From assembly GCA_020073305.1 (NCBI GenBank), contig JAIQFK010000001.1, positions 62,001 through 126,000 on the forward strand: DNA of 64,000 nucleotides. Reading direction: 5' to 3'. Position 1 is the stretch's first letter. Each line of letters opens with the position of its first letter. Source of the DNA: Terriglobia bacterium. Lineage in GTDB: Bacteria; Acidobacteriota; Terriglobia; Bryobacterales; Bryobacteraceae. Under the pieces are notes generated by a model. The model was not told the DNA's origin. It saw only the letters and a program-made list of their open reading frames with translations, and did no database searches. The position numbers and the translations under genes are program-made. Shown here piece by piece: positions 1 to 64,000 of this stretch.

Positions 1-254
1 TCCGCAACGCCCCCGGCACCATGCGCCGAAGTGCTCGCAGCGACCGCCTGGGTATTGGCCAGCAGTGCTTCCGCCTGAAGTTGACTCGCTGGCACGAGAT
101 TCCCGATGTTCCGCGATAACTCGGTTAAGGTGTCCGCGAAACTCGCACCGCCCTGCGGGAGAAGGCCTCCCAGCAGTCCGGTTAAACCCGAGCCGCTGGA
201 CGCCAGTCCCGGAGCCCCACGCCCGGGTTCACTTCCGCTGCTACTCTGCGCCAT
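1..254 (-). CDS. Probable tape-measure protein, N-terminal part (runs off window)
   Basis: An open frame starts at an ATG (252-254) and stays open to the window edge, giving at least 84 residues. A GGAG motif lies about 8 nt upstream. The start overlaps the end of the tail-chaperone extension frame by a few bases, a usual arrangement in tail modules. The visible protein is rich in Gly, Ser, Ala and Leu, with a segment near residues 45-75 that looks helical. In siphovirus gene order the tape-measure gene follows the G/GT chaperone genes, so position rather than sequence identity supports the call. Another small tail protein cannot be excluded without the rest of the gene. Confidence 0.6.
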   Translation of the reverse strand, partial: MAQSSSGSEPGRGAPGLASSGSGLTGLLGGLLPQGGASFADTLTELSRNIGNLVPASQLQAEALLANTQAVAASTSAHGAGGVA

Positions 255-935
255 TCTGCTTCTCCAATTCCAGTTGCCCCTCGAGAATCAGAAACGCTTC
301 CGCCTGCCGCGCATTCAGATCGAATGGGAGAGCCAGACGAAGGCGCCTCCAGGTGAAATACTCTTCTACCCAGCCTATGCTCTGTGCAGTGATCAGTGAC
401 GTCGGGCACTCGTCGGCTGCAACCGGCCCTCGAGCCCAGACGACGTGCGGAGGGGTTTGCTGCGCAGCCGGCACCCAGGCGCACCTTCGTTTGATTTCCA
501 GTCCGGACTTCCGGCATTTGTCGCACCTCCAGCCGGCTGGGTTCGAGCGAAGGAAATGGAAGGCGACGATCAGTTTTTTCGTTCAGACTCTGAAAGGGCG
601 CACTCGGCTTTGATGGCGGCTACCGCCTCGCGGAACAAATCTTCCGGACCCGAGGTGGCTAGCAGCTCCGGTGTGGCTCGCATGCCATCAACTTCCAGTC
701 CGGTCACCTCTTGCAGGCCCCAGTTCACATAGAGGCGATCGATCTCAGCCGAAAGCAGAGCCGCGTCGAGCTTATCCTCGCCTGACTCTCCCGCCTTCAG
801 AAAGTCGAACTTGAGCGATAGTTCGCGGATGCGGCCGATCAAATCCATTCGTCGTGTAAACGACATTTTCGCAACGACGAAGCGAACTCCCGGCGCGATT
901 TTGGATTCGATTCGTGTGCAGCTTTCATAGTTCAT
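241..935 (-). CDS. Tail assembly chaperone, -1 frameshift fusion (gpGT-like)
   Basis: A -1 slip on A AAA AAC (573-579) joins the 121-residue G-like protein to a further 110 codons, giving about 231 residues. I read the -1 frame codon by codon from 571 to the TAG at 241-243 and found no stop. The extension begins LIVAFHFLRSN, has a Cys-rich patch (CDKC, then one Cys nine residues later), and ends with a Leu/Glu-rich helix containing 'DLNARQAEAFLILEGQLE', resembling the T part of other siphovirus tail chaperones. A separate GTG start at 474 would also give a 77-residue protein, but it lacks the first third of the extension. Fusion is the better explanation. Known relatives are lambda G/GT and equivalents in many siphoviruses. 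Confidence 0.75.
570..935 (-). CDS. Phage tail assembly chaperone (gpG-like)
   Basis: This 121-residue protein is encoded between the tail-tube-like gene and the probable tape-measure gene, the position of lambda gpG. The ATG at 935 follows the upstream stop (939-941) by 3 nt. The protein has an early basic and amphipathic region, a middle segment of the form 'LIGRIRELSLKFDFLKAG', and an acidic C-terminus ending in SESERKN. The last sense codons are CGA AAA AAC followed by TGA, which contain the slippery heptamer A AAA AAC. Tail chaperones of this class bind the tape-measure protein and recruit tail-tube subunits. The gene was recognised by size, position and the frameshift signal, not by strong family similarity. 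Confidence 0.75.
   Translation of the reverse strand: MNYESCTRIESKIAPGVRFVVAKMSFTRRMDLIGRIRELSLKFDFLKAGESGEDKLDAALLSAEIDRLYVNWGLQEVTGLEVDGMRATPELLATSGPEDLFREAVAAIKAECALSESERKN
573..579 (-). promoter_or_regulatory. -1 programmed ribosomal frameshift slippery site A AAA AAC
   Basis: On the minus strand the zero-frame codons read CGA AAA AAC TGA, so the heptamer A AAA AAC fits X XXY YYZ exactly in phase and ends at the codon before the zero-frame stop. The -1 frame is open for 110 codons beyond it. A short palindrome CCAGCCGGCTGG (529-540) and CCGGAAGTCCGG (about 502-513) lie 30-70 nt downstream. They could fold, but they are farther away than the usual 5-9 nt spacer. Confidence 0.8.
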
Positions 936-938
936 GCT

Positions 939-2105
939 CTATCCAAAGGCCACTACGATTTCATCGTCCACGGTACCCTGCGCCCGAGAGCTTCCAAAGT
1001 GCCATTTCAGGCGGGCTTCGCTGTCGTCATACTCCGGTACCTGGGGAATCAGGCTCTTTAAGTACGCGCCAAACAACTGATTCGGCTGCTGGCCAAGCTG
1101 GACCATCGCGCTAATTGGCGACTGCTGTTTGGCAGCCTGGTACAAAGATTGAGTTACTGAGTCGTCCTGTTGGTACAACTCGAAGTCAAGACTCGCAGCG
1201 CGTATTCCAGCCGAGACCGCTCGCGGTAGGCTGGATCCAAACTCTTGGGCGCGTAGGTCCAAGTTGTTACTGAGTGCAAGTTGGGCGCTCGTTATTGTAA
1301 AAAAGCGACTAGGGTCGTTGCCGAGCCACACCTGACCCAGATGACCCGGAACAATCGAGTAGTCAAATGTTCCCAGTGTTGGCTCGGAAGGGAACGCACT
1401 GAGCTGCCCGATTCCACTCGAGAAACTCGAGCTATCCGCAAGCTCCTGTGCCACGCCCTTAAAGGCAAACTCATGAAAATCTCCGTTCACCTTGACGGCT
1501 ATTTGATCCACGGCGGCGCCGCAGAGAATGCGATGCACGGCCGAGCTGGGTGCCCAATAGTCAAATATGCTCACGGAGGGAAGCTCTGTGCTTAGAAAAT
1601 AGGTTGCGGTAGGGCCAAGACTGGAACCGGGAACCGGTGCCGTCGAGAGCGGCGCATTCAGTTGAACCGTGAGACTATCCAGAGCCGACATCACAAACCG
1701 GATCTCTCCAAGGTAGCTGATAGCCTGCCCCGCAACAAGGCCATGAGGTGCCGCGAACGTTACAGATGTGGCCGTTGAGCCGACGCCTACGGTCCCTCCG
1801 GGGCTGATCGACGCGCTGCTGCCGAGTCCGGCATGAAATAACGGTCCATAACAGGGTTCACTTGGTCCTCCGGCCCAGGTGGTCAGCAGAGTGTTGAGCT
1901 GAAATGTTGTTCGGCGCCGGCCACCGGGCGGCAACCCCGCGAATGTTCGGCTGCCCGTCTTGTCTTTACGGTTGGTGACTTCAAGCAGTTGCTTGGCCGA
2001 CAACTTTACCGCTGGAATTCGGTTCCCTGTCGTGATGAGCGGCACTTGGCCGTAAGCGGCTTCTGCGGCGCAATAAAATCGGTTGGCATTGGATGAAATG
2101 TACAC
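939..2105 (-). CDS. Phage major tail tube-like protein
   Basis: This 388-residue protein starts at GTG 2105 and has no signal peptide. It is placed immediately before the tail chaperone genes, where the major tail (tube) protein lies in siphovirus genomes. The sequence is rich in Ser, Gly, Ala and beta-branched residues. Around residues 105-150 it has a small beta domain with the motif 'APHGLVAGQAI' followed by 'LDSLTVQLNAPL', a pattern often seen in phage tail and decoration modules. The C-terminal third (DFELYQQDD, then a helix with AKQQSPISAMVQLG) resembles tail-tube subunits in style. The start is uncertain because only GGGAA lies upstream. An adhesin-type tail protein is an alternative. 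Confidence 0.55.
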   Translation of the reverse strand: MYISSNANRFYCAAEAAYGQVPLITTGNRIPAVKLSAKQLLEVTNRKDKTGSRTFAGLPPGGRRRTTFQLNTLLTTWAGGPSEPCYGPLFHAGLGSSASISPGGTVGVGSTATSVTFAAPHGLVAGQAISYLGEIRFVMSALDSLTVQLNAPLSTAPVPGSSLGPTATYFLSTELPSVSIFDYWAPSSAVHRILCGAAVDQIAVKVNGDFHEFAFKGVAQELADSSSFSSGIGQLSAFPSEPTLGTFDYSIVPGHLGQVWLGNDPSRFFTITSAQLALSNNLDLRAQEFGSSLPRAVSAGIRAASLDFELYQQDDSVTQSLYQAAKQQSPISAMVQLGQQPNQLFGAYLKSLIPQVPEYDDSEARLKWHFGSSRAQGTVDDEIVVAFG

Positions 2106-2123
2106 TGTAGTCGTTCCCGTGCT

Positions 2124-2621
2124 TCAATCGACACTCGCGTCTAGCTGGATGGAGATCTTTGCTGATTTTATGAAATTGCGGCCGCCATGTTTTACTGGCC
2201 CGAACGACACCTCATAGCGGCCGGCGAAGAAGAGGCCTTGGCCCCAGTCTCCTCGGTTCTGGTTGAGTGTCTGGGTCACCGCGGCGGCGTACACTTGAGA
2301 CGCGCGATCAATACCTTCAAGACGGTCCTGTGAGACCCGCACATCGATCGTCATGTCAATGGTTCCCGAAAAACTGCGGAACTTCTCTGTTAAGGCGTTC
2401 GCAAGTTTGTCGCAGTAAATGTAAACGGCGGTATACTTTTGCTCAATGCTTCTATCGGCGATATCGCTGGACACATTCTCGGTGAAGAGTTGTCTCGGTA
2501 AAAGAGGCGACACCGCCAACCTCTCCGCCTGAGCTAAGATCGCCACAGTTGTGTTGAGACCGTTCGGTGCGGTTAAGAATTCCTGAAGCCTTGACGTAGC
2601 TGTACCAGCTAAGCTGAACAT
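2124..2621 (-). CDS. Phage tail completion/terminator-like protein
   Basis: This 165-residue protein lies between the 264-residue structural gene and the tail-tube gene, with 6 nt to the gene upstream and 18 nt to the gene downstream. Its N-terminal part ('SRLQEFLTAPNGLNTTVAIL') and its C-terminal beta-rich part ('GLFFAGRYEVSFGPVKHGG', then 'AKISIQLDASVD') suit a tail-terminator or minor head-tail joining protein, which caps the tail tube. The central segment ('YIYCDKLANALTEKFRSFSG', 'IDVRVSQDRLEGI') is alpha/beta, as in gpU-like proteins. The name rests on position and general architecture. I did not recognise a specific family signature. Confidence 0.45.
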   Translation of the reverse strand: MFSLAGTATSRLQEFLTAPNGLNTTVAILAQAERLAVSPLLPRQLFTENVSSDIADRSIEQKYTAVYIYCDKLANALTEKFRSFSGTIDMTIDVRVSQDRLEGIDRASQVYAAAVTQTLNQNRGDWGQGLFFAGRYEVSFGPVKHGGRNFIKSAKISIQLDASVD

Positions 2622-2627
2622 GCCGGG

Positions 2628-3422
2628 TTAGCCTCGCTGTAAGAAACGTGGTAACTGAGAGAAGTAGTTCGGCTCTTGCCCTTGCCCAGGGTTGCATCCC
2701 TGCGCCAGTCCGGAGGGCGGCATGGTCCAGATCTGATCTACGTTAACGGGACTCGCGTTTTGCAACATGATCGAATCGACCGCCGTGCCGGCGTACAGGT
2801 TCCATGAAGCCGCATTGGTGGGAGGCTTCTTTGGTTTGACCTGCACTGAATTGTGGTCCGGCGCATTTATCGAAGCCACGGGGCTCGCCATCCCTTCTTC
2901 GCCGGAGGCATTCAGCCAGGCGACCTGTACATAGTACGTCGTTGCCGGCAGTGAACCGCTCAGAAGATCAATCTCGGGGCTGTCGGCTATGACAATGGGA
3001 TTCAAAACAACGCCTATGCCGGTTTGAAGTAACATTATCGACGCCCATTTCGAGAGATCTTGATATTCCTTCCATTTACTAAGATATCGGTCATTTAATT
3101 GGGTGCCATAGGCATCTCGATAGATCAACTCCAGCGTGTGAAATGTGTGCCAGAGTCGAAGGGGTGGCGTTACGGCTATATTTGTGAGCGTCAGCGAAGT
3201 TAGGGAAGTTCCAACACTTCCGGGCCACCACGAGGAAGGAGTTGTTCGTGAGAATGCAGATCGCGAAATTGCCGATGCCATCTCAACGCCCAATTCCTCT
3301 TGCGCGAGCGCTATCTTGGCGGCCGCATCGATTCCCTCAGTGCTGGCCACATCGAGCACTCCTGTGTCCTGTAGTGCGATCTGGTCCAAGGTCGAGATCG
3401 ACGCATCGGTAAATAGTGCCAT
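2628..3422 (-). CDS. Phage structural protein with C-terminal fibronectin-like domain
   Basis: This 264-residue protein starts at ATG 3422, between the 105-residue gene and the tail-completion candidate. Residues 1-150 are mainly helical, with Ala-rich N-terminal helices and a segment 'LWHTFHTLELIYRDAYGTQLN' typical of head-tail connector or head-associated proteins. From about residue 165 a beta-sandwich-like region appears ('TTYYVQVAWLNASGEEG', 'PVASINAP', 'AASWNLYAGT'), similar to FnIII or Ig-like domains that phages attach to capsid or tail proteins. Such domains are usually surface-exposed and may bind cell-surface sugars. Head-tail connector with an accessory domain is the working guess. 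The exact role cannot be read from the sequence. Confidence 0.45.
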   Translation of the reverse strand: MALFTDASISTLDQIALQDTGVLDVASTEGIDAAAKIALAQEELGVEMASAISRSAFSRTTPSSWWPGSVGTSLTSLTLTNIAVTPPLRLWHTFHTLELIYRDAYGTQLNDRYLSKWKEYQDLSKWASIMLLQTGIGVVLNPIVIADSPEIDLLSGSLPATTYYVQVAWLNASGEEGMASPVASINAPDHNSVQVKPKKPPTNAASWNLYAGTAVDSIMLQNASPVNVDQIWTMPPSGLAQGCNPGQGQEPNYFSQLPRFLQRG

Positions 3423-3438
3423 CTGCGCTCGTGCCGCA

Positions 3439-3756
3439 CTACTCTTTTGCAGGGCGCCTCGCCTTAAGCAAGTCGGCTGTTGGGGCGGACGTCACCTGCA
3501 TGCGATTGGCGGTGGCCTCGGAATCGGCGGCCCTCTTGGCTTCCGCCTTCTGGTCTTGAAACTCCCTCGCGACTTCCTCACTAGCTAGTCGCGCGCGGCC
3601 ATCTACAATCATTGTCGCCGCTAGTTGTTTAGGGACCTCAGTCAATAGTCCTTCTTTGCCGCCGTCAGGAGTGGCGTGACTTACTAGGACAACGAATGAC
3701 GTGGCCAGGCTCTGTTCGAGTTCCCGGAGTCTTTGATAGTAGGATTTTACATTCAT
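3439..3756 (-). CDS. Small phage protein after the coat gene, unknown function
   Basis: This 105-residue protein is encoded directly downstream of the coat gene (36 nt gap). It starts at ATG 3756 with 'MNVKSYYQRLRELEQSLA', and its middle part ('FVVLVSHATPDGGKEGLLTEVPKQLAATMIVDGRARLASEEVAREF') is followed by a charged, Ala/Lys/Glu-rich helix. The position suggests a head-completion or accessory head protein. The 'G..G.LTEVP...AA..IVDGRARLAS' pattern is seen in small proteins of other phage head modules whose function is not fixed. I cannot assign a family with confidence. Confidence 0.5.
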   Translation of the reverse strand: MNVKSYYQRLRELEQSLATSFVVLVSHATPDGGKEGLLTEVPKQLAATMIVDGRARLASEEVAREFQDQKAEAKRAADSEATANRMQVTSAPTADLLKARRPAKE

Positions 3757-3792
3757 GGTGTGCTGATAGGAATCAGAGTCCGTGCGGGAGGG

Positions 3793-4704
3793 TCAGGAGT
3801 TTACCTGGACAGCGAAAGTATTCCGGAGCGCCGCCACGCCGTATAGAACGTCCACCGTAAACTGCTGCGAGAGTGTGTTTGGCTGATAACTCATGATCAC
3901 TCGCATCCCGAAGTTCCCCAGATCTGCATACTCAGCAATAGCGCCTGTTCCAGGAAGCGGCTGCGGAAGGCGGCGAATCACAAGCCCGATCGCATCACGC
4001 ACAAAAGCAACATTGTGTGTTGTCACGGGGGAACTTCCTGTTTTCGCGACCAATTGTGATCGGAACACGAAGAAATCCTTGATTTTTCCAACAGTGCCTT
4101 CTATTAGCGCTCTCAGACCTGCATCACCAGCCGTCTGAAATTCGCTGAACCGGGGAATCTGCCTCATCTGAGAGTAGGTGTTTGCGTCGACAATCAAGTG
4201 TTTCGGCTGGCTCGAAGGAACTTTGGCTGCAAAGAGCGCGGTCTCAGCGGCATCGACAACCGCTTCCGTAATCGGCGTTCCGGCAATACCAACTGGGGTA
4301 TTTGCAGAGAAACTAGCATAGAGTCCAAGGAGGTCTGACTCAATTCTCTCAGCGATCGCAATAACTGCGGGTTGCATGTAGACTCTCAGTAAATCAGGAA
4401 CAGCCAAAACCTTCGTGACATCCGGAATCTGAAACGTCGCTTCCGCATGAGTGTTTAGAACGATTTGGGCATTTCCCAGGGTGGGGTTCTGGGTTGTGAC
4501 CGTTCCCCCTTCAGCGATGTTGTTTGCGACGAGTGTTGGTGGAATTGGGACATTGACCGTGTCGCCGGCCTGGGCAAGCGTCGGCTCATAGTCGCGGTTA
4601 ACGAGATTTCCCATGACCAGGTTGCTCACAAGGGCCGGTAAGGCGTCGGCCGCCACGAGTTTCACGATCGCGGTGGCCACATTTGTCGAAGTAATTGCTG
4701 GCAT
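3793..4704 (-). CDS. Major capsid (coat) protein, P22 coat family-like
   Basis: This 303-residue protein starts at ATG 4704, with AGGAG about 8 nt upstream. The opening region ('LVSNLVMGNLVNRDYEP', then 'GDTVNVPIPP') is characteristic of the P22-type coat protein branch of the HK97 fold: an N-arm, then the 'G.TV.I..P' strand, then the 'T...N.H.EA.F.I.D' segment, and a spine helix ending in 'IAERIESDLLGLYASF'. A P-domain-like region with 'HLIVDANTYSQMRQIPRFSEFQ' follows. The C-terminus carries strands that include 'GMRVIMSYQP'. The protein would form the procapsid shell with the scaffold candidate encoded immediately upstream. This is one of the best supported phage calls in the window. Confidence 0.85.
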   Translation of the reverse strand: MPAITSTNVATAIVKLVAADALPALVSNLVMGNLVNRDYEPTLAQAGDTVNVPIPPTLVANNIAEGGTVTTQNPTLGNAQIVLNTHAEATFQIPDVTKVLAVPDLLRVYMQPAVIAIAERIESDLLGLYASFSANTPVGIAGTPITEAVVDAAETALFAAKVPSSQPKHLIVDANTYSQMRQIPRFSEFQTAGDAGLRALIEGTVGKIKDFFVFRSQLVAKTGSSPVTTHNVAFVRDAIGLVIRRLPQPLPGTGAIAEYADLGNFGMRVIMSYQPNTLSQQFTVDVLYGVAALRNTFAVQVNS

Positions 4705-4747
4705 TCGTATCTCCTGTAGTTGTGGAAGCGTTCAGCTCACGATGCAG

Positions 4748-5335
4748 TTATGATCCGCGCAGGACCTGAGCGGCGACTCGCGCGATCTCCCGGCGCGCAT
4801 TGTCTAGATCCTCAGAACTCATCCCGGGCCGGATCTTGTCGACGTCGATCAAAGATCCGCCCGAGGGCGATTTTTGTGTTGTTGATATTCCGGAGCCGCC
4901 GGATATACGTGCGGGCAGGAACTCCGGATTGGAATTGACGAAGCTTGCAAGGTAGTCTTTCAGGGGCACCTCCCCAGAATCAGTCTTAGCCACCAGTCTT
5001 CCCTCATCGGTTCTTGCAATGTCATCCTTGACCGCCTTAAAGGCGAGGTCCACTTTTGCCACGCCCAGTCGTTGTAATTCAGCTCTTACAGCGGCACTCC
5101 GTTCGGCTTCCTCGGCGATCTGTCGACTTCGCTTGTTTTCTTCTACGAGATCGTTCAGCCTCCGCTCTAGCTGCTCCCGACGTTTCCGTTCTTCCTGTAA
5201 CTCAGTTTTGTGGGCGGGCTCGCTACTTGCCTGCTGAGTACGTGTATACTCCTCGATTGCCTGCTTGACCAACGATTGAACGTCAGCGCGCTGAAGCTCG
5301 TTCGGCGCCACCGGCGCCTGTTTTGTCTCCTCCAC
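4748..5335 (-). CDS. Phage scaffolding-like protein, coiled coil
   Basis: The preferred start is GTG 5335, preceded by AAGGGG. That gives about 195 residues and a 53-nt overlap with the end of the portal gene. A TTG at 5365 is the alternative. Residues 20-95 are a highly charged coiled coil rich in Glu, Arg, Lys and Gln ('EERKRREQLERRLNDL'). The later part has 'VDLAFKAVKDDIARTDEGRLV', then a Gly/Ser-rich linker, and ends in a short helical tail. Order (portal, this gene, coat) and composition match internal scaffold proteins, which guide capsid assembly and then leave. The scaffold call follows from position and architecture. Confidence 0.7.
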   Translation of the reverse strand: MEETKQAPVAPNELQRADVQSLVKQAIEEYTRTQQASSEPAHKTELQEERKRREQLERRLNDLVEENKRSRQIAEEAERSAAVRAELQRLGVAKVDLAFKAVKDDIARTDEGRLVAKTDSGEVPLKDYLASFVNSNPEFLPARISGGSGISTTQKSPSGGSLIDVDKIRPGMSSEDLDNARREIARVAAQVLRGS

Positions 5336-6743
5336 AGTTCCCCTTCCCTCCGATGTTCGATGCAATCGATCGATCTATTTCCTCGGCAATCTGATTTTTG
5401 ACGCATTGACGCACATCACAGAAGTATTTGAAGGCAAGCTTCTTGAACAGTTGTGTCTTCAGTGTCTCTGATTGTATCCCTAACTCTAGGAGCTTCTTTG
5501 CGTCGTCGAGCTCGACACTAAAATCTCCAATGTCAAACTCGTCTAGGCCTGAGACGTCAATCGCCAAACCATCCTGCCGCGCAACATTTATTGCGCAAAG
5601 GACCTGCTTCATCGTGTGCTTGACGGTGTCTCCGTATGCCCGCAGGACCTCTTGCGTAATGCTAAAATCGCGCTGTTTGCTAAGGCCAGATTGGCTGGTT
5701 TGCGCCGAACTGGTCCCACCGGCCTGCACCATTAGATGACATACTCGGTAAATCTCGTCTTTCAGCCGCTCTAGATTGTCGGCGGCGATCTGAAATACAT
5801 GCCCCTCAGGTTCTGTCCAGCCGAATCGGTCGTCCGGTCCAAGTTGAATGTAATAAGATTCACCGACAATCTGGCTCCACTCGCGTTCAGAGTAGATGAC
5901 TGGAGTGGCAAAGAGTCCCATTGTCAATGCCCAGGACAAGGCATTGGACTTGTTAAAATGTTCCAATTGCAGCAAGGCGGCTTTGTTCATCAACCACAGA
6001 CCTTCGGAGGTCTGCAATCGAAACAGAGGCACCCTCGCTTGGCGCGCCAGTCCATGGCGCCCCTCGTCGATCAGTTCGATTCGGCCTGCCAGTCCGGTTG
6101 AGTCTGCGGTGGACTGATAGGTCCTAAAGGCCTCTCGGTTGTAGTAGATCCATCGCGTTTGTTTTGCCCAGGTGTCACTGCCGGTAGCATTGCGAAGCGA
6201 TGAAGTGCGAACGACAATCCACTCCAGTTGGCCGTCAGTGTCATAACTCCAGTTAATAACTTCGTCAGGAGAATAATCGACGAGAAAAGCGCGAGACTTG
6301 CCGACAGCATCTTCCTGGGCCCGAGTTGTCACTGGTCCAGCGACGCGAGGAAAGTCTACCACGATGTAGCCCGTGCCGGTGATCAGAGCTTGGACCAGTT
6401 GATTGCGAAAGAACTCCGTGATTGTAGTTCCCCTCAGATCGCAATCGTCGGAGAATGCCGTAAAGAATGTCTTGCCGGTTTGGTTTGTTCCGTCAAAGGT
6501 GATGATCGGTTCCCGGCGCATGAGCGTCGCCGCATACCAGTCGATGATGGAGCCGATATAGTTTTCATAAAACACACGGCTTAAGCGCTCAAAGTAGACC
6601 TCATTCGGCTCTCTACTGCGACGCACCAGATATTCGGGTGCATGTTCTCGTAGCTGTTCGCCGCCGGCATAAAGGTCCCGGTACTTGCGCCAGATCGGTT
6701 TGGAGCGAATATAGTCGGGATGTTCGATGTTAATGTTGTGCAT
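5283..6743 (-). CDS. Phage portal protein (DUF4055-like)
   Basis: The start at ATG 6743 (MHNINIEHPDYI) has GAGGAG 8 nt upstream and lies 13 nt after the terminase stop, which is better than the far upstream start of the open frame. The protein is 486 residues. The N-terminal part ('WRKYRDLYAGG', 'RSREPNEVYFERLSRVFYENY', then 'LMRREPIITF') matches the DUF4055 portal-like family. A long middle region holds 'DYSPDEVINW' and 'RVPLFRLQTSEGLWLMNKAAL', and a stem-like helix follows around 'RLKDEIYRVCHLMVQAGG'. Portals form the dodecameric DNA entry ring. The large terminase gene directly upstream supports the call. Confidence 0.8.
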   Translation of the reverse strand: MHNINIEHPDYIRSKPIWRKYRDLYAGGEQLREHAPEYLVRRSREPNEVYFERLSRVFYENYIGSIIDWYAATLMRREPIITFDGTNQTGKTFFTAFSDDCDLRGTTITEFFRNQLVQALITGTGYIVVDFPRVAGPVTTRAQEDAVGKSRAFLVDYSPDEVINWSYDTDGQLEWIVVRTSSLRNATGSDTWAKQTRWIYYNREAFRTYQSTADSTGLAGRIELIDEGRHGLARQARVPLFRLQTSEGLWLMNKAALLQLEHFNKSNALSWALTMGLFATPVIYSEREWSQIVGESYYIQLGPDDRFGWTEPEGHVFQIAADNLERLKDEIYRVCHLMVQAGGTSSAQTSQSGLSKQRDFSITQEVLRAYGDTVKHTMKQVLCAINVARQDGLAIDVSGLDEFDIGDFSVELDDAKKLLELGIQSETLKTQLFKKLAFKYFCDVRQCVKNQIAEEIDRSIASNIGGKGNCGGDKTGAGGAERASAR

Positions 6744-6756
6744 GCAGTGAGCTCCT

Positions 6757-8061
6757 CTACAGCAATCTCTGTGAACGATCTCCGATCTGCTGAAGCGGCC
6801 GGCACTCTTGCCAAAGCAGGTATCCGAGCGCGTCGGACACGTGGGTTCTTCGGCGATCTTTGTCTTTATCGGGAATGTTGCTGTCTGCCTTATAACAGAC
6901 TTGCTCAAAGTCCTTAATGAGCTCTGTGCATTTAGAGGTGATGTACAGCTGAATGTCGCCGGCGCCGGTTTTCAACCGGGCGTTCGTCAGAGTTATCCGG
7001 TCGCGGACACTCGGATTCGATTTTGGAACCTTGTAATACAGAGGGCCGTCATATGTCGCGGCGAAATACTCGCGTATGATGTGATAGTCTGACGTGCCCG
7101 TGGTGTGCATGTTGTTTCCTGATGCATCACCATACACCACGATGCCCCGGGAATGGGAGGGGAAGCGGCGCATGAATTCCTCGCACGTCTGCAGCGTACT
7201 CGCATGCCGCAGGATAATTTCATCCAGCACATACACCGTTCCATTGATGATCTGAGCCACCACGGAGCACATTGGATCTACGTTAAAGTCCAGTGCCCAC
7301 AGGAGGGGCGCGCCGGGTCGAAGGGTGAGGTCTTTTACGTGCTCCTGGCGGTTGAATGCGTAATACACCAGCCCGGCTTGTACGTTGAGGTACTTTCCCA
7401 AAACTTCCTGTTGGAAGAACGAATCATCGTAACTGCTTTTCAGAAGATCGTAGAAGTCGGGAATCTGCTCGAGCAGGTGCCTATTTTCGAACGGCTGGGC
7501 AATGGTCGTGTGGTAGCTGCGGCGAGGTTCGGAAATGAACTTGCGGTAAACCCAGTCGTAACCTTTTGGAGTCCAAACCGCGAAGCCGCAGAGTCTCGTA
7601 GCCTTGGGATCCCGCAGCCGGCCTTCGAGGACCAGCCAGGCCGCCTCCGGACTGTAAGTCAGTTCATCCAAGGCGAACCAGGCCAGATTGGTGCCACGCA
7701 AGCGTTCGAACTCGTCGATTGAACGGCAAAGGATTCGGGAATCGGTGTCGGTGATCGTCAACACGTTGTCGCCTTTGCTGTATTCGTACGGGATCATGTT
7801 TGTATTCAAGATGTCAAAGAGCGTGGCCAGAGTTGCGTCGCGCAGCATTGGGTACGTGGGTGCGCCGATCAGGCCCACCCTGCGCGCATTGAGGTAACTC
7901 AACTTGATGGCTTCGTGACACAGTGCCTGACTCTTGCCGGACCCGATGGGCCCAGAAAATCCTTTGAATCGCGCTTGAGAACGGTGGAACTTGTTTTGCG
8001 AAGGAAGCGGCGAGTACTTTATTCTTCTGAAGCAGACTCCGTCTCGCTGGGGTCGATCCAT
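6757..8061 (-). CDS. terL: Terminase large subunit
   Basis: This 434-residue packaging ATPase-nuclease shows Walker A GPIGSGKS at residues 37-44 and a Walker B-like 'LAWFALDE' with Asp/Glu at 132-133. The C-terminal RNase H-like nuclease has acidic positions in 'ALDFNVDP' (D258), 'VYGDASGN' (D312) and 'HVSDALGYL' near 412. The start at ATG 8061 overlaps the upstream small gene by 43 nt. The protein translocates phage DNA into the procapsid through the portal encoded next, and cuts it. All motifs expected for an active enzyme are present, and the reading frame is intact, so this packaging module is not visibly decayed. Confidence 0.9.
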   Translation of the reverse strand: MDRPQRDGVCFRRIKYSPLPSQNKFHRSQARFKGFSGPIGSGKSQALCHEAIKLSYLNARRVGLIGAPTYPMLRDATLATLFDILNTNMIPYEYSKGDNVLTITDTDSRILCRSIDEFERLRGTNLAWFALDELTYSPEAAWLVLEGRLRDPKATRLCGFAVWTPKGYDWVYRKFISEPRRSYHTTIAQPFENRHLLEQIPDFYDLLKSSYDDSFFQQEVLGKYLNVQAGLVYYAFNRQEHVKDLTLRPGAPLLWALDFNVDPMCSVVAQIINGTVYVLDEIILRHASTLQTCEEFMRRFPSHSRGIVVYGDASGNNMHTTGTSDYHIIREYFAATYDGPLYYKVPKSNPSVRDRITLTNARLKTGAGDIQLYITSKCTELIKDFEQVCYKADSNIPDKDKDRRRTHVSDALGYLLWQECRPLQQIGDRSQRLL

Positions 8062-8264
8062 GTGACTTTAATTTCCCGTGGTTGATCGAGTTGCATTTCC
8101 TTTTGCAATTGCAGCAGTTTGATGAAGTCACCGAAAGTTGCTTTTACGTCGGCCGATCCCAACTTCTCCTCAATGCGTTGAATGGCCTTGTCGAGGAGTT
8201 GGGCCCGGTTTGCGGTTCGGTGGCCTGACGGATCCGGCGGGCGCTGTATTTCGTCATCGGGCAT
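8019..8264 (-). CDS. Small terminase subunit candidate
   Basis: This 81-residue acidic protein is encoded directly upstream of terL with a 43-nt overlap. It has an N-terminal charged region ('MPDDEIQRPPDPSGH'), a helical core 'LLDKAIQRIEEKLGSADVK', a second helix 'TFGDFIKLLQLQKEMQLDQ', and ends 'EIKVTWIDPSETE'. Small proteins of this shape often precede terminase large subunits and may supply the DNA-recognition or regulatory role, but this one is shorter than classical TerS and lacks a clear helix-turn-helix. It is the outermost phage gene on this side of the window. Confidence 0.5.
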   Translation of the reverse strand: MPDDEIQRPPDPSGHRTANRAQLLDKAIQRIEEKLGSADVKATFGDFIKLLQLQKEMQLDQPREIKVTWIDPSETESASEE

Positions 8265-8404
8265 CGGATTGACCGGCGCAACGCTACTTCAATCTCAACG
8301 CTACAGTGGAGGGCCGGGGGAACGGCCGTGTGCCGGCCATTATGTGATTGAAGAGAAACGGAAATAGAAATTTCGGGTCGCCGTGATGAGGCGCGGATGG
8401 AAAG

Positions 8405-9451
8405 CTACTTGGATGATTTTCCGGCGTTGGCTACGATGCCGCGGGCCAGATAATTGACGACTTTAGCATCGTTGCGAGCGATCTCATAGTAGGCGGCCTT
8501 GAGCAATTGGTCTTTGCGGTTGAGCAGCGTTTCGCGGATGGTCTGTTGGACGCGGGGGTCGGTGAGCTCGCGCTGGCCGGAAGGCTCTTTGGAAATCACT
8601 TTCAAAATGCGGATACCGTCGGCGGCGGGAAGCACGGGCGAGATCTCGCCGGGCTTCAAGCCGAGGACGGCGCGGCGCAATTCCGGGCTGGTCTTGTCGA
8701 ATGCGGACTGTGGAACGAAGCCGAGATCGCCGCCGTTCTGCGTGGTGTTGGGGTCTTCGGAGTAATTCTGAGCGAGCATGGCGAAGTCTTCACCGGCTTT
8801 CAGACGAGCCTCGATGGCCTGGATCTTGCGTTGTGCTTCCTCGGGATTCCGGGCCTTATCGTTTTTCAGATTGTGCACGTTCGGATCCGGGGTGGGGGTG
8901 ACGACGATCTGGGCGAGGTGAACCTGTGGCTCGGCGAGATTGAAGCTGGACCGGTTCGCGTTGTAGAAATTGCTGACATCGGCGTCGGTAATGGCGATGT
9001 GGGAGGTAATCTCCTTGTTGAACAGTTTCTGGATGCTCAAGTCGCGCCGCAACTGCGCCTTGAGGTCGTCGGCGGTCATCTTGCGGTTGTGGAGCTGCCG
9101 GTCGAACTCTTCTTTGGTGTACGGGGCTTTGAGCTCGTTGAACTTGGCTTCCACGTCGGCATCCACGGCCATCAAGCCCATCTTCTCGGCGCGCTGCAGC
9201 ATGATTTCGTTGTCGATGAGGTTGCGCAGCAATTCCACCTTCTGGATCATGACCTGGTCTTCGGTCGACCCTTCGGCCGGCGCGGTGAACTGGGTCTGAT
9301 AATTCTTCTCCAGCTCCGCGTACGTGATGACGCGGTTGTTCACCATGGCGGCGACGTTGACGGATGACGATTTCCTGCAGGCGGCGGGCAGAAGCAGGAG
9401 CAGCAGCGCGCAGCCGCCGAACGCTATTTGTTTCATGATGAAACTATTCAT
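8405..9451 (-). CDS. SurA-like peptidyl-prolyl isomerase lipoprotein
   Basis: The chosen start (ATG 9451, or 9436) gives about 348 residues, beginning with a signal peptide and lipobox ('LLLLLLPAACRKSS', modified Cys near residue 24). A SurA N-terminal chaperone-like region follows ('VNNRVITYAELEKNYQTQF', 'LLRNLIDNEIMLQRAEKMG'), then a parvulin PPIase domain with 'VHLAQIVVTP', 'LKAGEDFAMLAQNYSEDP' and 'GGDLGFVPQSAF', and a C-terminal helix. The protein should help outer-membrane proteins fold in the periplasm, anchored as a lipoprotein. The upstream part of the open frame is not needed and lacks signal features. It is divergent from the next gene, with only 35 nt between starts. Confidence 0.85.
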   Translation of the reverse strand: MNSFIMKQIAFGGCALLLLLLPAACRKSSSVNVAAMVNNRVITYAELEKNYQTQFTAPAEGSTEDQVMIQKVELLRNLIDNEIMLQRAEKMGLMAVDADVEAKFNELKAPYTKEEFDRQLHNRKMTADDLKAQLRRDLSIQKLFNKEITSHIAITDADVSNFYNANRSSFNLAEPQVHLAQIVVTPTPDPNVHNLKNDKARNPEEAQRKIQAIEARLKAGEDFAMLAQNYSEDPNTTQNGGDLGFVPQSAFDKTSPELRRAVLGLKPGEISPVLPAADGIRILKVISKEPSGQRELTDPRVQQTIRETLLNRKDQLLKAAYYEIARNDAKVVNYLARGIVANAGKSSK

Positions 9452-9486
9452 TCTACTGGAAGTCCGCGGCGCGATGAGGCTATACT

Positions 9487-10524
<1,038 letters not shown>

Positions 10525-10667
10525 CCGCGAATAAACACGAATAGGGTGGGCCGCTCTCGACCGCGGACACAGGCTGGCGAACTCATAGGGAGTTTGTTGA
10601 CAAAGTCAGCAGAACACCGCTCCCTTCGGTCGCGGCTCGGTTACGGTCCGGACATTTCGGCAGAAGG

Positions 10668-11564
10668 CTAGTCATAGAGCCATGCCGGATAGCGGTCCAC
10701 CGGCAGGTCAGGACGCATGGTGGCGATGCAGTATGTCTGTTCGCCGCGGAGAGAAGTATCCAGGTGGTTTCGTTCGAGCAATTCATGCACCCAGGCGGCC
10801 TCATCCCGGCTCTCGATGCGCTCGGTGAGTAGCTGCTCGGTTCGGAAGCCCGCTGCCGCCATCAGCTCAGCAATTTCATGTGCGGTGTACTCGCGCACGT
10901 GGGGCGGATCGCCGGGCGTGGTGCGGTTGTAACGCGAATACACCTGGGGGTTGTGGCGGCCGTCCAGCAGATTGGCGATACAAGTGAGGCCCGCGCAGTT
11001 CGGCGTCGTCAGCAGCAGGGCGCCGCCCGGGTCCAGGATGCGGCGGATCTCGAACATCATGTGCATCGGGTCGCGCATCAAGTGTTCCAGCATCTCGCAA
11101 CAAAGCACCAGGGAAAAGTGTCCGTCCGGGTAGGGAAACCGGTCGCGCTCGGCGTCGAAGAAAGCGATCTCGCAAGTGAATTCTCCGCCGGCGAGCGCGA
11201 CCGTTTTGCGCACGGACCGGCCAAGCGGTCCGAAGTCCGCGCCGCGAACTTCCGGGTATCCGCAAAGCGCGTGCAGGGCCGGGGTCATCTGCATGTAGGC
11301 GCCCAGTTCGAGCGCGCGCCGCGCTCCCGCAGGCTTGGGCACGAGCGTCATGGTGCGGACCAGACGCGGCAGGTGGACGTCCAGGTAAGCGCGAGCAGCG
11401 GCATCGGCGGGTAACTGGCGAAAGAATTCCCGGAACCTGGCCAGATCCTCCGGGTCAGTTTGCTGCGCCTGCTTTGGGGGAGGCGCCAGGCAGCGAGCCA
11501 GCGCGACGTCGATCTGGTGAAACGCACCTCGGATCAAGCGGAGCGCGACAGTTCCGGCCGGCAT
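10668..11564 (-). CDS. Class I SAM-dependent methyltransferase
   Basis: This 298-residue protein starts at ATG 11564. Motif I is 'ALELGAYMQMTPALH', then 'VRGADFGPLG'. A later block 'FPYPDGHFSLVLCCEMLEHL' followed by 'RILDPGGALLLTTPNC' is typical of methyltransferases of the UbiE/Methyltransf_11 type. The C-terminal part ('PPHVREYTAHEIAELMAAAGFRTE') is also standard for this family. The residues before 100 form a helical leader that may help choose the substrate. Related proteins often act on surface polysaccharides or sugars, but no glycan cluster is visible here, so the substrate is unknown. Confidence 0.82.
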   Translation of the reverse strand: MPAGTVALRLIRGAFHQIDVALARCLAPPPKQAQQTDPEDLARFREFFRQLPADAAARAYLDVHLPRLVRTMTLVPKPAGARRALELGAYMQMTPALHALCGYPEVRGADFGPLGRSVRKTVALAGGEFTCEIAFFDAERDRFPYPDGHFSLVLCCEMLEHLMRDPMHMMFEIRRILDPGGALLLTTPNCAGLTCIANLLDGRHNPQVYSRYNRTTPGDPPHVREYTAHEIAELMAAAGFRTEQLLTERIESRDEAAWVHELLERNHLDTSLRGEQTYCIATMRPDLPVDRYPAWLYD

Positions 11565-11898
11565 GTGTATTCCTTATTCTGCACCATGTGGGCGCGCGGC
11601 AAGTGTGCACGGGGGGGCCGCGCAATGAGGCCATGATGGCGCTGAGCAAGAATCGGTAAGGCGCTCGGCTCTATTGCTGAAAGATTCGCGGGACCTGCGT
11701 TATACGAAGCGTACCCATTGAGAGACTGTGCCGCGAACTGGAGTCAGTCTTTGCGGCGATCTTCGCCCCTCGTTTAGCCGTTGGGTACTAACCTTGGTTT
11801 ACTTTGTGTGCCAGAGGGCTGTACCCAGCAGAAAAGAAATCGCTGAAAAAGTAGAACATTCCGCTTTTTGGGTCGATATGTCACGCTAAGGCGTTTTT
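11565..11898. other. Intergenic stretch, nothing firm
   Basis: This 334-nt stretch lies upstream of the methyltransferase gene on one side and upstream of a weak plus-strand ORF on the other. I see no good open frame, repeat copy, tRNA or terminator. TAAGG (around 11887) could be a ribosome-binding site for the ATG at 11899. Confidence 0.5.
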
Positions 11899-12285
11899 AT
11901 GGGCTTTATGATTGTGGCCAATCCTGGCGTTGCGGCCCTGGAGCGGAGTCTCTCCGGGCCTGCGGTGGCGCCGGCCGCGCCTAGCGTTCCCGCCGAGGCG
12001 GACGGATTATTCGGAGATCCAGGCACGGCGGAGCCGGTTCGTTCCGGGTTGAACCCCGGCGCTCCCAACATTAACCCGAGCAACGCTCTGGCAGCGGTGG
12101 ATGCTTTACTGTTCGGGTTTACGCCCACGCACGCGGTGGCGCCGCCTGCCCCCTTGAGCGCTCCGCAGGCACCGTCGATTTCTCCATCGCCGGAGCAGCC
12201 GGCTTCCACGCAAACACAAAAGCTGGACGCGGTTTTCGGCGTGGGCACGGCGCCAACCAACCCATCGGTCAACCTTCTCGCTTGA
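11899..12285 (+). CDS. Pro/Ala-rich hypothetical ORF (doubtful)
   Basis: This 128-residue frame starts at ATG 11899 with a TAAGG motif about 7 nt upstream. Composition is low complexity (Ala, Pro, Ser, Gly), with 'AVAPAAPSVPAEADGLFG' and 'APPAPLSAPQAPSISPSPEQP'. I recognise no domain. A reverse-strand frame (11886-12362) is also open over the same DNA with similarly odd composition, so both may be chance frames in GC-rich sequence. If real, the protein would be small and disordered. The slight preference for the plus frame comes only from the start signal. Confidence 0.3.
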   Translation: MGFMIVANPGVAALERSLSGPAVAPAAPSVPAEADGLFGDPGTAEPVRSGLNPGAPNINPSNALAAVDALLFGFTPTHAVAPPAPLSAPQAPSISPSPEQPASTQTQKLDAVFGVGTAPTNPSVNLLA

Positions 12286-12629
12286 CCCGCAACGGCTGGC
12301 GCGGGCCAGTGATTCATCCCGAGCCCCTCTGGGATTCCTTGTAGTGGTCCGGGCACAGCCACAACCAGCGGCCATCATCCATCAGGCAACGATGCAATCC
12401 GCCATTCTTGGGCTGCGTTGGCGCTCGCTGTGAATCGAGCCAGTCAATCAATCCATCGAGCAGATGCTGAGAGCAAGAGGGACGGACGAGATCGTCCCGA
12501 GAGGCGTAAGCAAAGCCGGAACGGTCTCGTCCGTCCCTGGCTTCCCCCCTGGCTTCCCCCTGGCTTCCCGTCTTTAGCCCTGTGGTGTGGCGTTCGTGTG
12601 CGCCTTTGTCGTAATTATAAGTGGGCTTG
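12286..12629. other. Gene-free stretch carrying repeat copy 1
   Basis: Apart from the palindromic repeat at 12472-12544 and its short tandem tail, nothing coding was seen. Open frames across it on either strand are carried mainly by the repeat, and the same peptide (DGRDRSGFAYASRDDLVRPS) reappears at the other copies, so these frames are by-products of the repeat. Confidence 0.6.
12472..12544. repeat. Palindromic repeat family 1, copy 1
   Basis: Perfect 13-nt inverted arms GGGACGGACGAGA (12479-12491) and TCTCGTCCGTCCC (12525-12537) enclose a 33-nt centre that is nearly identical in copies 2 and 3. The right side is followed by CTGGCTTCCC-like short tandem units (12537-12570). An alternative small hairpin GGACGA-GA-TCGTCC also fits in the left half. 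It lies in the gene-poor stretch 12286-12629, where I see no coding sequence. Confidence 0.9.
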
Positions 12630-13190
12630 TCATCGCTCGCCCTGCACATCGTTAATCATTTCGATCCACAACTTAATTCTGAGATCTTTTCTTTCCGCGT
12701 TGTCGATATAGGGCCGCATGTTATCCTCATATCTCCGCCTCAGCGTCCCCGAATTCAAAGGAACTCTCAACGCAAGCTGTTTCACGTCATCCCGGTCATG
12801 AATGCCGTTGCGCTGCAACTTTGACAACGCCAGGTCATACGGTTCGAGTGTGGAGAGATGAAGCCACGTGTACGCGGAAGGGAACATTTCAAGGACACGA
12901 TCAAGGTAACCGCGGGGGAGATCAACGACGCCTAGATTGACTAAGTGGAGACAAACTCCGTGTTTCTTATAAAGCGATGAACGCCGCCCTGCCAACTTCA
13001 ATAGTCGTGCGTTCAAATGTCTTGGGAAAACGGAGAGAAAGTCAATATCGGATGTCGGGCGTACCACGCCGTAGTGCACCGTGAAAGCGAATCCACCAAT
13101 GCAGCGCAGATTCACCTCCTCATCAAGTCGGCTATCCAACTCTCGCAAGAACGAGTGCCACGGCTCGGGTGGCGGGCTATCAGTCAGCAT
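12630..13190 (-). CDS. Nucleotidyltransferase-fold protein (DUF6036/AbiEii-like)
   Basis: This 186-residue protein starts at ATG 13190. Residues 28-50 carry the nucleotidyltransferase signature: 'CIGGFAFTVHYG', then 'R.TSDIDF' with Gly-Gly at 32-33 and Asp at 48 and 50. The rest ('LVNLGVVDLPRGYLDRVLEMF', 'LEPYDLALSKLQRNGIHDRDD') fits the small family of NTase-like proteins that includes AbiEii/MenT toxins and DUF6036, where 'DLA..K..R...RD..D' is typical. It lies 26 nt downstream of the 142-residue gene in the same direction, so the two likely form a unit. A toxin or modification role is an inference. Confidence 0.72.
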   Translation of the reverse strand: MLTDSPPPEPWHSFLRELDSRLDEEVNLRCIGGFAFTVHYGVVRPTSDIDFLSVFPRHLNARLLKLAGRRSSLYKKHGVCLHLVNLGVVDLPRGYLDRVLEMFPSAYTWLHLSTLEPYDLALSKLQRNGIHDRDDVKQLALRVPLNSGTLRRRYEDNMRPYIDNAERKDLRIKLWIEMINDVQGER

Positions 13191-13216
13191 AGCTCAGATG
13201 TTCCCGCAAAATTCGT

Positions 13217-13645
13217 TTATCGTTTGCGTTGTGGGTCACAAATAACGGTGTCTTGAAGAATTTCGCCAGTCTTGGCAATGAGCTGCCTGAATTGTTGAGG
13301 AGCGATGACGGTATCGAGCCACGCTTGAATATTTGTGCCGCAATACTTCCGGATCACTCCAGCCTCTGGATACTCGACCGTAATTCGAAACGGATCGTAA
13401 GATTCGGGCTCGCGTCCGCGCTTGTTGAGGTAACAACGCAATATGTACGAAGCTTCAACCTCTTCGTACCTCAAAACCAACGCCTTCATCATTTCTATCG
13501 AGGCCTCTTCACTAATTCGATGCCCCGGAAAGTGTTCATGAAATAGCTCGCTGTACGGATCACCTTGACCATGGTTGTACTTTCTCAACCGAACGCACTT
13601 CATTTTCGGGACGAGCGTAGCGCAGATTTGGAATCCAGAGTACAT
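13217..13645 (-). CDS. Unknown protein, partner of NTase-fold gene
   Basis: This 142-residue protein starts at ATG 13645, supported by GAGAGG 6 nt upstream. It contains many charged residues and 'HISEEASIEMM'-like helical parts (actual text 'GHRISEEASIEMMKALVLRYEEVEAS'-type region, residues about 45-70), then 'YLNKRGREPESYDPFRITVEYPEAG' and a C-terminal helix with 'QFRQLIAKTGEILQ'. I recognise no domain. Because it precedes an NTase-fold gene by 26 nt, it could be its antitoxin or regulator, as in type II or IV toxin-antitoxin pairs, but no DNA-binding motif is evident. Confidence 0.55.
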   Translation of the reverse strand: MYSGFQICATLVPKMKCVRLRKYNHGQGDPYSELFHEHFPGHRISEEASIEMMKALVLRYEEVEASYILRCYLNKRGREPESYDPFRITVEYPEAGVIRKYCGTNIQAWLDTVIAPQQFRQLIAKTGEILQDTVICDPQRKR

Positions 13646-14029
13646 TCGTACCTCTCAATGCCACGCCCTCTACGGCTGGCGGCTACCGGCAGGTTGGGCC
13701 TGAACCATTATTAGCAATATTATGTTCAAACGGGTACGGGACGAAGGGGCAAAACGCGTCAGCGTGAACTGCGCGATTTTTTGGCGCGGGAGCAAGAGGG
13801 ACGGACGAGATCGTCCCGAGAGGCGTAAGCAAAGTCGGAACGGTCTCGTCCGTCCCTGGCTTCTCATCTGCGCTTCGATGGCAGGTCCCGACGCTGGCTG
13901 CAGCTTCTCGTCCACTAGATGGACAGGGTTTCGGCGGTAACGACTCCGCCGGAGGACATGCGATCCCCTCTTACGTAAGTCTCAACAGCGCATTTCGTAA
14001 CTTGATAAGCTGATTCGGGTAGCTTTCAC
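13646..14029. other. Gene-free stretch carrying repeat copy 2
   Basis: The stretch between two divergent transcription units should hold the promoters of the NTase unit and the DUF2779 gene. The palindromic repeat copy 2 fills 13791-13863. I see no other gene or RNA, and no convincing promoter. Confidence 0.55.
13791..13863. repeat. Palindromic repeat family 1, copy 2
   Basis: The arms GGGACGGACGAGA (13798-13810) and TCTCGTCCGTCCC (13844-13856) are identical to copy 1. The 33-nt centre differs by one base (AAAGTCGG instead of AAAGCCGG). It is preceded by AGCAAGA and followed by TGGCTTC, as in the other copies. Confidence 0.9.
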
Positions 14030-15493
14030 ATGAGAGATCTCATTACGAAGTCTGACTGGCTTACAGCTCAGCAGTGTACCGGGATGGCGTGGTATGGATT
14101 GCGCGCCGATCCAGTAGCGCCCGACGAAGCCGGACGTTTTCGGATGCAGCAGGGACAAGAGATCGGGGCGCTCGCCCGGAAGCTCTACCCCAGTGGCGTG
14201 ATCGTCTCCCTCGCGAATGGGAAGACCCCTGCCGAGAGGACACGAGTTAATGTCGCGGATGGCACTGAAGAAACCATTTTTGAGGCAACGGCTCTTGCGG
14301 CTCCGTTCGTGGCCAAAGCAGACATACTTACCCGCCTGAATGGTGGCTGGCATGTGCTTGAGGTGAAATCCAACTTCTCGGACACGAAGAATATCCCGGA
14401 TCTGGTTGATGACCTTTCCTACACGGTCATGGTTTTCAAACGCACGGGCTTACCGGTGGTCAGGGCCTCTTTGCTGCTGCTGTCACGCGAATATCGTTTC
14501 GGGAGCGGGCCGGATCAGCTTTTCGAGGTCGTCGATAAAACAGGCGAGGTTCTGGTGCGCGTAACGGAATTCGATGCTGCCGCCGATTCTATCGCCAAAG
14601 CGCTGTTTAATGGCAAACCACCAGAGCCGAAGCTCGGCTCCGTTTGCCGAGAGTGCGCTGCCTTTGGCGAGCAATGTCTTGCGATGGGACTTGCTCACAC
14701 CGTACTGGAGATCCCGAATCTCCACTACAAGAAACTCCAGCGTCTTTCGGCTGAGGGCATATTCGATTTGTCACAGGTTCCGGACGACCTAAAGCTGAAC
14801 GAGAAGCAGCAGCGGGCCAAGGACTCAGCCCTCTCTGGGAAGCCTTGTGTCGAGCCTGGCTTGAAAAACGTACTTAACGCGGTTGCTTGGCCGTGCTATT
14901 ACCTGGATTTCGAGACGGTCGCAACTTTTCTTCCGCTATATGATGGCCACGCTTGCCATCAACAGGTACTCACGCAATTCAGTGTTCACTGTAGAGATAC
15001 CTTCGATTCCGAGGTTCCCCATAGCGAGTATCTAGCAGATGCTAAAAGGGACTGCCAAAGAGAACTGGCTGAGGCCCTGATCAGTGCGTTGGATCAGCAA
15101 GGATCGATAATCGTATACACCAGTTTTGAGAAGACCCGCATCGAGGCGCTACAGAGACTTTTGCCCGACCTGAACGGACCCTTGCAGGGAATTGTGGATC
15201 GCCTTGTGGACCTATACGCGATTATCGTTAATCACGTTTATCATCCGGATTTCCGGGGAAGTTTTTCGATCAAGAAGGTCCTGCCTGCTTTGGTTCCGGA
15301 CGCCGACCTGTCTTACCAGAATCTCGCTATTCACGACGGAGACATGGCGATCACGCGGTTTGCTCGCATGGCGCGCGGAGAAATTGCGGGCGATGCGATA
15401 GCGAGGACCCGCCAGGAGCTTCTGGAGTACTGCAAACTGGACACATATGCTATGGTGCGCTTGCACGAAACTCTCTTTAGAATGGCTTCGTGA
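14030..15493 (+). CDS. DUF2779 protein: Cas4-like nuclease fused to DEDD exonuclease
   Basis: This 487-residue protein has two nuclease-like halves. Residues 1-220 resemble Cas4/RecB nucleases: C16, then Asp98 in 'AKADIL', then E111-x-K113 in 'VLEVKS', and a cluster C206, C209, C216. One early and three late Cys fit the iron-sulfur staple of Cas4 and AddB. Residues 285-487 form an RNase H-like DnaQ fold: D293 and E295 in 'YYLDFETV', Asp in 'IVDRLVDLYAI', and a final 'EYCKLDTYAM'. The family (DUF2779) is seen in many bacteria and its substrate is unknown. The gene sits between repeat copies 2 and 3, next to the divergent NTase unit. Confidence 0.8.
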   Translation: MRDLITKSDWLTAQQCTGMAWYGLRADPVAPDEAGRFRMQQGQEIGALARKLYPSGVIVSLANGKTPAERTRVNVADGTEETIFEATALAAPFVAKADILTRLNGGWHVLEVKSNFSDTKNIPDLVDDLSYTVMVFKRTGLPVVRASLLLLSREYRFGSGPDQLFEVVDKTGEVLVRVTEFDAAADSIAKALFNGKPPEPKLGSVCRECAAFGEQCLAMGLAHTVLEIPNLHYKKLQRLSAEGIFDLSQVPDDLKLNEKQQRAKDSALSGKPCVEPGLKNVLNAVAWPCYYLDFETVATFLPLYDGHACHQQVLTQFSVHCRDTFDSEVPHSEYLADAKRDCQRELAEALISALDQQGSIIVYTSFEKTRIEALQRLLPDLNGPLQGIVDRLVDLYAIIVNHVYHPDFRGSFSIKKVLPALVPDADLSYQNLAIHDGDMAITRFARMARGEIAGDAIARTRQELLEYCKLDTYAMVRLHETLFRMAS

Positions 15494-15690
15494 CCCATGC
15501 GTTGGAGGAATTTCGCAGTTCACTAGTGGATCGTCCCAGTGATACCTACAGCGTGATCGGAACGTCATTATGGTGTGGCCGATAATCAAGGGTTGCTGGA
15601 ACTGAGTGCGGAACAGCGAGACGAGTTGGATAACTGGGCGCTATCGCGAAGCCTGCCCGCCGGGGACGTGTTCCGCGCACGCATCATTTG

Positions 15691-15787
15691 AGCAAGAGGG
15701 AGCAAGAGGGACGGACGAGATCGTCCCGAGAGGCGTAAGCAAAGCCGGAACGGTCTCGTCCGTCCCTGGCTTCCCTGGCTTCCCGTC
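15691..15787. repeat. Palindromic repeat family 1, copy 3 with expanded ends
   Basis: The core is identical to copy 1 (arms 15708-15720 and 15754-15766). The left end has AGCAAGAGGG twice in tandem (15691-15710), and the right end has TGGCTTCCC twice (15767-15784). Its right edge directly meets the remnant of a leucine-rich-repeat gene. Confidence 0.9.
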
Positions 15788-15935
15788 CTTGCAGATTGGT
15801 GAGTTGGGCGAGGGAGTCGGGGATGGCGGTGAGCCGGAGTTCCGAGAGGTTGAGTCTCGTAGCCCTGGAACGCCAGGCCAGGTCGATTCGGTCCAGCGCC
15901 AACTGTCGTTTCTCGTCGTCCTGGTGCCCAGGCAT
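15788..15935 (-). pseudogene. Remnant of leucine-rich-repeat protein, cut at repeat copy 3
   Basis: From an ATG at 15935 the reverse strand encodes about 49 residues that include a clean LRR unit ('ATRLNLSELRLTAIPDSL', then 'AQLTNLQ'), as in bacterial LRR and Roc-type proteins. The frame then runs straight into the palindromic repeat, where the sequence becomes the same peptide read through the other repeat copies. The most likely reading is a gene whose remaining repeats were lost when the element inserted or the region rearranged. It is also possible that only this fragment was ever present. Confidence 0.6.
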
Positions 15936-15997
15936 TGGACACTAGAATAATGTCCGGCGTCATCGAGAGCAAACGCCGCCGCTTGCTGAGCGTTTGG

Positions 15998-16036
15998 CTA
16001 ACGTTTCTTAATCACCCCTACTAACGATTCTTAATC
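15998..16036 (+). promoter_or_regulatory. Tandem direct repeat, possible operator
   Basis: CTAACGTTTCTTAATC (15998-16013) and CTAACGATTCTTAATC (16021-16036) match at 15 of 16 positions with a period of 23 bp, about two helical turns. They end 55 nt before the ATG of the FecR/DUF6600 gene. The 598-nt stretch 15494-16091 otherwise holds only repeat copy 3 and the LRR remnant. A binding site for a dimeric regulator is inferred. Confidence 0.5.
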
Positions 16037-16091
16037 TTGATAAGTTGCAACCACATGCCGCATCATGGCGTTAGATAGACAGGAGGCTGTA

Positions 16092-17840
16092 ATGCGAAAT
16101 CTCTGGTTGGCGGGGATGCTGGTTGCCGGTACGGCGACGATGTGGGCGCAGGGAGATCCGCCCTCGCGCGTGGCGCGGTTGAATTTTCTGGAGGGCTCGG
16201 TTTCCTTCCAGGCGGCGGGCCACGACGACTGGACGGCCGCCACTCCCAATTACCCGTTAACTGTGGGCGACCACTTGTGGGCCGATGAACGCTCGCGCGC
16301 CGAACTGCATATCGGTTCCACCGCGATCCGGATGGATTCGCACACCGCGATTGCGTTCCTGAATCTCGACGACCGCATGACGCAAGTGCGCCTGTCGGAT
16401 GGCACGGTCAATGTTTCGATCCGCTACCTGGACGAGAACGAAAGCTATGAGGTGGACACTCCGAACGGAGCGGTTACGCTCTTGCGCCCGGGCCGGTATC
16501 GCATTGATGCCGACCCCGACCGCCAGGTGACCTCCGTGACGGTGCGTGGCGGCGAAGCCGAGGTGACGGCGGGCGGCGCTGCGTTTCCCGTGCATCCGCG
16601 CCAGACTGCTTACATCACCGGCGCCGAGCAACCTAATACCGAAGTGGCCGGCGCCGGACCGTCGGACGATTTTGATCACTGGTGGGAGAGCCGCGATGAT
16701 CGCGACGATCGCCGGCCACCGCCGCGCTACGTATCGCGGGAGATGAACGGTTATGAGGATCTGGATGACTACGGCACCTGGCGCGATTACCCCGGCTACG
16801 GTCCGTGCTGGGCTCCGCGCGTAAGCGCCGGCTGGGCGCCCTATCACAATGGCCATTGGGTGTGGGTCGAGCCGTGGGGCTGGACGTGGGTGGATGATGC
16901 GCCTTGGGGTTTTGCGCCCTTTCACTACGGCCGCTGGGCGTTCTATGGCGGCGGATGGATCTGGGCTCCCGGCGCCATTGCGGTGCGACCGGTGTACGCC
17001 CCGGCGCTGGTTGCCTGGGTTGGCGGCGCGCACTTTGGAGTTGCGGTTGGAATTGGATCCGGAGTCGGCTGGTTTCCGCTGGGACCGCGTGAAGCTTACA
17101 TTCCCGCGTACCGCGTGAGCAACACCTATATCAATCGAGTCAACGTGACGAACGTGACGAATGTCACCAACGTGACTAACGTGACCAACGTCACGTACGT
17201 GAATCAGAGAGTGCCCGGCGCTGTGACAGCGGTTTCACGCGCCGACTTCGCTGCGTCGCGGCCCGTAGCGCGCGTGGCCGTGGCCGTTCCGCCGAGCGCC
17301 GTCGCTTCGGCGACGGTTACGACTCGGGAGATGCCGGTCTCCAGGCAGGAAGCCTTCGCGGCGCGTCCCGCAACCAGCGTCGCCGTGGCTCATCCGTCGC
17401 AGCAGATTCTGCGCACGCCGGTGGTGACCAAGACGCCGCCGCCCGCTGCAACCGCTACGCTAGCGCGGCCGGCCAATGCTTATAGGCCTCCAGCGGTATA
17501 TCAACCGGCGCAGGGAAACCGGCCTGTGCAGCCCACCACGCCGTCACGGCCGGCCGTTCAAGCCGAGCCGGTGTACCGGCCGCCGACGACCTCCTCGCAA
17601 CCGAGCAGGCCCCAGACGCAGTCTCAGCCTCCGGCACAGCCGACGTACCGTCCGCAGACTCCGGCACAGCCGACTTACCGTCCGCAGACTCAGACGCAGC
17701 CAACTTACCGCCAGCCGGCGGGGCAAGCGCGCACCGAAAGTGCACCGCCGCCGCATCAGCATGGGCCGGACCGTCCGCCTGCCGCGGAGCGCCGCCAGCA
17801 GTCTGAACGTCCGCGTCAGGAGAAGGAAAAGTCCAAGTAA
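16092..17840 (+). CDS. FecR-domain/DUF6600-like exported protein with NVT repeats
   Basis: The start at ATG 16092 has AGGAGG 5 nt upstream (16081-16086), better than the upstream start of the open frame. The protein has 582 residues. An N-terminal signal peptide ('LWLAGMLVAGTATMWAQG') is followed by a FecR-like beta domain ('ARLNFLEGSVSFQ', 'GDHLWADERSRAELHIG', 'VDTPNGAVTLLRPGRYRI'). A Trp/Gly/Tyr-rich part typical of DUF6600 follows ('GHWVWVEPWGWTWVDDAPWGFAPFHYG'-type region, residues about 255-300). Next come six NVT triplets and a long Pro/Gln/Thr-rich low-complexity tail with 'QPTYRPQT' units. It is probably a periplasmic or cell-surface protein of unknown role. Such proteins are frequent in Acidobacteriota. 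Confidence 0.8.
   Translation: MRNLWLAGMLVAGTATMWAQGDPPSRVARLNFLEGSVSFQAAGHDDWTAATPNYPLTVGDHLWADERSRAELHIGSTAIRMDSHTAIAFLNLDDRMTQVRLSDGTVNVSIRYLDENESYEVDTPNGAVTLLRPGRYRIDADPDRQVTSVTVRGGEAEVTAGGAAFPVHPRQTAYITGAEQPNTEVAGAGPSDDFDHWWESRDDRDDRRPPPRYVSREMNGYEDLDDYGTWRDYPGYGPCWAPRVSAGWAPYHNGHWVWVEPWGWTWVDDAPWGFAPFHYGRWAFYGGGWIWAPGAIAVRPVYAPALVAWVGGAHFGVAVGIGSGVGWFPLGPREAYIPAYRVSNTYINRVNVTNVTNVTNVTNVTNVTYVNQRVPGAVTAVSRADFAASRPVARVAVAVPPSAVASATVTTREMPVSRQEAFAARPATSVAVAHPSQQILRTPVVTKTPPPAATATLARPANAYRPPAVYQPAQGNRPVQPTTPSRPAVQAEPVYRPPTTSSQPSRPQTQSQPPAQPTYRPQTPAQPTYRPQTQTQPTYRQPAGQARTESAPPPHQHGPDRPPAAERRQQSERPRQEKEKSK
17142..17195 (+). repeat. Six 9-nt tandem units encoding (Asn-Val-Thr)6
   Basis: The units AACGTGACG, AACGTGACG, AATGTCACC, AACGTGACT, AACGTGACC and AACGTCACG follow each other without gaps. 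The protein repeat is exact, but codons differ by silent changes, so selection seems to keep the peptide. A seventh related unit (TACGTG) follows. Confidence 0.85.
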
Positions 17841-17842
17841 CC

Positions 17843-18337
17843 TCAGCCAACGGCGGTGGCTTCGCGGATCAGCCGGTCGATGTCTGCTGAGCCGGGGCAC
17901 GTTTTCGATGCCCGGATTTCCCGGTGCATGATGACGTGATCGCGGTCGAGCGGAATCTTCCAGCGGCCGGCGATCTCGCGCACCAGGGCCGCGCTGGCCC
18001 GGTACTGCTCGTCGGGCCACGCATCCTGCGGCTGGCCCTCGTGCTCGATGCCGATGGTGTAGAAGTTGGGATTGACTTTGGGGTCGATGAGGCGCCAAGT
18101 GGGCTGTACGACGATGCCGGCGTGGAAGGCGGTGTCGGTTTCTTGGACGAACCGGTGCACGTTTCCGGATTTGCCGACGCCGTAGTGGGCGGAGACCGAG
18201 GATCGCGGATCACGAAACGTGAGTCCGGCGCTTTCGAGCGAGCCGACGATGATGTGAATCACGATGGCTTTGGGCTCGAATCCGCGGCGTCCCTTGCGGA
18301 AGTTTTCGGCGGCGGCGCCGATCCAGTCGGACTGCAT
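17843..18337 (-). CDS. N-acetylmuramoyl-L-alanine amidase (Amidase_2/PGRP fold)
   Basis: The start ATG at 18337 follows the upstream stop by 4 nt, giving 164 residues. The fold signature is 'KAIVIHIIVGSLESAG' (zinc His), 'SVSAHYGVGKSGNVHRFVQETDTAFHAG', 'FYTIGIEHEGQPQDAWPDEQY', and 'HVIMHREI...KTCPGSADID', with the second zinc ligands His and the Cys of CPG. It should cut the amide bond between MurNAc and L-Ala in peptidoglycan. There is no signal peptide, so it may be cytoplasmic and act in cell-wall recycling, or be exported by another route. The membrane gene directly upstream is co-oriented and likely co-transcribed. Confidence 0.85.
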   Translation of the reverse strand: MQSDWIGAAAENFRKGRRGFEPKAIVIHIIVGSLESAGLTFRDPRSSVSAHYGVGKSGNVHRFVQETDTAFHAGIVVQPTWRLIDPKVNPNFYTIGIEHEGQPQDAWPDEQYRASAALVREIAGRWKIPLDRDHVIMHREIRASKTCPGSADIDRLIREATAVG

Positions 18338-18341
18338 CGAA

Positions 18342-19289
18342 TCAGCCTGCCGCGCCGGTAAGGGAGAGATCGCCCTTTTCGCCACCCGGTGAAAGAGCAG
18401 ACGAGACAGCGGCGCCGGGCGGTGACTGCCGCTGCTCGCGATGCGCCTGCTCCTTCCGCGCGAGAACCGGCCGGAAACCCACCAGGTCCTTCAGCGCGTT
18501 ATACCAGAACGGCGCTCCCAAGCTGAGCAACATGGCGGAGAGCGCGATTCCGGGAAGTTGGGTCCAACTGCGGGATTGCGGCAGGATGGCGTAAGCGGCT
18601 GCGCCACCGGCGGCGAGGCGCCGCAACAGGTCGAGAGCGTCGAGTTGCAGACCGGCCGCGACCAGAATCGCGAGCACGCCGGCAACCAGGCGCGTGTGCC
18701 GGGCAAAGCGATGCGTCACGCGATCCATGGTTTCGTCGAAACAGGCGTGCAGGCGTCCGGCGAACTGGCTGGGCGCTTCGGTGACCACGGCGATGCTGTG
18801 ACGCAGCGGAGCCGGCAACTCGGGGCGCAGCGCCTCCAGTTTGAGCGCCAGCAGATGGATGTTATCGAGCACCTCGGCGGGATTGGCGATTCCATTGGTT
18901 TCGAGCGCGCGCTTCAGAGTGGATCGCGCGTACTCGTCGAGCGATTTGCCACCCGGTTCCTGGCCCGCCGCCAATTCCAACAGAATGCGCGTGAGCTCTT
19001 CGCGCTGGATGACCGTGCCGATTTTCCCGCCGGCTCGTGCGATGAGCGGATGGCGGAGCGCCGCTGTGGCGATCTGGTTCAGGCAGAACGGGGTAATTTT
19101 GGGGTCGATCTGATTCAGGATCGTCACGATGCCGCGAATCAAGTGCCGGCCACGCCAGCCCAGCGCACCTGTAATCAACTGCGTCAGCACGGTCACTGGA
19201 ATACTGACCAGCAGCATGACGACGGAGAATCCAATGAGAATGTCGAGGGACTTGAGCACTTCTACCCCGATTATAGGAAGCGGTGTCAA
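18342..19289 (-). CDS. Membrane protein of unknown function next to amidase
   Basis: This 315-residue protein starts at ATG 19289. It has an N-terminal transmembrane segment ('LIGFSVVMLLVSIPVTVLTQL'-type region around residues 18-40), a long soluble helical middle, and two further hydrophobic segments near residues 200-220 and 245-265, followed by a Lys/Arg/Gln-rich C-terminus. No enzyme motif is visible. The amidase gene starts 4 nt after it, so both may act in cell-wall work. Its family was not recognised. Confidence 0.65.
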   Translation of the reverse strand: MTPLPIIGVEVLKSLDILIGFSVVMLLVSIPVTVLTQLITGALGWRGRHLIRGIVTILNQIDPKITPFCLNQIATAALRHPLIARAGGKIGTVIQREELTRILLELAAGQEPGGKSLDEYARSTLKRALETNGIANPAEVLDNIHLLALKLEALRPELPAPLRHSIAVVTEAPSQFAGRLHACFDETMDRVTHRFARHTRLVAGVLAILVAAGLQLDALDLLRRLAAGGAAAYAILPQSRSWTQLPGIALSAMLLSLGAPFWYNALKDLVGFRPVLARKEQAHREQRQSPPGAAVSSALSPGGEKGDLSLTGAAG

Positions 19290-19326
19290 GACAAACGGCC
19301 GTTTCGCTTGATAGGATGCAGGGCAT

Positions 19327-20166
19327 ATGATGACCCGGAGATCTGTTATGGAAACGCTGGCGGTGAGCGCACTGGCGTCGTCGTCGTCGACATCGGCTGC
19401 GCCGCTGAAGGGCCGGCTGAAGCAAGCGGTGTCGCGGTGGTGCTACGAAAAATACAGCCTGGATGACGTGTGCAAAGCCGCCGTGCGGATTGGCCTCAAG
19501 GGCATTGATCTAATTGATTCCAAAGACTGGCCCACGGTGCAGAAATACGGCCTGGTGCCTTCGATGACGCCGGGCGCGGGCACCATTCCCGACGGGCTCA
19601 ACCGCAAAGAAAACCACGATCGCCTGGAGAAAGAGTTCCGCGAGAACATCGAGAAGGCCGCCAAGGCCGGGGTGCCGAACGTGATCACGTTTTCGGGAAA
19701 CCGGCGCGGTTTACCCGACGATGTGGGCATTGAGAACTGTGTGACTGGCTTGAACCGGGTGAAGAAAATCGCCCAGGATCACAACGTCATGATCTGCGTC
19801 GAGCTGCTCAACAGCAAGGTGGACCATCACGACTATCAGTGCGATCACACGGCGTGGGGCGTCGAAGTGATCAAGCGGGTGGATTCGCCGAAGGTGAAGC
19901 TGCTCTACGACATCTACCATATGCAGATCATGGAAGGCGACGTAATCCGCACCATCCGCCAGAACATCCAGTACCTGGCGCACTTTCACACGGGCGGCGT
20001 TCCGGGCCGGCACGAGATCGACAGCACGCAGGAACTGAACTACGGCGCAGTCGCCAAGGCGATTGTGGACCTTGGTTTTCAAGGCTACCTGGCGCACGAG
20101 TTTGTGCCTGCGGGCAAAGATCCGATCCAGTCGCTCGAAGACGCAGTGAAGCTGTGCGACGCGTAA
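19327..20166 (+). CDS. Hydroxypyruvate isomerase-like TIM-barrel protein with Tat signal
   Basis: This 279-residue protein begins MMTRRSVMETL, a twin-arginine type leader (residues 1-25), followed by an AP endonuclease 2/xylose isomerase-like TIM barrel. Metal-binding acidic and His residues appear in 'MICVELLNSKVDHHDY', 'KLLYDIYHMQIMEGD' and 'HFHTGGVPGRHEID', with a final Glu in 'GYLAHEF'. This arrangement is typical of the Hyi family. The reaction may be hydroxypyruvate to tartronate semialdehyde or a sugar epimerisation, and the sequence does not decide. Export to the periplasm would be unusual for glyoxylate metabolism and suggests sugar catabolism outside the cytoplasm. Confidence 0.82.
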   Translation: MMTRRSVMETLAVSALASSSSTSAAPLKGRLKQAVSRWCYEKYSLDDVCKAAVRIGLKGIDLIDSKDWPTVQKYGLVPSMTPGAGTIPDGLNRKENHDRLEKEFRENIEKAAKAGVPNVITFSGNRRGLPDDVGIENCVTGLNRVKKIAQDHNVMICVELLNSKVDHHDYQCDHTAWGVEVIKRVDSPKVKLLYDIYHMQIMEGDVIRTIRQNIQYLAHFHTGGVPGRHEIDSTQELNYGAVAKAIVDLGFQGYLAHEFVPAGKDPIQSLEDAVKLCDA

Positions 20167-20228
20167 GAGAAATGCGGCTGTCCCCGGGATTCCCCCCCTC
20201 GTGGAAACGCTAAAACGTAAAGACGCCG

Positions 20229-20609
20229 ATGTTCCGGAAAGCGCTTGAAGAGGGGATAAGGTTCGCAGCGGATGGACGAGCGGATCACGCCATCAGGGTA
20301 CTCGACGCAGCATTGAGGCTTGCCGTCGAAGGCGGCGAAAAGAACTGGGCTTCCCTGATCGCGCGCAATCTAGCCGTTATCTGCGAACACGAAAATCAGC
20401 TCGATCGCGCGATTGACTGTCTGAGGTCGGTAGTGGATCGGGTCCCTGATGATCGGAGGATACTCTTCCAGCTTGGAACCCTGTACGAGCGTGCCGGAAA
20501 GCCCGAAGAGGCCGCAGCAGCATTTCGCGCCAGTTTGCAGCTGAGCAAGGAGAACCAAGACGGGGATCTCTTAGAGCTTCTCGATGCGCGCGGTTACAGG
20601 CCGACCTGA
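20229..20609 (+). CDS. TPR-repeat protein
   Basis: This 126-residue protein has three helix pairs that match tetratricopeptide repeats: 'ADHAIRVLDAALRLAVEGG', 'ENQLDRAIDCLRSVVDRVP', and 'GTLYERAGKPEEAAAAFRASLQ'. It has no signal peptide or membrane segment and probably acts as a small adaptor in the cytoplasm. The partner is unknown. It lies 62 nt after the Hyi-like gene in the same direction, but there is no clear ribosome-binding site. Confidence 0.72.
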   Translation: MFRKALEEGIRFAADGRADHAIRVLDAALRLAVEGGEKNWASLIARNLAVICEHENQLDRAIDCLRSVVDRVPDDRRILFQLGTLYERAGKPEEAAAAFRASLQLSKENQDGDLLELLDARGYRPT

Positions 20610-20711
20610 GTTAGGGGAAAAGCCAGGAAAAGCCAGGGACAGGAAGCTGTGAAAAAATCGCCGCTCACTGGCGACGGTGAGGCGTCTGGACTCACAGCGA
20701 AAGCCAGGAAG

Positions 20712-20790
20712 GGGGACAGGCACCACTGTCCACGACGAACGGGCTGGTTGTTTGTGAGTTTCTCGATTAGGGACAGTGGAGCCAGTCCCC
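20712..20790. repeat. Repeat family 2, copy 1 (hairpin between convergent genes)
   Basis: The left arm GGGGACAGGCACCACTGTCC and the reverse complement of the right arm, GGGGACTGGCTCCACTGTCC, match at 18 of 20 positions. About 38 nt separate the arms. The element fills most of the gap between the TPR gene and the convergent TonB receptor gene, so it may serve as a bidirectional terminator. The rest of the 20610-20812 gap holds short AAAGCCAGG motifs and nothing coding. Confidence 0.85.
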
Positions 20791-20812
20791 GCGCGATGGT
20801 AAGCGCGCCCGA

Positions 20813-23800
20813 CTAAAAGCGATATTTCAATCCAAACTGAATCTGGCGCATGGGGATGGCCAGCGAGGTAATGACGCCGGCTGATCCCGGACCGTCGTCG
20901 ATATAGTTGTCGGGCTGAGCGAAATTCGGATGATTCAGCATGTTAAAGAACTCCGCGCGGAATTCCAGCCGTTGTGACTCGGTAATGGCGAATTCCTTGC
21001 GGATGGATCCGTCGAGGATCTTCTGGCCGGGGCCTTCGAGAATGTTGCGGCCGGCGTTGCCGAACGTGAAGTCAGCGGGAAACGGGAAGGCGTTGATATC
21101 GAACCAGAGAGAGGGATCCCGCTGGCCGCTGGGGAGGTTGCCGTCGGCGATGCGATTGGTGCGCACCAGGCCTTGCGAGCCGGTGTTTGAAGGATCGTAC
21201 CCGAGCGTGGGCGTGAACCAGAATCCGCTCGCCATGGAGAGGATGCCGCCGAGGTGCCAGCCACCGAACGCAAGATCCATTGCGCGGTTGCTGTTGAGAT
21301 ACGTCCGACCGCGTCCGAAGGGAAGTTCGTAATCGAAGCTGAACACCCAGCGCAAGCGCTGATCGAAATCGGCCAACCCTTTTTCGGGGATGAGATCATG
21401 CGAGTTCTGCGGAAATGGCTGGGCGCAGCAGATTTCGGGAAGGTCATTGATCGCCTTGCTGAATGTAAAGGCACTCAGGAACGAAAGACCGTGGGTGTAG
21501 CGCTTTTCGACCTTGAACTGCAGCGAGTGATAGGTGGAGTTGCCGCGATTCTGAATCGATGAGAAGGGGCCGAAGTTGGGATATGGCCGGCGGGATTGGA
21601 CGTCGCCGGGGCCCGGCAAGGCCACCTGGTTCTGGTCTGTGAGCACTTGAAGATGAGTGCCCTTGGAACCGGCATAGGCGAGTTCCACGGCCACGGCTGA
21701 CGGCAGTTGCTGTTGAACGGCGAAGTTCCACTGCTCGTAGTACGGCGTTTTCAGGCGCGTGTCGGCGCTGGTGACCGGCGGGTCGACGGCCTTTGTAGGA
21801 TCGAGCGGCGGGAATCCCTGCGCGACGGTCACCAGGGGCGTGATCCCATCACTAATAAAGAACGGCTGATAGTAGAACGGGACGTTGTATGCAAGCTGAA
21901 GAGGCGCGGCGGTGCGGATTTCCTGGCCGCTGTAGAACATGCCGAATGCACTGCGGATGACGGTGCGGCTGCTACTAAACGGACTCCAGGCGAAGCCGAT
22001 GCGCGGCGCGAAGTTGAGGTGATCCACGTCAATGAGACCGCGGGAGGCGCCATTCTGGTTGGCCACGATCAGTGATCCGGTTGCGTAATCGAAATTGCTC
22101 TGCTTGTTGTTGACTTCGACCAGAGGCGAGACGTACTCGTAGCGCAGTCCCAGGTTCAACGTGAAATGGCTGCTTACCTTGAAATCGTCCTGAACGAAGA
22201 GGCTCGGCACGTGCTGCCGGTTGCCCAGATTCATAAGAGAGGAAATCGTGGCGGTCTGGGGAATGCCCAGCAACTCGTCGGCAATTGAAATTCCGCCGTC
22301 GCTATCCGCCGGGTTCTGTGTGAATCGCCCGGTGAAAGTGAAGGTTCCACGAGGCGAGGCCAACTGGAAGATGTTGAACTGGCTCCAACGCATTTCACCG
22401 CCGAGCTTGATGGTGTGCCTCCCGCGTATGAGGCTGACAACGTCGGTGATCTGGCGCTCTTCACTGGAGAGAATGGTGGGCGCGAACTGTGGATCGCCGA
22501 CGCGGCGGTACCCGTTAGGGGAGAACAGGGTGAGGCCGTTTGTGGGCGGATTGTCGGGGACTCCGGCGACGCGCAGGTCATCGGGAGGGAGGGTGTTGCC
22601 GCCGATTGGGACTCCGCGGCGGATGTGCACGTAATTGAACCCTACGCGGAACTCATTCAAGGTGGACGGCGTAAAGGTGCGGGTGTAGCCGAGAGACGCG
22701 CCCATGGTGTCCTCGAAGCCGTTCCCGGTGCTGGAGCCGCCTCCGTTGGCCAGGCCGGGCAGAGGCGCGGGGCGTACATCGGTGCGCCCGCTCATGGAGT
22801 AACGCAGGAAGAGCTGGTCGACGCTGGACATGTTGTAGTCGCCGCGGAAGTCTCCCTGATCAATGCGGTCCTGCTCGGTGGGAGAGGTGACATAGTTGTT
22901 GCGGAGCTTGCCGGGCTCGGTCGGCAAAGGATAGAGGTTCATGATGGCCTGCGCCACAGGATTGATGCGGCCGGCGGGAACCATGTTGCCGGCGAAGGGC
23001 TGGCGGGTGTTGGTAGCCGGGTCGTACGTGGCGGGGTCGTAAATGACGGCATTGCCGGCTCCGGAGAAATCACCTACGCGTTGCGCGGCATCCGGAACGG
23101 AAGATACGAAAGTCAACGGATTGCGGATGACGGTTCCCTGATAGTCTCCGAACCAGAAGAGCTTGTTTTTCCGGATGGGGCCGCCGATGGTAGCGCCGAA
23201 CTGATTCTGTTTGAAGGAGGCCTTCTTGGCAGCCGGATCCTCAAAAAAATCCCGCGCGTCCAGGGCGGAGTTGCGGAAAAACTCGAACGCCGAGCCGTGA
23301 TAGGCGTTGTTTCCCGATTTAATCACCGCATTGATGGCGGCTCCGCCGCTACGGCCGAACTCGGCGGAGAACGAGTTGGTCTGGATCTTGAACTCCTGGA
23401 TGGCATCTACGCTGGTGCGCAGGATCACGCCGCCATTGTCGTTGGAGTTGTTGTCGATGCCGTCGAGAAGGAAGTTGTTCAGGGTTCCGCGGGCGCCATT
23501 GGAAACGAAGCTGTTCAAGCCGCCGGTGCTGCTGCCGCCGGTGTTGCCATTCGTGCCTGAGCTGGTGCGGACGACGCCAGTGGTCAAGGTCGCCAGCTGA
23601 ATGTAGTCCCGCCCGTTGAGGGGGAGTTCGGTGATCTGGCCGGAAGAGATGACCTGGCCTAGAGACGACGTTTCCGCCTGGATGACAGGGGCTTCGGCCG
23701 ACACAACGATGTTTTCGTTCACCGCGCCGACGAGCATGTCGAAATCGAGGTTGATGCGGTCCTGGACGCGCAGCAGGATGTTCTCGTGGGTCTCGGTCTT

Positions 23801-24055
23801 AAATCCCGCGGCCTCGGCGATTACGTTGTAGGTCCCGGCGCGAAGCGGCGGGGAAGCATAATTGCCGCCGGCGTCGGCGTGAACGGACGCCCGCGTGCCG
23901 GTCGACGTCTCCAGGAAGGTGATCGTCGCGGAGGGCAAGGCGGCGCCGCTTGGGTCACGTATAGCGCCAACGATGGTGGCGGTGTCCACCTGCGCGAACG
24001 CAGATGCCACGAAAAGGCACAGCAAGGGGATTTGCCACAACGCATGACGGGTCAT
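20813..24055 (-). CDS. TonB-dependent receptor, Oar-like with carboxypeptidase-regulatory domain
   Basis: The start ATG at 24055 has GAGGAGG about 10 nt upstream. The protein has about 1080 residues. A signal peptide ('LLCLFVASAFAQ') is followed by a CarboxypepD_reg-like domain ('TIVGAIRDPSGAALPSATITFLE'-type region, residues 25-100), a plug ('TELPLNGRDYIQLATLTTGV', 'NFLLDGIDNNSND'), and a long beta-barrel ('GGPIRKNKLFWFGDYQGT', 'FNIFQLASPRGTFTFTGRF', 'NLGLRYEYVSP'). It ends with an aromatic residue ('QFGLKYRF'), as outer-membrane barrels do. Such Oar-like receptors are abundant in Acidobacteriota and are thought to import carbohydrates, peptides or other large substrates using TonB energy. 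No neighbouring SusD-like gene is present. Confidence 0.92.
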   Translation of the reverse strand: MTRHALWQIPLLCLFVASAFAQVDTATIVGAIRDPSGAALPSATITFLETSTGTRASVHADAGGNYASPPLRAGTYNVIAEAAGFKTETHENILLRVQDRINLDFDMLVGAVNENIVVSAEAPVIQAETSSLGQVISSGQITELPLNGRDYIQLATLTTGVVRTSSGTNGNTGGSSTGGLNSFVSNGARGTLNNFLLDGIDNNSNDNGGVILRTSVDAIQEFKIQTNSFSAEFGRSGGAAINAVIKSGNNAYHGSAFEFFRNSALDARDFFEDPAAKKASFKQNQFGATIGGPIRKNKLFWFGDYQGTVIRNPLTFVSSVPDAAQRVGDFSGAGNAVIYDPATYDPATNTRQPFAGNMVPAGRINPVAQAIMNLYPLPTEPGKLRNNYVTSPTEQDRIDQGDFRGDYNMSSVDQLFLRYSMSGRTDVRPAPLPGLANGGGSSTGNGFEDTMGASLGYTRTFTPSTLNEFRVGFNYVHIRRGVPIGGNTLPPDDLRVAGVPDNPPTNGLTLFSPNGYRRVGDPQFAPTILSSEERQITDVVSLIRGRHTIKLGGEMRWSQFNIFQLASPRGTFTFTGRFTQNPADSDGGISIADELLGIPQTATISSLMNLGNRQHVPSLFVQDDFKVSSHFTLNLGLRYEYVSPLVEVNNKQSNFDYATGSLIVANQNGASRGLIDVDHLNFAPRIGFAWSPFSSSRTVIRSAFGMFYSGQEIRTAAPLQLAYNVPFYYQPFFISDGITPLVTVAQGFPPLDPTKAVDPPVTSADTRLKTPYYEQWNFAVQQQLPSAVAVELAYAGSKGTHLQVLTDQNQVALPGPGDVQSRRPYPNFGPFSSIQNRGNSTYHSLQFKVEKRYTHGLSFLSAFTFSKAINDLPEICCAQPFPQNSHDLIPEKGLADFDQRLRWVFSFDYELPFGRGRTYLNSNRAMDLAFGGWHLGGILSMASGFWFTPTLGYDPSNTGSQGLVRTNRIADGNLPSGQRDPSLWFDINAFPFPADFTFGNAGRNILEGPGQKILDGSIRKEFAITESQRLEFRAEFFNMLNHPNFAQPDNYIDDGPGSAGVITSLAIPMRQIQFGLKYRF

Positions 24056-24299
24056 TCTGAATGTCCTCCTCAAATTGACAGTCTCTATTTTGTATCGATC
24101 ATTGTACCGCAAGAACAGATATTCGGACTCTCAATTATGTATTAGGAAGACGGGTGGATGATGCGCGGGGATGAATTTTACAGACGTAACCGGGTTTACG
24201 AGCACGCGCGGCGGAACTCGGGGTAGAGGGCGTCGCAGCCTTCTCGCGCGTAATCCACTTCATGGTAGGCTCCTGTTGTTCTGAATACTGTAAATCAAG

Positions 24300-25256
24300 A
24301 TGCGGTCTGAAACTATGCGCCAGCGCGTCATGGAGTTGAGAAGCGCCGGATTTGGATTCATGGTGTGGCTTGCGTTGTGGGCACCAATCCGGTTTGCCGG
24401 CCGCGAGCCCGGGTTCATTGACCGGTTGTTCCTCTTGGCGCCGCTGGTGATCGTGCCGCTGGGGCTACGGCTCCAACTTCTTCCCCGTGCCGCCAGGGTG
24501 GCGCAGCCGTTGTGCGGGGCGCTTGTGGTTGTTTCCGTTCTGAGCCGCACCGGAACCGCGGCCGCGCTTCTTGCCATGCCCTGGCTGTTGCTTGGCGCGA
24601 CGTGCGCATTGATCGGGCTGCTTCGTCTCCTGCGGGGAGGACTGAGGCGTATGGACGAATGGTGCCTGAACGCAGCGCTCGTCTATTGGCCGGTCGGCTG
24701 TCTTTGGTTGGTAATTTCGCGGCTGGGAGTAAATCCGCTGGGATTCAGCGACGATATCGTGCTGCTGACGGCGGTTCACTTTCACTTTGCCGGATTCGCG
24801 GCGCTCACGATACTCGGCATGACCGGCAGATTCGCCGAAGGGATGCTGTACCGTGTGACTGCCTGGGGCGCAATCACGGGCATTCCATTCCTGGCGCTGG
24901 GTATCACGTTTTCGCCGAGCCTGGAATGCGCCGCGGCATTGCTGCTAGCGGCGAGCCTGGTTTCGGCGGCAGGGATCACGGTCTTCGTGGTGCTGCCTTC
25001 GGTGCCGCGCCGCATGGCGAAAGTGCTGTTGGCGATTTCCGCTGCCTCGCTGGTGGCGGCCATGGCGTTCGCGGGCATCTATGCGCTGGGCAAATACACC
25101 GGCGGCAACTGGCTAGAGATTCCGGAAATGGCGATGGTGCATGGGGTCGCGAATGCCGTGGGGTTTAGTTTGTGCGGGCTGATGGGATGGAACCTGGTTG
25201 GAGAAGAGGGGACAGTTGAGCGTCATGTCGGCGAAGCGCGACACCCGCGAGGATGA
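24300..25256 (+). CDS. YndJ-like multi-pass membrane protein
   Basis: This 318-residue protein has about nine predicted membrane segments of Leu, Ala, Val and Gly. The His-bearing motif 'AVHFHFAGFAALTILGM' in the middle and 'MAMVHGVANAVGFSLCG' near the C-terminus match the pattern of YndJ family proteins ('HFHFAGF' and 'HG..NA.GF'). Function is not known, though the buried His residues might bind metal. No ribosome-binding site fits the ATG at 24300 well, and ATGs at codons 6 and 11 are alternatives. It is convergent with the quinone-oxidoreductase gene, with two hairpin repeats in between. Confidence 0.6.
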   Translation: MRSETMRQRVMELRSAGFGFMVWLALWAPIRFAGREPGFIDRLFLLAPLVIVPLGLRLQLLPRAARVAQPLCGALVVVSVLSRTGTAAALLAMPWLLLGATCALIGLLRLLRGGLRRMDEWCLNAALVYWPVGCLWLVISRLGVNPLGFSDDIVLLTAVHFHFAGFAALTILGMTGRFAEGMLYRVTAWGAITGIPFLALGITFSPSLECAAALLLAASLVSAAGITVFVVLPSVPRRMAKVLLAISAASLVAAMAFAGIYALGKYTGGNWLEIPEMAMVHGVANAVGFSLCGLMGWNLVGEEGTVERHVGEARHPRG

Positions 25257-25301
25257 AAATTTGGCAAGGCCGCAATCATGAACATTCTGCAAGGGCGCGA
25301 C

Positions 25302-25381
25302 GGGGACAGGCCGCTGCGTCCACGGAGAGCGTGGCGGGACGGTAGAGATTCGCTCGATTAGGGACGCAGTAGCCAGTCCCC
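25302..25381. repeat. Repeat family 2, copy 2 (variant arms)
   Basis: The left arm GGGGACAGGCCGCTGCGTCC and the right arm, reverse complement GGGGACTGGCTACTGCGTCC, pair like copy 1, but the inner part of both arms has changed together: CTGCGTCC/GGACGCAG instead of CACTGTCC/GGACAGTG. The paired change keeps the stem. The centre of the element contains CTCGATTAGGGAC, shared with copy 1. Confidence 0.85.
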
Positions 25382-25392
25382 ATCTCGCAGAG

Positions 25393-25465
25393 AGGCACCA
25401 CTGTCCACGACGAGCAGCCGGGTCAAGTGTGAATGTTTGGATCAGGGACAGTGGAGCCAGTCCCC
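25393..25465. repeat. Repeat family 2, copy 3
   Basis: The left arm has lost its outer GGGGACAGG and starts AGAGGCACCACTGTCC. The right arm is complete (GGGACAGTGGAGCCAGTCCCC, 25445-25465). The centre CACGACGA matches copy 1. It ends four nt before the stop codon of the convergent quinone oxidoreductase gene, and follows copy 2 by about 11 nt. Confidence 0.85.
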
Positions 25466-25468
25466 GCC

Positions 25469-26479
25469 TCAAAACGTTAAGACGACTTTTCCCTGAACGG
25501 CGCCTTGCTCGAGGAGTTCGTTGGCGAGGCGGGCCTCGGTGAAGGGCAGGCGCTCGGCAATGATGGGTTGAATCCGGCGCTCGCGGAGCATCTGGAGGAG
25601 CGCGGCCAAGTCCTCCCGGAACCACTGGGGGTGACGGTTCCGCGTGGTGGTGATGCTATAAAACTTGAAGCGCCCGTGGCCTGGACGCGCGTAGAGAAGC
25701 ATAGCAGTAATGAAGACTCCCACGGTTCTGGCCAAGCTCTTGCGACCGTTCACCAGCAGGGCTTGCGAACCGTAAGCCAAGAGTGTTCCGCCGGGCCGCA
25801 GACAGCGGTACGAGCGCAGCCAGTGCGTGCCGCCGATGGCATCGCAGACAAGATCGACGCCGTCGCGAGTCAGGTGGAGAACCCACTCGACGAAATCTTC
25901 ATTCCGGTAATCGATCGGGTGCGCACCCAGGTTCTCGATCAGGCCGTGCTTAGATTGGGAGGCCGTGCCGAACATCTGGAGTCCGATCAGCCGGCCCAAC
26001 TGGAGCAATGCCGTGCCCACGCCTCCGGCCGCGCTGTGCACCAGCATGCGCCGGCCTGTTTGCAGATGGACCGCGCGATGCAACATCTGGTAGGCGGTGA
26101 CGTAATTCAGCACCAGGCAAACCGTTTCAGCGGGATCGAGATCCTCGGGAACCGGAACGAGTTCTTGTTCGGGAATGAACACGTACTCGGAGTAGCCGCC
26201 ATAGATGAGCAGCGCCGCCACTTTCTGTCCCGGGCGGTACAGAGTGGCGCCGGCGCCTGTCTGATCCACGATTCCGACCACGTCATAACCTGGCGTGAAA
26301 GGCAGCTTCGGCTGGCGCGGGTACACGCCGTGGCGCATCATGTAGTCCGGCCACGCGACCCCAGCAGCCAGCACTTTCACGCGCACTTCACCCGGCCGGG
26401 GATCGCGCAGTTCGTCCTCGATCACCTGCAGAACTTCCGGACCGCCGAAACGCGAGACCACGATCCTGCGGTATGGCAT
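25469..26479 (-). CDS. Quinone oxidoreductase-like MDR protein (NADPH-dependent)
   Basis: The start ATG at 26479 (MPYRRIVVSRFG) fits the family start and gives about 336 residues. The GroES-like domain has 'LRDPRPGEVRVKVLAAGVAW', then 'LPFTPGYDVVGIVDQ'. The Rossmann domain has 'MLVHSAAGGVGTALLQLGRLIG' and 'VDLVCDAIGG', followed by 'PGGTLLAYGSQA'. No catalytic-zinc ligand set is visible (no Cys cluster), as in quinone oxidoreductase and enoyl reductase relatives. It likely reduces quinones or enoyl compounds using NADPH. It is convergent with the YndJ-like gene. Confidence 0.87.
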   Translation of the reverse strand: MPYRRIVVSRFGGPEVLQVIEDELRDPRPGEVRVKVLAAGVAWPDYMMRHGVYPRQPKLPFTPGYDVVGIVDQTGAGATLYRPGQKVAALLIYGGYSEYVFIPEQELVPVPEDLDPAETVCLVLNYVTAYQMLHRAVHLQTGRRMLVHSAAGGVGTALLQLGRLIGLQMFGTASQSKHGLIENLGAHPIDYRNEDFVEWVLHLTRDGVDLVCDAIGGTHWLRSYRCLRPGGTLLAYGSQALLVNGRKSLARTVGVFITAMLLYARPGHGRFKFYSITTTRNRHPQWFREDLAALLQMLRERRIQPIIAERLPFTEARLANELLEQGAVQGKVVLTF

Positions 26480-26559
26480 GTGGAAGGTAGGATACAACGA
26501 AACGCTGCAATGTGATGCAAGGCCGCGCGGGAAGCGGTGGTGTCGTTTGGCAGTGTGAA

Positions 26560-28590
26560 TCACCCGGCTGTGTGGTTGCGCCTACGCCGCTTCCGAAGCC
26601 ATAGAGTGCCTGCGCCGACACCGAGGATGGCCAGCATGCCGATCGCCACGGCTTTCCTGGGTCCCATACGCTTGCTCACGGACAGTGTCTTGCCCGGCCA
26701 GATGGGAATTTCGAAAGGCGTGTCCGCGTAGGTCAGGGGCAGAAAGTCGGGTACAGGCGGAGCCGGACCCTGATACACCAGCCGCAGCCCCCAATCGTCG
26801 TCAGACGGTGGCGCGGGCAACGAGATAAGGCCGGTGTTGCCAGATCGCAGCCGTCCATCGCCCCCTTTTGGCCAGGTACCATTGCGCGGGTCGAACCAGG
26901 CGGCTTCGTAAAACGCATCTAGCTTGGCTCCGCGCAACTGCGCTTGGGGAGCCGACTTTTCGAAGTACGCGAGGAAAATGTTCTTGTCGGCAGTTCGCGC
27001 GCAGTAGGCCCATCCTTCGTAGCCTGTAAGATCCGCTGACTTATTAGGCGACACCAAATCTGCATTGGGCTCGAGTTCCTGGTATCGCTTGCCTAGGCTC
27101 ATAGCAAACAGCGGCAAGTAACGCATCTGGCCCGCCGAACTCCACCGAAACGCATCCCACATTTTGATCGGCGCAGCCGGCTCGATGTCCCCTCCCCAGA
27201 TCCCCTCGGCTCCGTAGATATGGCCCGCCAGGCCGCCCGACAAAAAACTCCCGTACATGGACGAACGGACGTATCGATCGTCGGCCGGCGTTCCCCCGGG
27301 CGCACGCACTCTCTTGATTGAATGTCTTGGATCCGCATAGCCGGAATAGTAGGGTTCGCCATTCAGCGCGGGCTTCGGACTGCGTGATTGGAAGATCTCC
27401 GTGAGGTACCAGTAGTTGTTGTGCTCGCGCACGTTGCCGATCTGATGCAGTGTCACCCACGAGTCATCGCCCCAGTTCTCCAGCGTAGAAGGATGAGCAT
27501 TCGCGGACAACAACGTGTCAAATGGCGGCCGGCCCCACTTATCGAAAATGAAGTTGATGGCCTGCAAATACTGGGGCGGCCGAATAGAACCCATGATGAT
27601 GTCGAGGTGCACGGGGCCTAGCACAACGTTGTACGCCTGATAGCGGGCCCACACGTACTGGATGTAGCGCGCATAGGAATCGGGCCACTTATAGTACCTG
27701 CTCCATACCAGGCTCACGTCGCGCCGGGAAGCCTCGATGAATGGGATAAAACCATGAGCATTCAGATATTCGATCTTGCGATCGATGAACTTGAAATACT
27801 CCGGATTCAGGCGATCCACGTCCGGGAACATCTGCTCAAAGCCAGGCATCTTGCCAGGGAACTGAAAAGGCCGGCCGCCCTCGTTGTCCATGTTCTTGGC
27901 GCTTCCGGTGCCGAACTCCGTCCACGCCGACCGAACCGTGAACGGATCCGGACCCTTGGTCGTGACATTCCAGGGTTTGCCATCCGTCATCCAGTTCGGA
28001 AAGGCGGCTATGAGGCAGATCCAGTTGAACCCTTGACTTTGGCGTAAATTGACATAATCCTTGAAGCCCGCTTCCGGGCCGATCGGCCTTCTGCGGTCAT
28101 CGTCAAACCACTTGAAGCGGCTCGTGCCAGCGGCAAACCACGAGTCGCCAAGGGCGAAGTAGGGTGTTCCGTCTGCGTACTCGAGTGCGTGCTGGTTCCG
28201 AGTGGCGCGGATGAAACCGCGGCGCAAAGGATTCGCCTGCTTCTCATCTTCATTCCAATCCACCGCGGTAAACCTCCCGCTTTTGTCCGCAAGGCCCGGG
28301 TCGCTGGGTTCCGATCCGCTGCGCCAAGTCCATGCGCCTGCCTGAGTCGCTACGAGCCGGACACGAAAGGTCTGCCCTCCGTCCCAGAACCCGTACACAC
28401 GCCGCTTGAATCCCGGGCCGCTCAGATCCACCCAGACATCAACGCCGGTGTACGGATTAGAAAAACTCTTTTTCGCGGTGAAAACGAGTTCCTGACACTC
28501 CCACACGTGCGCCGTGGTTGTCTCAGCGCCCGAAGCAGAAGCGAGGAGGGACGAAAGAATGAACACAGCTCGCAACAGCGAAATCCGCAT
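26560..28590 (-). CDS. DUF5060/DUF4038 glycosidase-like protein with C-terminal membrane anchor
   Basis: The start ATG at 28590 gives about 676 residues with a signal peptide ('LLRAVFILSSLLASASG'). Residues 25-110 resemble DUF5060 ('WECQELVFTAKKSFSNPYTGVDVWVDLSGPGF'-type region), a beta domain often found in front of DUF4038. The rest is an (alpha/beta)8-like DUF4038 hydrolase: 'FALGDSWFAAGTSRFKW', 'YFKFIDRKIEYLNAHGFIPFIE', 'KPALNGEPYYSGYADP'. The family includes apiosidases of glycoside hydrolase family 140. The final 60 residues are a hydrophobic segment and a Lys/Arg tail ('AIGMLAILGVGAGTLWLRKRRRR'-type region), so the enzyme should be held at the membrane facing outward. Confidence 0.8.
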   Translation of the reverse strand: MRISLLRAVFILSSLLASASGAETTTAHVWECQELVFTAKKSFSNPYTGVDVWVDLSGPGFKRRVYGFWDGGQTFRVRLVATQAGAWTWRSGSEPSDPGLADKSGRFTAVDWNEDEKQANPLRRGFIRATRNQHALEYADGTPYFALGDSWFAAGTSRFKWFDDDRRRPIGPEAGFKDYVNLRQSQGFNWICLIAAFPNWMTDGKPWNVTTKGPDPFTVRSAWTEFGTGSAKNMDNEGGRPFQFPGKMPGFEQMFPDVDRLNPEYFKFIDRKIEYLNAHGFIPFIEASRRDVSLVWSRYYKWPDSYARYIQYVWARYQAYNVVLGPVHLDIIMGSIRPPQYLQAINFIFDKWGRPPFDTLLSANAHPSTLENWGDDSWVTLHQIGNVREHNNYWYLTEIFQSRSPKPALNGEPYYSGYADPRHSIKRVRAPGGTPADDRYVRSSMYGSFLSGGLAGHIYGAEGIWGGDIEPAAPIKMWDAFRWSSAGQMRYLPLFAMSLGKRYQELEPNADLVSPNKSADLTGYEGWAYCARTADKNIFLAYFEKSAPQAQLRGAKLDAFYEAAWFDPRNGTWPKGGDGRLRSGNTGLISLPAPPSDDDWGLRLVYQGPAPPVPDFLPLTYADTPFEIPIWPGKTLSVSKRMGPRKAVAIGMLAILGVGAGTLWLRKRRRRNHTAG

Positions 28591-28729
28591 GCAGGCGACC
28601 ACCCCTTCCGGTGGAAGTCTTCAGCATACTAGGTCCCTTCGATGTTGCAGTGGTGCGGTTGACCGCTTCGGCCGGTGAACGCGCCGCGATTTTCATCGCC
28701 GTCCAGCCGGACTTGCTTACAATGGAGAG

Positions 28730-29917
28730 ATGCGCATCCTTCTCTTCAGCGGCAAAGGAGGCGTGGGAAAGACCAGTCTTGCCGCGGCTACCGGCCTGCA
28801 GTTGTCGCGCCTGGGTTACCGGACGCTGGTGATGAGCGTGGACCCGGCGCACAGCCTGGCCGACGCTTTTGATCTGGAAACCAGCCTGTTTCAGGAAAAG
28901 ACCAACGACCCGTATCCCATCGACCCACGGCTCTCCATCCTCGAAGTCAATATCCAGAAGGAGATCAAGCGGCACTGGCGCGAAATCTCGACTTATGTCA
29001 TCTCGGTGCTGCGGACCACGGGCATCAGCGACGTGGAGGCCGAGGAACTGGCCATTCTGCCGGGCATGGAAGAGCTGAGCGCCATGATGTACGTCAACCA
29101 GTACCGGCGGGAAGATCGCTACGACATCATCGTGCTGGATTGCGCGCCCACGGCGGAATCGATGCGGTTCGTCAGCATGCCGACAACGCTCGAATGGTAC
29201 ATGAAACACGTGTTTCCATTCCAGCGCGGGCTGCTCAAGGCGGTGCGGCCGGTGGCCAACCGGCTTTCACCGGTGGAACTGCCGACGGACAGCTATTTCG
29301 CGAATGTGCAGGATCTGTTCGGCCGGCTCGACGGGATCTCGGATCTGCTGGAAGATGCCAACGTGACGAGCGTGCGGCTGGTGACCAATCCGGAGAAGAT
29401 GGTGCTGCGCGAAACGCAGCGCGCCTTCGTCTACTTTTCTCTGCACGGCCTGACGGTGGACGGCATCATCGTGAATCGCGTGCTTCCGCAGGCGATCACG
29501 GATGCCTGGTTCGAGGAATGGCGCGCGTCGCAGGCGAAGATTCTCCACGAGATCGACGAGTACTTCGCACCGGTAGTGGTGAAGCGGGTTCCCTTGTTCA
29601 CGCATGAGGTACTGGGGCGGGAGCGCCTGGAGGAGCTGTCGGGCGTGCTCTACGCGGAGAAGGAAGATCCGGCGGCGGTTTCTCGCACCGAAGCTCCATA
29701 TTCGTTCGTGAAGCGCAATGCGCATTACGAAGTGCGGCTGCGGCTTCCTTTCGCGGTGAAGGGCGAAGTAGGGCTGTTCAAGAAGGGGGACGAACTGGTG
29801 GTGGAGATCGGCACGCTGCGGCGGCATATCGGGCTGCCGACCTCGATGGCGGCCCTGACTCCCACCCGGGCCACATTAGAGAATAAAATATTAACAGTGG
29901 AGATGAGAGAGGGCTGA
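28730..29917 (+). CDS. ArsA-family ATPase (Get3/ArsA-like)
   Basis: This 395-residue protein starts at ATG 28730 with GGAGAG upstream. Walker A 'SGKGGVGKT' is at residues 7-15, the ArsA motif 'LVMSVDPAHSLADAF' follows, and 'DIIVLDCAPTAESMRF' is the Walker B-like region. The last 90 residues form a small beta domain ('VRLRLPFAVKGEVGLFKKGDELVVEIG'-type region), as in ArsA relatives that carry an HSP20-like C-terminal domain. The three-Cys arsenite site of classical ArsA is not evident, and no ars genes are near. A role in handling metalloids, membrane proteins or other cargo is possible. It overlaps no gene, and the small Cys protein starts one base after its stop. Confidence 0.85.
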   Translation: MRILLFSGKGGVGKTSLAAATGLQLSRLGYRTLVMSVDPAHSLADAFDLETSLFQEKTNDPYPIDPRLSILEVNIQKEIKRHWREISTYVISVLRTTGISDVEAEELAILPGMEELSAMMYVNQYRREDRYDIIVLDCAPTAESMRFVSMPTTLEWYMKHVFPFQRGLLKAVRPVANRLSPVELPTDSYFANVQDLFGRLDGISDLLEDANVTSVRLVTNPEKMVLRETQRAFVYFSLHGLTVDGIIVNRVLPQAITDAWFEEWRASQAKILHEIDEYFAPVVVKRVPLFTHEVLGRERLEELSGVLYAEKEDPAAVSRTEAPYSFVKRNAHYEVRLRLPFAVKGEVGLFKKGDELVVEIGTLRRHIGLPTSMAALTPTRATLENKILTVEMREG

Positions 29918-29918
29918 A

Positions 29919-30143
29919 ATGGAGAAAAAACAAACCGCCCCGCCGCCGCAGGGGTGCTTCTTCTGCGAAATAGCAGGGCCGCAACTGGAAGCGCTGTTCG
30001 ACCGCTGCTGGCCGGGTCCGACGCAGGAACACTTCCGGAACGCACGCATCGAAGTGCTGAAGGGGATCCGCAGCATGCTGGACGCGCGCATCGACCGGCT
30101 GTCGCAACACACGCAAAAGGGCACCAAGGTCACGGTGGAGTAG
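29919..30143 (+). CDS. Small Cys-containing protein coupled to ArsA-like gene
   Basis: This 74-residue protein is encoded one nt after the ArsA-like stop, so translation is probably coupled. It has 'GCFFCEIAGPQLEALFDRCW' (a CxxC plus a later Cys) near residues 13-32 and an amphipathic helical C-terminus ('RNARIEVLKGIRSMLDARID'). The CxxC could bind zinc or react as a thiol. I recognise no family. Its close link to the ATPase suggests it works with it. Confidence 0.65.
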   Translation: MEKKQTAPPPQGCFFCEIAGPQLEALFDRCWPGPTQEHFRNARIEVLKGIRSMLDARIDRLSQHTQKGTKVTVE

Positions 30144-30183
30144 GCGGTTCCATCTCCGAGACAAGGGGAGTGCCTGTGCCGCG

Positions 30184-30627
30184 TCACCGGCGCGCCTCGA
30201 AGAAGCTTTGCAGCAGCTCGACGCACTCGGCCGCGAGCACGCCTTCCACAATCTCCACGCGATGGTTCAGCAGTTCCGAATCCGCGATGCGGAACTTGCT
30301 GCGCACGCCGCCAAAGCGCAGATCGCGCGCCCCGAACACCAGCCGTTTGACGCGCGCCGCCACCAGAGCGCCGGCGCACATGGCACAGGGCTCGAGGGTG
30401 GCATAGAGCGTGGCTTCTTCCAGACGATAGTTGCCGGCGGCCTGTGCGGCCTCCCGTAAGGCCAGAATTTCGGCGTGGGCGGTGGGATCGTTGCGGGCGA
30501 TGGGCGAATTCGCACCCCGGCCGGTTACCGATCCGTTAACGACAAGGACAGCGCCTACAGGCACTTCTCCGGCGGTCCCGGCCTGGCGGGCGAGGTCCAG
30601 AGCTTCCCGCATGAACAATTCGTCCAC
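30184..30627 (-). CDS. tadA: tRNA adenosine(34) deaminase TadA
   Basis: The GTG at 30627 with AGGG upstream gives 147 residues; the longer open frame upstream lacks any family sequence. The cytidine-deaminase fold motif 'NDPTAHAEILALREA' has the HAE zinc/proton site, and 'ATLEPCAMCAGALV' is the PCxxC zinc site. 'VPVGAVLVVNG' and the C-terminal 'CVELLQSFFEARR' are typical. The enzyme changes A34 to inosine in tRNA-Arg(ACG) so that one tRNA reads several codons. It is divergent from the export operon with only 31 nt between starts. Confidence 0.9.
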   Translation of the reverse strand: MDELFMREALDLARQAGTAGEVPVGAVLVVNGSVTGRGANSPIARNDPTAHAEILALREAAQAAGNYRLEEATLYATLEPCAMCAGALVAARVKRLVFGARDLRFGGVRSKFRIADSELLNHRVEIVEGVLAAECVELLQSFFEARR

Positions 30628-30658
30628 GACCCTCGTAGCATAGAATAAATAGAAACAA

Positions 30659-31819
30659 ATGTTTCGATACTTGCCGTTTGTCCTCAAGAATTCCTGGCGC
30701 AACCGGCGCCGGACCACGTTGACCATTGTCAGCATCAGCGTGTCGCTGTGCCTGCTGGGCGTGTTGATGGCCATTTATTACGCCTTCTACTTTACCGACG
30801 CCACGCCTTCGCAAGCGCTGCGCCTGGTGGTGCGCAACAAGATCTCACTCGCCGTACCCATGCCCGAGTATTACCGTGACAAGATTCGCCAGATTCCCGG
30901 CGTACGCGACGTCGCCGTCTCGCAGTGGTTCGGGGGCGTTTATAAAGACCGGCGGGATCCCAAGAATTTCTTCGCACGGTTCGCCGTGGAGCCCGAAAGA
31001 ATCATTGCGGTGCGCGGAGAGATGAAGATGCCGGAAGACCAGAAGCAGGCGTTCATCCACGAACGTACCGCATGCATGGTGGGCAAGGCGCTGGCGGAGA
31101 AGCAGAACTTCCACCTGGGCGACCGGATTACGCTGCAGGGGGACATTTTCGCCGTCAATCTCGAATTGACGGTCCGGGCGATCTACGATGCGCCGGAAAA
31201 CAACGAAGTCCTCTATTTCAATCTGGAATATCTCGATCAGGCGATGGGTTCGAAGAGGTGGGGGCAGATCGGAACGTTTTACGTGCTGGCGGACAGCCCG
31301 GACTCGGTGCCCCGCATTGCCAAAGCCATCGACGACAGCTACCGCAACTCTCCGGTGCAGACCAAGACGGAGTCTGAGCGCCAGTTTCAGTTGGGGTTCC
31401 TGAGCTTCCTGGGCAACGTGAAAATGATCCTGCTGAGCATCTGCGCCGCGGTGACGTTTACCATTATGCTGGTCTCGGCCAACACGATCGCGATGTCGGT
31501 TCGGGAACGAGTACGAGAAGTGGGAGTGCTCAAGACGCTCGGCTTCACACGCGGCACGATTCTTTCGCTGATCCTGGGCGAAGCGGTGGCGATTGCGACG
31601 ATTGGCGGTGCGGTGGGAGTGCTACTGGCATCCGGGCTTTGCGGCTTCGTGCGCAACGGCCCGGCATTTTCGGATGACATCAGGCACCTGTCGATTCAGC
31701 CGCCGGTGGCGCTGGCCTGCCTGGCCGTGGCGGCGGTCATCGGGTTGATCAGCGCATTCATCCCCGCGTGGAACGCCTCGCGCACGTCGATTGTGGAGGC
31801 GCTGCGAAGCACGGAGTAG
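30659..31819 (+). CDS. ABC exporter permease 1 (FtsX/MacB-like)
   Basis: This 386-residue protein starts at ATG 30659 with a strong N-terminal '[21 protein letters not shown]' and one membrane helix. A large outer domain follows ('[17 protein letters not shown]', '[13 protein letters not shown]', MacB_PCD-like), then three membrane helices around residues 265-385 ('[33 protein letters not shown]'-type region). '[14 protein letters not shown]' is the conserved FtsX coupling motif. It forms a pair with the next permease, the adaptor and the ATPase, and should export a substrate or move lipoprotein across the membrane. Confidence 0.87.
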
Positions 31820-31821
31820 CC

Positions 31822-32988
31822 ATGGGCATCCCTGTCAGTTACAATCTGCGCAATCTGGTGGTACGGAAGACGACGACGGTAATGACGGCTCTGGGCATTG
31901 GCCTGACGGTGGCCGTACTGCTGGCGATTCTGGCGCTGGTAGGCGGCCTGCGCTCGTCGCTCCAGTCCTCCGGGAATCCTCTCCAGGTGCTGGTGCTGCG
32001 CAAGGGCGGCACGGCGGAACTCAGCAGCGTGGTGACGCAAGCCAATTTTCAGGACATTAAGTTCAAAACCGGCATCGCACGGACGAATGCCGGCCAACCG
32101 ATGGCTTCGCTCGAAATGGTGACGGTCATCGATCTGGAAAGCGTGGATGCGCCCCAGGGGATCAACGTGACGCTGCGCGGCATTACGCCGCTGGGGATCG
32201 AAATGCGCGACAACCTGAAAATCATTTCCGGCCGCTGGTTTCAGGCGGGCCAGCGTGAAGTGGTGGTAGGCGAGTCGATCGGAAAGCGATTTCCCGGCGC
32301 ACGGATCGGACAGCGGCTGCACTTTGGCCGCGGCGACTGGGATGTCGTAGGCATCATGTCCGCGGGCACGGGCGCGAGCAACAGCGAGATTTTCGGCGAT
32401 CTGAACCAGGTGAGCTCCGATTTTCAGCGGCCCGAGGCGCTCAGCTCTGTGTTGTTGCGGACCACGGATGCGGTGGCAGCCAAGGCGCTGGTCAATGATA
32501 TTTCGAATGATCCGAAACTGAATCTGGACGCGATGTCGGAGGCGGACTATTACAACGCACAAACGTCATCAGGCATTGTGATCGAGTCGCTCGGAATCTT
32601 CGTGTCCATCATCATGGGAATTGGCAGCAGTTTCGCCGCGATGAATACGATGTACGCGGCGGTGGCGCGGCGCGCGCAGGAGATCGGAACGCTGCGCGTT
32701 CTGGGTTTCTCACGGGGAAGCATTCTGTTCAGTTTCTTTGTCGAATCGATTCTGCTGGCGGCGCTGGGAGGCCTGGTGGGCTGTCTGCTGGTGGTGCCCC
32801 TCAACGGAGTTACCACGGGCATTGGGAATTTTGTTACCTTTAGCGAAATCGACTTCAATTTCCGGGTGACGCCGCAGATCATGGCCCTAGGTGTGGCCTT
32901 CGCCATGGTGCTGGGCGCGCTAGGCGGCTTGTTTCCGGCGCGGTCGGCTTCCAGGAAGGAGATCCTCGTGGCTCTGCGAGGCATTTAG
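31822..32988 (+). CDS. ABC exporter permease 2 (FtsX/MacB-like)
   Basis: The preferred ATG is 31822, three nt after the previous stop (TAGCCATG), giving 388 residues. '[29 protein letters not shown]'-type N-terminal membrane helix, then a periplasmic domain ('[17 protein letters not shown]', '[22 protein letters not shown]') and three membrane helices in the C-terminal third, with the coupling helix '[18 protein letters not shown]'. The two permeases differ in sequence, so they likely form a heterodimer rather than the usual MacB homodimer. This is similar to LolCE-type or YknXYZ-type systems. Confidence 0.87.
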
Positions 32989-32994
32989 AAGATC

Positions 32995-34332
32995 ATGCAA
33001 GCAGAACTGAAAGCGCTGCAAATCGACCGTTCGCAGAAGAACGGGCCGGCGCCCGCGCGCTGGGCCACGCGCTGGATTATCGGCGGCGTGTTGCTGTTCC
33101 TCCTGTTGGGGGCGGTACGGTTCGCTTACACCAGGCTCAATGCCGCAACGGAGGTCGACATTGCGCGCGTGCATGCGGAAAGTTCCGCGGCGGCTGGACC
33201 GGGCGTAGTGCTGAACGCGACGGGCTATATCGTAGCGGCTCACCGGATCGAGGTGGCGTCGAAGGTGGTGGGCCGGGTGGCGTGGATCGGTGTAGAGAAG
33301 GGCGACAAGGTAAAGGCCGGCCAGGTGCTGGTGCGCCTGGAAGACGATGAATATCGAGCGCAACTGGACCAGATGAAGGGGCAACTGGCCAACCTTCAGG
33401 CAAGGCTGGCGGAGCTGGAACACGGCTCGCGTCCGGAGGAAATCGCGGTGGCGCGCGCCAATGTGGGCCAGGCGAAAGCCGATCTGGAGAATGCCCAGGT
33501 GACGCTGAACCGCACCAAGACGCTGGTGTCTCAAGGCGTGATGTCCAAGCAAGCGCTGGATGACGCACAAGCGAAATATGACAGCGCCCTGGCGCATGTA
33601 AACTCGCTGCAAAAGACGCTGGATCTGGCGGTGCTGGGCCCGCGGCAGGAAGAGATCGATGCCATGCGAGGCCAGGTTACGCAAGCCAAAGGGGGCTTGG
33701 ACTACGCCATGACGCAGCACGACAACACGGTGATCCGCGCGCCGGTGACGGGCACGGTTCTCGAGCGCGCCGTGGAGAAGGGCGAGTTTCTCACGACCAT
33801 GTTCGTGGGCGACAAAGGCGCCAAGGGCTACGTGGTGGCGCTGGCCGATCTGAACGACCTCGAGGTGGAGCTGGACATCAGCCAGAACGATTTTGCGAAA
33901 CTGCATGCCCGCCAGAAGGGCGTCGTGACGACCGATGCCTTTCCCGACCGCAAGTACGACGGCTTCATTTACGAAATTTCGCCCGAAGCCAACCGGCAGA
34001 AAGCTACCGTGCAGATCAAAGTGAAGATTCAGAACCCCGACGATTACCTGCGCCCGGAGATGAATGCCAGCGTGGCTTTTGTTTCCGATGAGAAGATGGC
34101 CGCCGTGGGTACAGCATCCCGGCCGGTCATCGTGATCCCCAATTCGGCGATTCACGATAACGCCGTGTTCGTGATGTTCGAAGGAAAGGCGGTGCGGCGC
34201 GCGGTGAAGACGGGTTCCTCCAACAGCAAAGGGGTGCGCATCGAGGATGGGCTCATCGGCGGCGAGGACCTAATCGTGAATCCGCCCGCGGATCTGAAGA
34301 ACGGCGACAGGGTAAAGCCCAAACAATCATGA
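32995..34332 (+). CDS. Periplasmic adaptor (HlyD/MacA-like membrane fusion protein)
   Basis: This 445-residue protein has one N-terminal membrane helix ('[17 protein letters not shown]'), a lipoyl half domain ('[24 protein letters not shown]'), a long helical hairpin (residues about 110-230), a second lipoyl half ('[21 protein letters not shown]') and beta-barrel and membrane-proximal domains ('[23 protein letters not shown]'). It would connect the permeases to an outer component or act as a substrate chaperone in the periplasm. The stop overlaps the start of the ATPase gene by four nt. Confidence 0.9.
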
Positions 34333-35030
34333 CGGATAACGTCGTAATCCAAACCAGCAGCCTGACGAAAGAATTTCTGCGCGATGAGTTTCACGTGGTG
34401 GCGCTGAAGGGTGTGGATATCGAGATCCACAAAGGCGAGTTCGTGGCTCTGATGGGGCCCTCGGGCTCCGGCAAGTCCACGCTGTTGCACCTGATTGCAG
34501 CCATGGACGTGGCCACCGGCGGGAACATTCGCGTGCTGGGCCAGGACCTGCGGGCGTTGAACGACCGGCAGATCGCGCGCTGGCGCAACGAGAATATCGG
34601 CTTCGTTTTCCAGTCGTTCAATCTGATTCCGGTGCTGACGGCGCTTGAAAACGTGGAACTGCCGCTGAAGCTGACGAATCTGAAGAAGCAGGAACGGCTG
34701 GATCACGCCAACACGGCATTGAAGCTGGTGGGGCTGGGCGACCGGACGGGGCACTTTCCGCGCCAGCTATCCGGCGGGCAGGAGCAGCGCGTGGCCATCG
34801 CGCGGGCGATCGTAACCGATCCGGCATTGATCCTGGCGGACGAACCGACAGGCAACCTGGATGCCGGCTCGGCGCAAGATATCCTGTCGCTGCTCTCGCA
34901 ACTGAATAAAGAGCACGGCAAAACCATCGTGATGGTGACGCACGATCCGCACGCCGCGCGCTTCGCCAGCAAGGTGCGCTACCTGGAAAAGGGCGAGCTG
35001 CTGGCGGAGGGTGCGGTTCCGGCGGATTAA
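34329..35030 (+). CDS. ABC transporter ATPase (MacB/LolD family)
   Basis: This 233-residue ATPase starts with ATG in an ATGA overlap with the adaptor gene. Walker [10 protein letters not shown] is at 43-51, the signature LSGGQ at 147-151 (followed by EQRVAIARA, with Glu in place of the usual Gln), Walker B ILADE at 168-172, and the H-loop in 'MVTHDPHAA'. It powers the two-permease exporter encoded just upstream. All key residues are intact. Confidence 0.93.
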
Positions 35031-35052
35031 GGTCTGCGGCCATCAATCAGAC

Positions 35053-35580
35053 ATGGCTGAACTGGAAATTCACACCGAGCCGGAGAGTCAAGCTGATCCT
35101 CGCGGGCAGCGCGTCGGTATCCTGGCGGCTGTGCTGGCCGTGGCGCTGGCGATCGCGACGATAGCGTCGCATCGCGCCCATACGGCCGGCGTGATCCTGA
35201 GGACGGAAGCCAACGATCATTGGGCGTTTTATCAATCCCAGCGCATCAAGCTGCACAACGCGGAACTGGGCGAGGAATTAATCTCAGCCCTGGGGAGTAA
35301 GAACGAGGGGACGGATCACGCGCTCGAACGCTTTCGGAGCGAGAAAGCCCACTATGAGGGGGAATCGAACATTGCCCGGGAGGAAGCGCGCAAGAAGGTG
35401 AAGGAGGGAGATGCGGTCGAAGAACGCGCTCTCCGCTACGACTTTGGCGAAGGACTGCTGGAGATCGCGCTGGTGCTGACGTCGCTGTATTTCATCTCGA
35501 GGAAGATGCTGTTCCCCATCATTGGAGTGATTGCCGGCGTAGCGGGCCTGGTGATTGCGTTTACCAGCGCAGTGTCGTAG
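35053..35580 (+). CDS. DUF4337-like membrane protein
   Basis: The start ATG 35053 (MAELEIHTEPESQ) lies 22 nt after the ATPase stop and gives 175 residues. The protein has one membrane helix near residues 20-40 ('VGILAAVLAVALAIATIASH'), a soluble helical part with 'LRTEANDHWAFYQSQRIK', which is the DUF4337 hallmark, and two C-terminal membrane helices. The function is unknown. Its place at the end of the export operon suggests a linked role, but this family is often found alone. Confidence 0.75.
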   Translation: MAELEIHTEPESQADPRGQRVGILAAVLAVALAIATIASHRAHTAGVILRTEANDHWAFYQSQRIKLHNAELGEELISALGSKNEGTDHALERFRSEKAHYEGESNIAREEARKKVKEGDAVEERALRYDFGEGLLEIALVLTSLYFISRKMLFPIIGVIAGVAGLVIAFTSAVS

Positions 35581-35587
35581 CGCAGCC

Positions 35588-37117
35588 TCAGTGCCGGAAG
35601 TGCCGCACGCCGGTGAAGACCATCGCGAGTCCCAAGCGGTCGGCGGCGGCGATCACGTCGGCGTCTCTGACCGAGCCGCCCGGCTGGATGATGGCGGTGG
35701 CGCCGTTCTTGGCAGCTTCCTCCACCCCGTCGGGGAACGGAAAGAAAGCATCGGAAGCTACCACAGTGCCCGCAAGAGGCAGCACGGCCTTCGCGGCGCC
35801 GATCTTCACCGAATCGACGCGGCTCATCTGACCCGCTCCCACTCCCACCGTTTGGCCGGCGCGCGCGTACACAATCGCATTCGATTTCACGTGCTTGGCC
35901 ACCTTCCAGGCGAAGTCGAGCGCGGTCCACTCCGCGTTGGTGGGAGCGCGTTTGGTCTTGACTTCGGTGGAACCGCGGTCCAGGTGGTGCTTGTCCGGCG
36001 TCTGCGCGAGATAGCCGCCGCTGATCGACTTGATCACGAGCGATTCCGCGCCGGCCGTCACCTTCATCAGGCGCACGTTCTTCTTCGCTTTCAGAATCTC
36101 TAGCGCGCGCGGCGAGTAATCCGGAGCGGCGATGGCTTCGACGAACAGCTTGGCGACTTCCTGGGCTGTTTCGTCGTCCACGGCACGGTTGAACCCGATG
36201 ACGCCGCCGAATGCCGAGACCGGATCGCATGCGAGCGCTTGGCGGTAAGAATCGGCCAGCGACTCCTGTTCCGCACAACCGGCGGGATTGGTGTGCTTGA
36301 TGATGGCGGTCGCCGGACCGGTGAACTCATTCACAAGCTGCCAGGCGGCGTCGAGATCCACCAGGTTGTTGTACGAGAGTTCCTTACCGTGCAACTGCTC
36401 AGCGCCGGCGATGCCCGCTCCGTGCGAACCGTAGAGCGCGGCGGATTGATGCGGATTCTCACCGTAACGCAAATCCATCAATTTGGCGGCGTGGATGTCG
36501 AGACGCTCGGGCAGCGCCGCGACGCCGTCCACCTGTGCCAGACGCGCGCTGATGGCCGCATCGTAATCGGCGGTGGTGCGGAAAGCCTTCTGCGCCAGCC
36601 GCCAGCGCGTTTCGCGCAAGAGACTGCCGCCGTTCTCGCGCAGCTCTTCATAGAGAGCGTCGTAATCGGCGGGCGAGACGATAACTGCGACGTCGTGAAA
36701 ATTCTTCGCGGCCGAGCGAATCATGGTGGGACCGCCGATGTCGATGTTCTCGATCAATTCTTCGAGCGTAACGCCCTCGCGGGCGGCGGTTTTTTCGAAC
36801 TGGTAGAGATTCACCACCACCATGTCGATCGGTTGAATGCCGTGCGCTTCGAGTGCGCGGACATGATCGGCGTTTCCTCGAATGGCCAGGATGCCGCCGG
36901 TGATGAGGGGATGCATGGTCTTCACCCGGCCGTCCAGCATTTCGGGAAAGCCGGTCACATCGGATACGTCCTTCACCTCGACGCCGGAGTCTCGCAGCAG
37001 CCGGGCTGTGCCGCCGGTCGAGATCAGATCGATTCCCAACTCCCGCAAGCGCCGGGCGAAGTCTACGATGCCCGTCTTGTCGGTCACGCTCAGCAGTGCA
37101 CGCTGAATTTTGGCCAT
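35588..37117 (-). CDS. purH: Bifunctional AICAR transformylase/IMP cyclohydrolase PurH
   Basis: The start ATG 37117 (MAKIQRALLSVTDK) gives 509 residues. The N-terminal MGS-like cyclohydrolase domain has 'ALLSVTDKTGI', 'STGGTARLLRDSGVEV' and 'GRVKTMHPLITGGILA'. The transformylase domain has 'AIIKHTNPAGCAEQ' with the conserved Lys-His, 'SNAIVYARAGQTVGVGAGQMSRVDS' across the Lys/Asp sites, and ends with 'GSVRDADVIAAADRLGLAMVFTGVRHFRH'-type region. It makes the last two steps of IMP synthesis. It lies 63 nt downstream of the DUF4175 gene in the same direction and may be read with it. Confidence 0.95.
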   Translation of the reverse strand: MAKIQRALLSVTDKTGIVDFARRLRELGIDLISTGGTARLLRDSGVEVKDVSDVTGFPEMLDGRVKTMHPLITGGILAIRGNADHVRALEAHGIQPIDMVVVNLYQFEKTAAREGVTLEELIENIDIGGPTMIRSAAKNFHDVAVIVSPADYDALYEELRENGGSLLRETRWRLAQKAFRTTADYDAAISARLAQVDGVAALPERLDIHAAKLMDLRYGENPHQSAALYGSHGAGIAGAEQLHGKELSYNNLVDLDAAWQLVNEFTGPATAIIKHTNPAGCAEQESLADSYRQALACDPVSAFGGVIGFNRAVDDETAQEVAKLFVEAIAAPDYSPRALEILKAKKNVRLMKVTAGAESLVIKSISGGYLAQTPDKHHLDRGSTEVKTKRAPTNAEWTALDFAWKVAKHVKSNAIVYARAGQTVGVGAGQMSRVDSVKIGAAKAVLPLAGTVVASDAFFPFPDGVEEAAKNGATAIIQPGGSVRDADVIAAADRLGLAMVFTGVRHFRH

Positions 37118-37180
37118 GGATTTATAGCGTAGCGCAGGTTGAGAGTTCAATTTACGCGGGCGCGTCGCGGCCGGCCAAAT

Positions 37181-40100
37181 TTATTGATGCTTAGCGAGCC
37201 GGCGGAAATATTCGGCGATGGCTTCGGCGTATCCGGGCGGAGGCGGTTGAGACGCGCCGCTGCGCACGCTGCCGCTCTGGTCGGTGTCAGCGAGCCGGCG
37301 CAACTTCAGTTCGACCTCTTCCACGCCGCTCACGAGGCTGGCGACAATCTGATCGAGCCGTTCGGGTCTGGCCGCGATGAGCCGCGGATCGAGGCCCTGC
37401 ATCTGGCGCATGAGATCCTGGACGTCGCGGGAAATCTCATGCGGCACGTCACGATTTCCGCGGAGCATCTGATCGAGCTGCGCGAGATCGCGGATGCCCT
37501 CACGGATGGTGCGTTCGGCGTCAGCCGGGTTGATGCCGGGGCCCCCGAAGCTCTGCGAGTCACTGCCGCCGCGGCTGGATGCGGCGCCGGGAGATTGGCT
37601 TCCCGGCTCGGCGCCGGCGGGCGTTCCCGTTGCGGATTGCTGCTGCCCCGGTTGCTGGCCGGGTTGCTGGCCCGAACCCTTTTGCTGTTGTTGCTGCTGC
37701 CCTTGACGGCCCTGCTCGCGGCCTTGGCCCTTCAGTTGTTCAAGTTGCTCGCGCAGCCGTTCAGTCCGGCCCAGCGCGGCTTCGAGATCATTTCCGCCGT
37801 TCTGGTCCCGGTTCAGTGCGCTCTGGGCTTGGCGAACGCGGTCGTGCAGTTGGTTCAAGCCCTGCGTGATCGCAGGCTGGCGAGTCAGGGCATAGGGTGC
37901 GTAGCCCTGCCGCATGGCTTCGACACTCCAACCCATCTTCATGCCCAAGTCCTGCTTCTGGGCCTCCGCCAGCGCGTCACGCAGTTTGCTGGATGCCGAA
38001 GGCTGCGTGCCGGCCATCTCGCGAGCGGTCTGCTGCATTTCTTTCTCGATGCTGGTGAGTTCATCGATCATCTTCTTCTCTTCAGCCTGCATCGATTCCG
38101 ACTGGCGGCGTGAAGTTCCGGGCTGCAAAAGGCTGCGCCGGCCCTGCTCGTCCTGGCCGGAATTGCCGAACGTCTGGCGCATGTGCTGCTCGAAGTCTTG
38201 CTGCGTCTCGGCAAGCTGTTGGGTTCTCCGCGCCAGGTCGTCCATCTGCTCGCCGGCCTGCTGCCTTCGTTCTCCGGCGAGCATTTCGCGCGCCTCGCGG
38301 AGTCGTTCGGCCGCGCGCCGGGACTCGGCCTCGCTCTGTGGAGTTCCCTGGTTCTGCGCCGCACCCGCGTTCTGCATATCGCGCGCGGCTTCGGTGAGCC
38401 GTTCCAGCGCGCGATTCAGCGCGGAAGCCTGCCCGCCGGAGGATTGCCGGCCCTGCTGGCCTTGTTGGCCCGATTGTCCCTGGGTCTGGCGGCTCTCCTG
38501 CTCTTGTTGTCCCGGTTGCGACTGCTGGCTCCGCGCGCTCGACTGGCTGCGCGCCAACTGCTCCATCTTGCGGCGAAGTTCTTCGGCTTCGCGCCGCAGC
38601 ATTTCTTGCTGCCAGCGCTGCTGGTAGGCCTGCTGGTTCTGCTTTTGCTGATTGGCCAGCTCCTGCTGGCGGCGTGCCAGTTCCTCGAGCTTGGCGAGCG
38701 CTTCTTCGATCTCCTTTTGCCGCTGGTCCGGTGACGCGGCGTTCTGGCCCGACTCGAACTGATTTTTCTCGCGGTCCAGTTCGAGGTCAAACAGGCCTTC
38801 GAGATCACGGCCCGCGCCTCCGCCTCCGCCGCCCCGGTTGCCGAACGCTACCTGAATATCGCGGAATGTGGCTTCGGCGCGCAAAAGGTGCTGGAGCGAT
38901 TTCTGTTCCGGCGGCAGCGCGGCCTGCCAATCGCCGCCGCGCAGCTTCTCGATCGCAGGACCCATGACCTCGATCGCCTGCGCCATGTCGTCTGCGAATT
39001 TCTTGAAGGCGGGGTTTGCCGAACTAAGGTCGCGGCTCTGCATGCGCCCGGCCAACGACTTGGCCTGGTCACGCAGCTTGGATTGGATCCCTGCCAGGAG
39101 CCTGGCGTTCTCTTCCGCTTCCGCTTTGTTCTTGGATTCGTTTTTGAGCTCGTTCCAGGTGGCGGCGATGATATCCTTCTGGTGCTCGGAGACCTGAGGC
39201 GCCTGCTCGCCTCCGCCTCCGCCGCCCATCTGCTGCGACTGGGAATAATTCCGCTCAAAGGGCTGCGCTTCGATGAAGAAGATGTCGCTGCGGTTTGTGG
39301 TGAGGCCGTTCTTCGCCGTGGCGTAGAAGCTCACGATATCGCCGGGCACCAGCTTGTAATCCTCGAGATAGATCGTAGTGGAGCCCTCGGCCGCCTTTCC
39401 ATTTTTGCCGCCAAGATCCACCGTCTTTTCGCGCCCGCCGTTCACCGAATAGTGAAGATCCAAGCCACGCAAGGCGAAGTCATCGTGCGCTTCGACATGG
39501 ATCGTGACCTCTTCAATGGGATTCACTTTGGCGTCGCGGCCCGGCCGGGTGATGCGCACGCTGGGCGGGAGTGCGCTCCGCACCTCGATGAAATAATCGT
39601 TGCTCAGGCGAACCATGTCGCCGTGCTCCACGGCGGTAGCCACGTGGTAAACGCCATCCTTCTGCATAGGCACGCGTGCCATGCCGTCGCGCAAGTCGAA
39701 CCGGGACCCGTCGTCCAGCAGCAGGGCGCCATTCGCGAGCGGCTGGTCGGTTTCGATTTTCACTTCAGCCTCGGTGCCTTGCACGGCGCGGAGATCGCCG
39801 CCCGGGTCTTCCACGGTGTCTTTCAGACCGGTCCAGCCGGGATAGTGATAGGTGACGCGAAGCTTCTTCACCGCAGGCAGGTCGACAACATTCATGCGGT
39901 ACTGCTTCGAGCGAACGCTGCCCGCTTCCACGTAGTAGTCGAATGCTTCCGGCACGCCGGCAAAAAGAAATTCAAAGCCGGACGATCCGGGTTGCGGGCT
40001 CATGAGCGCCTCTTCCCATTTCGACGAGCTGTGGAATTTGGCAAAAACGCGGACAAGGTTGGTCTGAAAGCCCAGCGGGCGCGCGGTCACGAGCTGGTCG

Positions 40101-40696
40101 GACTTGCGGCGGGTAGTGTGATCGCCGGGTTGGACCTGCACTTCATAGAACGGCATCTGGTTGCGCGGAACTGCGCCCCAAAGCAGGGAAGTCCCGTAGC
40201 CGAGGAAACCCGGGCCCGAAGTACCGAGCCAAACAAGCGCCACCAGCGAGACCATGCCCGCCGACGCAAAGCTCAAGATGCGCTTCCGGGGCGCAATGCG
40301 TTCGGGCTGGGCTTCACGCGTCACGTCGAGGGTGTCAGCGGCGAGCAGTTCCAGAAATGGATCGGGGCGTTCGGCACGCTCGGCGAAGGTCACCAGGCGT
40401 TGCTCGAATTGGGGGCACTGCTGTTCGGCTTCCCGGGCGGCTTTGCGGCGATTCAGACGAAGGAGCGGCAACACCAGGCCCGCTCCCACGGCACCGGCCA
40501 GCGCGAGAAACAAAATCAACCGCGCTCCCAGCACACTGCCGGATGAAAATGCGAAGTAGTTCGCCACCAGGGCGCCAGCAAGGGTAAAAGCCAGGGCCGC
40601 GACGGCCGCCAGGGCAACGCCACGCGATACCGCCAGCAGGCGCAGGCGGCGTTCCAGTTGCCGCAGATATTCCGTCAGCCCATTGAGCGGATTCAT
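37181..40696 (-). CDS. DUF4175-family large membrane protein, Gln-rich coiled coil
   Basis: This 1171-residue protein has two N-terminal membrane helices, a third one about residue 150 ('ILSFASAGMVSLVALVWLG'), and then repeated beta domains ('GWTGLKDTVEDPGGDL', 'DGVYHVATAVEHGD') that fit DUF4175 architecture. The C-terminal 650 residues are a long low-complexity coiled coil rich in Gln, Glu, Arg and Ala, with runs such as QQQQQQ and QPGQQPGQQ. No catalytic motif is seen. Its start overlaps the stop of the BatA-like gene by four nt (ATGA), so it closes the MoxR/VWA cluster. A large protein binding MoxR-VWA clients at the membrane is an inference. Confidence 0.8.
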   Translation of the reverse strand: MNPLNGLTEYLRQLERRLRLLAVSRGVALAAVAALAFTLAGALVANYFAFSSGSVLGARLILFLALAGAVGAGLVLPLLRLNRRKAAREAEQQCPQFEQRLVTFAERAERPDPFLELLAADTLDVTREAQPERIAPRKRILSFASAGMVSLVALVWLGTSGPGFLGYGTSLLWGAVPRNQMPFYEVQVQPGDHTTRRKSDQLVTARPLGFQTNLVRVFAKFHSSSKWEEALMSPQPGSSGFEFLFAGVPEAFDYYVEAGSVRSKQYRMNVVDLPAVKKLRVTYHYPGWTGLKDTVEDPGGDLRAVQGTEAEVKIETDQPLANGALLLDDGSRFDLRDGMARVPMQKDGVYHVATAVEHGDMVRLSNDYFIEVRSALPPSVRITRPGRDAKVNPIEEVTIHVEAHDDFALRGLDLHYSVNGGREKTVDLGGKNGKAAEGSTTIYLEDYKLVPGDIVSFYATAKNGLTTNRSDIFFIEAQPFERNYSQSQQMGGGGGGEQAPQVSEHQKDIIAATWNELKNESKNKAEAEENARLLAGIQSKLRDQAKSLAGRMQSRDLSSANPAFKKFADDMAQAIEVMGPAIEKLRGGDWQAALPPEQKSLQHLLRAEATFRDIQVAFGNRGGGGGGAGRDLEGLFDLELDREKNQFESGQNAASPDQRQKEIEEALAKLEELARRQQELANQQKQNQQAYQQRWQQEMLRREAEELRRKMEQLARSQSSARSQQSQPGQQEQESRQTQGQSGQQGQQGRQSSGGQASALNRALERLTEAARDMQNAGAAQNQGTPQSEAESRRAAERLREAREMLAGERRQQAGEQMDDLARRTQQLAETQQDFEQHMRQTFGNSGQDEQGRRSLLQPGTSRRQSESMQAEEKKMIDELTSIEKEMQQTAREMAGTQPSASSKLRDALAEAQKQDLGMKMGWSVEAMRQGYAPYALTRQPAITQGLNQLHDRVRQAQSALNRDQNGGNDLEAALGRTERLREQLEQLKGQGREQGRQGQQQQQQKGSGQQPGQQPGQQQSATGTPAGAEPGSQSPGAASSRGGSDSQSFGGPGINPADAERTIREGIRDLAQLDQMLRGNRDVPHEISRDVQDLMRQMQGLDPRLIAARPERLDQIVASLVSGVEEVELKLRRLADTDQSGSVRSGASQPPPPGYAEAIAEYFRRLAKHQ

Positions 40697-42705
40697 GCTG
40701 CCTCTTTATCCACGGTGAGGTGCTGATTTCCCACCAGCGACTCTGCTACAGCCAGCACCAGGACGACCATCATGACGTACCACCAAAAGTCCAGAGGCTT
40801 CCGCTCCTGCTCCGTGCCGCCAGCGGGTTGCGCGCGAGACCCCTGACCCGTATTCTGCCATAGCGCCAGCGTTTCCGGTGGAATCACGTAGAAATCCGAC
40901 TCGCGCCGGTCCGGATTCACGGCTACGAGCTCGTTGTGCCGGTTGGGCCGCCGCACCTCGTAGAACCCCTCCTGGTTGAGGGCGATGTTCGTCGCGCGAG
41001 TGGATTCGGCGAGGGTCAGGGCGCGCGCGCCGCCTGGATCGATTACCTCGATGGCGGATCCTGAAGGCTCACGCCCGCTTCGAAGGTCAAGGTACGAGCC
41101 CACGGTCAGGTTGGCGGGACGGTCATCCAGCCGGGCGAGGTAGTGCGCGGTTTCATCCACGAAAGGCACAAACCCTGCATGCAGCGGGAAATCGTTGGAT
41201 AGGTTGTCGAACGTAGAGGCAAATACGAGCACACGGCCGTCGCCAACGGATTGCTCGACCAGCAGGGGTGTTTCATCCGACAGTTTGGCCAGCACGCGGG
41301 CAGTACCCGTCTCGATGCGAACCGAGCGATACACTCTCACGCCGGCCCAGGCGCCGGCCTGGTGTGTCGAGGGATGCGACGCATCCAGCGTGGCAATGGT
41401 TTCGAAGTGCCCCGCATCGCGAGACGTGTAACGCGTCTCACGGATCTCCAGATCCACAGCCGGAATGCGTTTGCGACCGGCTGAAGAAGGCCCCAGTGCG
41501 ACCAACAGCGAGCCACCGGCGCGGACGTATCCGCGCAGCGCTTGTTCGAAGGCGGGGGGAACATCCGGCACATCGGAAAGCACGACGAAAGCAAATCGAG
41601 AAAGAGGCAGGGTGGCGGCCTGGTCAGGGCTGGCGGCTTCGAGAGTGAAAGCCGCATCGCGGGAAGACAGGATCGCGGTGCGGTAATAGAGCAGATCGCG
41701 CCCGTCGCGCGCCGTGTGTACAAACAGCGCGGGACCAGGATCGGAACGTTCCATCGAGAAGTAATAATGATCGTCAGCCGGGAATGCGTCCGCGGAGTCA
41801 ATGCGGACTTCGCCCCGATTCATCCCGTACGGCGCATCCATGCCGATGAACTCGGTGGTAGCGCGTCCGCCTGCGGGGACGTCGAGCGGATTCGATGCCA
41901 GTTCGCGCCCATTGAGCCAGAGCGAGACGCGCCGGCGCCCGGTGGCGCCGCCAGAAGCGATCACGGTGGCCTGGATACGGACTTTCTTTGGATCGTAGAG
42001 CCGCCGGGGCGCGGTGACACTTTCAACCGCGAAGTTGGCCAGCGTCTGGGTGACCACGGGATGCGGCGTCAAGCTGGCGCCTTGACCCAATTCGAGGTCG
42101 GCGAAGTTTGGCGGCATCGACGACTTTTGCATGTCTGAAAACAGGTGCGCTTCTACGGGCAGGCGCGCGGACTGCTCGAGAGACTTGAGGGCGCGCGCGA
42201 GTTCGGCGTAAGAGCTGTGATCGTCGGATGGCCGAATGGCGCGAATTTGGGCGCGCAGACCGGATGGGTCAACGGACGGCTCACCCATCAGGTGCGCCTG
42301 CGAGCCGAAAGCCAGGACCAGCCCGCGATCTTCGGGGCGCAGGCCGGAGAGCGCCGCGGCTGCGGCCGATTTGGCGCGCTCGAGCCGATCGCCCTGGCGC
42401 ATGCTGAACGAGTTGTCCACCGCCATCACCAGCAGTTTGCCGCCGCCCGCCGAGGCGACTGTCGTCGAATTCACGAAAGGCCTGGCAAATGCCAACGCTA
42501 GTAGCACGATGAGCGCAATCCGGAGCGCGAACAGCAGCAAATATTTCAGCCGCCGGTGCTTGACGGAGCTTTGCACGCGCCGCTCAAAGAACATCAGCGA
42601 GCTGAAGGGCAGAGGCGTGGTTTTGTGCTGTTTCAGCAGGTGCAGCCAGACCGGCAGGCCGACGGCTGCGAGCCCCGCAAGAAACCATGGCGCCAAAAAT
42701 CCCAC
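40693..42705 (-). CDS. BatA-like VWA membrane protein
   Basis: The GTG start at 42705 overlaps the DUF58 stop by one base; the protein has 670 residues. The N-terminus 'FLAPWFLAGLAAVGLPVWLHLL' plus 'LPFSSLMFFERRVQ' is the BatA aerotolerance signature (TIGR02226-type). A second helix follows, then a VWA domain with MIDAS 'MAVDNSFSMRQGDRLERA' (DxSxS). The large C-terminal part carries beta domains and 'FEQALRGYVRAGGSLLVALGPS' (a glutamine amidotransferase-like fold), and ends in a membrane helix. It would work with MoxR and DUF58 to act on envelope clients. Confidence 0.88.
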   Translation of the reverse strand: MGFLAPWFLAGLAAVGLPVWLHLLKQHKTTPLPFSSLMFFERRVQSSVKHRRLKYLLLFALRIALIVLLALAFARPFVNSTTVASAGGGKLLVMAVDNSFSMRQGDRLERAKSAAAAALSGLRPEDRGLVLAFGSQAHLMGEPSVDPSGLRAQIRAIRPSDDHSSYAELARALKSLEQSARLPVEAHLFSDMQKSSMPPNFADLELGQGASLTPHPVVTQTLANFAVESVTAPRRLYDPKKVRIQATVIASGGATGRRRVSLWLNGRELASNPLDVPAGGRATTEFIGMDAPYGMNRGEVRIDSADAFPADDHYYFSMERSDPGPALFVHTARDGRDLLYYRTAILSSRDAAFTLEAASPDQAATLPLSRFAFVVLSDVPDVPPAFEQALRGYVRAGGSLLVALGPSSAGRKRIPAVDLEIRETRYTSRDAGHFETIATLDASHPSTHQAGAWAGVRVYRSVRIETGTARVLAKLSDETPLLVEQSVGDGRVLVFASTFDNLSNDFPLHAGFVPFVDETAHYLARLDDRPANLTVGSYLDLRSGREPSGSAIEVIDPGGARALTLAESTRATNIALNQEGFYEVRRPNRHNELVAVNPDRRESDFYVIPPETLALWQNTGQGSRAQPAGGTEQERKPLDFWWYVMMVVLVLAVAESLVGNQHLTVDKEAA

Positions 42706-43592
42706 TACATTCTCCCTTGCCGCACGGCCAGGTATTCGCGCAGGCCTTCATCCAGCGGACGCCCGGTGTTCATAAGGAAATAATCCAGGCCCGCCGCGCG
42801 AGCCCGCGTCTGAAGCGCCGCGATGTGGGCATCCATCTTCTGCCGGTATTCGTGGCGCACGTATTCGGGCGATACCTCGATGCTGTCTTTGGTCTCGACG
42901 TCGATGAGCAAGGCGGGTTCGCGCAGACTGGGCGCGATCTCCTGGGGATCGAGCACGTGGAACAGGATCACGTCGTTGCCGCGGAAACGCAGTGGCTCGA
43001 TGGTCTTGATGATGGTTTCCGGCTGCTCGTAAAAGTCGGACAACACTACCACCATTCCACGCCTCTTGAGAAATGCCTGGAAATGCGCGAACGGTTTGGC
43101 GAAATCCGTGCGCGTGCCGGCCTCGGCTTTTTCGATGGCATGCAGCAGGCGGAACAGTTGTCCCTGGCGGGTCGAGGGCGCAACGTAGTTGACGACATCC
43201 TGGTCGAAGACGATCAGGCCCACAGCGTCGCGCTGTTCGTGCGCCAGATAGCAGACGGATGCGGAGACGAAACGCGCGTAATCGAGTTTGTTCACGCGCG
43301 CCGAGCCGAACGACATGGAGGCGCTGGTGTCGAGCAGGATGAGAACTTGGGAATTAGTCTCACCGCGATAGCGCTTGAGATAACAGCGCTCGGTGCGCGC
43401 GAAGACGTTCCAGTCGACGTGCCGCAGGTCATCCCCGGGCGTGTAAGCGCGGTACTCGGCAAACTCCTGGCTGAAGCCGAAGTCCGGCGAGCGGTGCAGC
43501 CCGGACACGAACCCATCGACCACGGTCTTGGCGACCAGGTCGAGCCCGGAAAGTCCGGCGAGCGTGGCGGGATCAAGAAATCGCTGGAGCAT
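42705..43592 (-). CDS. DUF58 domain protein (VWA-like)
   Basis: This 295-residue protein starts at ATG 43592 ('MLQRFLDPATLAGL'). The core DUF58 text 'EFAEYRAYTPGDDLRHVDWNVFARTERCYLKRY'-type region is complete, and a VWA-like MIDAS follows: 'LLDTSASMSFGSARVNKLDYA' (DTSAS). DUF58 proteins pair with MoxR ATPases in nearly all bacteria. No ribosome-binding site lies upstream, and the 123-nt gap to moxR contains a strong hairpin. It overlaps the BatA-like start by one base. Confidence 0.9.
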   Translation of the reverse strand: MLQRFLDPATLAGLSGLDLVAKTVVDGFVSGLHRSPDFGFSQEFAEYRAYTPGDDLRHVDWNVFARTERCYLKRYRGETNSQVLILLDTSASMSFGSARVNKLDYARFVSASVCYLAHEQRDAVGLIVFDQDVVNYVAPSTRQGQLFRLLHAIEKAEAGTRTDFAKPFAHFQAFLKRRGMVVVLSDFYEQPETIIKTIEPLRFRGNDVILFHVLDPQEIAPSLREPALLIDVETKDSIEVSPEYVRHEYRQKMDAHIAALQTRARAAGLDYFLMNTGRPLDEGLREYLAVRQGRM

Positions 43593-43602
43593 CTTTTGAG
43601 AT

Positions 43603-43682
43603 GGGGAGACTGGGAGACAGAGGGACTGGGAGACGGCCAGCCATGGTCAAAATTCCCCCCGTCTCCCCCTCTCCCAGTCTCC
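43603..43682. repeat. Nested inverted repeat (REP-like hairpin) inside the operon
   Basis: The outer arms GGAGACTGGGAGA (43605-43617) and TCTCCCAGTCTCC (43670-43682) pair perfectly. The inner arms GGGAGACGG (43628-43636) and CCGTCTCCC (43659-43667) pair perfectly too. The 22-nt centre is 43637-43658. No T run follows, so a simple Rho-independent terminator is not clear. It sits in the only sizeable gap of the cluster, between MoxR and DUF58 genes. Confidence 0.85.
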
Positions 43683-43715
43683 TAAGTCGGTTAATGAATC
43701 CCATGACTGCCTCTG

Positions 43716-44741
43716 TTACTCCCTCGGCGCTGCCTTCCAATCCAGCACTTGCCGCAGGATATCGTCGGCGCGCAGGCGGTCGGATTCGGCGTGGAAGTTG
43801 AGCAAGATGCGGTGGCGCAGAATGGGGATAAACAGCACGCGGATATCTTCGTAGGAGACGTGGTAGCGGCCCTTCTTGAGGGCGCGAGCCTTTCCGGCGA
43901 GCACCAGGAATTGCGCGGCACGGACGCTGGCGCCGTAGTTCACGTACTTTTGGACGAAGTCCGGCGCCGTTTCGTCACGGCTGCGCGTCGCGCGCACCAG
44001 GTCAATCGCGTACCGCGCCACCGATTCCCCGATGGGCACCATGCGCACGAGCTGCTGGAAATCCAGAATCTCGCCGGCATTGGTCACCGGGTCCGCCTGA
44101 GCGACGTGCGTGGTGGTGGTTAAATCGATCACCTGCATTTCTTCCTTCGGGGTCAGGTAATCGAGCACGGTGTTGAACAGGAACCGGTCGAGCTGGGCTT
44201 CAGGCAGCGGATAGGTTCCTTCGAGCTCGATCGGATTCTGCGTGGCCAGCACGAAGAACGGCGCCGGCAGCTTGTAGTTGTTACCGCGCACGGTGCAGGC
44301 CAATTCCTGCATGGCTTCAAGCAGCGCTGATTGCGTCTTGGGGGGCGTGCGGTTGATTTCGTCGGCCAGCAGCACGTTGGCGAAGATGGGGCCTTGGACG
44401 AAGGTCCACGTGCGGTGGCCGGTGGTGGTGTCCTCTTCAATGATGTCGGTGCCGGTGATGTCCGAGGGCATCAGGTCGGGCGTGAACTGGATGCGCTTGA
44501 ACAGCAGGCCCAGGCTCTGCGCCAGCGTTCGCACCAGCAGCGTTTTGGCCGTACCGGGCAAGCCCGTGATTAGGCAGTGGCCGCCCACGAAGAGCCCGAT
44601 CATGATCTGCTCGAGAACTTCGTCCTGCCCGACGATCACGCGGCGGACCTGCCGGACAATCTCCGCGTCCACCTCGCGAAATCGGGCGATGCGCCCTTTT
44701 AACTCTTCCGACTGCAACTGAGACGTGGCTAAAGTTGACAT
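43716..44741 (-). CDS. MoxR-family AAA+ ATPase
   Basis: The ATG at 44741 ([11 protein letters not shown]) has AGGAAGAG upstream and lies 7 nt after the TPR-peptidase stop, giving 341 residues. The 90 residues before it in the open frame are Arg/Pro/Cys-rich and do not belong. '[37 protein letters not shown]'-type region holds Walker A (GLPGTAKT). Walker B is '[22 protein letters not shown]', and '[26 protein letters not shown]' has the sensor 1 and MoxR signature. It should remodel client proteins with VWA partners, here BatA, DUF58 and the 749-residue VWA protein. Confidence 0.95.
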
Positions 44742-44748
44742 GCTCTTC

Positions 44749-46860
44749 CTATTTTCCTTGTTCTGATTGAGACATCTCGAGCAGCATTTTCTGGGCGGGC
44801 CGGTATCCGGGCGCGGCCTCGAGCGACAGCAGCAGCTCGTCGCGCGCGTTGTCGGGCCGGCTGGCGCGGCGATAGGCCTTCGCGAGGTTGAAGTGCGCCG
44901 ACGCCGGATCGACCGGTGTCGCCGCCAGCACCGCCTGATATTCGCGAATCGCGCCGTCGATGTTGTTTCCGGCAAACCACAGGTCGCCCAAGCGGCGGTG
45001 CAGGTCCTCATCGACGGGGTCGATGTAGTTCAGCCGGTCTAGCGCGGCGGCGGCATCGGCGGGACGGCCGGCTTCGACCAGCAATCCGGCCAGCTTCTTC
45101 AGCGTTTCAGGGCTGCGTCCGCCCACCTTGGCATAGTGCTCCAGTTCCTGGATGGCTGCGCGCGGATCGCTCAACGCAAGATACGCATCGGCGCGGAACT
45201 CGTAGAGGTTGCCGGGCTCGACGTAGTCCGGATAGATGTCGCGCAGAGCGGCGCTCTTATCGATGACTTGCTGATTCTCGCCGGCTTTAGCCATGCGCGC
45301 CACTTCCCTGATCCCCTTGCGCCACTCATCGAAGCGCTCCACGACGGTTTTGGTTTCGGCGTCCACTATGGCCAGAAATTTCTTGTCAAACTCTTCGGGC
45401 TTCATCCCCAGTTCCTTCTCGATGACTTGGGCGGTGGTGGTGTTGGTGGCAAAGTCGTGCATCATGGCGAGCAGCTTTTGGTAGCCCCATTCGTGCGCGA
45501 TGAATCCGCAGACGCGGCCTGCCTGATAATACGAGACCACCACCTGTGTGGGATAGGTAGGATGCACGAAGCCGCGATCCATTTCCGCGACGGGAAGCAG
45601 CTTCTTTTCCTTGATGGCGGCGATCACGTGCGGGTCCAGCCGGTCGCCCCATTCCGGGGAGGCGGCGGTCTCTTCGTACACCGCCATGCCTTCAGTGAAC
45701 CATCGCGGCACACGATGGTGCGTGGCCGTGAGCACGTACACATGGCTCAGCTCGTGCCACATGGTGCTCGCCCAGTGGAACGTGCCTGGCTTGCGGCTGG
45801 AGGGGCTATCCATCGCCACGACGTAGCCGAAGGTCACCCCCAGCGCACCCAGGCCTGGCATGCCCATGGTGCGCACGGCAAAGTCTTCGTGATCCGGATA
45901 AACCTCGACTTGCACCGGCCGATCGAGCTTGAGGCCATACTTTTTCTCGTACGTGGCGAGCGCACGTTTCAATTCGGATTCAAAGTACGGACGAAGCAGC
46001 TCGGCTTCCTTCTTGTGAAGCCTGAGAATGGTGTCGCTGGTCCGGTAGGTCACGAAGTTCTTGTAGCTGTCGATCAAGCGCAGGGTGTTGACGGTGGCGG
46101 CATCGCGGTAGTGGTGTTCGTAGCTGTCCTGCAATTGTGTGCGTGCCTCATCCTCAAAACCCAGGCGCATCAGATTGATGCCAAGCTCGGAGCGCGCGCT
46201 CCAGAGATCGGGCTGGAGTTCCAGGGCCTTGCGGTAGTACGCGATGCCCTCTTCATAGCGGCGGTTGAGGACGAAAGAGTGTCCAGCCAGCGCATAAGCC
46301 TGCCCGTAGCGCGGATTCTTCGCGAGGACGCGGCTCATCCAAGGGCTGTCGGGCTGATCGTTGAGCCAGTCGATGGTGGCGTGAATCGCCAGGGCGTCGA
46401 GGGAATCGGGCGAAATCGCCAGCGCTTTGTCGGCTTCCTCGGCGGCGCGCGCGGGGTCGTTGTCTTCAAGCGCCAGACGCGCGAGGAGTAAACGGGCTTC
46501 GGTCAACTTTGGATCAGCGGCCAGCGCCTGCCCGGCGAGGTCGACGGCCTTGCCCTGAAAGTCCTCCGCGGCCACCAGCGCCAAGCCCAGCAGCGCGCCG
46601 GGATGATCCTTCTTGATTTCCAGCGCCTCTTGAAAGAGCTTGGCCCCCTCGGCGCCATTGAACCGTTCGAGGAAAAGCCGGCCCCAGCGCACGCGGTAAT
46701 CCGGATTTTTCGGATGCGACGCCACCAGAGCGCGAAACTCGTTGTTGGCAGCCTCGTATTGCTGTTGCTTCCACAACGCTTCGGCACGCTCGAGGGTTTG
46801 AGCATGAACCGCGAGGAACGAAATTACCGCAGAGGCGCAGAGACGCAGAGCAGATCTCAC
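44749..46860 (-). CDS. TPR protein with gluzincin metallopeptidase domain
   Basis: The GTG at 46860 overlaps the caspase-like stop by 4 nt (GTGA). The protein has 703 residues, a signal peptide ('LRLCASAVISFLAVHAQ'), TPR units over residues about 25-260, a peptidase MA-like domain with zinc motif 'TMWHELSHVYVL' (HELSH) followed by 'PRWFTEGMAVYEE', and further TPR units up to the C-terminus. The arrangement resembles Peptidase_MA_2 proteins of Acidobacteriota. It should be periplasmic. The catalytic Glu is in HELSH and the third zinc ligand is probably the Glu in 'TEGMAVYEE'. A substrate is not evident. Confidence 0.85.
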   Translation of the reverse strand: MRSALRLCASAVISFLAVHAQTLERAEALWKQQQYEAANNEFRALVASHPKNPDYRVRWGRLFLERFNGAEGAKLFQEALEIKKDHPGALLGLALVAAEDFQGKAVDLAGQALAADPKLTEARLLLARLALEDNDPARAAEEADKALAISPDSLDALAIHATIDWLNDQPDSPWMSRVLAKNPRYGQAYALAGHSFVLNRRYEEGIAYYRKALELQPDLWSARSELGINLMRLGFEDEARTQLQDSYEHHYRDAATVNTLRLIDSYKNFVTYRTSDTILRLHKKEAELLRPYFESELKRALATYEKKYGLKLDRPVQVEVYPDHEDFAVRTMGMPGLGALGVTFGYVVAMDSPSSRKPGTFHWASTMWHELSHVYVLTATHHRVPRWFTEGMAVYEETAASPEWGDRLDPHVIAAIKEKKLLPVAEMDRGFVHPTYPTQVVVSYYQAGRVCGFIAHEWGYQKLLAMMHDFATNTTTAQVIEKELGMKPEEFDKKFLAIVDAETKTVVERFDEWRKGIREVARMAKAGENQQVIDKSAALRDIYPDYVEPGNLYEFRADAYLALSDPRAAIQELEHYAKVGGRSPETLKKLAGLLVEAGRPADAAAALDRLNYIDPVDEDLHRRLGDLWFAGNNIDGAIREYQAVLAATPVDPASAHFNLAKAYRRASRPDNARDELLLSLEAAPGYRPAQKMLLEMSQSEQGK

Positions 46861-47795
46861 TTGTCCAGCTCCTCCTGCGTCTTGGCCAATTCCAACAGCA
46901 GCGCCGTGAGCCGCTTCCGGTATTGGTCGGGCGCCATGACGGCTTTGTTATATTTCAGCTCATCGATTTGCTGCTCGAGCTGATCTTTCTTCTCGAACAG
47001 TTTTCGTTTTTCGGGGCTGCCGGCAATGGATTTCGCTGATCCCAGCCGCACCAGCGGAAACGCCGCGGCGCGCAAGCCTTCGCTGTTTTCGACCGAAGGC
47101 GCGCGGACGCCTGTGCCTTTGCCCGTGTCTTCGAGCAGCGGGTGCTCGGTGGCGAGCCGTTTCTGCGACTCGTAATACTCGGCGACCTTGTGCTCCGCGT
47201 AGTGGAATGCTTCGAGCGCGGAAATCGTTTCGTTCTTGTCGGTATCGGCGGCAGGGTCGCGCAGCCCCTCCACCCAGAAGCGCGGAAACACGGTGGCGTT
47301 GCGCTCGGTGCCGGTCTTGGTCGCCGTGATGACCACGCGATTCGGTTTGCTCAGCGCGTTGATGGCGCCTCCGCTCGCGCTGGTCATGTTGACCACAAGC
47401 TGGCGCGTGGCCGGTACGCGGTCGAGTAACGCAGCCAACTCGGTGGCGGACAGGTCCGGGCCGGGCAGGTTGATCTTGTACTCCACACCATCATGGCTGC
47501 CGTGTCCGATCAACATGATCACGAGCGAATCCTGCGACTTAGCCTCGCCCGCGATCTTCTCCAATGCCGCGCGCACGTTGGCGCGAGTGGCCGCGGGCCC
47601 CTTCAGGGTCTCGACGCTGGCGTCACCGCCGGCCGACTTGAGAATCGACTCGATTTCTCCGGCCCACATCGCAAACCGCTGCTCATACTCCGGCTCGCCA
47701 CCGAGTCCGGCGATGGTGAGGTAGTAGGTGGTGGCTCTCAGCGAGACGGGCAGGAAGAGCAACGCAGCCACGGCGAAGAGATGAGGAGACGTCAC
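46857..47795 (-). CDS. Caspase-fold (C13/C14-like) protein with Ser at the catalytic Cys
   Basis: The GTG at 47795 overlaps the stop of the VWA gene by four nt (GTGA), giving 312 residues with a signal peptide ('PHLFAVAALLFLPVSLRATTYYL'-type region). The family text 'SLVIMLIGHGSHDGVEYKINLPGPDLSA' contains the catalytic His, and the next conserved site reads 'VVNMTSASGGAI' where active members have a Cys before xSG(G). Here the base sequence AGC encodes Ser, so a cysteine protease seems lost. The rest ('DTDKNETISALEAFHYAEHKV') fits the family, and a coiled coil ends the protein. It could be a binding protein rather than a protease. Confidence 0.8.
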   Translation of the reverse strand: MTSPHLFAVAALLFLPVSLRATTYYLTIAGLGGEPEYEQRFAMWAGEIESILKSAGGDASVETLKGPAATRANVRAALEKIAGEAKSQDSLVIMLIGHGSHDGVEYKINLPGPDLSATELAALLDRVPATRQLVVNMTSASGGAINALSKPNRVVITATKTGTERNATVFPRFWVEGLRDPAADTDKNETISALEAFHYAEHKVAEYYESQKRLATEHPLLEDTGKGTGVRAPSVENSEGLRAAAFPLVRLGSAKSIAGSPEKRKLFEKKDQLEQQIDELKYNKAVMAPDQYRKRLTALLLELAKTQEELDK

Positions 47796-50041
47796 ACCGC
47801 CCCCCACTTCCTTCGCAGCAGCCACTCCGAGCCGCGCAACAGCAGCGCCGCCAAAAACACCACCGGCATGTCCCAGAGGTCCTTGGTTTCGCGGGTGGTG
47901 ATGCCGGCTTCGGAATAAGAGATATCTTCCGCCAGCCGCGAGGCGCGATCCGCCGGATAATAGTGGCCCCCGGTCTCTTCCGCCAGCTTTTCGAGCAATT
48001 CGCGATTCTGCGTGACGTGAAAGTTTTCGGCCACGCCATTCTCGCGCCGGAAGACCAGAACATCGCGGCCGAGTTCCTGCTGTCCCTGGCGGGCGACGAT
48101 CTCCGCCATGTAGGAACCGGGCTGAGCGGCGTTCCAGTCCGCCGTGTAGACACCTTCGTCGAGCGGGGCCGGCTTCAGAGAAACACTGTCGGCAGCGCCC
48201 TCCGGGCCGGCGATGTGCGCTTCCACGGTGGCCGTCGCCGGACGAAAACTCTTGTCGCGCACCTCCACTCGCAGCGGCACGTGGCTTTCGTCGGAAAGAA
48301 TCTGGCGCTCCGTGGACGCCATGACGCGGCCGGGTGCATCCGCCACCAGCCATCGCAGAAGTTGCTGCCAGAACATCTCGTGCGTCTTGTCGGCCAGCGG
48401 CTGCATCATCTGCCACCGCCAACTTCCGCCAGTTGCAAAAACCGCGGTGCGGCCCCTGCCGTAGCGCTGCAAAACCAGAAGCGGATGCCGCCGTCCGCCG
48501 GCGTTCATTTCGAGCAGGGTCAGCGCCCCTGGCTTGGCCTCACCTACCTGTTCATAGTCTGCGAGAGCGGGCATGGTTTTCCAGCGCTCGACATTGCGCT
48601 TGGGATCTTCCTCGAACCGGCAGATGACGCTCTGGCTTCCCTGTGCGGTGAGATCGGCGGTGGCAGGGTCGCGATGAAACGTGTCTTTCGTCTCAGGAAT
48701 GCGGACCGGCAGCAGATCCGCCAGCGGAGAATGCGCCCAGCCGCCATCCGCCAGCGATGCCCGGCCTCCCAGAAACAGCACGCCGCCGCCGCGCCGGTCG
48801 ACAAATTCGCGTATCAGCTCCTGCTGCTGCGGGGTGAAATATCCAGCTTCCACGCTGCCGATGATCAGGCCTTCGTAACTGAAAAGATCCTCAGCCTTGG
48901 AGGGAAATCCGTCCTCCAGCCGCTTGCGGTCCTCCATGTCCACCGCCTGGGTGTAGATTTTGTTCTGCGTAGTGCGGACCAGAGACGAGATCTGCAGGCT
49001 GCGGTCGTCTTCGATGCCGCGGTGGATGAATTTATATTCCCAGCGCGGTTCGCCCTCCATGTAGAGGATGCGCGGCTTGGCGGAAGTGACGTTTACCAGC
49101 CGGGTCACGGCGTTGTTTTTCAGATTCTCTTCGCCGGGAAGAGTCTCAATCGAAAATTGCAGGCTGCGCGGTCCTGCGAGGCCCGCATTGAAGACCAGTG
49201 ATTCGGTTTGCGGCGTCCCGTCAGCCTTGAACGTAAATTCCCGCGAGGCCAGCAACCGGCCGCCTTCGCGGACGGCCAGGCGGCCTTTGTCACGCGTGTA
49301 TCCGAACTGGCGGAAGTTCACCTCGGCGCTCAGCCGCGAATCGGCCAAAGCGCGCGCCGGCACCGCCACATCCGAAATCTCCACATCGCGGGCAAGCTTC
49401 TCGCGCCCGAAACCAACGGTGTGCACGGGCACCCGCGTTTGCCGGATGTGAGCGATGGTATCCAGTCCAATGCCGCCGGAGTTGTCCGAGCCGTCGCTGA
49501 GCAGCACAACGGCTCCGAGGGGCAACGTCGATGCCTCGGCCAGCACCTGCTCCAGGCTCGGAGCGATGCGCGTTGCCGGCTGGTCGCCCGCGAGCTGATC
49601 GGCCTTCTGTATTCGCTCCAGGTTGTTTCCGAACCGATAAAGGCGCACCTGGAACTTCTTGGCGAGATCCGGAAGCAAGCGGTTGGCTAGAAGTTTCTCC
49701 GCCTGCGCCAGCCGCGTGCTTCCGTTCTCCGATGTCGACATGCTACGCGAATCGTCAACCACTACGGCGACCACATTCTGCTGCGGGCGCAAGGTCGCGA
49801 TGCTGATGGCCGGGTGCCACAGCAGAAGCAGCACCAGCGCGACCAACGCCGTCTCCAGCAGGCACACCACCGCGGGACGTAATCCTGAGAGCAATCCGCG
49901 ATGCCGGGAGACGTGCCAGGCGAGGGCTCCGGCAGCCATCAGGATGGCCAGCCCTAAGAGCCATGTCGGCCACGGCGCCAGAAATACAAATTGGCCACGG
50001 GAAAAAACCGCCGCCGGATACTTGAACAGAAATTCGAACAT
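47792..50041 (-). CDS. Large VWA membrane protein with glutamine amidotransferase-like fold
   Basis: This 749-residue protein starts at ATG 50041. Two N-terminal membrane helices ('WLLGLAILMAAGALAWHVS', 'PAVVCLLETALVALVLLLLW') precede a VWA domain with MIDAS 'VVVDDSRSMSTSENGSTRLAQA'-type text (DDSRSMS). The centre has 'RILYMEGEPRWEYKFIHRGI' and 'EGLIIGSVEAGYFTPQQQELIREFVDRRGGGVLFLGGR'-type amidotransferase-like region, and the end holds one membrane helix ('VVFLAALLLRGSEWLLRRK'). It is the first gene of the seven-gene cluster, with a promoter expected in 50042-50282. It resembles the 'BatB/CatA-like' long VWA proteins of Acidobacteriota. Confidence 0.85.
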   Translation of the reverse strand: MFEFLFKYPAAVFSRGQFVFLAPWPTWLLGLAILMAAGALAWHVSRHRGLLSGLRPAVVCLLETALVALVLLLLWHPAISIATLRPQQNVVAVVVDDSRSMSTSENGSTRLAQAEKLLANRLLPDLAKKFQVRLYRFGNNLERIQKADQLAGDQPATRIAPSLEQVLAEASTLPLGAVVLLSDGSDNSGGIGLDTIAHIRQTRVPVHTVGFGREKLARDVEISDVAVPARALADSRLSAEVNFRQFGYTRDKGRLAVREGGRLLASREFTFKADGTPQTESLVFNAGLAGPRSLQFSIETLPGEENLKNNAVTRLVNVTSAKPRILYMEGEPRWEYKFIHRGIEDDRSLQISSLVRTTQNKIYTQAVDMEDRKRLEDGFPSKAEDLFSYEGLIIGSVEAGYFTPQQQELIREFVDRRGGGVLFLGGRASLADGGWAHSPLADLLPVRIPETKDTFHRDPATADLTAQGSQSVICRFEEDPKRNVERWKTMPALADYEQVGEAKPGALTLLEMNAGGRRHPLLVLQRYGRGRTAVFATGGSWRWQMMQPLADKTHEMFWQQLLRWLVADAPGRVMASTERQILSDESHVPLRVEVRDKSFRPATATVEAHIAGPEGAADSVSLKPAPLDEGVYTADWNAAQPGSYMAEIVARQGQQELGRDVLVFRRENGVAENFHVTQNRELLEKLAEETGGHYYPADRASRLAEDISYSEAGITTRETKDLWDMPVVFLAALLLRGSEWLLRRKWGAV

Positions 50042-50282
50042 CGAAATGAGGGCCAGGGCGGACGCAACTAGCGCGTCACTGCATCGTTCATGTCTTGGAC
50101 ACCAGCTTCGGGATTTAACGAGACCATGAATCTCATACGTGCGGCGGGACCCGAAGGTAACACTGCCTTGGCTGGAATAATTCGCTGGGGATCAACGGGG
50201 ATGCCACAAAATGAACAGAATTCACGATTTTCAGCGGGAAGCAGAGGCCCATCGGCGAAGTCCTCGTCTGCTCTTCAGAATA

Positions 50283-51143
50283 TCACGCAGTGACGAGCGT
50301 CTTCAGATTTCGCCCACAGATCATGCTGGCGGTGTGCTTGTCGCCGCCGGGTCCCGGCCAGTGCGTTTCCAGGCTGATGTAGCCTTTATAGCCGTCGTCG
50401 ACCAGAGCGCGGATTTGTCCCTTCCAGTCGATGCCGCATTCGCCCAGCGCGCCAAACGTAGGCGAGTGGTCCTTGACGAAGCAGTCCTTCGCGTGGACAT
50501 GAACGATGCGCCCGGGCGGCAGCCGCCGGTAGCCCTCGGGGAAAGGGTTTTCGCCAGAAACCAGCGCATTGCACGGGTCCCAGACAACCTTGAGATGGGG
50601 ATGGTCCATGGCGGCCAGCACGCGCGAAGTCTCGGCCCCCGTCGCGATATTGCAGGCGTGTTCGTTTTCGAGGCCGATGATCAGATCGCAGCCGGCCGCT
50701 TTTTCCGCGAGCCCGCGAAGGGCCGTCACAATGCGATCGAAGCACTTGCCCGGCTCGATGGTTCGCCAGTAGGAAAAAACACGGACAATCCCTGCGCCCG
50801 TGCGCCTGGCGATTTCGAAGGCGCGCTCCGTGAGACGCGGTTGATCCTCAAAGGTGTGCTTGGAGGCGAAGATGTCCTGCTGGAACCGGGAATCGATGGG
50901 CGGAGCGTCGGGCAGAACGCACTTGAGCAACGGCGAGGCAATCGAGATGATCTTCAACCCTCTGCCCGTGACAATCTGTTGCGCGCGATCCAGTTCTACA
51001 TCGGTGAGGTCGATGATATTTTTGCCGAAGACCATGCGCAGCTCGGCGGCCGTCATGCCGACATCGCTCATCGATTGGACGGCGGTCGAAAGATCGGGAG
51101 AGAATTCGTCGGTGATGGCGGCGAGGGGAAAGAGCTGGGGCAT
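50283..51143 (-). CDS. Sugar phosphate isomerase/epimerase-like TIM barrel
   Basis: This 286-residue protein starts at ATG 51143, 48 nt after the response regulator gene. The AP2 (xylose isomerase-like) barrel has metal ligands in 'LIIGLENEHACN' (Glu), 'LKVVWDPCNALV' (Asp), 'RIVHVHAKDCF' (His) and 'GYISLETHW' (Glu). It has no signal peptide, so it should be cytoplasmic. The substrate is probably a sugar or inositol derivative. It may be read with the two-component genes, but a 48-nt gap leaves room for a separate promoter. Confidence 0.82.
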   Translation of the reverse strand: MPQLFPLAAITDEFSPDLSTAVQSMSDVGMTAAELRMVFGKNIIDLTDVELDRAQQIVTGRGLKIISIASPLLKCVLPDAPPIDSRFQQDIFASKHTFEDQPRLTERAFEIARRTGAGIVRVFSYWRTIEPGKCFDRIVTALRGLAEKAAGCDLIIGLENEHACNIATGAETSRVLAAMDHPHLKVVWDPCNALVSGENPFPEGYRRLPPGRIVHVHAKDCFVKDHSPTFGALGECGIDWKGQIRALVDDGYKGYISLETHWPGPGGDKHTASMICGRNLKTLVTA

Positions 51144-51191
51144 GAAGATGGTATTCTAGCGCGACGCGAGTGTCGCCAAAGCCGTCGCTCT

Positions 51192-52502
51192 CTACAGCTT
51201 CATCCGCTCCAGCTTGCGGTAGAGCGTCTTGCGCTCGATTCCCAGAATCTGCGCGGCGCGGCTCTTATTGCCGCCGGTTGCTGCCAGGACACGCCGGATC
51301 TGTTCGGCCTCGGTTTCGGCCAGCGTTTCGGCCGGGTGGTCCTGCGCTTCCATGGCCTCGAGCGCGTCATGGACGGCTTCGCTGTCGATCCGGTCATTGG
51401 GCGCCAGGATGATCAGCCGCTCGATCAGATGCTGCAGTTGCCGCACATTGCCTGGCCAGGCCTGCTCCTCCATGGCCTTCAAACCGGATTCGTTGAGCCT
51501 CACATCCCGGCTGTAGCGCAGGTTGTATTTATTGACGAAAAACCGCGCCAGCAGCAGAACATCGCCGCGGCGGTCGCGCAAGGGGGGAATCGTGATGCGA
51601 ACTACGTTCACGCGAAACCAAAGGTCCTCGCGAAACTTGCCTTCCTCTACCATCTTTTGCAGGCTGCGATTGGTGGCCGCAAGCACGCGCACATCCACCT
51701 GTTTGGACTTGGACGAGCCCAGCGGCCGGATTTCCCGCTCCTGCAGGAAGCGGAGCAGCTTCACCTGGAAGCCCAGATCAACGTCGCCGATCTCATCGAG
51801 AAGAACGGTACCGCGGTGCGCCGCTTCGAACACGCCCATGCGATCGCGGTCCGCACCGGTGTAGGCGCCTTTCAGCGCGCCAAATAATTCGCTCTCCAGC
51901 AGTGTGGGGGCAATGGAGCCGCAGTCCACCGGCACGAACGGCTGCGAAGCTCGCGGGCTGTTGCGGTGAATCATGCGCGCCACCAGTTCTTTGCCCGTGC
52001 CGGTCTCGCCCTCGATCAGCACGGTAGCGTCGGTGGGCGCGGCGCGTGAAACCGTTTTGTAAATCTCGACCATGGACGCCGAACTGCCGATCATCTCGGT
52101 CTCCGGCAGTTCCTCCCGCTCGACTTCGTCGGTCTCCGGAGTCCGCGAAGCCTCGGCGCGCTTCACGGTTTCGAGCATGCGATCGAGATCGAATGGCTTG
52201 GCGATGTAGTCGAAGGCGCCGCCTTGTGTCGCCGCCATTACCGTCTCCATGGTGCCGCGGGCGGTCATGAGAATCACCGAACACGATGGATCTTTCCGTC
52301 GCGCGGCTTCGAGGACATCGAGCCCGGTGCGCGCGTCAATATAAATATCGGAGATGACGATGGGGTATGCGGTCTGGGTCAGGCGTTCCAGAGCTTCATC
52401 GGTGGAGGACACCGCATCCACGGAGTACCCTTCCAGTTCCAGGAAGTTGACGATCGTGGTGCGCACGCCAGCGTCGTCTTCAACTATGAGTAAACGTCCC
52501 AT
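51192..52502 (-). CDS. Sigma-54-dependent response regulator (NtrC family)
   Basis: This 436-residue protein starts at ATG 52502. The receiver domain has the acidic pocket 'VEDD' and the phospho-Asp in 'VISDIYIDART' (D52). The AAA+ domain has Walker A 'GETGTGKE', the sigma-54 contact loop 'GAYTGA' (Phe replaced by Tyr) and Walker B 'GTVLLDEIG'. A Fis-like helix-turn-helix ends it ('NKSRAAQILGIERKTLYRKLERM'). It should activate sigma-54 promoters when phosphorylated by the adjacent kinase. The start lies 3 nt after the stop of the kinase gene. Confidence 0.93.
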   Translation of the reverse strand: MGRLLIVEDDAGVRTTIVNFLELEGYSVDAVSSTDEALERLTQTAYPIVISDIYIDARTGLDVLEAARRKDPSCSVILMTARGTMETVMAATQGGAFDYIAKPFDLDRMLETVKRAEASRTPETDEVEREELPETEMIGSSASMVEIYKTVSRAAPTDATVLIEGETGTGKELVARMIHRNSPRASQPFVPVDCGSIAPTLLESELFGALKGAYTGADRDRMGVFEAAHRGTVLLDEIGDVDLGFQVKLLRFLQEREIRPLGSSKSKQVDVRVLAATNRSLQKMVEEGKFREDLWFRVNVVRITIPPLRDRRGDVLLLARFFVNKYNLRYSRDVRLNESGLKAMEEQAWPGNVRQLQHLIERLIILAPNDRIDSEAVHDALEAMEAQDHPAETLAETEAEQIRRVLAATGGNKSRAAQILGIERKTLYRKLERMKL

Positions 52503-52505
52503 CTC

Positions 52506-54359
52506 TCAATTTGCCGCGAGTGGCTTCGGCGCCGCCGTCTGCACGGCCGGCAATATTAGGGTAAAACAAGAGCCCTTGCCCGGGGCGCTGGTCACCGCAA
52601 TCTTTCCGCCGTGCTGGAGAATAATCTGCTCGACGATGGACAGCCCGATGCCGGTGCCCGCCTCGCCCGATTGCACAGCTTTGTGGGTCCGGTAAAACTT
52701 CTGGAAAATGTTGCGGACTTCCTTTTGATCCATGCCGATGCCTTGATCCTTGACAGACACCTCGAAGCGTTCTCCATCGCGCCCGCCGTAAACCGTCACC
52801 TCCGTTTTGGAGGGGGAATATTTGATCGCGTTAGTCAGCAGATTATAAAAAGCGTACTCCATCAGTTCGCGGTCCCCGGTGAGCTGCTCATCGCCGAGTT
52901 GATTCATGTCGATGCGAATTTGCTTCCGCTCCGCCAGCGGCGAGGCGCGCTCCACGCAGCCCGCCATGACGGCTCGCACCGAGAAGTGGTCCCTCTTCAA
53001 TTCCATTTCGCCCGCGGAGAGCCGCTCCACGTTGAGAAACATTTCGATCATGCGGCCCAGCCGCTTCGATTCGGAGTGAATGAGCTCGACGATCTGCTGG
53101 CGTTTCTCATCCGGCAGGGCATAGCGGCTCATCAGCTCGCTCGATCCCTGGATGGCGGTCAGGGGCGTGCGCATCTCGTGCGTGACGAACTGAACGGCGT
53201 GCTGATACCGGTCGCGTTCGGCCTCGGATTTGACCAGGCGCCGGCGCACGTACAGATGCTGCCATGCCGCCGCCGTCACAATGGTGAGCCATGCGGTCGA
53301 GGCGCCCGGTGAAAACGGAAACACGGCGCCCCGGGTAAAGGCGGCATAGGGGACCGCGTGGGCCACGGCGAGAACGCCCAGTGCAGCAAGGTTACTCCAC
53401 CATCCCGATAGCCAGGCGAAGGCTACTCCCACAACCGCGGCCAGCAACATGCAGAGTGTCACCACCGACCACGCCGGCGCGCTCGTCAGGAATCTTTGCT
53501 GCGCGATCGTCTCATACGCGTTGGCCAAAACTTCCACGCCCGCCATCGGAGTTGGCGAGTACGGTGTCGGCCACCGGTCCTTCGCGGCGGTCTGTGCCGT
53601 GACCCCGGCGAAAACGATCTTGCCCGCGAACTGGCGCGCGCGGGCGGGATCATCCCGCAGTTGCTTGAGTGAGATGGATGGAATGTTCACGGTATCGGGT
53701 GGGGCAAAGCGAATGCGCATACTACGATCGGTGGCGTTGGCAGCTGGAATCCGCATGCTTCCCAGTTCCAGATCGCGCGGCGTTTCCACAATGGTGGCGC
53801 CGCGGCTGACACGGTAAGCTTCGAGCGAGAGCGCCCAACGCCGGTCGTGACCGGCAGCTTTTTCGAGAGCCAGCGTGCGGCCAACGCCATCCGGATCGAG
53901 GTCCAAGTGAACGTGGCCCACCGCCGCGGCCCAGCGGCGGAAGCGGGGCAGTGGATCGTCCCAGCCGCTTTTCGCGGTCAGGTCGCACGGCAGGATGAGA
54001 TTGTGAGTGGCGTGGAAGGCGTCTTCGAGTGTTTTGGCGGACTTCTCATCGGCGGTGTTGTCGGCGGGTATCACGTCGACCGCTACTGCTCTGGGGGACG
54101 CGGCAGCGATGCGTGTCAGGCCCTCTGCCAAAGCCATGCGCAAGCCTGGCAAGCCGCCGAAATCGTGCAGCGAGGGTTCGTCGATGGCGAGAATGGCCGA
54201 TTCGGGCTGCCAAGGCGCCGGCTGGTAGAGGAGGAAAATTGAGTCGTAAACGTAGTTGTCGATCCGGGTGCCAAGCGGCGTCCAGCTGGCGGCGAGCGCC
54301 ACAGCGAAAGCCGCCGCCAGCAGCGCCGCGTACGCGAAAGTGTGCCTGCTCGGCGACAT
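52506..54359 (-). CDS. CHASE2-domain sensor histidine kinase
   Basis: This 617-residue kinase starts at ATG 54359. A first membrane helix ('AYAALLAAAFAVALAASW') is followed by an extracellular CHASE2 domain (residues about 30-295; 'YDSIFLLYQPAPWQ', 'AVDVIPADNTAD') and two or three membrane helices up to residue 370. The kinase core has H-box 'VTHEMRTPLTAIQGSSEL', N-box 'NLLTNAIKYSP', G1 'DQGIGMD' and G2 'GTGIGLS'. It should sense an external signal and phosphorylate the sigma-54 regulator encoded 3 nt downstream. All catalytic motifs are intact. Confidence 0.93.
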   Translation of the reverse strand: MSPSRHTFAYAALLAAAFAVALAASWTPLGTRIDNYVYDSIFLLYQPAPWQPESAILAIDEPSLHDFGGLPGLRMALAEGLTRIAAASPRAVAVDVIPADNTADEKSAKTLEDAFHATHNLILPCDLTAKSGWDDPLPRFRRWAAAVGHVHLDLDPDGVGRTLALEKAAGHDRRWALSLEAYRVSRGATIVETPRDLELGSMRIPAANATDRSMRIRFAPPDTVNIPSISLKQLRDDPARARQFAGKIVFAGVTAQTAAKDRWPTPYSPTPMAGVEVLANAYETIAQQRFLTSAPAWSVVTLCMLLAAVVGVAFAWLSGWWSNLAALGVLAVAHAVPYAAFTRGAVFPFSPGASTAWLTIVTAAAWQHLYVRRRLVKSEAERDRYQHAVQFVTHEMRTPLTAIQGSSELMSRYALPDEKRQQIVELIHSESKRLGRMIEMFLNVERLSAGEMELKRDHFSVRAVMAGCVERASPLAERKQIRIDMNQLGDEQLTGDRELMEYAFYNLLTNAIKYSPSKTEVTVYGGRDGERFEVSVKDQGIGMDQKEVRNIFQKFYRTHKAVQSGEAGTGIGLSIVEQIILQHGGKIAVTSAPGKGSCFTLILPAVQTAAPKPLAAN

Positions 54360-54364
54360 GGACG

Positions 54365-55711
54365 TCAGCGGCGCGCCGGCGCCGTCCTTCCCAGCAGCTT
54401 TTCGATCTCGCCCGGATCGCGCGGCAGCGCTGCGCTTAGCACCTTCGCGCCATGCTCGGTGACCAGCACCACGTCCTCGATGCGCACCCCCAGATTCTCT
54501 TCGGGGATATAAATTCCGGGCTCGATGGTGATCACCATGCCGTCTTCGAGCGGCGCGCTGGGATCAGAGGCGTCGTGAACATCCAGGCCCACATGATGGC
54601 CGACGCCGTGGGTGAAGTATTTGCCCAACCGCTCGCCGTGCAGGTCTTTGCCGTGCGAGTTGATGTAATCGTACGCGATTTTGTAGAGGCTGTTGGGCGC
54701 GGTTTTGCTCAGCGTCACGCCGGGTTTGACCGCGGCGATGGCGGCTTTCTGCGCGCCGAGCACAATCTCATAGATCTCCTTCTGGCGCGGAGTAAACTTG
54801 CCGCCCACCGGAATCGTGCGGGTAACGTCGGAAGCGTAGCCGTCGCATTCGGCCGCCACGTCCATCAGCAGCACCTCGCCGGCATCCATACGCCGCGAGT
54901 TGCGCGAGTAATGCAGGTAGACGGAATTCAGGCCCGAGCCCACGATGGGGGCGTAGGCGTTGCGTTCGCAACCCGAATCCATAAAGATTCCCGTCATCGT
55001 CGCTGCCACCTGGTATTCGTAGAGGCCCGGCGCGGCGCGCTGCCAGGCGGCGCGGTGGCCCTCCAGCGTCACATCCGTCGCCCTCTGGATCAATGCGATC
55101 TCCTCCGGCGATTTGCTCATGCGCAACTTCGCAATTGCGGATGCCGCGTTGCTGATCTCGCGCAGCGGCTCCAGTTGCTTGAGGCGCGCGGCCTCATGCT
55201 GGTCCGTCAGCGTATAGATGCGCGCATAGGCCTGCAACACGTCGTGCAGTTCGCTTTCGAACCTTTCAGCGGGCATCACCGTTTCGAACCCGGTCACCTC
55301 GCGCACGTTCTCATCCCCGGGCCCGATCTTCCGGCCGGTCCATTTTTCCCGCTCGGGATTGCGTTGCGGCAGAAAGAGGATCTCGCGCGGAAATTTCGTC
55401 CTGGCGGCGTAGCCGGGGGCATGTGAATCGTCGGGTAGGGGCGCGAGCAGCAAAATCGCGCCCGGCTCCTGCCATCCGGTCAAATAATAAAAGTTCGACT
55501 CCTGGAAGAATCCCGTCCGCAGATCTTCGTCCTGTTCCCCGCGGCCGAAAAGGACAATTACGCCGTCGTCCTGGGACTTCCGCAGCTCGATGCGCCGTGC
55601 GCGGTACTGCCCAAGCATGTGCGCGTCGGCGACGTGCGGCGGCCCGGCACCGGCAAAGCCAAGCGAAAATAAGGTTGCAGCCAGTCCCCAAAGCGGTCGC
55701 ATTTTCCTCAA
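54365..55711 (-). CDS. Aminopeptidase P-like M24 metallopeptidase, exported
   Basis: This 448-residue protein starts at ATG 55711 with a signal peptide ('LWGLAATLFSLGFAGAG'). After an N-terminal domain ('REILFLPQRNPEREKWTGRKIG'), the M24 pita-bread domain shows the metal ligands: Asp in 'VLLMDVAAECDGYASDVTRT' (both Asp), His in 'THGVGHHVGLDVHD', Glu in 'GMVITIEPGIYI' and Glu in 'LGVRIEDVVLV'. It should remove N-terminal residues before proline in the periplasm. Its stop lies 5 nt before the kinase start, so it leads the operon. Confidence 0.9.
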   Translation of the reverse strand: MRKMRPLWGLAATLFSLGFAGAGPPHVADAHMLGQYRARRIELRKSQDDGVIVLFGRGEQDEDLRTGFFQESNFYYLTGWQEPGAILLLAPLPDDSHAPGYAARTKFPREILFLPQRNPEREKWTGRKIGPGDENVREVTGFETVMPAERFESELHDVLQAYARIYTLTDQHEAARLKQLEPLREISNAASAIAKLRMSKSPEEIALIQRATDVTLEGHRAAWQRAAPGLYEYQVAATMTGIFMDSGCERNAYAPIVGSGLNSVYLHYSRNSRRMDAGEVLLMDVAAECDGYASDVTRTIPVGGKFTPRQKEIYEIVLGAQKAAIAAVKPGVTLSKTAPNSLYKIAYDYINSHGKDLHGERLGKYFTHGVGHHVGLDVHDASDPSAPLEDGMVITIEPGIYIPEENLGVRIEDVVLVTEHGAKVLSAALPRDPGEIEKLLGRTAPARR

Positions 55712-55779
55712 GTATAGCGGGAATGGACAACCGCGGATCTCATGAATGCAGCGCCTGCCGCGCCTGTTAGACTTTTCGA

Positions 55780-58502
<2,723 letters not shown>

Positions 58503-58540
58503 CCGCTTGCCGGCATCGTCTCGCACATGAGGAGATGAGT

Positions 58541-59071
58541 ATGCACAGACGCTTACTGATCCGGGTAATCCTGCCAATTCTGGTTGCTGCGCTTGCCAGC
58601 GCTAACCAGGCGGGCTCGTCTCGCGGAACGGAAAGAATTACGCGCGAGGTCCGGCACGAACTGGTGATGCTGCCGTACTACGGCGTTTTCGACAATCTGG
58701 CGTACAAAGTGGACGGGAGCAACGTGACCCTGATGGGCCAGGTGGCGCGGCCTACGCTGAAGTCCGACGCTGAAAACGTGGTCAAGAAGATTGAGGGTGT
58801 AGAGCACGTCAAGAACGAGATAGAAGTGCTTCCGGTTTCGCCCAGTGATGACCGGATTCGCCGCGCCGTCTTTCGAGCTGTTTACGGCGATCCCACCTTC
58901 GATCGGTACGCGATCCAGGCCGTTCCTCCGGTCCACATCATCGTCAAGAACGGGAACGTGACGCTGGTGGGAGTGGTGGCCAGCGAAGCCGACAAGAACA
59001 TCGCCGGCATCCGCGCCAATGGCGTCACCGGTGTGTTCTCGGTAACCAACAACCTGCGAATAGAAAAATAA
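58541..59071 (+). CDS. BON-domain exported protein
   Basis: The ATG at 58541 is chosen over 58535 because AGGAG (58530-58534) lies at the better distance. The protein has 176 residues, a signal peptide ('LLIRVILPILVAALASAN') and two BON domains ('LAYKVDGSNVTLMGQVARPT', 'VHIIVKNGNVTLVGVVAS'). BON domains often hold periplasmic proteins to the outer membrane or phospholipids, as in OsmY. It follows thiC at 38 nt. Co-transcription is likely but a functional link to thiamine is not. Confidence 0.85.
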   Translation: MHRRLLIRVILPILVAALASANQAGSSRGTERITREVRHELVMLPYYGVFDNLAYKVDGSNVTLMGQVARPTLKSDAENVVKKIEGVEHVKNEIEVLPVSPSDDRIRRAVFRAVYGDPTFDRYAIQAVPPVHIIVKNGNVTLVGVVASEADKNIAGIRANGVTGVFSVTNNLRIEK

Positions 59072-59104
59072 CTTAACCCGCGTTCCGGAGGGTGCACAGT
59101 TCCC

Positions 59105-59917
59105 TTAGCGTTTCCGCAACAGCCAGACATCCTGATGCGGATTGCCCGTGGCGCCTTCCGGAACATAATCGATCACGTCGAAGTCCTTAGCCAGTACCTT
59201 TCTGACAAAGCTCTCGGGATGAAAGGCGCAGCATAGGTTAGTTCCTTCGCTCCGTTCGAATCGCGTCACAGCCTGTCCTTTGAGAAAAATTGCGCGTTCT
59301 TGTTCGTTCAGCGAGGGCAAATATGAGTCGCCATGCAAACTCAGGAACAGGACGCCGGAGGGCCGCAGGATTCTGCGGAACTCGTTCATCCAAGTGAGTT
59401 GGAGAGGCTCCGCGAGGTGCGTCAAGACGGAAAGTGCATAAACAAAGTCGAATCGGTTGTCCGGATACCCGGTCGGAGGGACCAACCGGTTGTTCGCAAT
59501 TCTGGCGAACGGCAGATTCCGCGAGCACCACTTGGTCAACGCCTGGTTGTAGTCGGTTCCATGTATCTCGACAGCGTCCAAATGCCGCCACTGCCGCAAG
59601 ACTCGTCCACATCCACAACCAAAATCGAGAATGGCCCCGAGGTTTTGGATCTCGATGTCGTGCCTGGAAAGAATAGCCACGATGGATTCTGCTGCAAGTT
59701 CGCCACCCTGAAAATAAAACAGCGGCTCGGGCGTGCCCGCCACCTTCATGATCATGTGCGGAGGTGGAAGCGGGAGATCGTTCGCCCGATTTTCATTGAA
59801 CTCCGCGTGACGTTTCCGTACTTTAGAATCGAACGCTACATACCGCTCGTACAGGGGAAATGCCCAGGTCAGAAGCCTGAACCTTCGCAGCAAAGCTCCC
59901 ACCGCTCGGATTTCCAT
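59105..59917 (-). CDS. Class I SAM-dependent methyltransferase
   Basis: This 270-residue protein starts at ATG 59917. Motif I is 'LGAILDFGCGCGRVLRQW', then 'VEIHGTDYNQ', and 'FDFVYALSVLTHLAEPLQLTW' and 'RILRPSGVLFLSLHGD' complete the fold. N-terminal residues (1-75) hold a positively charged leader and a Pro-rich patch. It lies convergent with the BON gene at 33 nt. Substrate unknown; related proteins act on sugars of the cell surface. Confidence 0.82.
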   Translation of the reverse strand: MEIRAVGALLRRFRLLTWAFPLYERYVAFDSKVRKRHAEFNENRANDLPLPPPHMIMKVAGTPEPLFYFQGGELAAESIVAILSRHDIEIQNLGAILDFGCGCGRVLRQWRHLDAVEIHGTDYNQALTKWCSRNLPFARIANNRLVPPTGYPDNRFDFVYALSVLTHLAEPLQLTWMNEFRRILRPSGVLFLSLHGDSYLPSLNEQERAIFLKGQAVTRFERSEGTNLCCAFHPESFVRKVLAKDFDVIDYVPEGATGNPHQDVWLLRKR

Positions 59918-60068
59918 GTGGAGAGTTTACGAGGCAACTCCTCCAGTATGTGCCGTGGTGCGCTCGTCCGCAATGCCGCCCGCTAGGTGGCGGCTAGAGA
60001 ATCCGGCGCCGCCTTGCAACTTCACGTGAACGGCTGGCATACTTCAGAGTTGGCGAATCCTGACTGGT

Positions 60069-61523
60069 GTGCCAGGCGTGTTCTCGGTGACTGCGAGTAG
60101 AAGAACAGCGTCAACCCCCCTCGCGGCTGGCGCACGCCTTCCTTGCAGTCACTGCCTGCGCCGCTGGGCAATTCTCTTCTTCATCGCTTTCTTCGTCTAC
60201 AACCTGAACCTTCGCCCGATTCCGGCTGGAGATACGGCTCCGGCCGCGCTGCTGCCGTTTGCGATTCTCGGTGACCACTCGATGACCTTTGACAGATTTG
60301 AGCGTTGGTATGAGTCGCAACAAGTGAATGCCCTTTGGTTCAAGCGTGGTGGCGATGGTCACTACTATTCGGCCTATCCCATCCTCCTGCCGCTGTTGCT
60401 GACGCCGCTTTACACGCCGGCCTTGTTCCTGGATATTCCTCACATGCCGGTTGCGCGCGTTGTGCTGCTGGCCAGGATTCTCGAGAAGCTCAGTGCGTCG
60501 TTGATCGCCGCGCTTTCGGTGGCGGCGTTTTGGGCGCTGGCCGAAAGGCTTGCAAACGGCCGGACGGCTCTGCTCCTGACGGTGGTTTACGCATTCGGCT
60601 CGCAAACCTGGAGCACGTCCAGCCAGGCGCTGTGGCAGCACGGCCCGAGCGAGCTGGCGATCATTCTGGCGCTGCTTGGTTTTCTCTGGGCGTCGGACCG
60701 CCCCAGCGGCTATCTCCCTGCCGTGCTGACCGGGATCTGCGCCGGTTGTAGTGTCGCGTTCCGGCCCACCAACGCGATTTTCTTCGCTATCCTGACCGGG
60801 TACGTTGTGTGGTCGCGTTGGAGTGCTCGCCGCAAGACTGCATTTGCGCTTTCCGCTCTCCCGGTGCCCGTCGCTTACCTGGTTTCTAACCTGTTTCAGT
60901 TCGGAGAGCCGCTCGGCGGCTATAACCACGCAGACGCGGTGTTTGCTCGCGGCAGCCTCCTGACCGGGCTGGCCGGCCTGCTAGTCAGCCCCAGCCGCGG
61001 GTTGTTGGTTTTTTCCCCCGTCTTCCTGTTTGTAGCTATCGGCGTTTACCGCTGGTTTCGTGACGGCCGCACGTTCGATCCCCAGATCTACGGAGTCTGC
61101 CTGCTGGTTGTCGCGGGCCACCTGGTTCTGGTCGGCAAATGGCGCGGGTGGCCTGGCGGTTTCAGTTATGGGCCGCGCCTGCTTGCCGACGTTGTCCCTT
61201 GTCTGGTGATCCTGATGGTCCCCGCAATGAGCCTGGTAGAGAGATCACGTGGCTGGAAACTGGCATTCGCCGGCGCGCTCGTTGTCTCGATCGCCGTGCA
61301 GGCAGTCGGCGTATTTTGCTACCCGAACGGTCACTGGGATGCGCTGCCGCTACCCGCGAACCGGCACCACGAACGCTACTGGGACTTGCAGGACAACCAG
61401 ATTCTCAGAAGCGCCCGTGCGGGACCAGTGCTCGAACCTTATCAGCTGGCTTGGCGCTTTCTCACGCACCCTGGCACGCCCGCGGAGCAGCAATTGAAAG
61501 GAGATGGAGTCAAACTCTGGTAG
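60069..61523 (+). CDS. Multi-pass membrane protein, ArnT/GT39-like
   Basis: This 484-residue protein starts at GTG 60069. About ten membrane segments are seen, the first near residue 33 ('AILFFIAFFVYNLNLRPIP'). The loop after it has 'PAGDTAPAALLPFAILGDH', in the place where GT39/ArnT enzymes carry an acidic (D/E) site, and 'WFKRGGDGHYYSAYPILLPLLL'. Further segments are 'LLLTVVYAFGSQTWSTSSQALWQHGPSE' and 'FSYGPRLLADVVPCLVIL'-type regions. Such proteins move sugars or phosphate-linked sugars outside the membrane. The exact reaction cannot be told. It is divergent from the methyltransferase gene. Confidence 0.75.
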   Translation: MPGVFSVTASRRTASTPLAAGARLPCSHCLRRWAILFFIAFFVYNLNLRPIPAGDTAPAALLPFAILGDHSMTFDRFERWYESQQVNALWFKRGGDGHYYSAYPILLPLLLTPLYTPALFLDIPHMPVARVVLLARILEKLSASLIAALSVAAFWALAERLANGRTALLLTVVYAFGSQTWSTSSQALWQHGPSELAIILALLGFLWASDRPSGYLPAVLTGICAGCSVAFRPTNAIFFAILTGYVVWSRWSARRKTAFALSALPVPVAYLVSNLFQFGEPLGGYNHADAVFARGSLLTGLAGLLVSPSRGLLVFSPVFLFVAIGVYRWFRDGRTFDPQIYGVCLLVVAGHLVLVGKWRGWPGGFSYGPRLLADVVPCLVILMVPAMSLVERSRGWKLAFAGALVVSIAVQAVGVFCYPNGHWDALPLPANRHHERYWDLQDNQILRSARAGPVLEPYQLAWRFLTHPGTPAEQQLKGDGVKLW

Positions 61524-61631
61524 TGACGGCCCCACGCCCGGTACCATCTACCCCGTCCTGCTTGCAATTTCCCCCTTCGAACCGGCTGCAGGAGGCCCCT
61601 TACTGTATGATTCTGAGAACGAGAAGATGTC

Positions 61632-62945
61632 ATGCAGACATTTCCAGCACTCCTGATCCTTACGGCGGCCGCTCTTGCCGCGCCGCCGCCCGACGTCTGG
61701 CCCGGATGGCGCGGACCCGCCAACGGCGTCTCCACTCTTCGCACCCTCCCGTCTTCCTGGGCTGTTGAGCGCAACATCGCCTGGAAGGCGGACGTGCCCG
61801 GGCGCGGGCACTCTTCTCCGGTAGTTTGGGGCAATCGCGTGTTCCTCACCACCGATATCGAGGGCGATGTGATCCCCGGCGCTGGTCCGGTGAAGCACAA
61901 GCTGGAAGGGCAGCCTTTCGTCCATCCGGACAGCGTGGGCGGTAATCGCAAACACACGCTCAAAGTGCTGGCCTACGAGAGCACTACCGGCAAACTGCTT
62001 TGGGAACGCACGGCGTATGAAGGCAAGGTGTTCGACGACACTCACCGCTTCAACACCTACGCCTCGCCCACGCCGGTTACCGACGGCAAATATGTCTACT
62101 TCTGGTTCGATTCGCAGGGGCTCTACAAGTATGACTTCGACGGCAACTTGATCTGGTCAGCGTCATTGGGCGGCGTCGCCACGCTCGGTGTAGGCTACGG
62201 AGGTTCGCCGGTTCTGTTCGAAGACCTGATCCTGCTGCTTTGCGATCAGGACGAAGGCGAACACTCTTTCCTGGCCGCCGTTTCAACGAGCGACGGCAAA
62301 CTGCGCTGGAAGCTCGATCGCAAGAACCAGATCACCTGGACCACGCCGCTTTTGGTGGAATCGGGCGGCCGCAAGCAACTGATCGTTCCATCCACCGAGG
62401 ACGTTGTCGCCTACGATCCACGCACGGGCAAGGAGGTCTGGCGAACCGAAGGGTTGGCGGGCAACGTTGTTCACACGCCCGTAACCGGCCACGGCATGGT
62501 CTACGTCTCCACCGGCTATCCGACCAAAAAGACCATGGGAATCCGCCTTGACCCGGCACCCGGTCAAGCCCGGGTGGCCTGGAGGTATGAAAAGGGTACG
62601 GGCTACATTCCATCGCCCATTCTGTATGGCGACTATCTTTACCTGCTCACCGGCGCGGGCCTGCTGACTTGTCTCGACGCCGACACCGGAGAGCCGAAGT
62701 ATGAAGCCAGGCGCTTTCCGGCGCCCGGGCAGTTTGTGGCTTCACCGGTGGCTTTTGACGGCAAGGTGCTGATCACCAGCCAGGATGGCGACACCTACGT
62801 GGTCAAGGCCGGCCCCGAGCATGAAATCCTGAGCACCAATCCGCTGGGTGAGCAAGTCTTCGCGTCGCTCGCGCTGGTCGGTGACTCAATCTACATCCGC
62901 GGCGAAAAGCACCTGTACCAGATTCGCTCTGCCGTGAACCGTTAA
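61632..62945 (+). CDS. PQQ-like beta-propeller protein, exported
   Basis: This 437-residue protein starts at ATG 61632 with a signal peptide ('MQTFPALLILTAAALAAP'). Several beta-propeller blades are seen with PQQ-like motifs: 'VWPGWRGPANGVST', 'STTGKLLWERTAYEGKVF', 'LIWSASLGGVATLGVGYGG', 'TSDGKLRWKLDRKNQ', 'PRTGKEVWRTEG', 'CLDADTGEPKYEAR'. No Cys pair or PQQ-dehydrogenase Asp and Glu active site is clear, so it is more like the BamB-type or Pyrrolo-quinoline-like repeat family than a dehydrogenase. It may be a periplasmic scaffold. Confidence 0.82.
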   Translation: MQTFPALLILTAAALAAPPPDVWPGWRGPANGVSTLRTLPSSWAVERNIAWKADVPGRGHSSPVVWGNRVFLTTDIEGDVIPGAGPVKHKLEGQPFVHPDSVGGNRKHTLKVLAYESTTGKLLWERTAYEGKVFDDTHRFNTYASPTPVTDGKYVYFWFDSQGLYKYDFDGNLIWSASLGGVATLGVGYGGSPVLFEDLILLLCDQDEGEHSFLAAVSTSDGKLRWKLDRKNQITWTTPLLVESGGRKQLIVPSTEDVVAYDPRTGKEVWRTEGLAGNVVHTPVTGHGMVYVSTGYPTKKTMGIRLDPAPGQARVAWRYEKGTGYIPSPILYGDYLYLLTGAGLLTCLDADTGEPKYEARRFPAPGQFVASPVAFDGKVLITSQDGDTYVVKAGPEHEILSTNPLGEQVFASLALVGDSIYIRGEKHLYQIRSAVNR

Positions 62946-62964
62946 CTCCCGCCGAAAAAACGCA

Positions 62965-62993
62965 TTGACTATAAAAACCTCTTGCTCTATCTG
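62965..62993 (+). promoter_or_regulatory. Possible sigma-70 promoter of speA
   Basis: TTGACT (62965-62970) is 17 nt before TATCTG (62988-62993), and the start codon lies about 35 nt further on. A -35 match of five of six is good and a -10 match of three of six is weak. The element lies between AAAACGCA and TGCGTTTT, an inverted repeat, which might form a weak hairpin. Confidence 0.4.
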
Positions 62994-63028
62994 CGTTTTC
63001 GAAGGACACTGAAAATTCAGGAGGAGCG

Positions 63029-64000
63029 TTGGAGAGAAACGGCGGACGAAAAGGCTCGGTGGTGCTGGAGCCCACCGAGCGCTGGTCGACACAGGATGCC
63101 AGCGACCTTTACGACGTGGCGAGTTGGGGCAAGGGCTACTTCTCGGTCGACGCCAACGGGCACGTTCGTGTCCATCCGGAGAAGGATCCGGCGCGTTCCA
63201 TCGACCTCAAGGAGCTGGTCGACACGCTGGTTCTGCGCGGCATTTCGCTGCCCATCCTGATCCGCTTCGCCGATATTCTCAAGCACCGGCTGGGCGAGAT
63301 CCACTCCGCTTTTCAAACCGCCATCACCGAGCATCGTTATCAGGGCGGCTACTTCTGCGTCTACCCCATCAAGGTGAACCAGCAACGGCAGGTGGTCGAG
63401 GAAGTCCTCGAGTATGGCAGGCCCTATCATTTCGGACTCGAAGTCGGCTCGAAACCCGAGCTGCTCGCCGTGATGGCGCTGGCCACCAATGAAACGCCCA
63501 TCATCTGCAACGGGTTTAAAGACGACGAGTACATTGAGCTGGCCATGCTGGCGCAAAAGGTCGGCCGCCACATCATCCCGGTGATCGAGAAGTATACCGA
63601 GTTGGACTTGATTGCCAAATACTCGGAGCGCGTGGGCGTGCGCCCCACGATCGGACTGCGGGTGAAACTGGCCGCTCGCGGCGCCGGCCGCTGGAAATCC
63701 TCCGCCGGCTACCGGTCCAAATTCGGCCTGACCACCAGCGAAGCCATGCGGGCCCTCGAGGAGTTGAAAACGCGCGGCATGGCCGACTGCCTGCACTTGC
63801 TGCACTTCCATCTGGGCAGCCAGATCACCAACATCCGCCACCTGAAGGCTGCCGTGAACGAGGCAGCGCGCATGTACGCCGAACTGGCGCGCGCCGGTGC
63901 GGGCTTACGATACCTGGATGTCGGCGGCGGCCTGGGCATCGACTACGACGGCTCGCAGACCGATTTCGAATCGAGCGTCAATTACACGCTGCAGGAGTAC
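63029..64000 (+). CDS. speA: Biosynthetic arginine decarboxylase SpeA, N-terminal part (cut by window)
   Basis: The chosen start is TTG 63029, preceded by AGGAGG (63019-63024). GTG 63059 is an alternative. The frame is open to the window end, giving 324 residues. The first part 'RWSTQDASDLYDVASWGKGYFSV' and 'GISLPILIRFADILKHRLGEIHSAF' are family hallmarks, and the PLP lysine is in 'VYPIKVNQQRQVV'. 'GRPYHFGLEVGSKPEL', 'GFKDDEYIELAMLA', 'FGLTTSEAM' and 'LHFHLGSQITNIRHL' continue the barrel. It makes agmatine from arginine for polyamine synthesis. The C-terminal domain lies beyond the window. Confidence 0.93.
   Translation, partial: MERNGGRKGSVVLEPTERWSTQDASDLYDVASWGKGYFSVDANGHVRVHPEKDPARSIDLKELVDTLVLRGISLPILIRFADILKHRLGEIHSAFQTAITEHRYQGGYFCVYPIKVNQQRQVVEEVLEYGRPYHFGLEVGSKPELLAVMALATNETPIICNGFKDDEYIELAMLAQKVGRHIIPVIEKYTELDLIAKYSERVGVRPTIGLRVKLAARGAGRWKSSAGYRSKFGLTTSEAMRALEELKTRGMADCLHLLHFHLGSQITNIRHLKAAVNEAARMYAELARAGAGLRYLDVGGGLGIDYDGSQTDFESSVNYTLQEY

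Follow-up and report, generated by a model that had tools for sequence, protein, structure and literature searches.

Family-wide loss of the catalytic cysteine in a legumain-like protein of a MoxR-VWA operon in Acidobacteriota

Active peptidases of the C13 and C14 families carry a catalytic His in an HG motif and a catalytic Cys, and a caspase-fold protein that has kept only the first raises the question of whether it still cuts and, if not, what it does. Such a protein is encoded in the window, by which we mean the whole stretch of 64,000 nucleotides analysed here, part of a genome of 6,975,661 bases. A preliminary description of this DNA noted that Ser takes the place of the catalytic Cys in a conserved block while the His of GHGSHDG is retained, and both points are confirmed below.

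Gene, fold and nearest relatives

The gene, here termed pseudo-C13 (46857..47795, minus strand, as are its parts and the six other module genes described below; 312 aa), begins with a GTG codon that overlaps the stop of the upstream gene VWA_GAT (47792-50041). RNA folding of the start region revealed nothing remarkable (z -1.6). The frame is considered a real gene because homologues were found in the same class (53-59% identity), elsewhere in the phylum (31-41%) and in the nearest named relatives (57-73%), the latter being seven loci (L031-L037) in acidobacterial metagenome-assembled genomes with Bryobacteraceae and Solibacter among their titles.

The protein opens with a putative Sec signal peptide (47733..47795), judged by eye, with the mature start set at TTYYLT. 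The AlphaFold2 model and its match to legumain 4nol assign a caspase/legumain-fold domain to mature residues 1-195 (47148..47732), and the model adds a C-terminal helix pair at residues 240-290 (46863..47015), which the structure comparison barely reaches. The protein is apparently secreted and a stand-alone domain. Within the fold, the catalytic-position His is mature His77 (codon 47502..47504, in GHGSHDG), and mature Ser118 (codon AGC, 47379..47381) occupies the catalytic-Cys position inside the conserved block VVNMTSASGGAI at 47361-47396, about 5 nt from the 47366-47400 originally assigned to it. An EF-hand-like loop, DTDKNETISALE (mature residues 163-174; 47211..47246), has a modelled helix on either side, and is followed by a second acidic loop, TEHPLLEDTGKGTG (47109..47150; family consensus about TEHAxLDDxGDGxG).

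The window protein has no match in NCBIfam or, above the model cut-offs, in Pfam, a single-sequence search of solved structures returned weak unrelated matches alone (E 0.79 and 0.94), and the window's own genome yields no PF00656 or PF01650 match. The AlphaFold2 model, built from 8 sequences, is of middling quality (mean pLDDT 73.8, pTM 0.66, with residues 194-215 and 230-237 below 50). Foldseek matched it to MALT1, legumain, GSU0716, metacaspases and caspases, with a best E of 2.1e-5 and TM-scores by query length of 0.28-0.47 among the matches listed. When the best matches were re-ranked with VIA, prolegumain 4nol came first (Z 17.4, rmsd 2.8 over 187 residues) and legumains and related asparaginyl endopeptidases took most of the top places; Arabidopsis metacaspase-4 followed close behind (Z 16.5), Z values within 1 being counted as ties. 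Profile-profile comparison of the family with C14 domains gave a probability of 97.8. At E<=0.1, Peptidase_C13 (PF01650) matches 41 of 78 family members, C14 (PF00656) five and C25 five; two relatives, L025 (31.3 bits) and L172 (30.6 bits), exceed the curated PF01650 cut-off of 22.8 bits, at which the window protein itself has no match. The predicted fold is therefore that of the clan CD caspases and legumains, as the preliminary description had proposed from C13/C14-like motifs, and C13 is modelled as the nearest branch because legumain tops the structure comparison, more than half of the members match C13 and two pass its cut-off.

Loss of the nucleophile and retention of an EF-hand-like loop

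Ser118 lies opposite the catalytic Cys in the profile match to Arabidopsis metacaspase-4 C139A, and again in the hhalign profile-profile comparison with C14 domains. The C14 set (9 sequences out of 30 loci, plus L097) was chosen by a Cys-requiring pattern, so that the comparison tests the register and not the frequency. Seven Cys-type relatives cover the column, and in five of them it is Cys (L161, L162, L185, L186 and L189), L185 and L186 being C13-like proteins from the same phylum. The Cys falls one column early in L160 and one column late, beside an insertion, in L159, while the alignment of an eighth relative (L187) to the family profile stops short of the column. A register error was considered on account of the two displaced relatives and rejected, as neither neighbouring column has a conserved Cys: column -1 holds only Thr, Ala or Ser (Cys in 0 of 96 rows), and column +1 holds Cys in 8 of 96 rows, or 10 of 126 in the larger set. 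For the 96-row count, L097, a Cys-type C14 protein with a short match, was dropped from 97.

Two of the Cys-type relatives lie on plasmids. In a Pseudomonas aeruginosa plasmid (L161, 837-2576), a Cys-type C13 domain annotated as peptidase C13 stands behind MORN repeats, and in a conjugative Enterobacter kobei plasmid (L162, 1375-2924), a Cys-type caspase-family gene adjoins an EAD1-domain gene in what looks like a small caspase-effector pair.

Homologues of pseudo-C13 were collected from phylum genomes, named genomes, relatives and one Gemmatimonadota plasmid, the search beyond the phylum covering a plasmid collection. The phylum search was positive in 86 of 297 genomes, G075 among them solely through a Cys-type C14 domain. 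The resulting alignment holds 126 rows, one per locus (124 distinct, with two identical pairs; the paralogues G041 C33 and G277 C29, and matches among the relatives that had no locus, were left out). The nucleophile column is Ser in 109 rows, Glu in five, Ala, Thr and Asn in three each, Pro in two and Gly in one, and Cys in none, whereas the catalytic-position His is present in 126/126. Ser occupies the column in 45 of the 46 rows of the window's own class set. The loss of the catalytic Cys is thus fixed throughout the sampled family. An alignment of homologues had been proposed as the test of such fixation, and it bears the proposal out, though Ser is the replacement in most rows and not in all. 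A private mutation or sequencing error is ruled out, since no family row has Cys at this column. So is a displaced nucleophile in the window protein, the other alternative that had been raised, since its mature part contains no Cys at all; across the family, 83 of the 126 rows have none anywhere in the aligned segment.

The history of the column indicates a preference more than a requirement. On the family tree, a quick one built without bootstraps and with the Ser column included, the column needs no fewer than 11 changes into or out of Ser, and among the Ser rows there were at least eight switches from one of the codon sets AGY and TCN to the other. The codon switches and the retention of Ser in 109 rows suggest that Ser is preferred, and its repeated gain or loss makes a family-wide Ser nucleophile unlikely. 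Among 281 columns ranked by conservation, the His is 2nd, the Glu at position 12 of the EF-hand-like loop 5th, the Asp at its position 1 7th, and the Ser column 43rd. This pattern fits a site that would favour a small polar residue with no need for a nucleophile. Of the two options in the preliminary description, binding without cutting is therefore favoured and a Ser nucleophile disfavoured, with a residue other than Ser in 17 of the 126 rows.

Departures from Ser are clustered in places. Five rows of one subclade (L058, L059, L075, L084 and L089) carry Glu, which is hard to reconcile with any nucleophile at this column, and L061 and L085 in it carry Ala. In one clade of eight rows, seven (L012, L014, L015, L016, L020, L027 and L062) have Cys at the +1 column, and in four of these seven Thr or Asn replaces the Ser; a displaced nucleophile is possibly present in this clade, as judged from the alignment.

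The EF-hand-like loop is conserved far more at its ends than is the Ser column. Glu fills position 12 in every one of the 126 rows, and Asp fills position 1 in 125, the remaining row having Asn; position 3 is D/N, position 5 N/D/S and position 9 S/T, each in 126/126. In the AlphaFold2 model, the loop sits between helices 145-158 and 172-195, so that the family shows the EF-hand loop pattern of Asp, Asn or Ser at positions 1, 3 and 5, Glu at 12 and two helices; the Pfam model EF-hand_5 (PF13202) matches just 4 of 78 members. Pseudo-C13 probably binds Ca2+ through this loop, to judge by its sequence. Comparable loops occur at the same place in the Cys-type relatives L159, L186, L187 and L189, and a variant in L185, so the loop probably predates the loss of the Cys. 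In the second acidic loop, which follows, Glu196 is invariant in the 126 rows; the window's copy lacks the latter half of the family's acidic pattern.

A conserved operon module and its known counterparts

Pseudo-C13 is one of seven genes on the minus strand. Upstream lies VWA_GAT (47792..50041), a membrane protein with a VWA and a GATase1-like domain (PF07090, 2.1e-12; VWA_2 at 0.0044 is below cut-off). Downstream follow TPR_PMA (44749..46860), a TPR protein with a Peptidase_MA-like metallopeptidase domain and the motif HELSH (PF13485, 4.1e-12), a MoxR-type AAA+ ATPase (43716..44750; PF07726, 5.4e-61), a DUF58/VWA protein (42705..43592; PF01882, 5.1e-44), a BatA-like VWA membrane protein (40693..42705; PF07584, 4.8e-16; VWA_2, 4.6e-11) and, at the end of the module, a DUF4175-like membrane protein (37181..40696; PF13779 at 0.0022, below cut-off). 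With a MoxR AAA+ protein beside DUF58 and BatA-like VWA proteins that carry a MIDAS, the module has the make-up of a Bat-like MoxR-VWA operon. By eye, pseudo-C13 and the TPR-metallopeptidase look secreted, and two VWA proteins look membrane-anchored. Upstream of the module, the window encodes what appear by eye to be an NtrC-type response regulator and a CHASE2-type histidine kinase (51192-54359), and the regulator gene also has a match near the module in L031.

Gene order was compared in 27 neighbourhoods, drawn from 20 of the 86 genomes, six of the seven L031-L037 loci (L033, on a 5-kb contig, was left out) and L158. In 23 of them the order is VWA_GAT, pseudo-C13, TPR-Peptidase_MA, MoxR, DUF58 and BatA-like, and the DUF4175-like gene closes the series where it was reached; in two of the 23 (L173 and L178), the TPR_PMA match is absent from between. 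VWA_GAT, MoxR, DUF58 and BatA-like were each found in 26 of the 27 neighbourhoods and TPR_PMA in 22, while a DUF4175-like match at 1e-8 was found in 17, some neighbourhoods stopping before the gene. VWA_GAT is the next module gene upstream of pseudo-C13 in 26 neighbourhoods, within 325 nt in 25. L171, L180 and L181 have a MoxR-first order with VWA_GAT and pseudo-C13 last, and in L175 TPR_PMA and pseudo-C13 are the sole module members in a 20-kb stretch; the pseudo-C13 proteins of these four loci all fall in one 22-row clade. TPR_PMA lies about 10 kb from pseudo-C13 in G253, G054, G125 and G028.

The partners keep their characteristic motifs. HExxH is present in 22 of 22 TPR_PMA homologues, the MIDAS residues D96, S98 and S100 of VWA_GAT are invariant in 22 of 22 rows, and the MIDAS start DxSxS is found in 24/26 VWA_GAT, 26/26 BatA-like and 26/26 DUF58 frames. 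Beyond the phylum, six module genes including pseudo-C13 were found on plasmid 1 of Gemmatirosa kalamazoonensis (L158), a 1.1-Mb Gemmatimonadota plasmid, where the N-terminal part of pseudo-C13 lies in another frame than the rest, indicating a frameshift or sequencing error.

Across the phylum, pseudo-C13 was found in 86 of 294 genomes, near full length in 85 and as a matched C-terminal fragment in G156. VWA_GAT accompanies it in 86/86 genomes and occurs in 2/208 others (Fisher p 5e-73), TPR_PMA in 86/86 against 1/208 (p 1e-74), and BatA-like in 85/86 against 7/208 (p 2e-64), kinship being ignored in all three tests. These searches scored the best few candidates per genome at cut-offs of 1e-10, 1e-60, 1e-60 and 1e-30, and the partner profiles (A3-A5) were built from loci that carry pseudo-C13, which favours linked homologues and flatters the figures. 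The impression from the neighbourhoods that TPR_PMA is often missing was wrong, as the genome-wide search recovered it in every genome with pseudo-C13. The preliminary description had placed a genuine metallopeptidase beside pseudo-C13, and the preserved HExxH and the joint presence agree with it; the linkage is real, and VWA_GAT is an equally strong partner. Within genus g5, all four genes are present in G036, G195 and G217 and none in G049, G061 and G094; this variation suggests that the module is gained or lost as a unit.

Ten of the 86 genomes (G028, G041, G077, G116, G159, G237, G253, G269, G277 and G293) have at least two pseudo-C13 matches, each with one copy in the 22-row clade, in which the turn mostly reads SFPF-like, not SGGF-like. 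The copy in G253 (L180), the sole one of these for which gene order was read, stands in a reversed block order. In G198 (C33:96725-101423), weak VWA_GAT and BatA-like homologues adjoin each other, and the searches at their cut-offs detected neither pseudo-C13 nor the TPR-metallopeptidase; the pair perhaps represents an earlier state of the operon. The window's own genome holds a weak second match to the family profile (E 0.003) in a 673-aa frame (G000 C30:22800-22958).

Inactive caspase-fold proteins are known, including in MoxR-vWA systems. Pseudo-orthocaspases (C14B) of cyanobacteria and alphaproteobacteria have Ser for Cys and are presumed inactive (PMC6426788). Their commonest state is reported to be His to Tyr with Cys to Ser, and they are linked to photosynthesis, whereas pseudo-C13 keeps the His in 126/126 rows, is C13-like and is linked to MoxR-VWA genes. 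The VMAP ternary conflict systems likewise join caspase domains to a core of MoxR and VWA proteins. About 70% of the caspase domains in effector position are described as inactive; those fused to the vWA component are mostly inactive, and for them peptide binding has already been proposed (PMC7159879). Pseudo-C13 differs in being stand-alone and in the company of DUF58, BatA-like, GATase-like and TPR-metallopeptidase proteins in a conserved order. PADLOC left six of the seven module proteins unmatched, MoxR weakly matching mad8.

Bat (Bacteroides aerotolerance)/MoxR operons share with the module a MoxR protein, BatA-like MIDAS VWA membrane proteins and a TPR protein, and have been proposed to form an envelope complex of unknown function; the excerpted account mentions neither a caspase-fold member nor a metallopeptidase (PMC3557215). 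NorQ/NorD and RavA/ViaA also pair a MoxR AAA+ protein with a VWA partner that remodel or assemble a client, but they are two-protein couples, with no pseudo-peptidase subunit in the excerpts of their descriptions (PMC9976466; PMC3893208). Likeness to legumain and the prokaryotic C13 peptidases (PF01650) includes, besides the fold and the members over the cut-off, the His motif, an SG(G) turn followed by an NR...(T/S)A segment in L185 and L186, and the loop seen in L159, L186 and, as a variant, L185; pseudo-C13 is unlike them in lacking the Cys, in its apparently secreted stand-alone form and in its MoxR-VWA operon. Among titles and abstract openings of the best-ranked literature matches, no account of a pseudo-peptidase of the C13 family encoded in an acidobacterial MoxR operon was found. 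The present case differs from the known ones in its C13 affinity, kept His, apparently secreted stand-alone form, EF-like loop and Bat-like MoxR module with a TPR-metallopeptidase.

A candidate recognition subunit of an envelope complex

We favour, with some reserve, the view that pseudo-C13 is a secreted, proteolytically dead protein of the legumain branch (C13, clan CD) and that, within an envelope complex of the MoxR-VWA kind, it acts as the recognition or adaptor subunit. Its most likely role is to bind proteins and not to cut them, because the Cys is lost family-wide, a calcium-loop-like motif is kept and the same chaperone-like and metallopeptidase genes accompany it. The VWA partners with which MoxR AAA+ proteins work are described as gripping a client peptide and remodelling the client (PMC7159879; PMC9976466). 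We infer the periplasmic location, Ca2+, binding, partners and order of events as follows. Pseudo-C13 would be a periplasmic neighbour of the VWA_GAT and BatA-like proteins, which are anchored in the membrane, and its old substrate cleft would recognise a client protein or peptide. The EF-like loop, with Ca2+, would stabilise one face of the protein and hold the flanking helices, and the client would be presented to VWA_GAT or the MoxR-driven VWA proteins, to the TPR-metallopeptidase, or to both.

This reading has to accommodate a His that is invariant in 126/126 rows, which would be odd for a site that has lost all its chemistry, as well as the retention of Ser in 109 rows and the clade with a +1 Cys in seven of its eight rows. 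In most members, the window's included, Ser118 and His77 might instead work together as a Ser-His pair, with activity lost in side lineages; the frequency of Ser, 45 of 46 rows in the window's class set, and the switches between the two Ser codon sets speak for such a hydrolase. We regard it as unlikely, however, given that the column turned over at least 11 times, to Glu, Ala and Pro among others, in an otherwise conserved protein, that 42 columns are more conserved, and that in other prokaryotic metacaspases, too, Ser is reported to replace the Cys more often than any other residue does, at 43% of substitutions (PMC3501461). The unchanging His beside a degenerate nucleophile column could also point to other catalysis on the same fold, in which the His would act with Asn88, Asp93 or Glu196 in a non-peptidase chemistry or in metal binding. 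His77, Gly91, Asp93, Asp163, Glu174 and Glu196 are invariant in the A2 alignment, and Asn88 nearly so, but Asp163 and Glu174 are accounted for by the EF-hand-like loop, fold-stabilising roles explain the invariance equally well, and no model of a known enzyme with such a residue set matched the protein. Such chemistry therefore seems improbable.

The neighbouring genes bear on two further explanations. According to the preliminary description, pseudo-C13 may direct the adjacent metallopeptidase to its substrates; taken alone, with the MoxR-VWA genes as mere neighbours, this would agree with the joint presence in 86/86 genomes against a single other occurrence of TPR_PMA, with HExxH in 22/22 homologues, and with L175, where the two are the only module members in 20 kb. 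It is nevertheless doubtful, since VWA_GAT co-occurs just as fully and adjoins pseudo-C13 with a start/stop overlap in the window, while TPR_PMA lies about 10 kb away in four genomes. Drift at the active-site column, and the fragment that is the only match in one of the 86 genomes (G156), could suggest a neutral relic with no function. That is very improbable for a protein present in 86 of 88 genomes with VWA_GAT and 86 of 87 with TPR_PMA, near full length in 85, with its His invariant and its loop intact.

The recognition-subunit reading extends, rather speculatively, to the module as a whole, which in Acidobacteriota, and in one or more members of the Gemmatimonadota, might be a hitherto unrecognised machine for protein quality in the envelope, comprising a MoxR ring, a Ca2+-dependent dead-legumain receptor and a TPR-metallopeptidase as cutter. 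If so, it would constitute a periplasmic AAA-driven relay of recognition and cleavage, in which a cytosolic MoxR acts through membrane VWA proteins and the receptor is of protease descent. Pseudo-C13 looks like an old, family-wide conversion of a protease into a non-cutting part, within a module gained or lost as one unit and next to a metallopeptidase whose motif is intact. From a dead legumain domain that retains an intact EF-hand-like loop, one would expect protein binding that depends on Ca2+, and the protein would give the poorly understood MoxR-VWA/Bat operons a defined periplasmic part.
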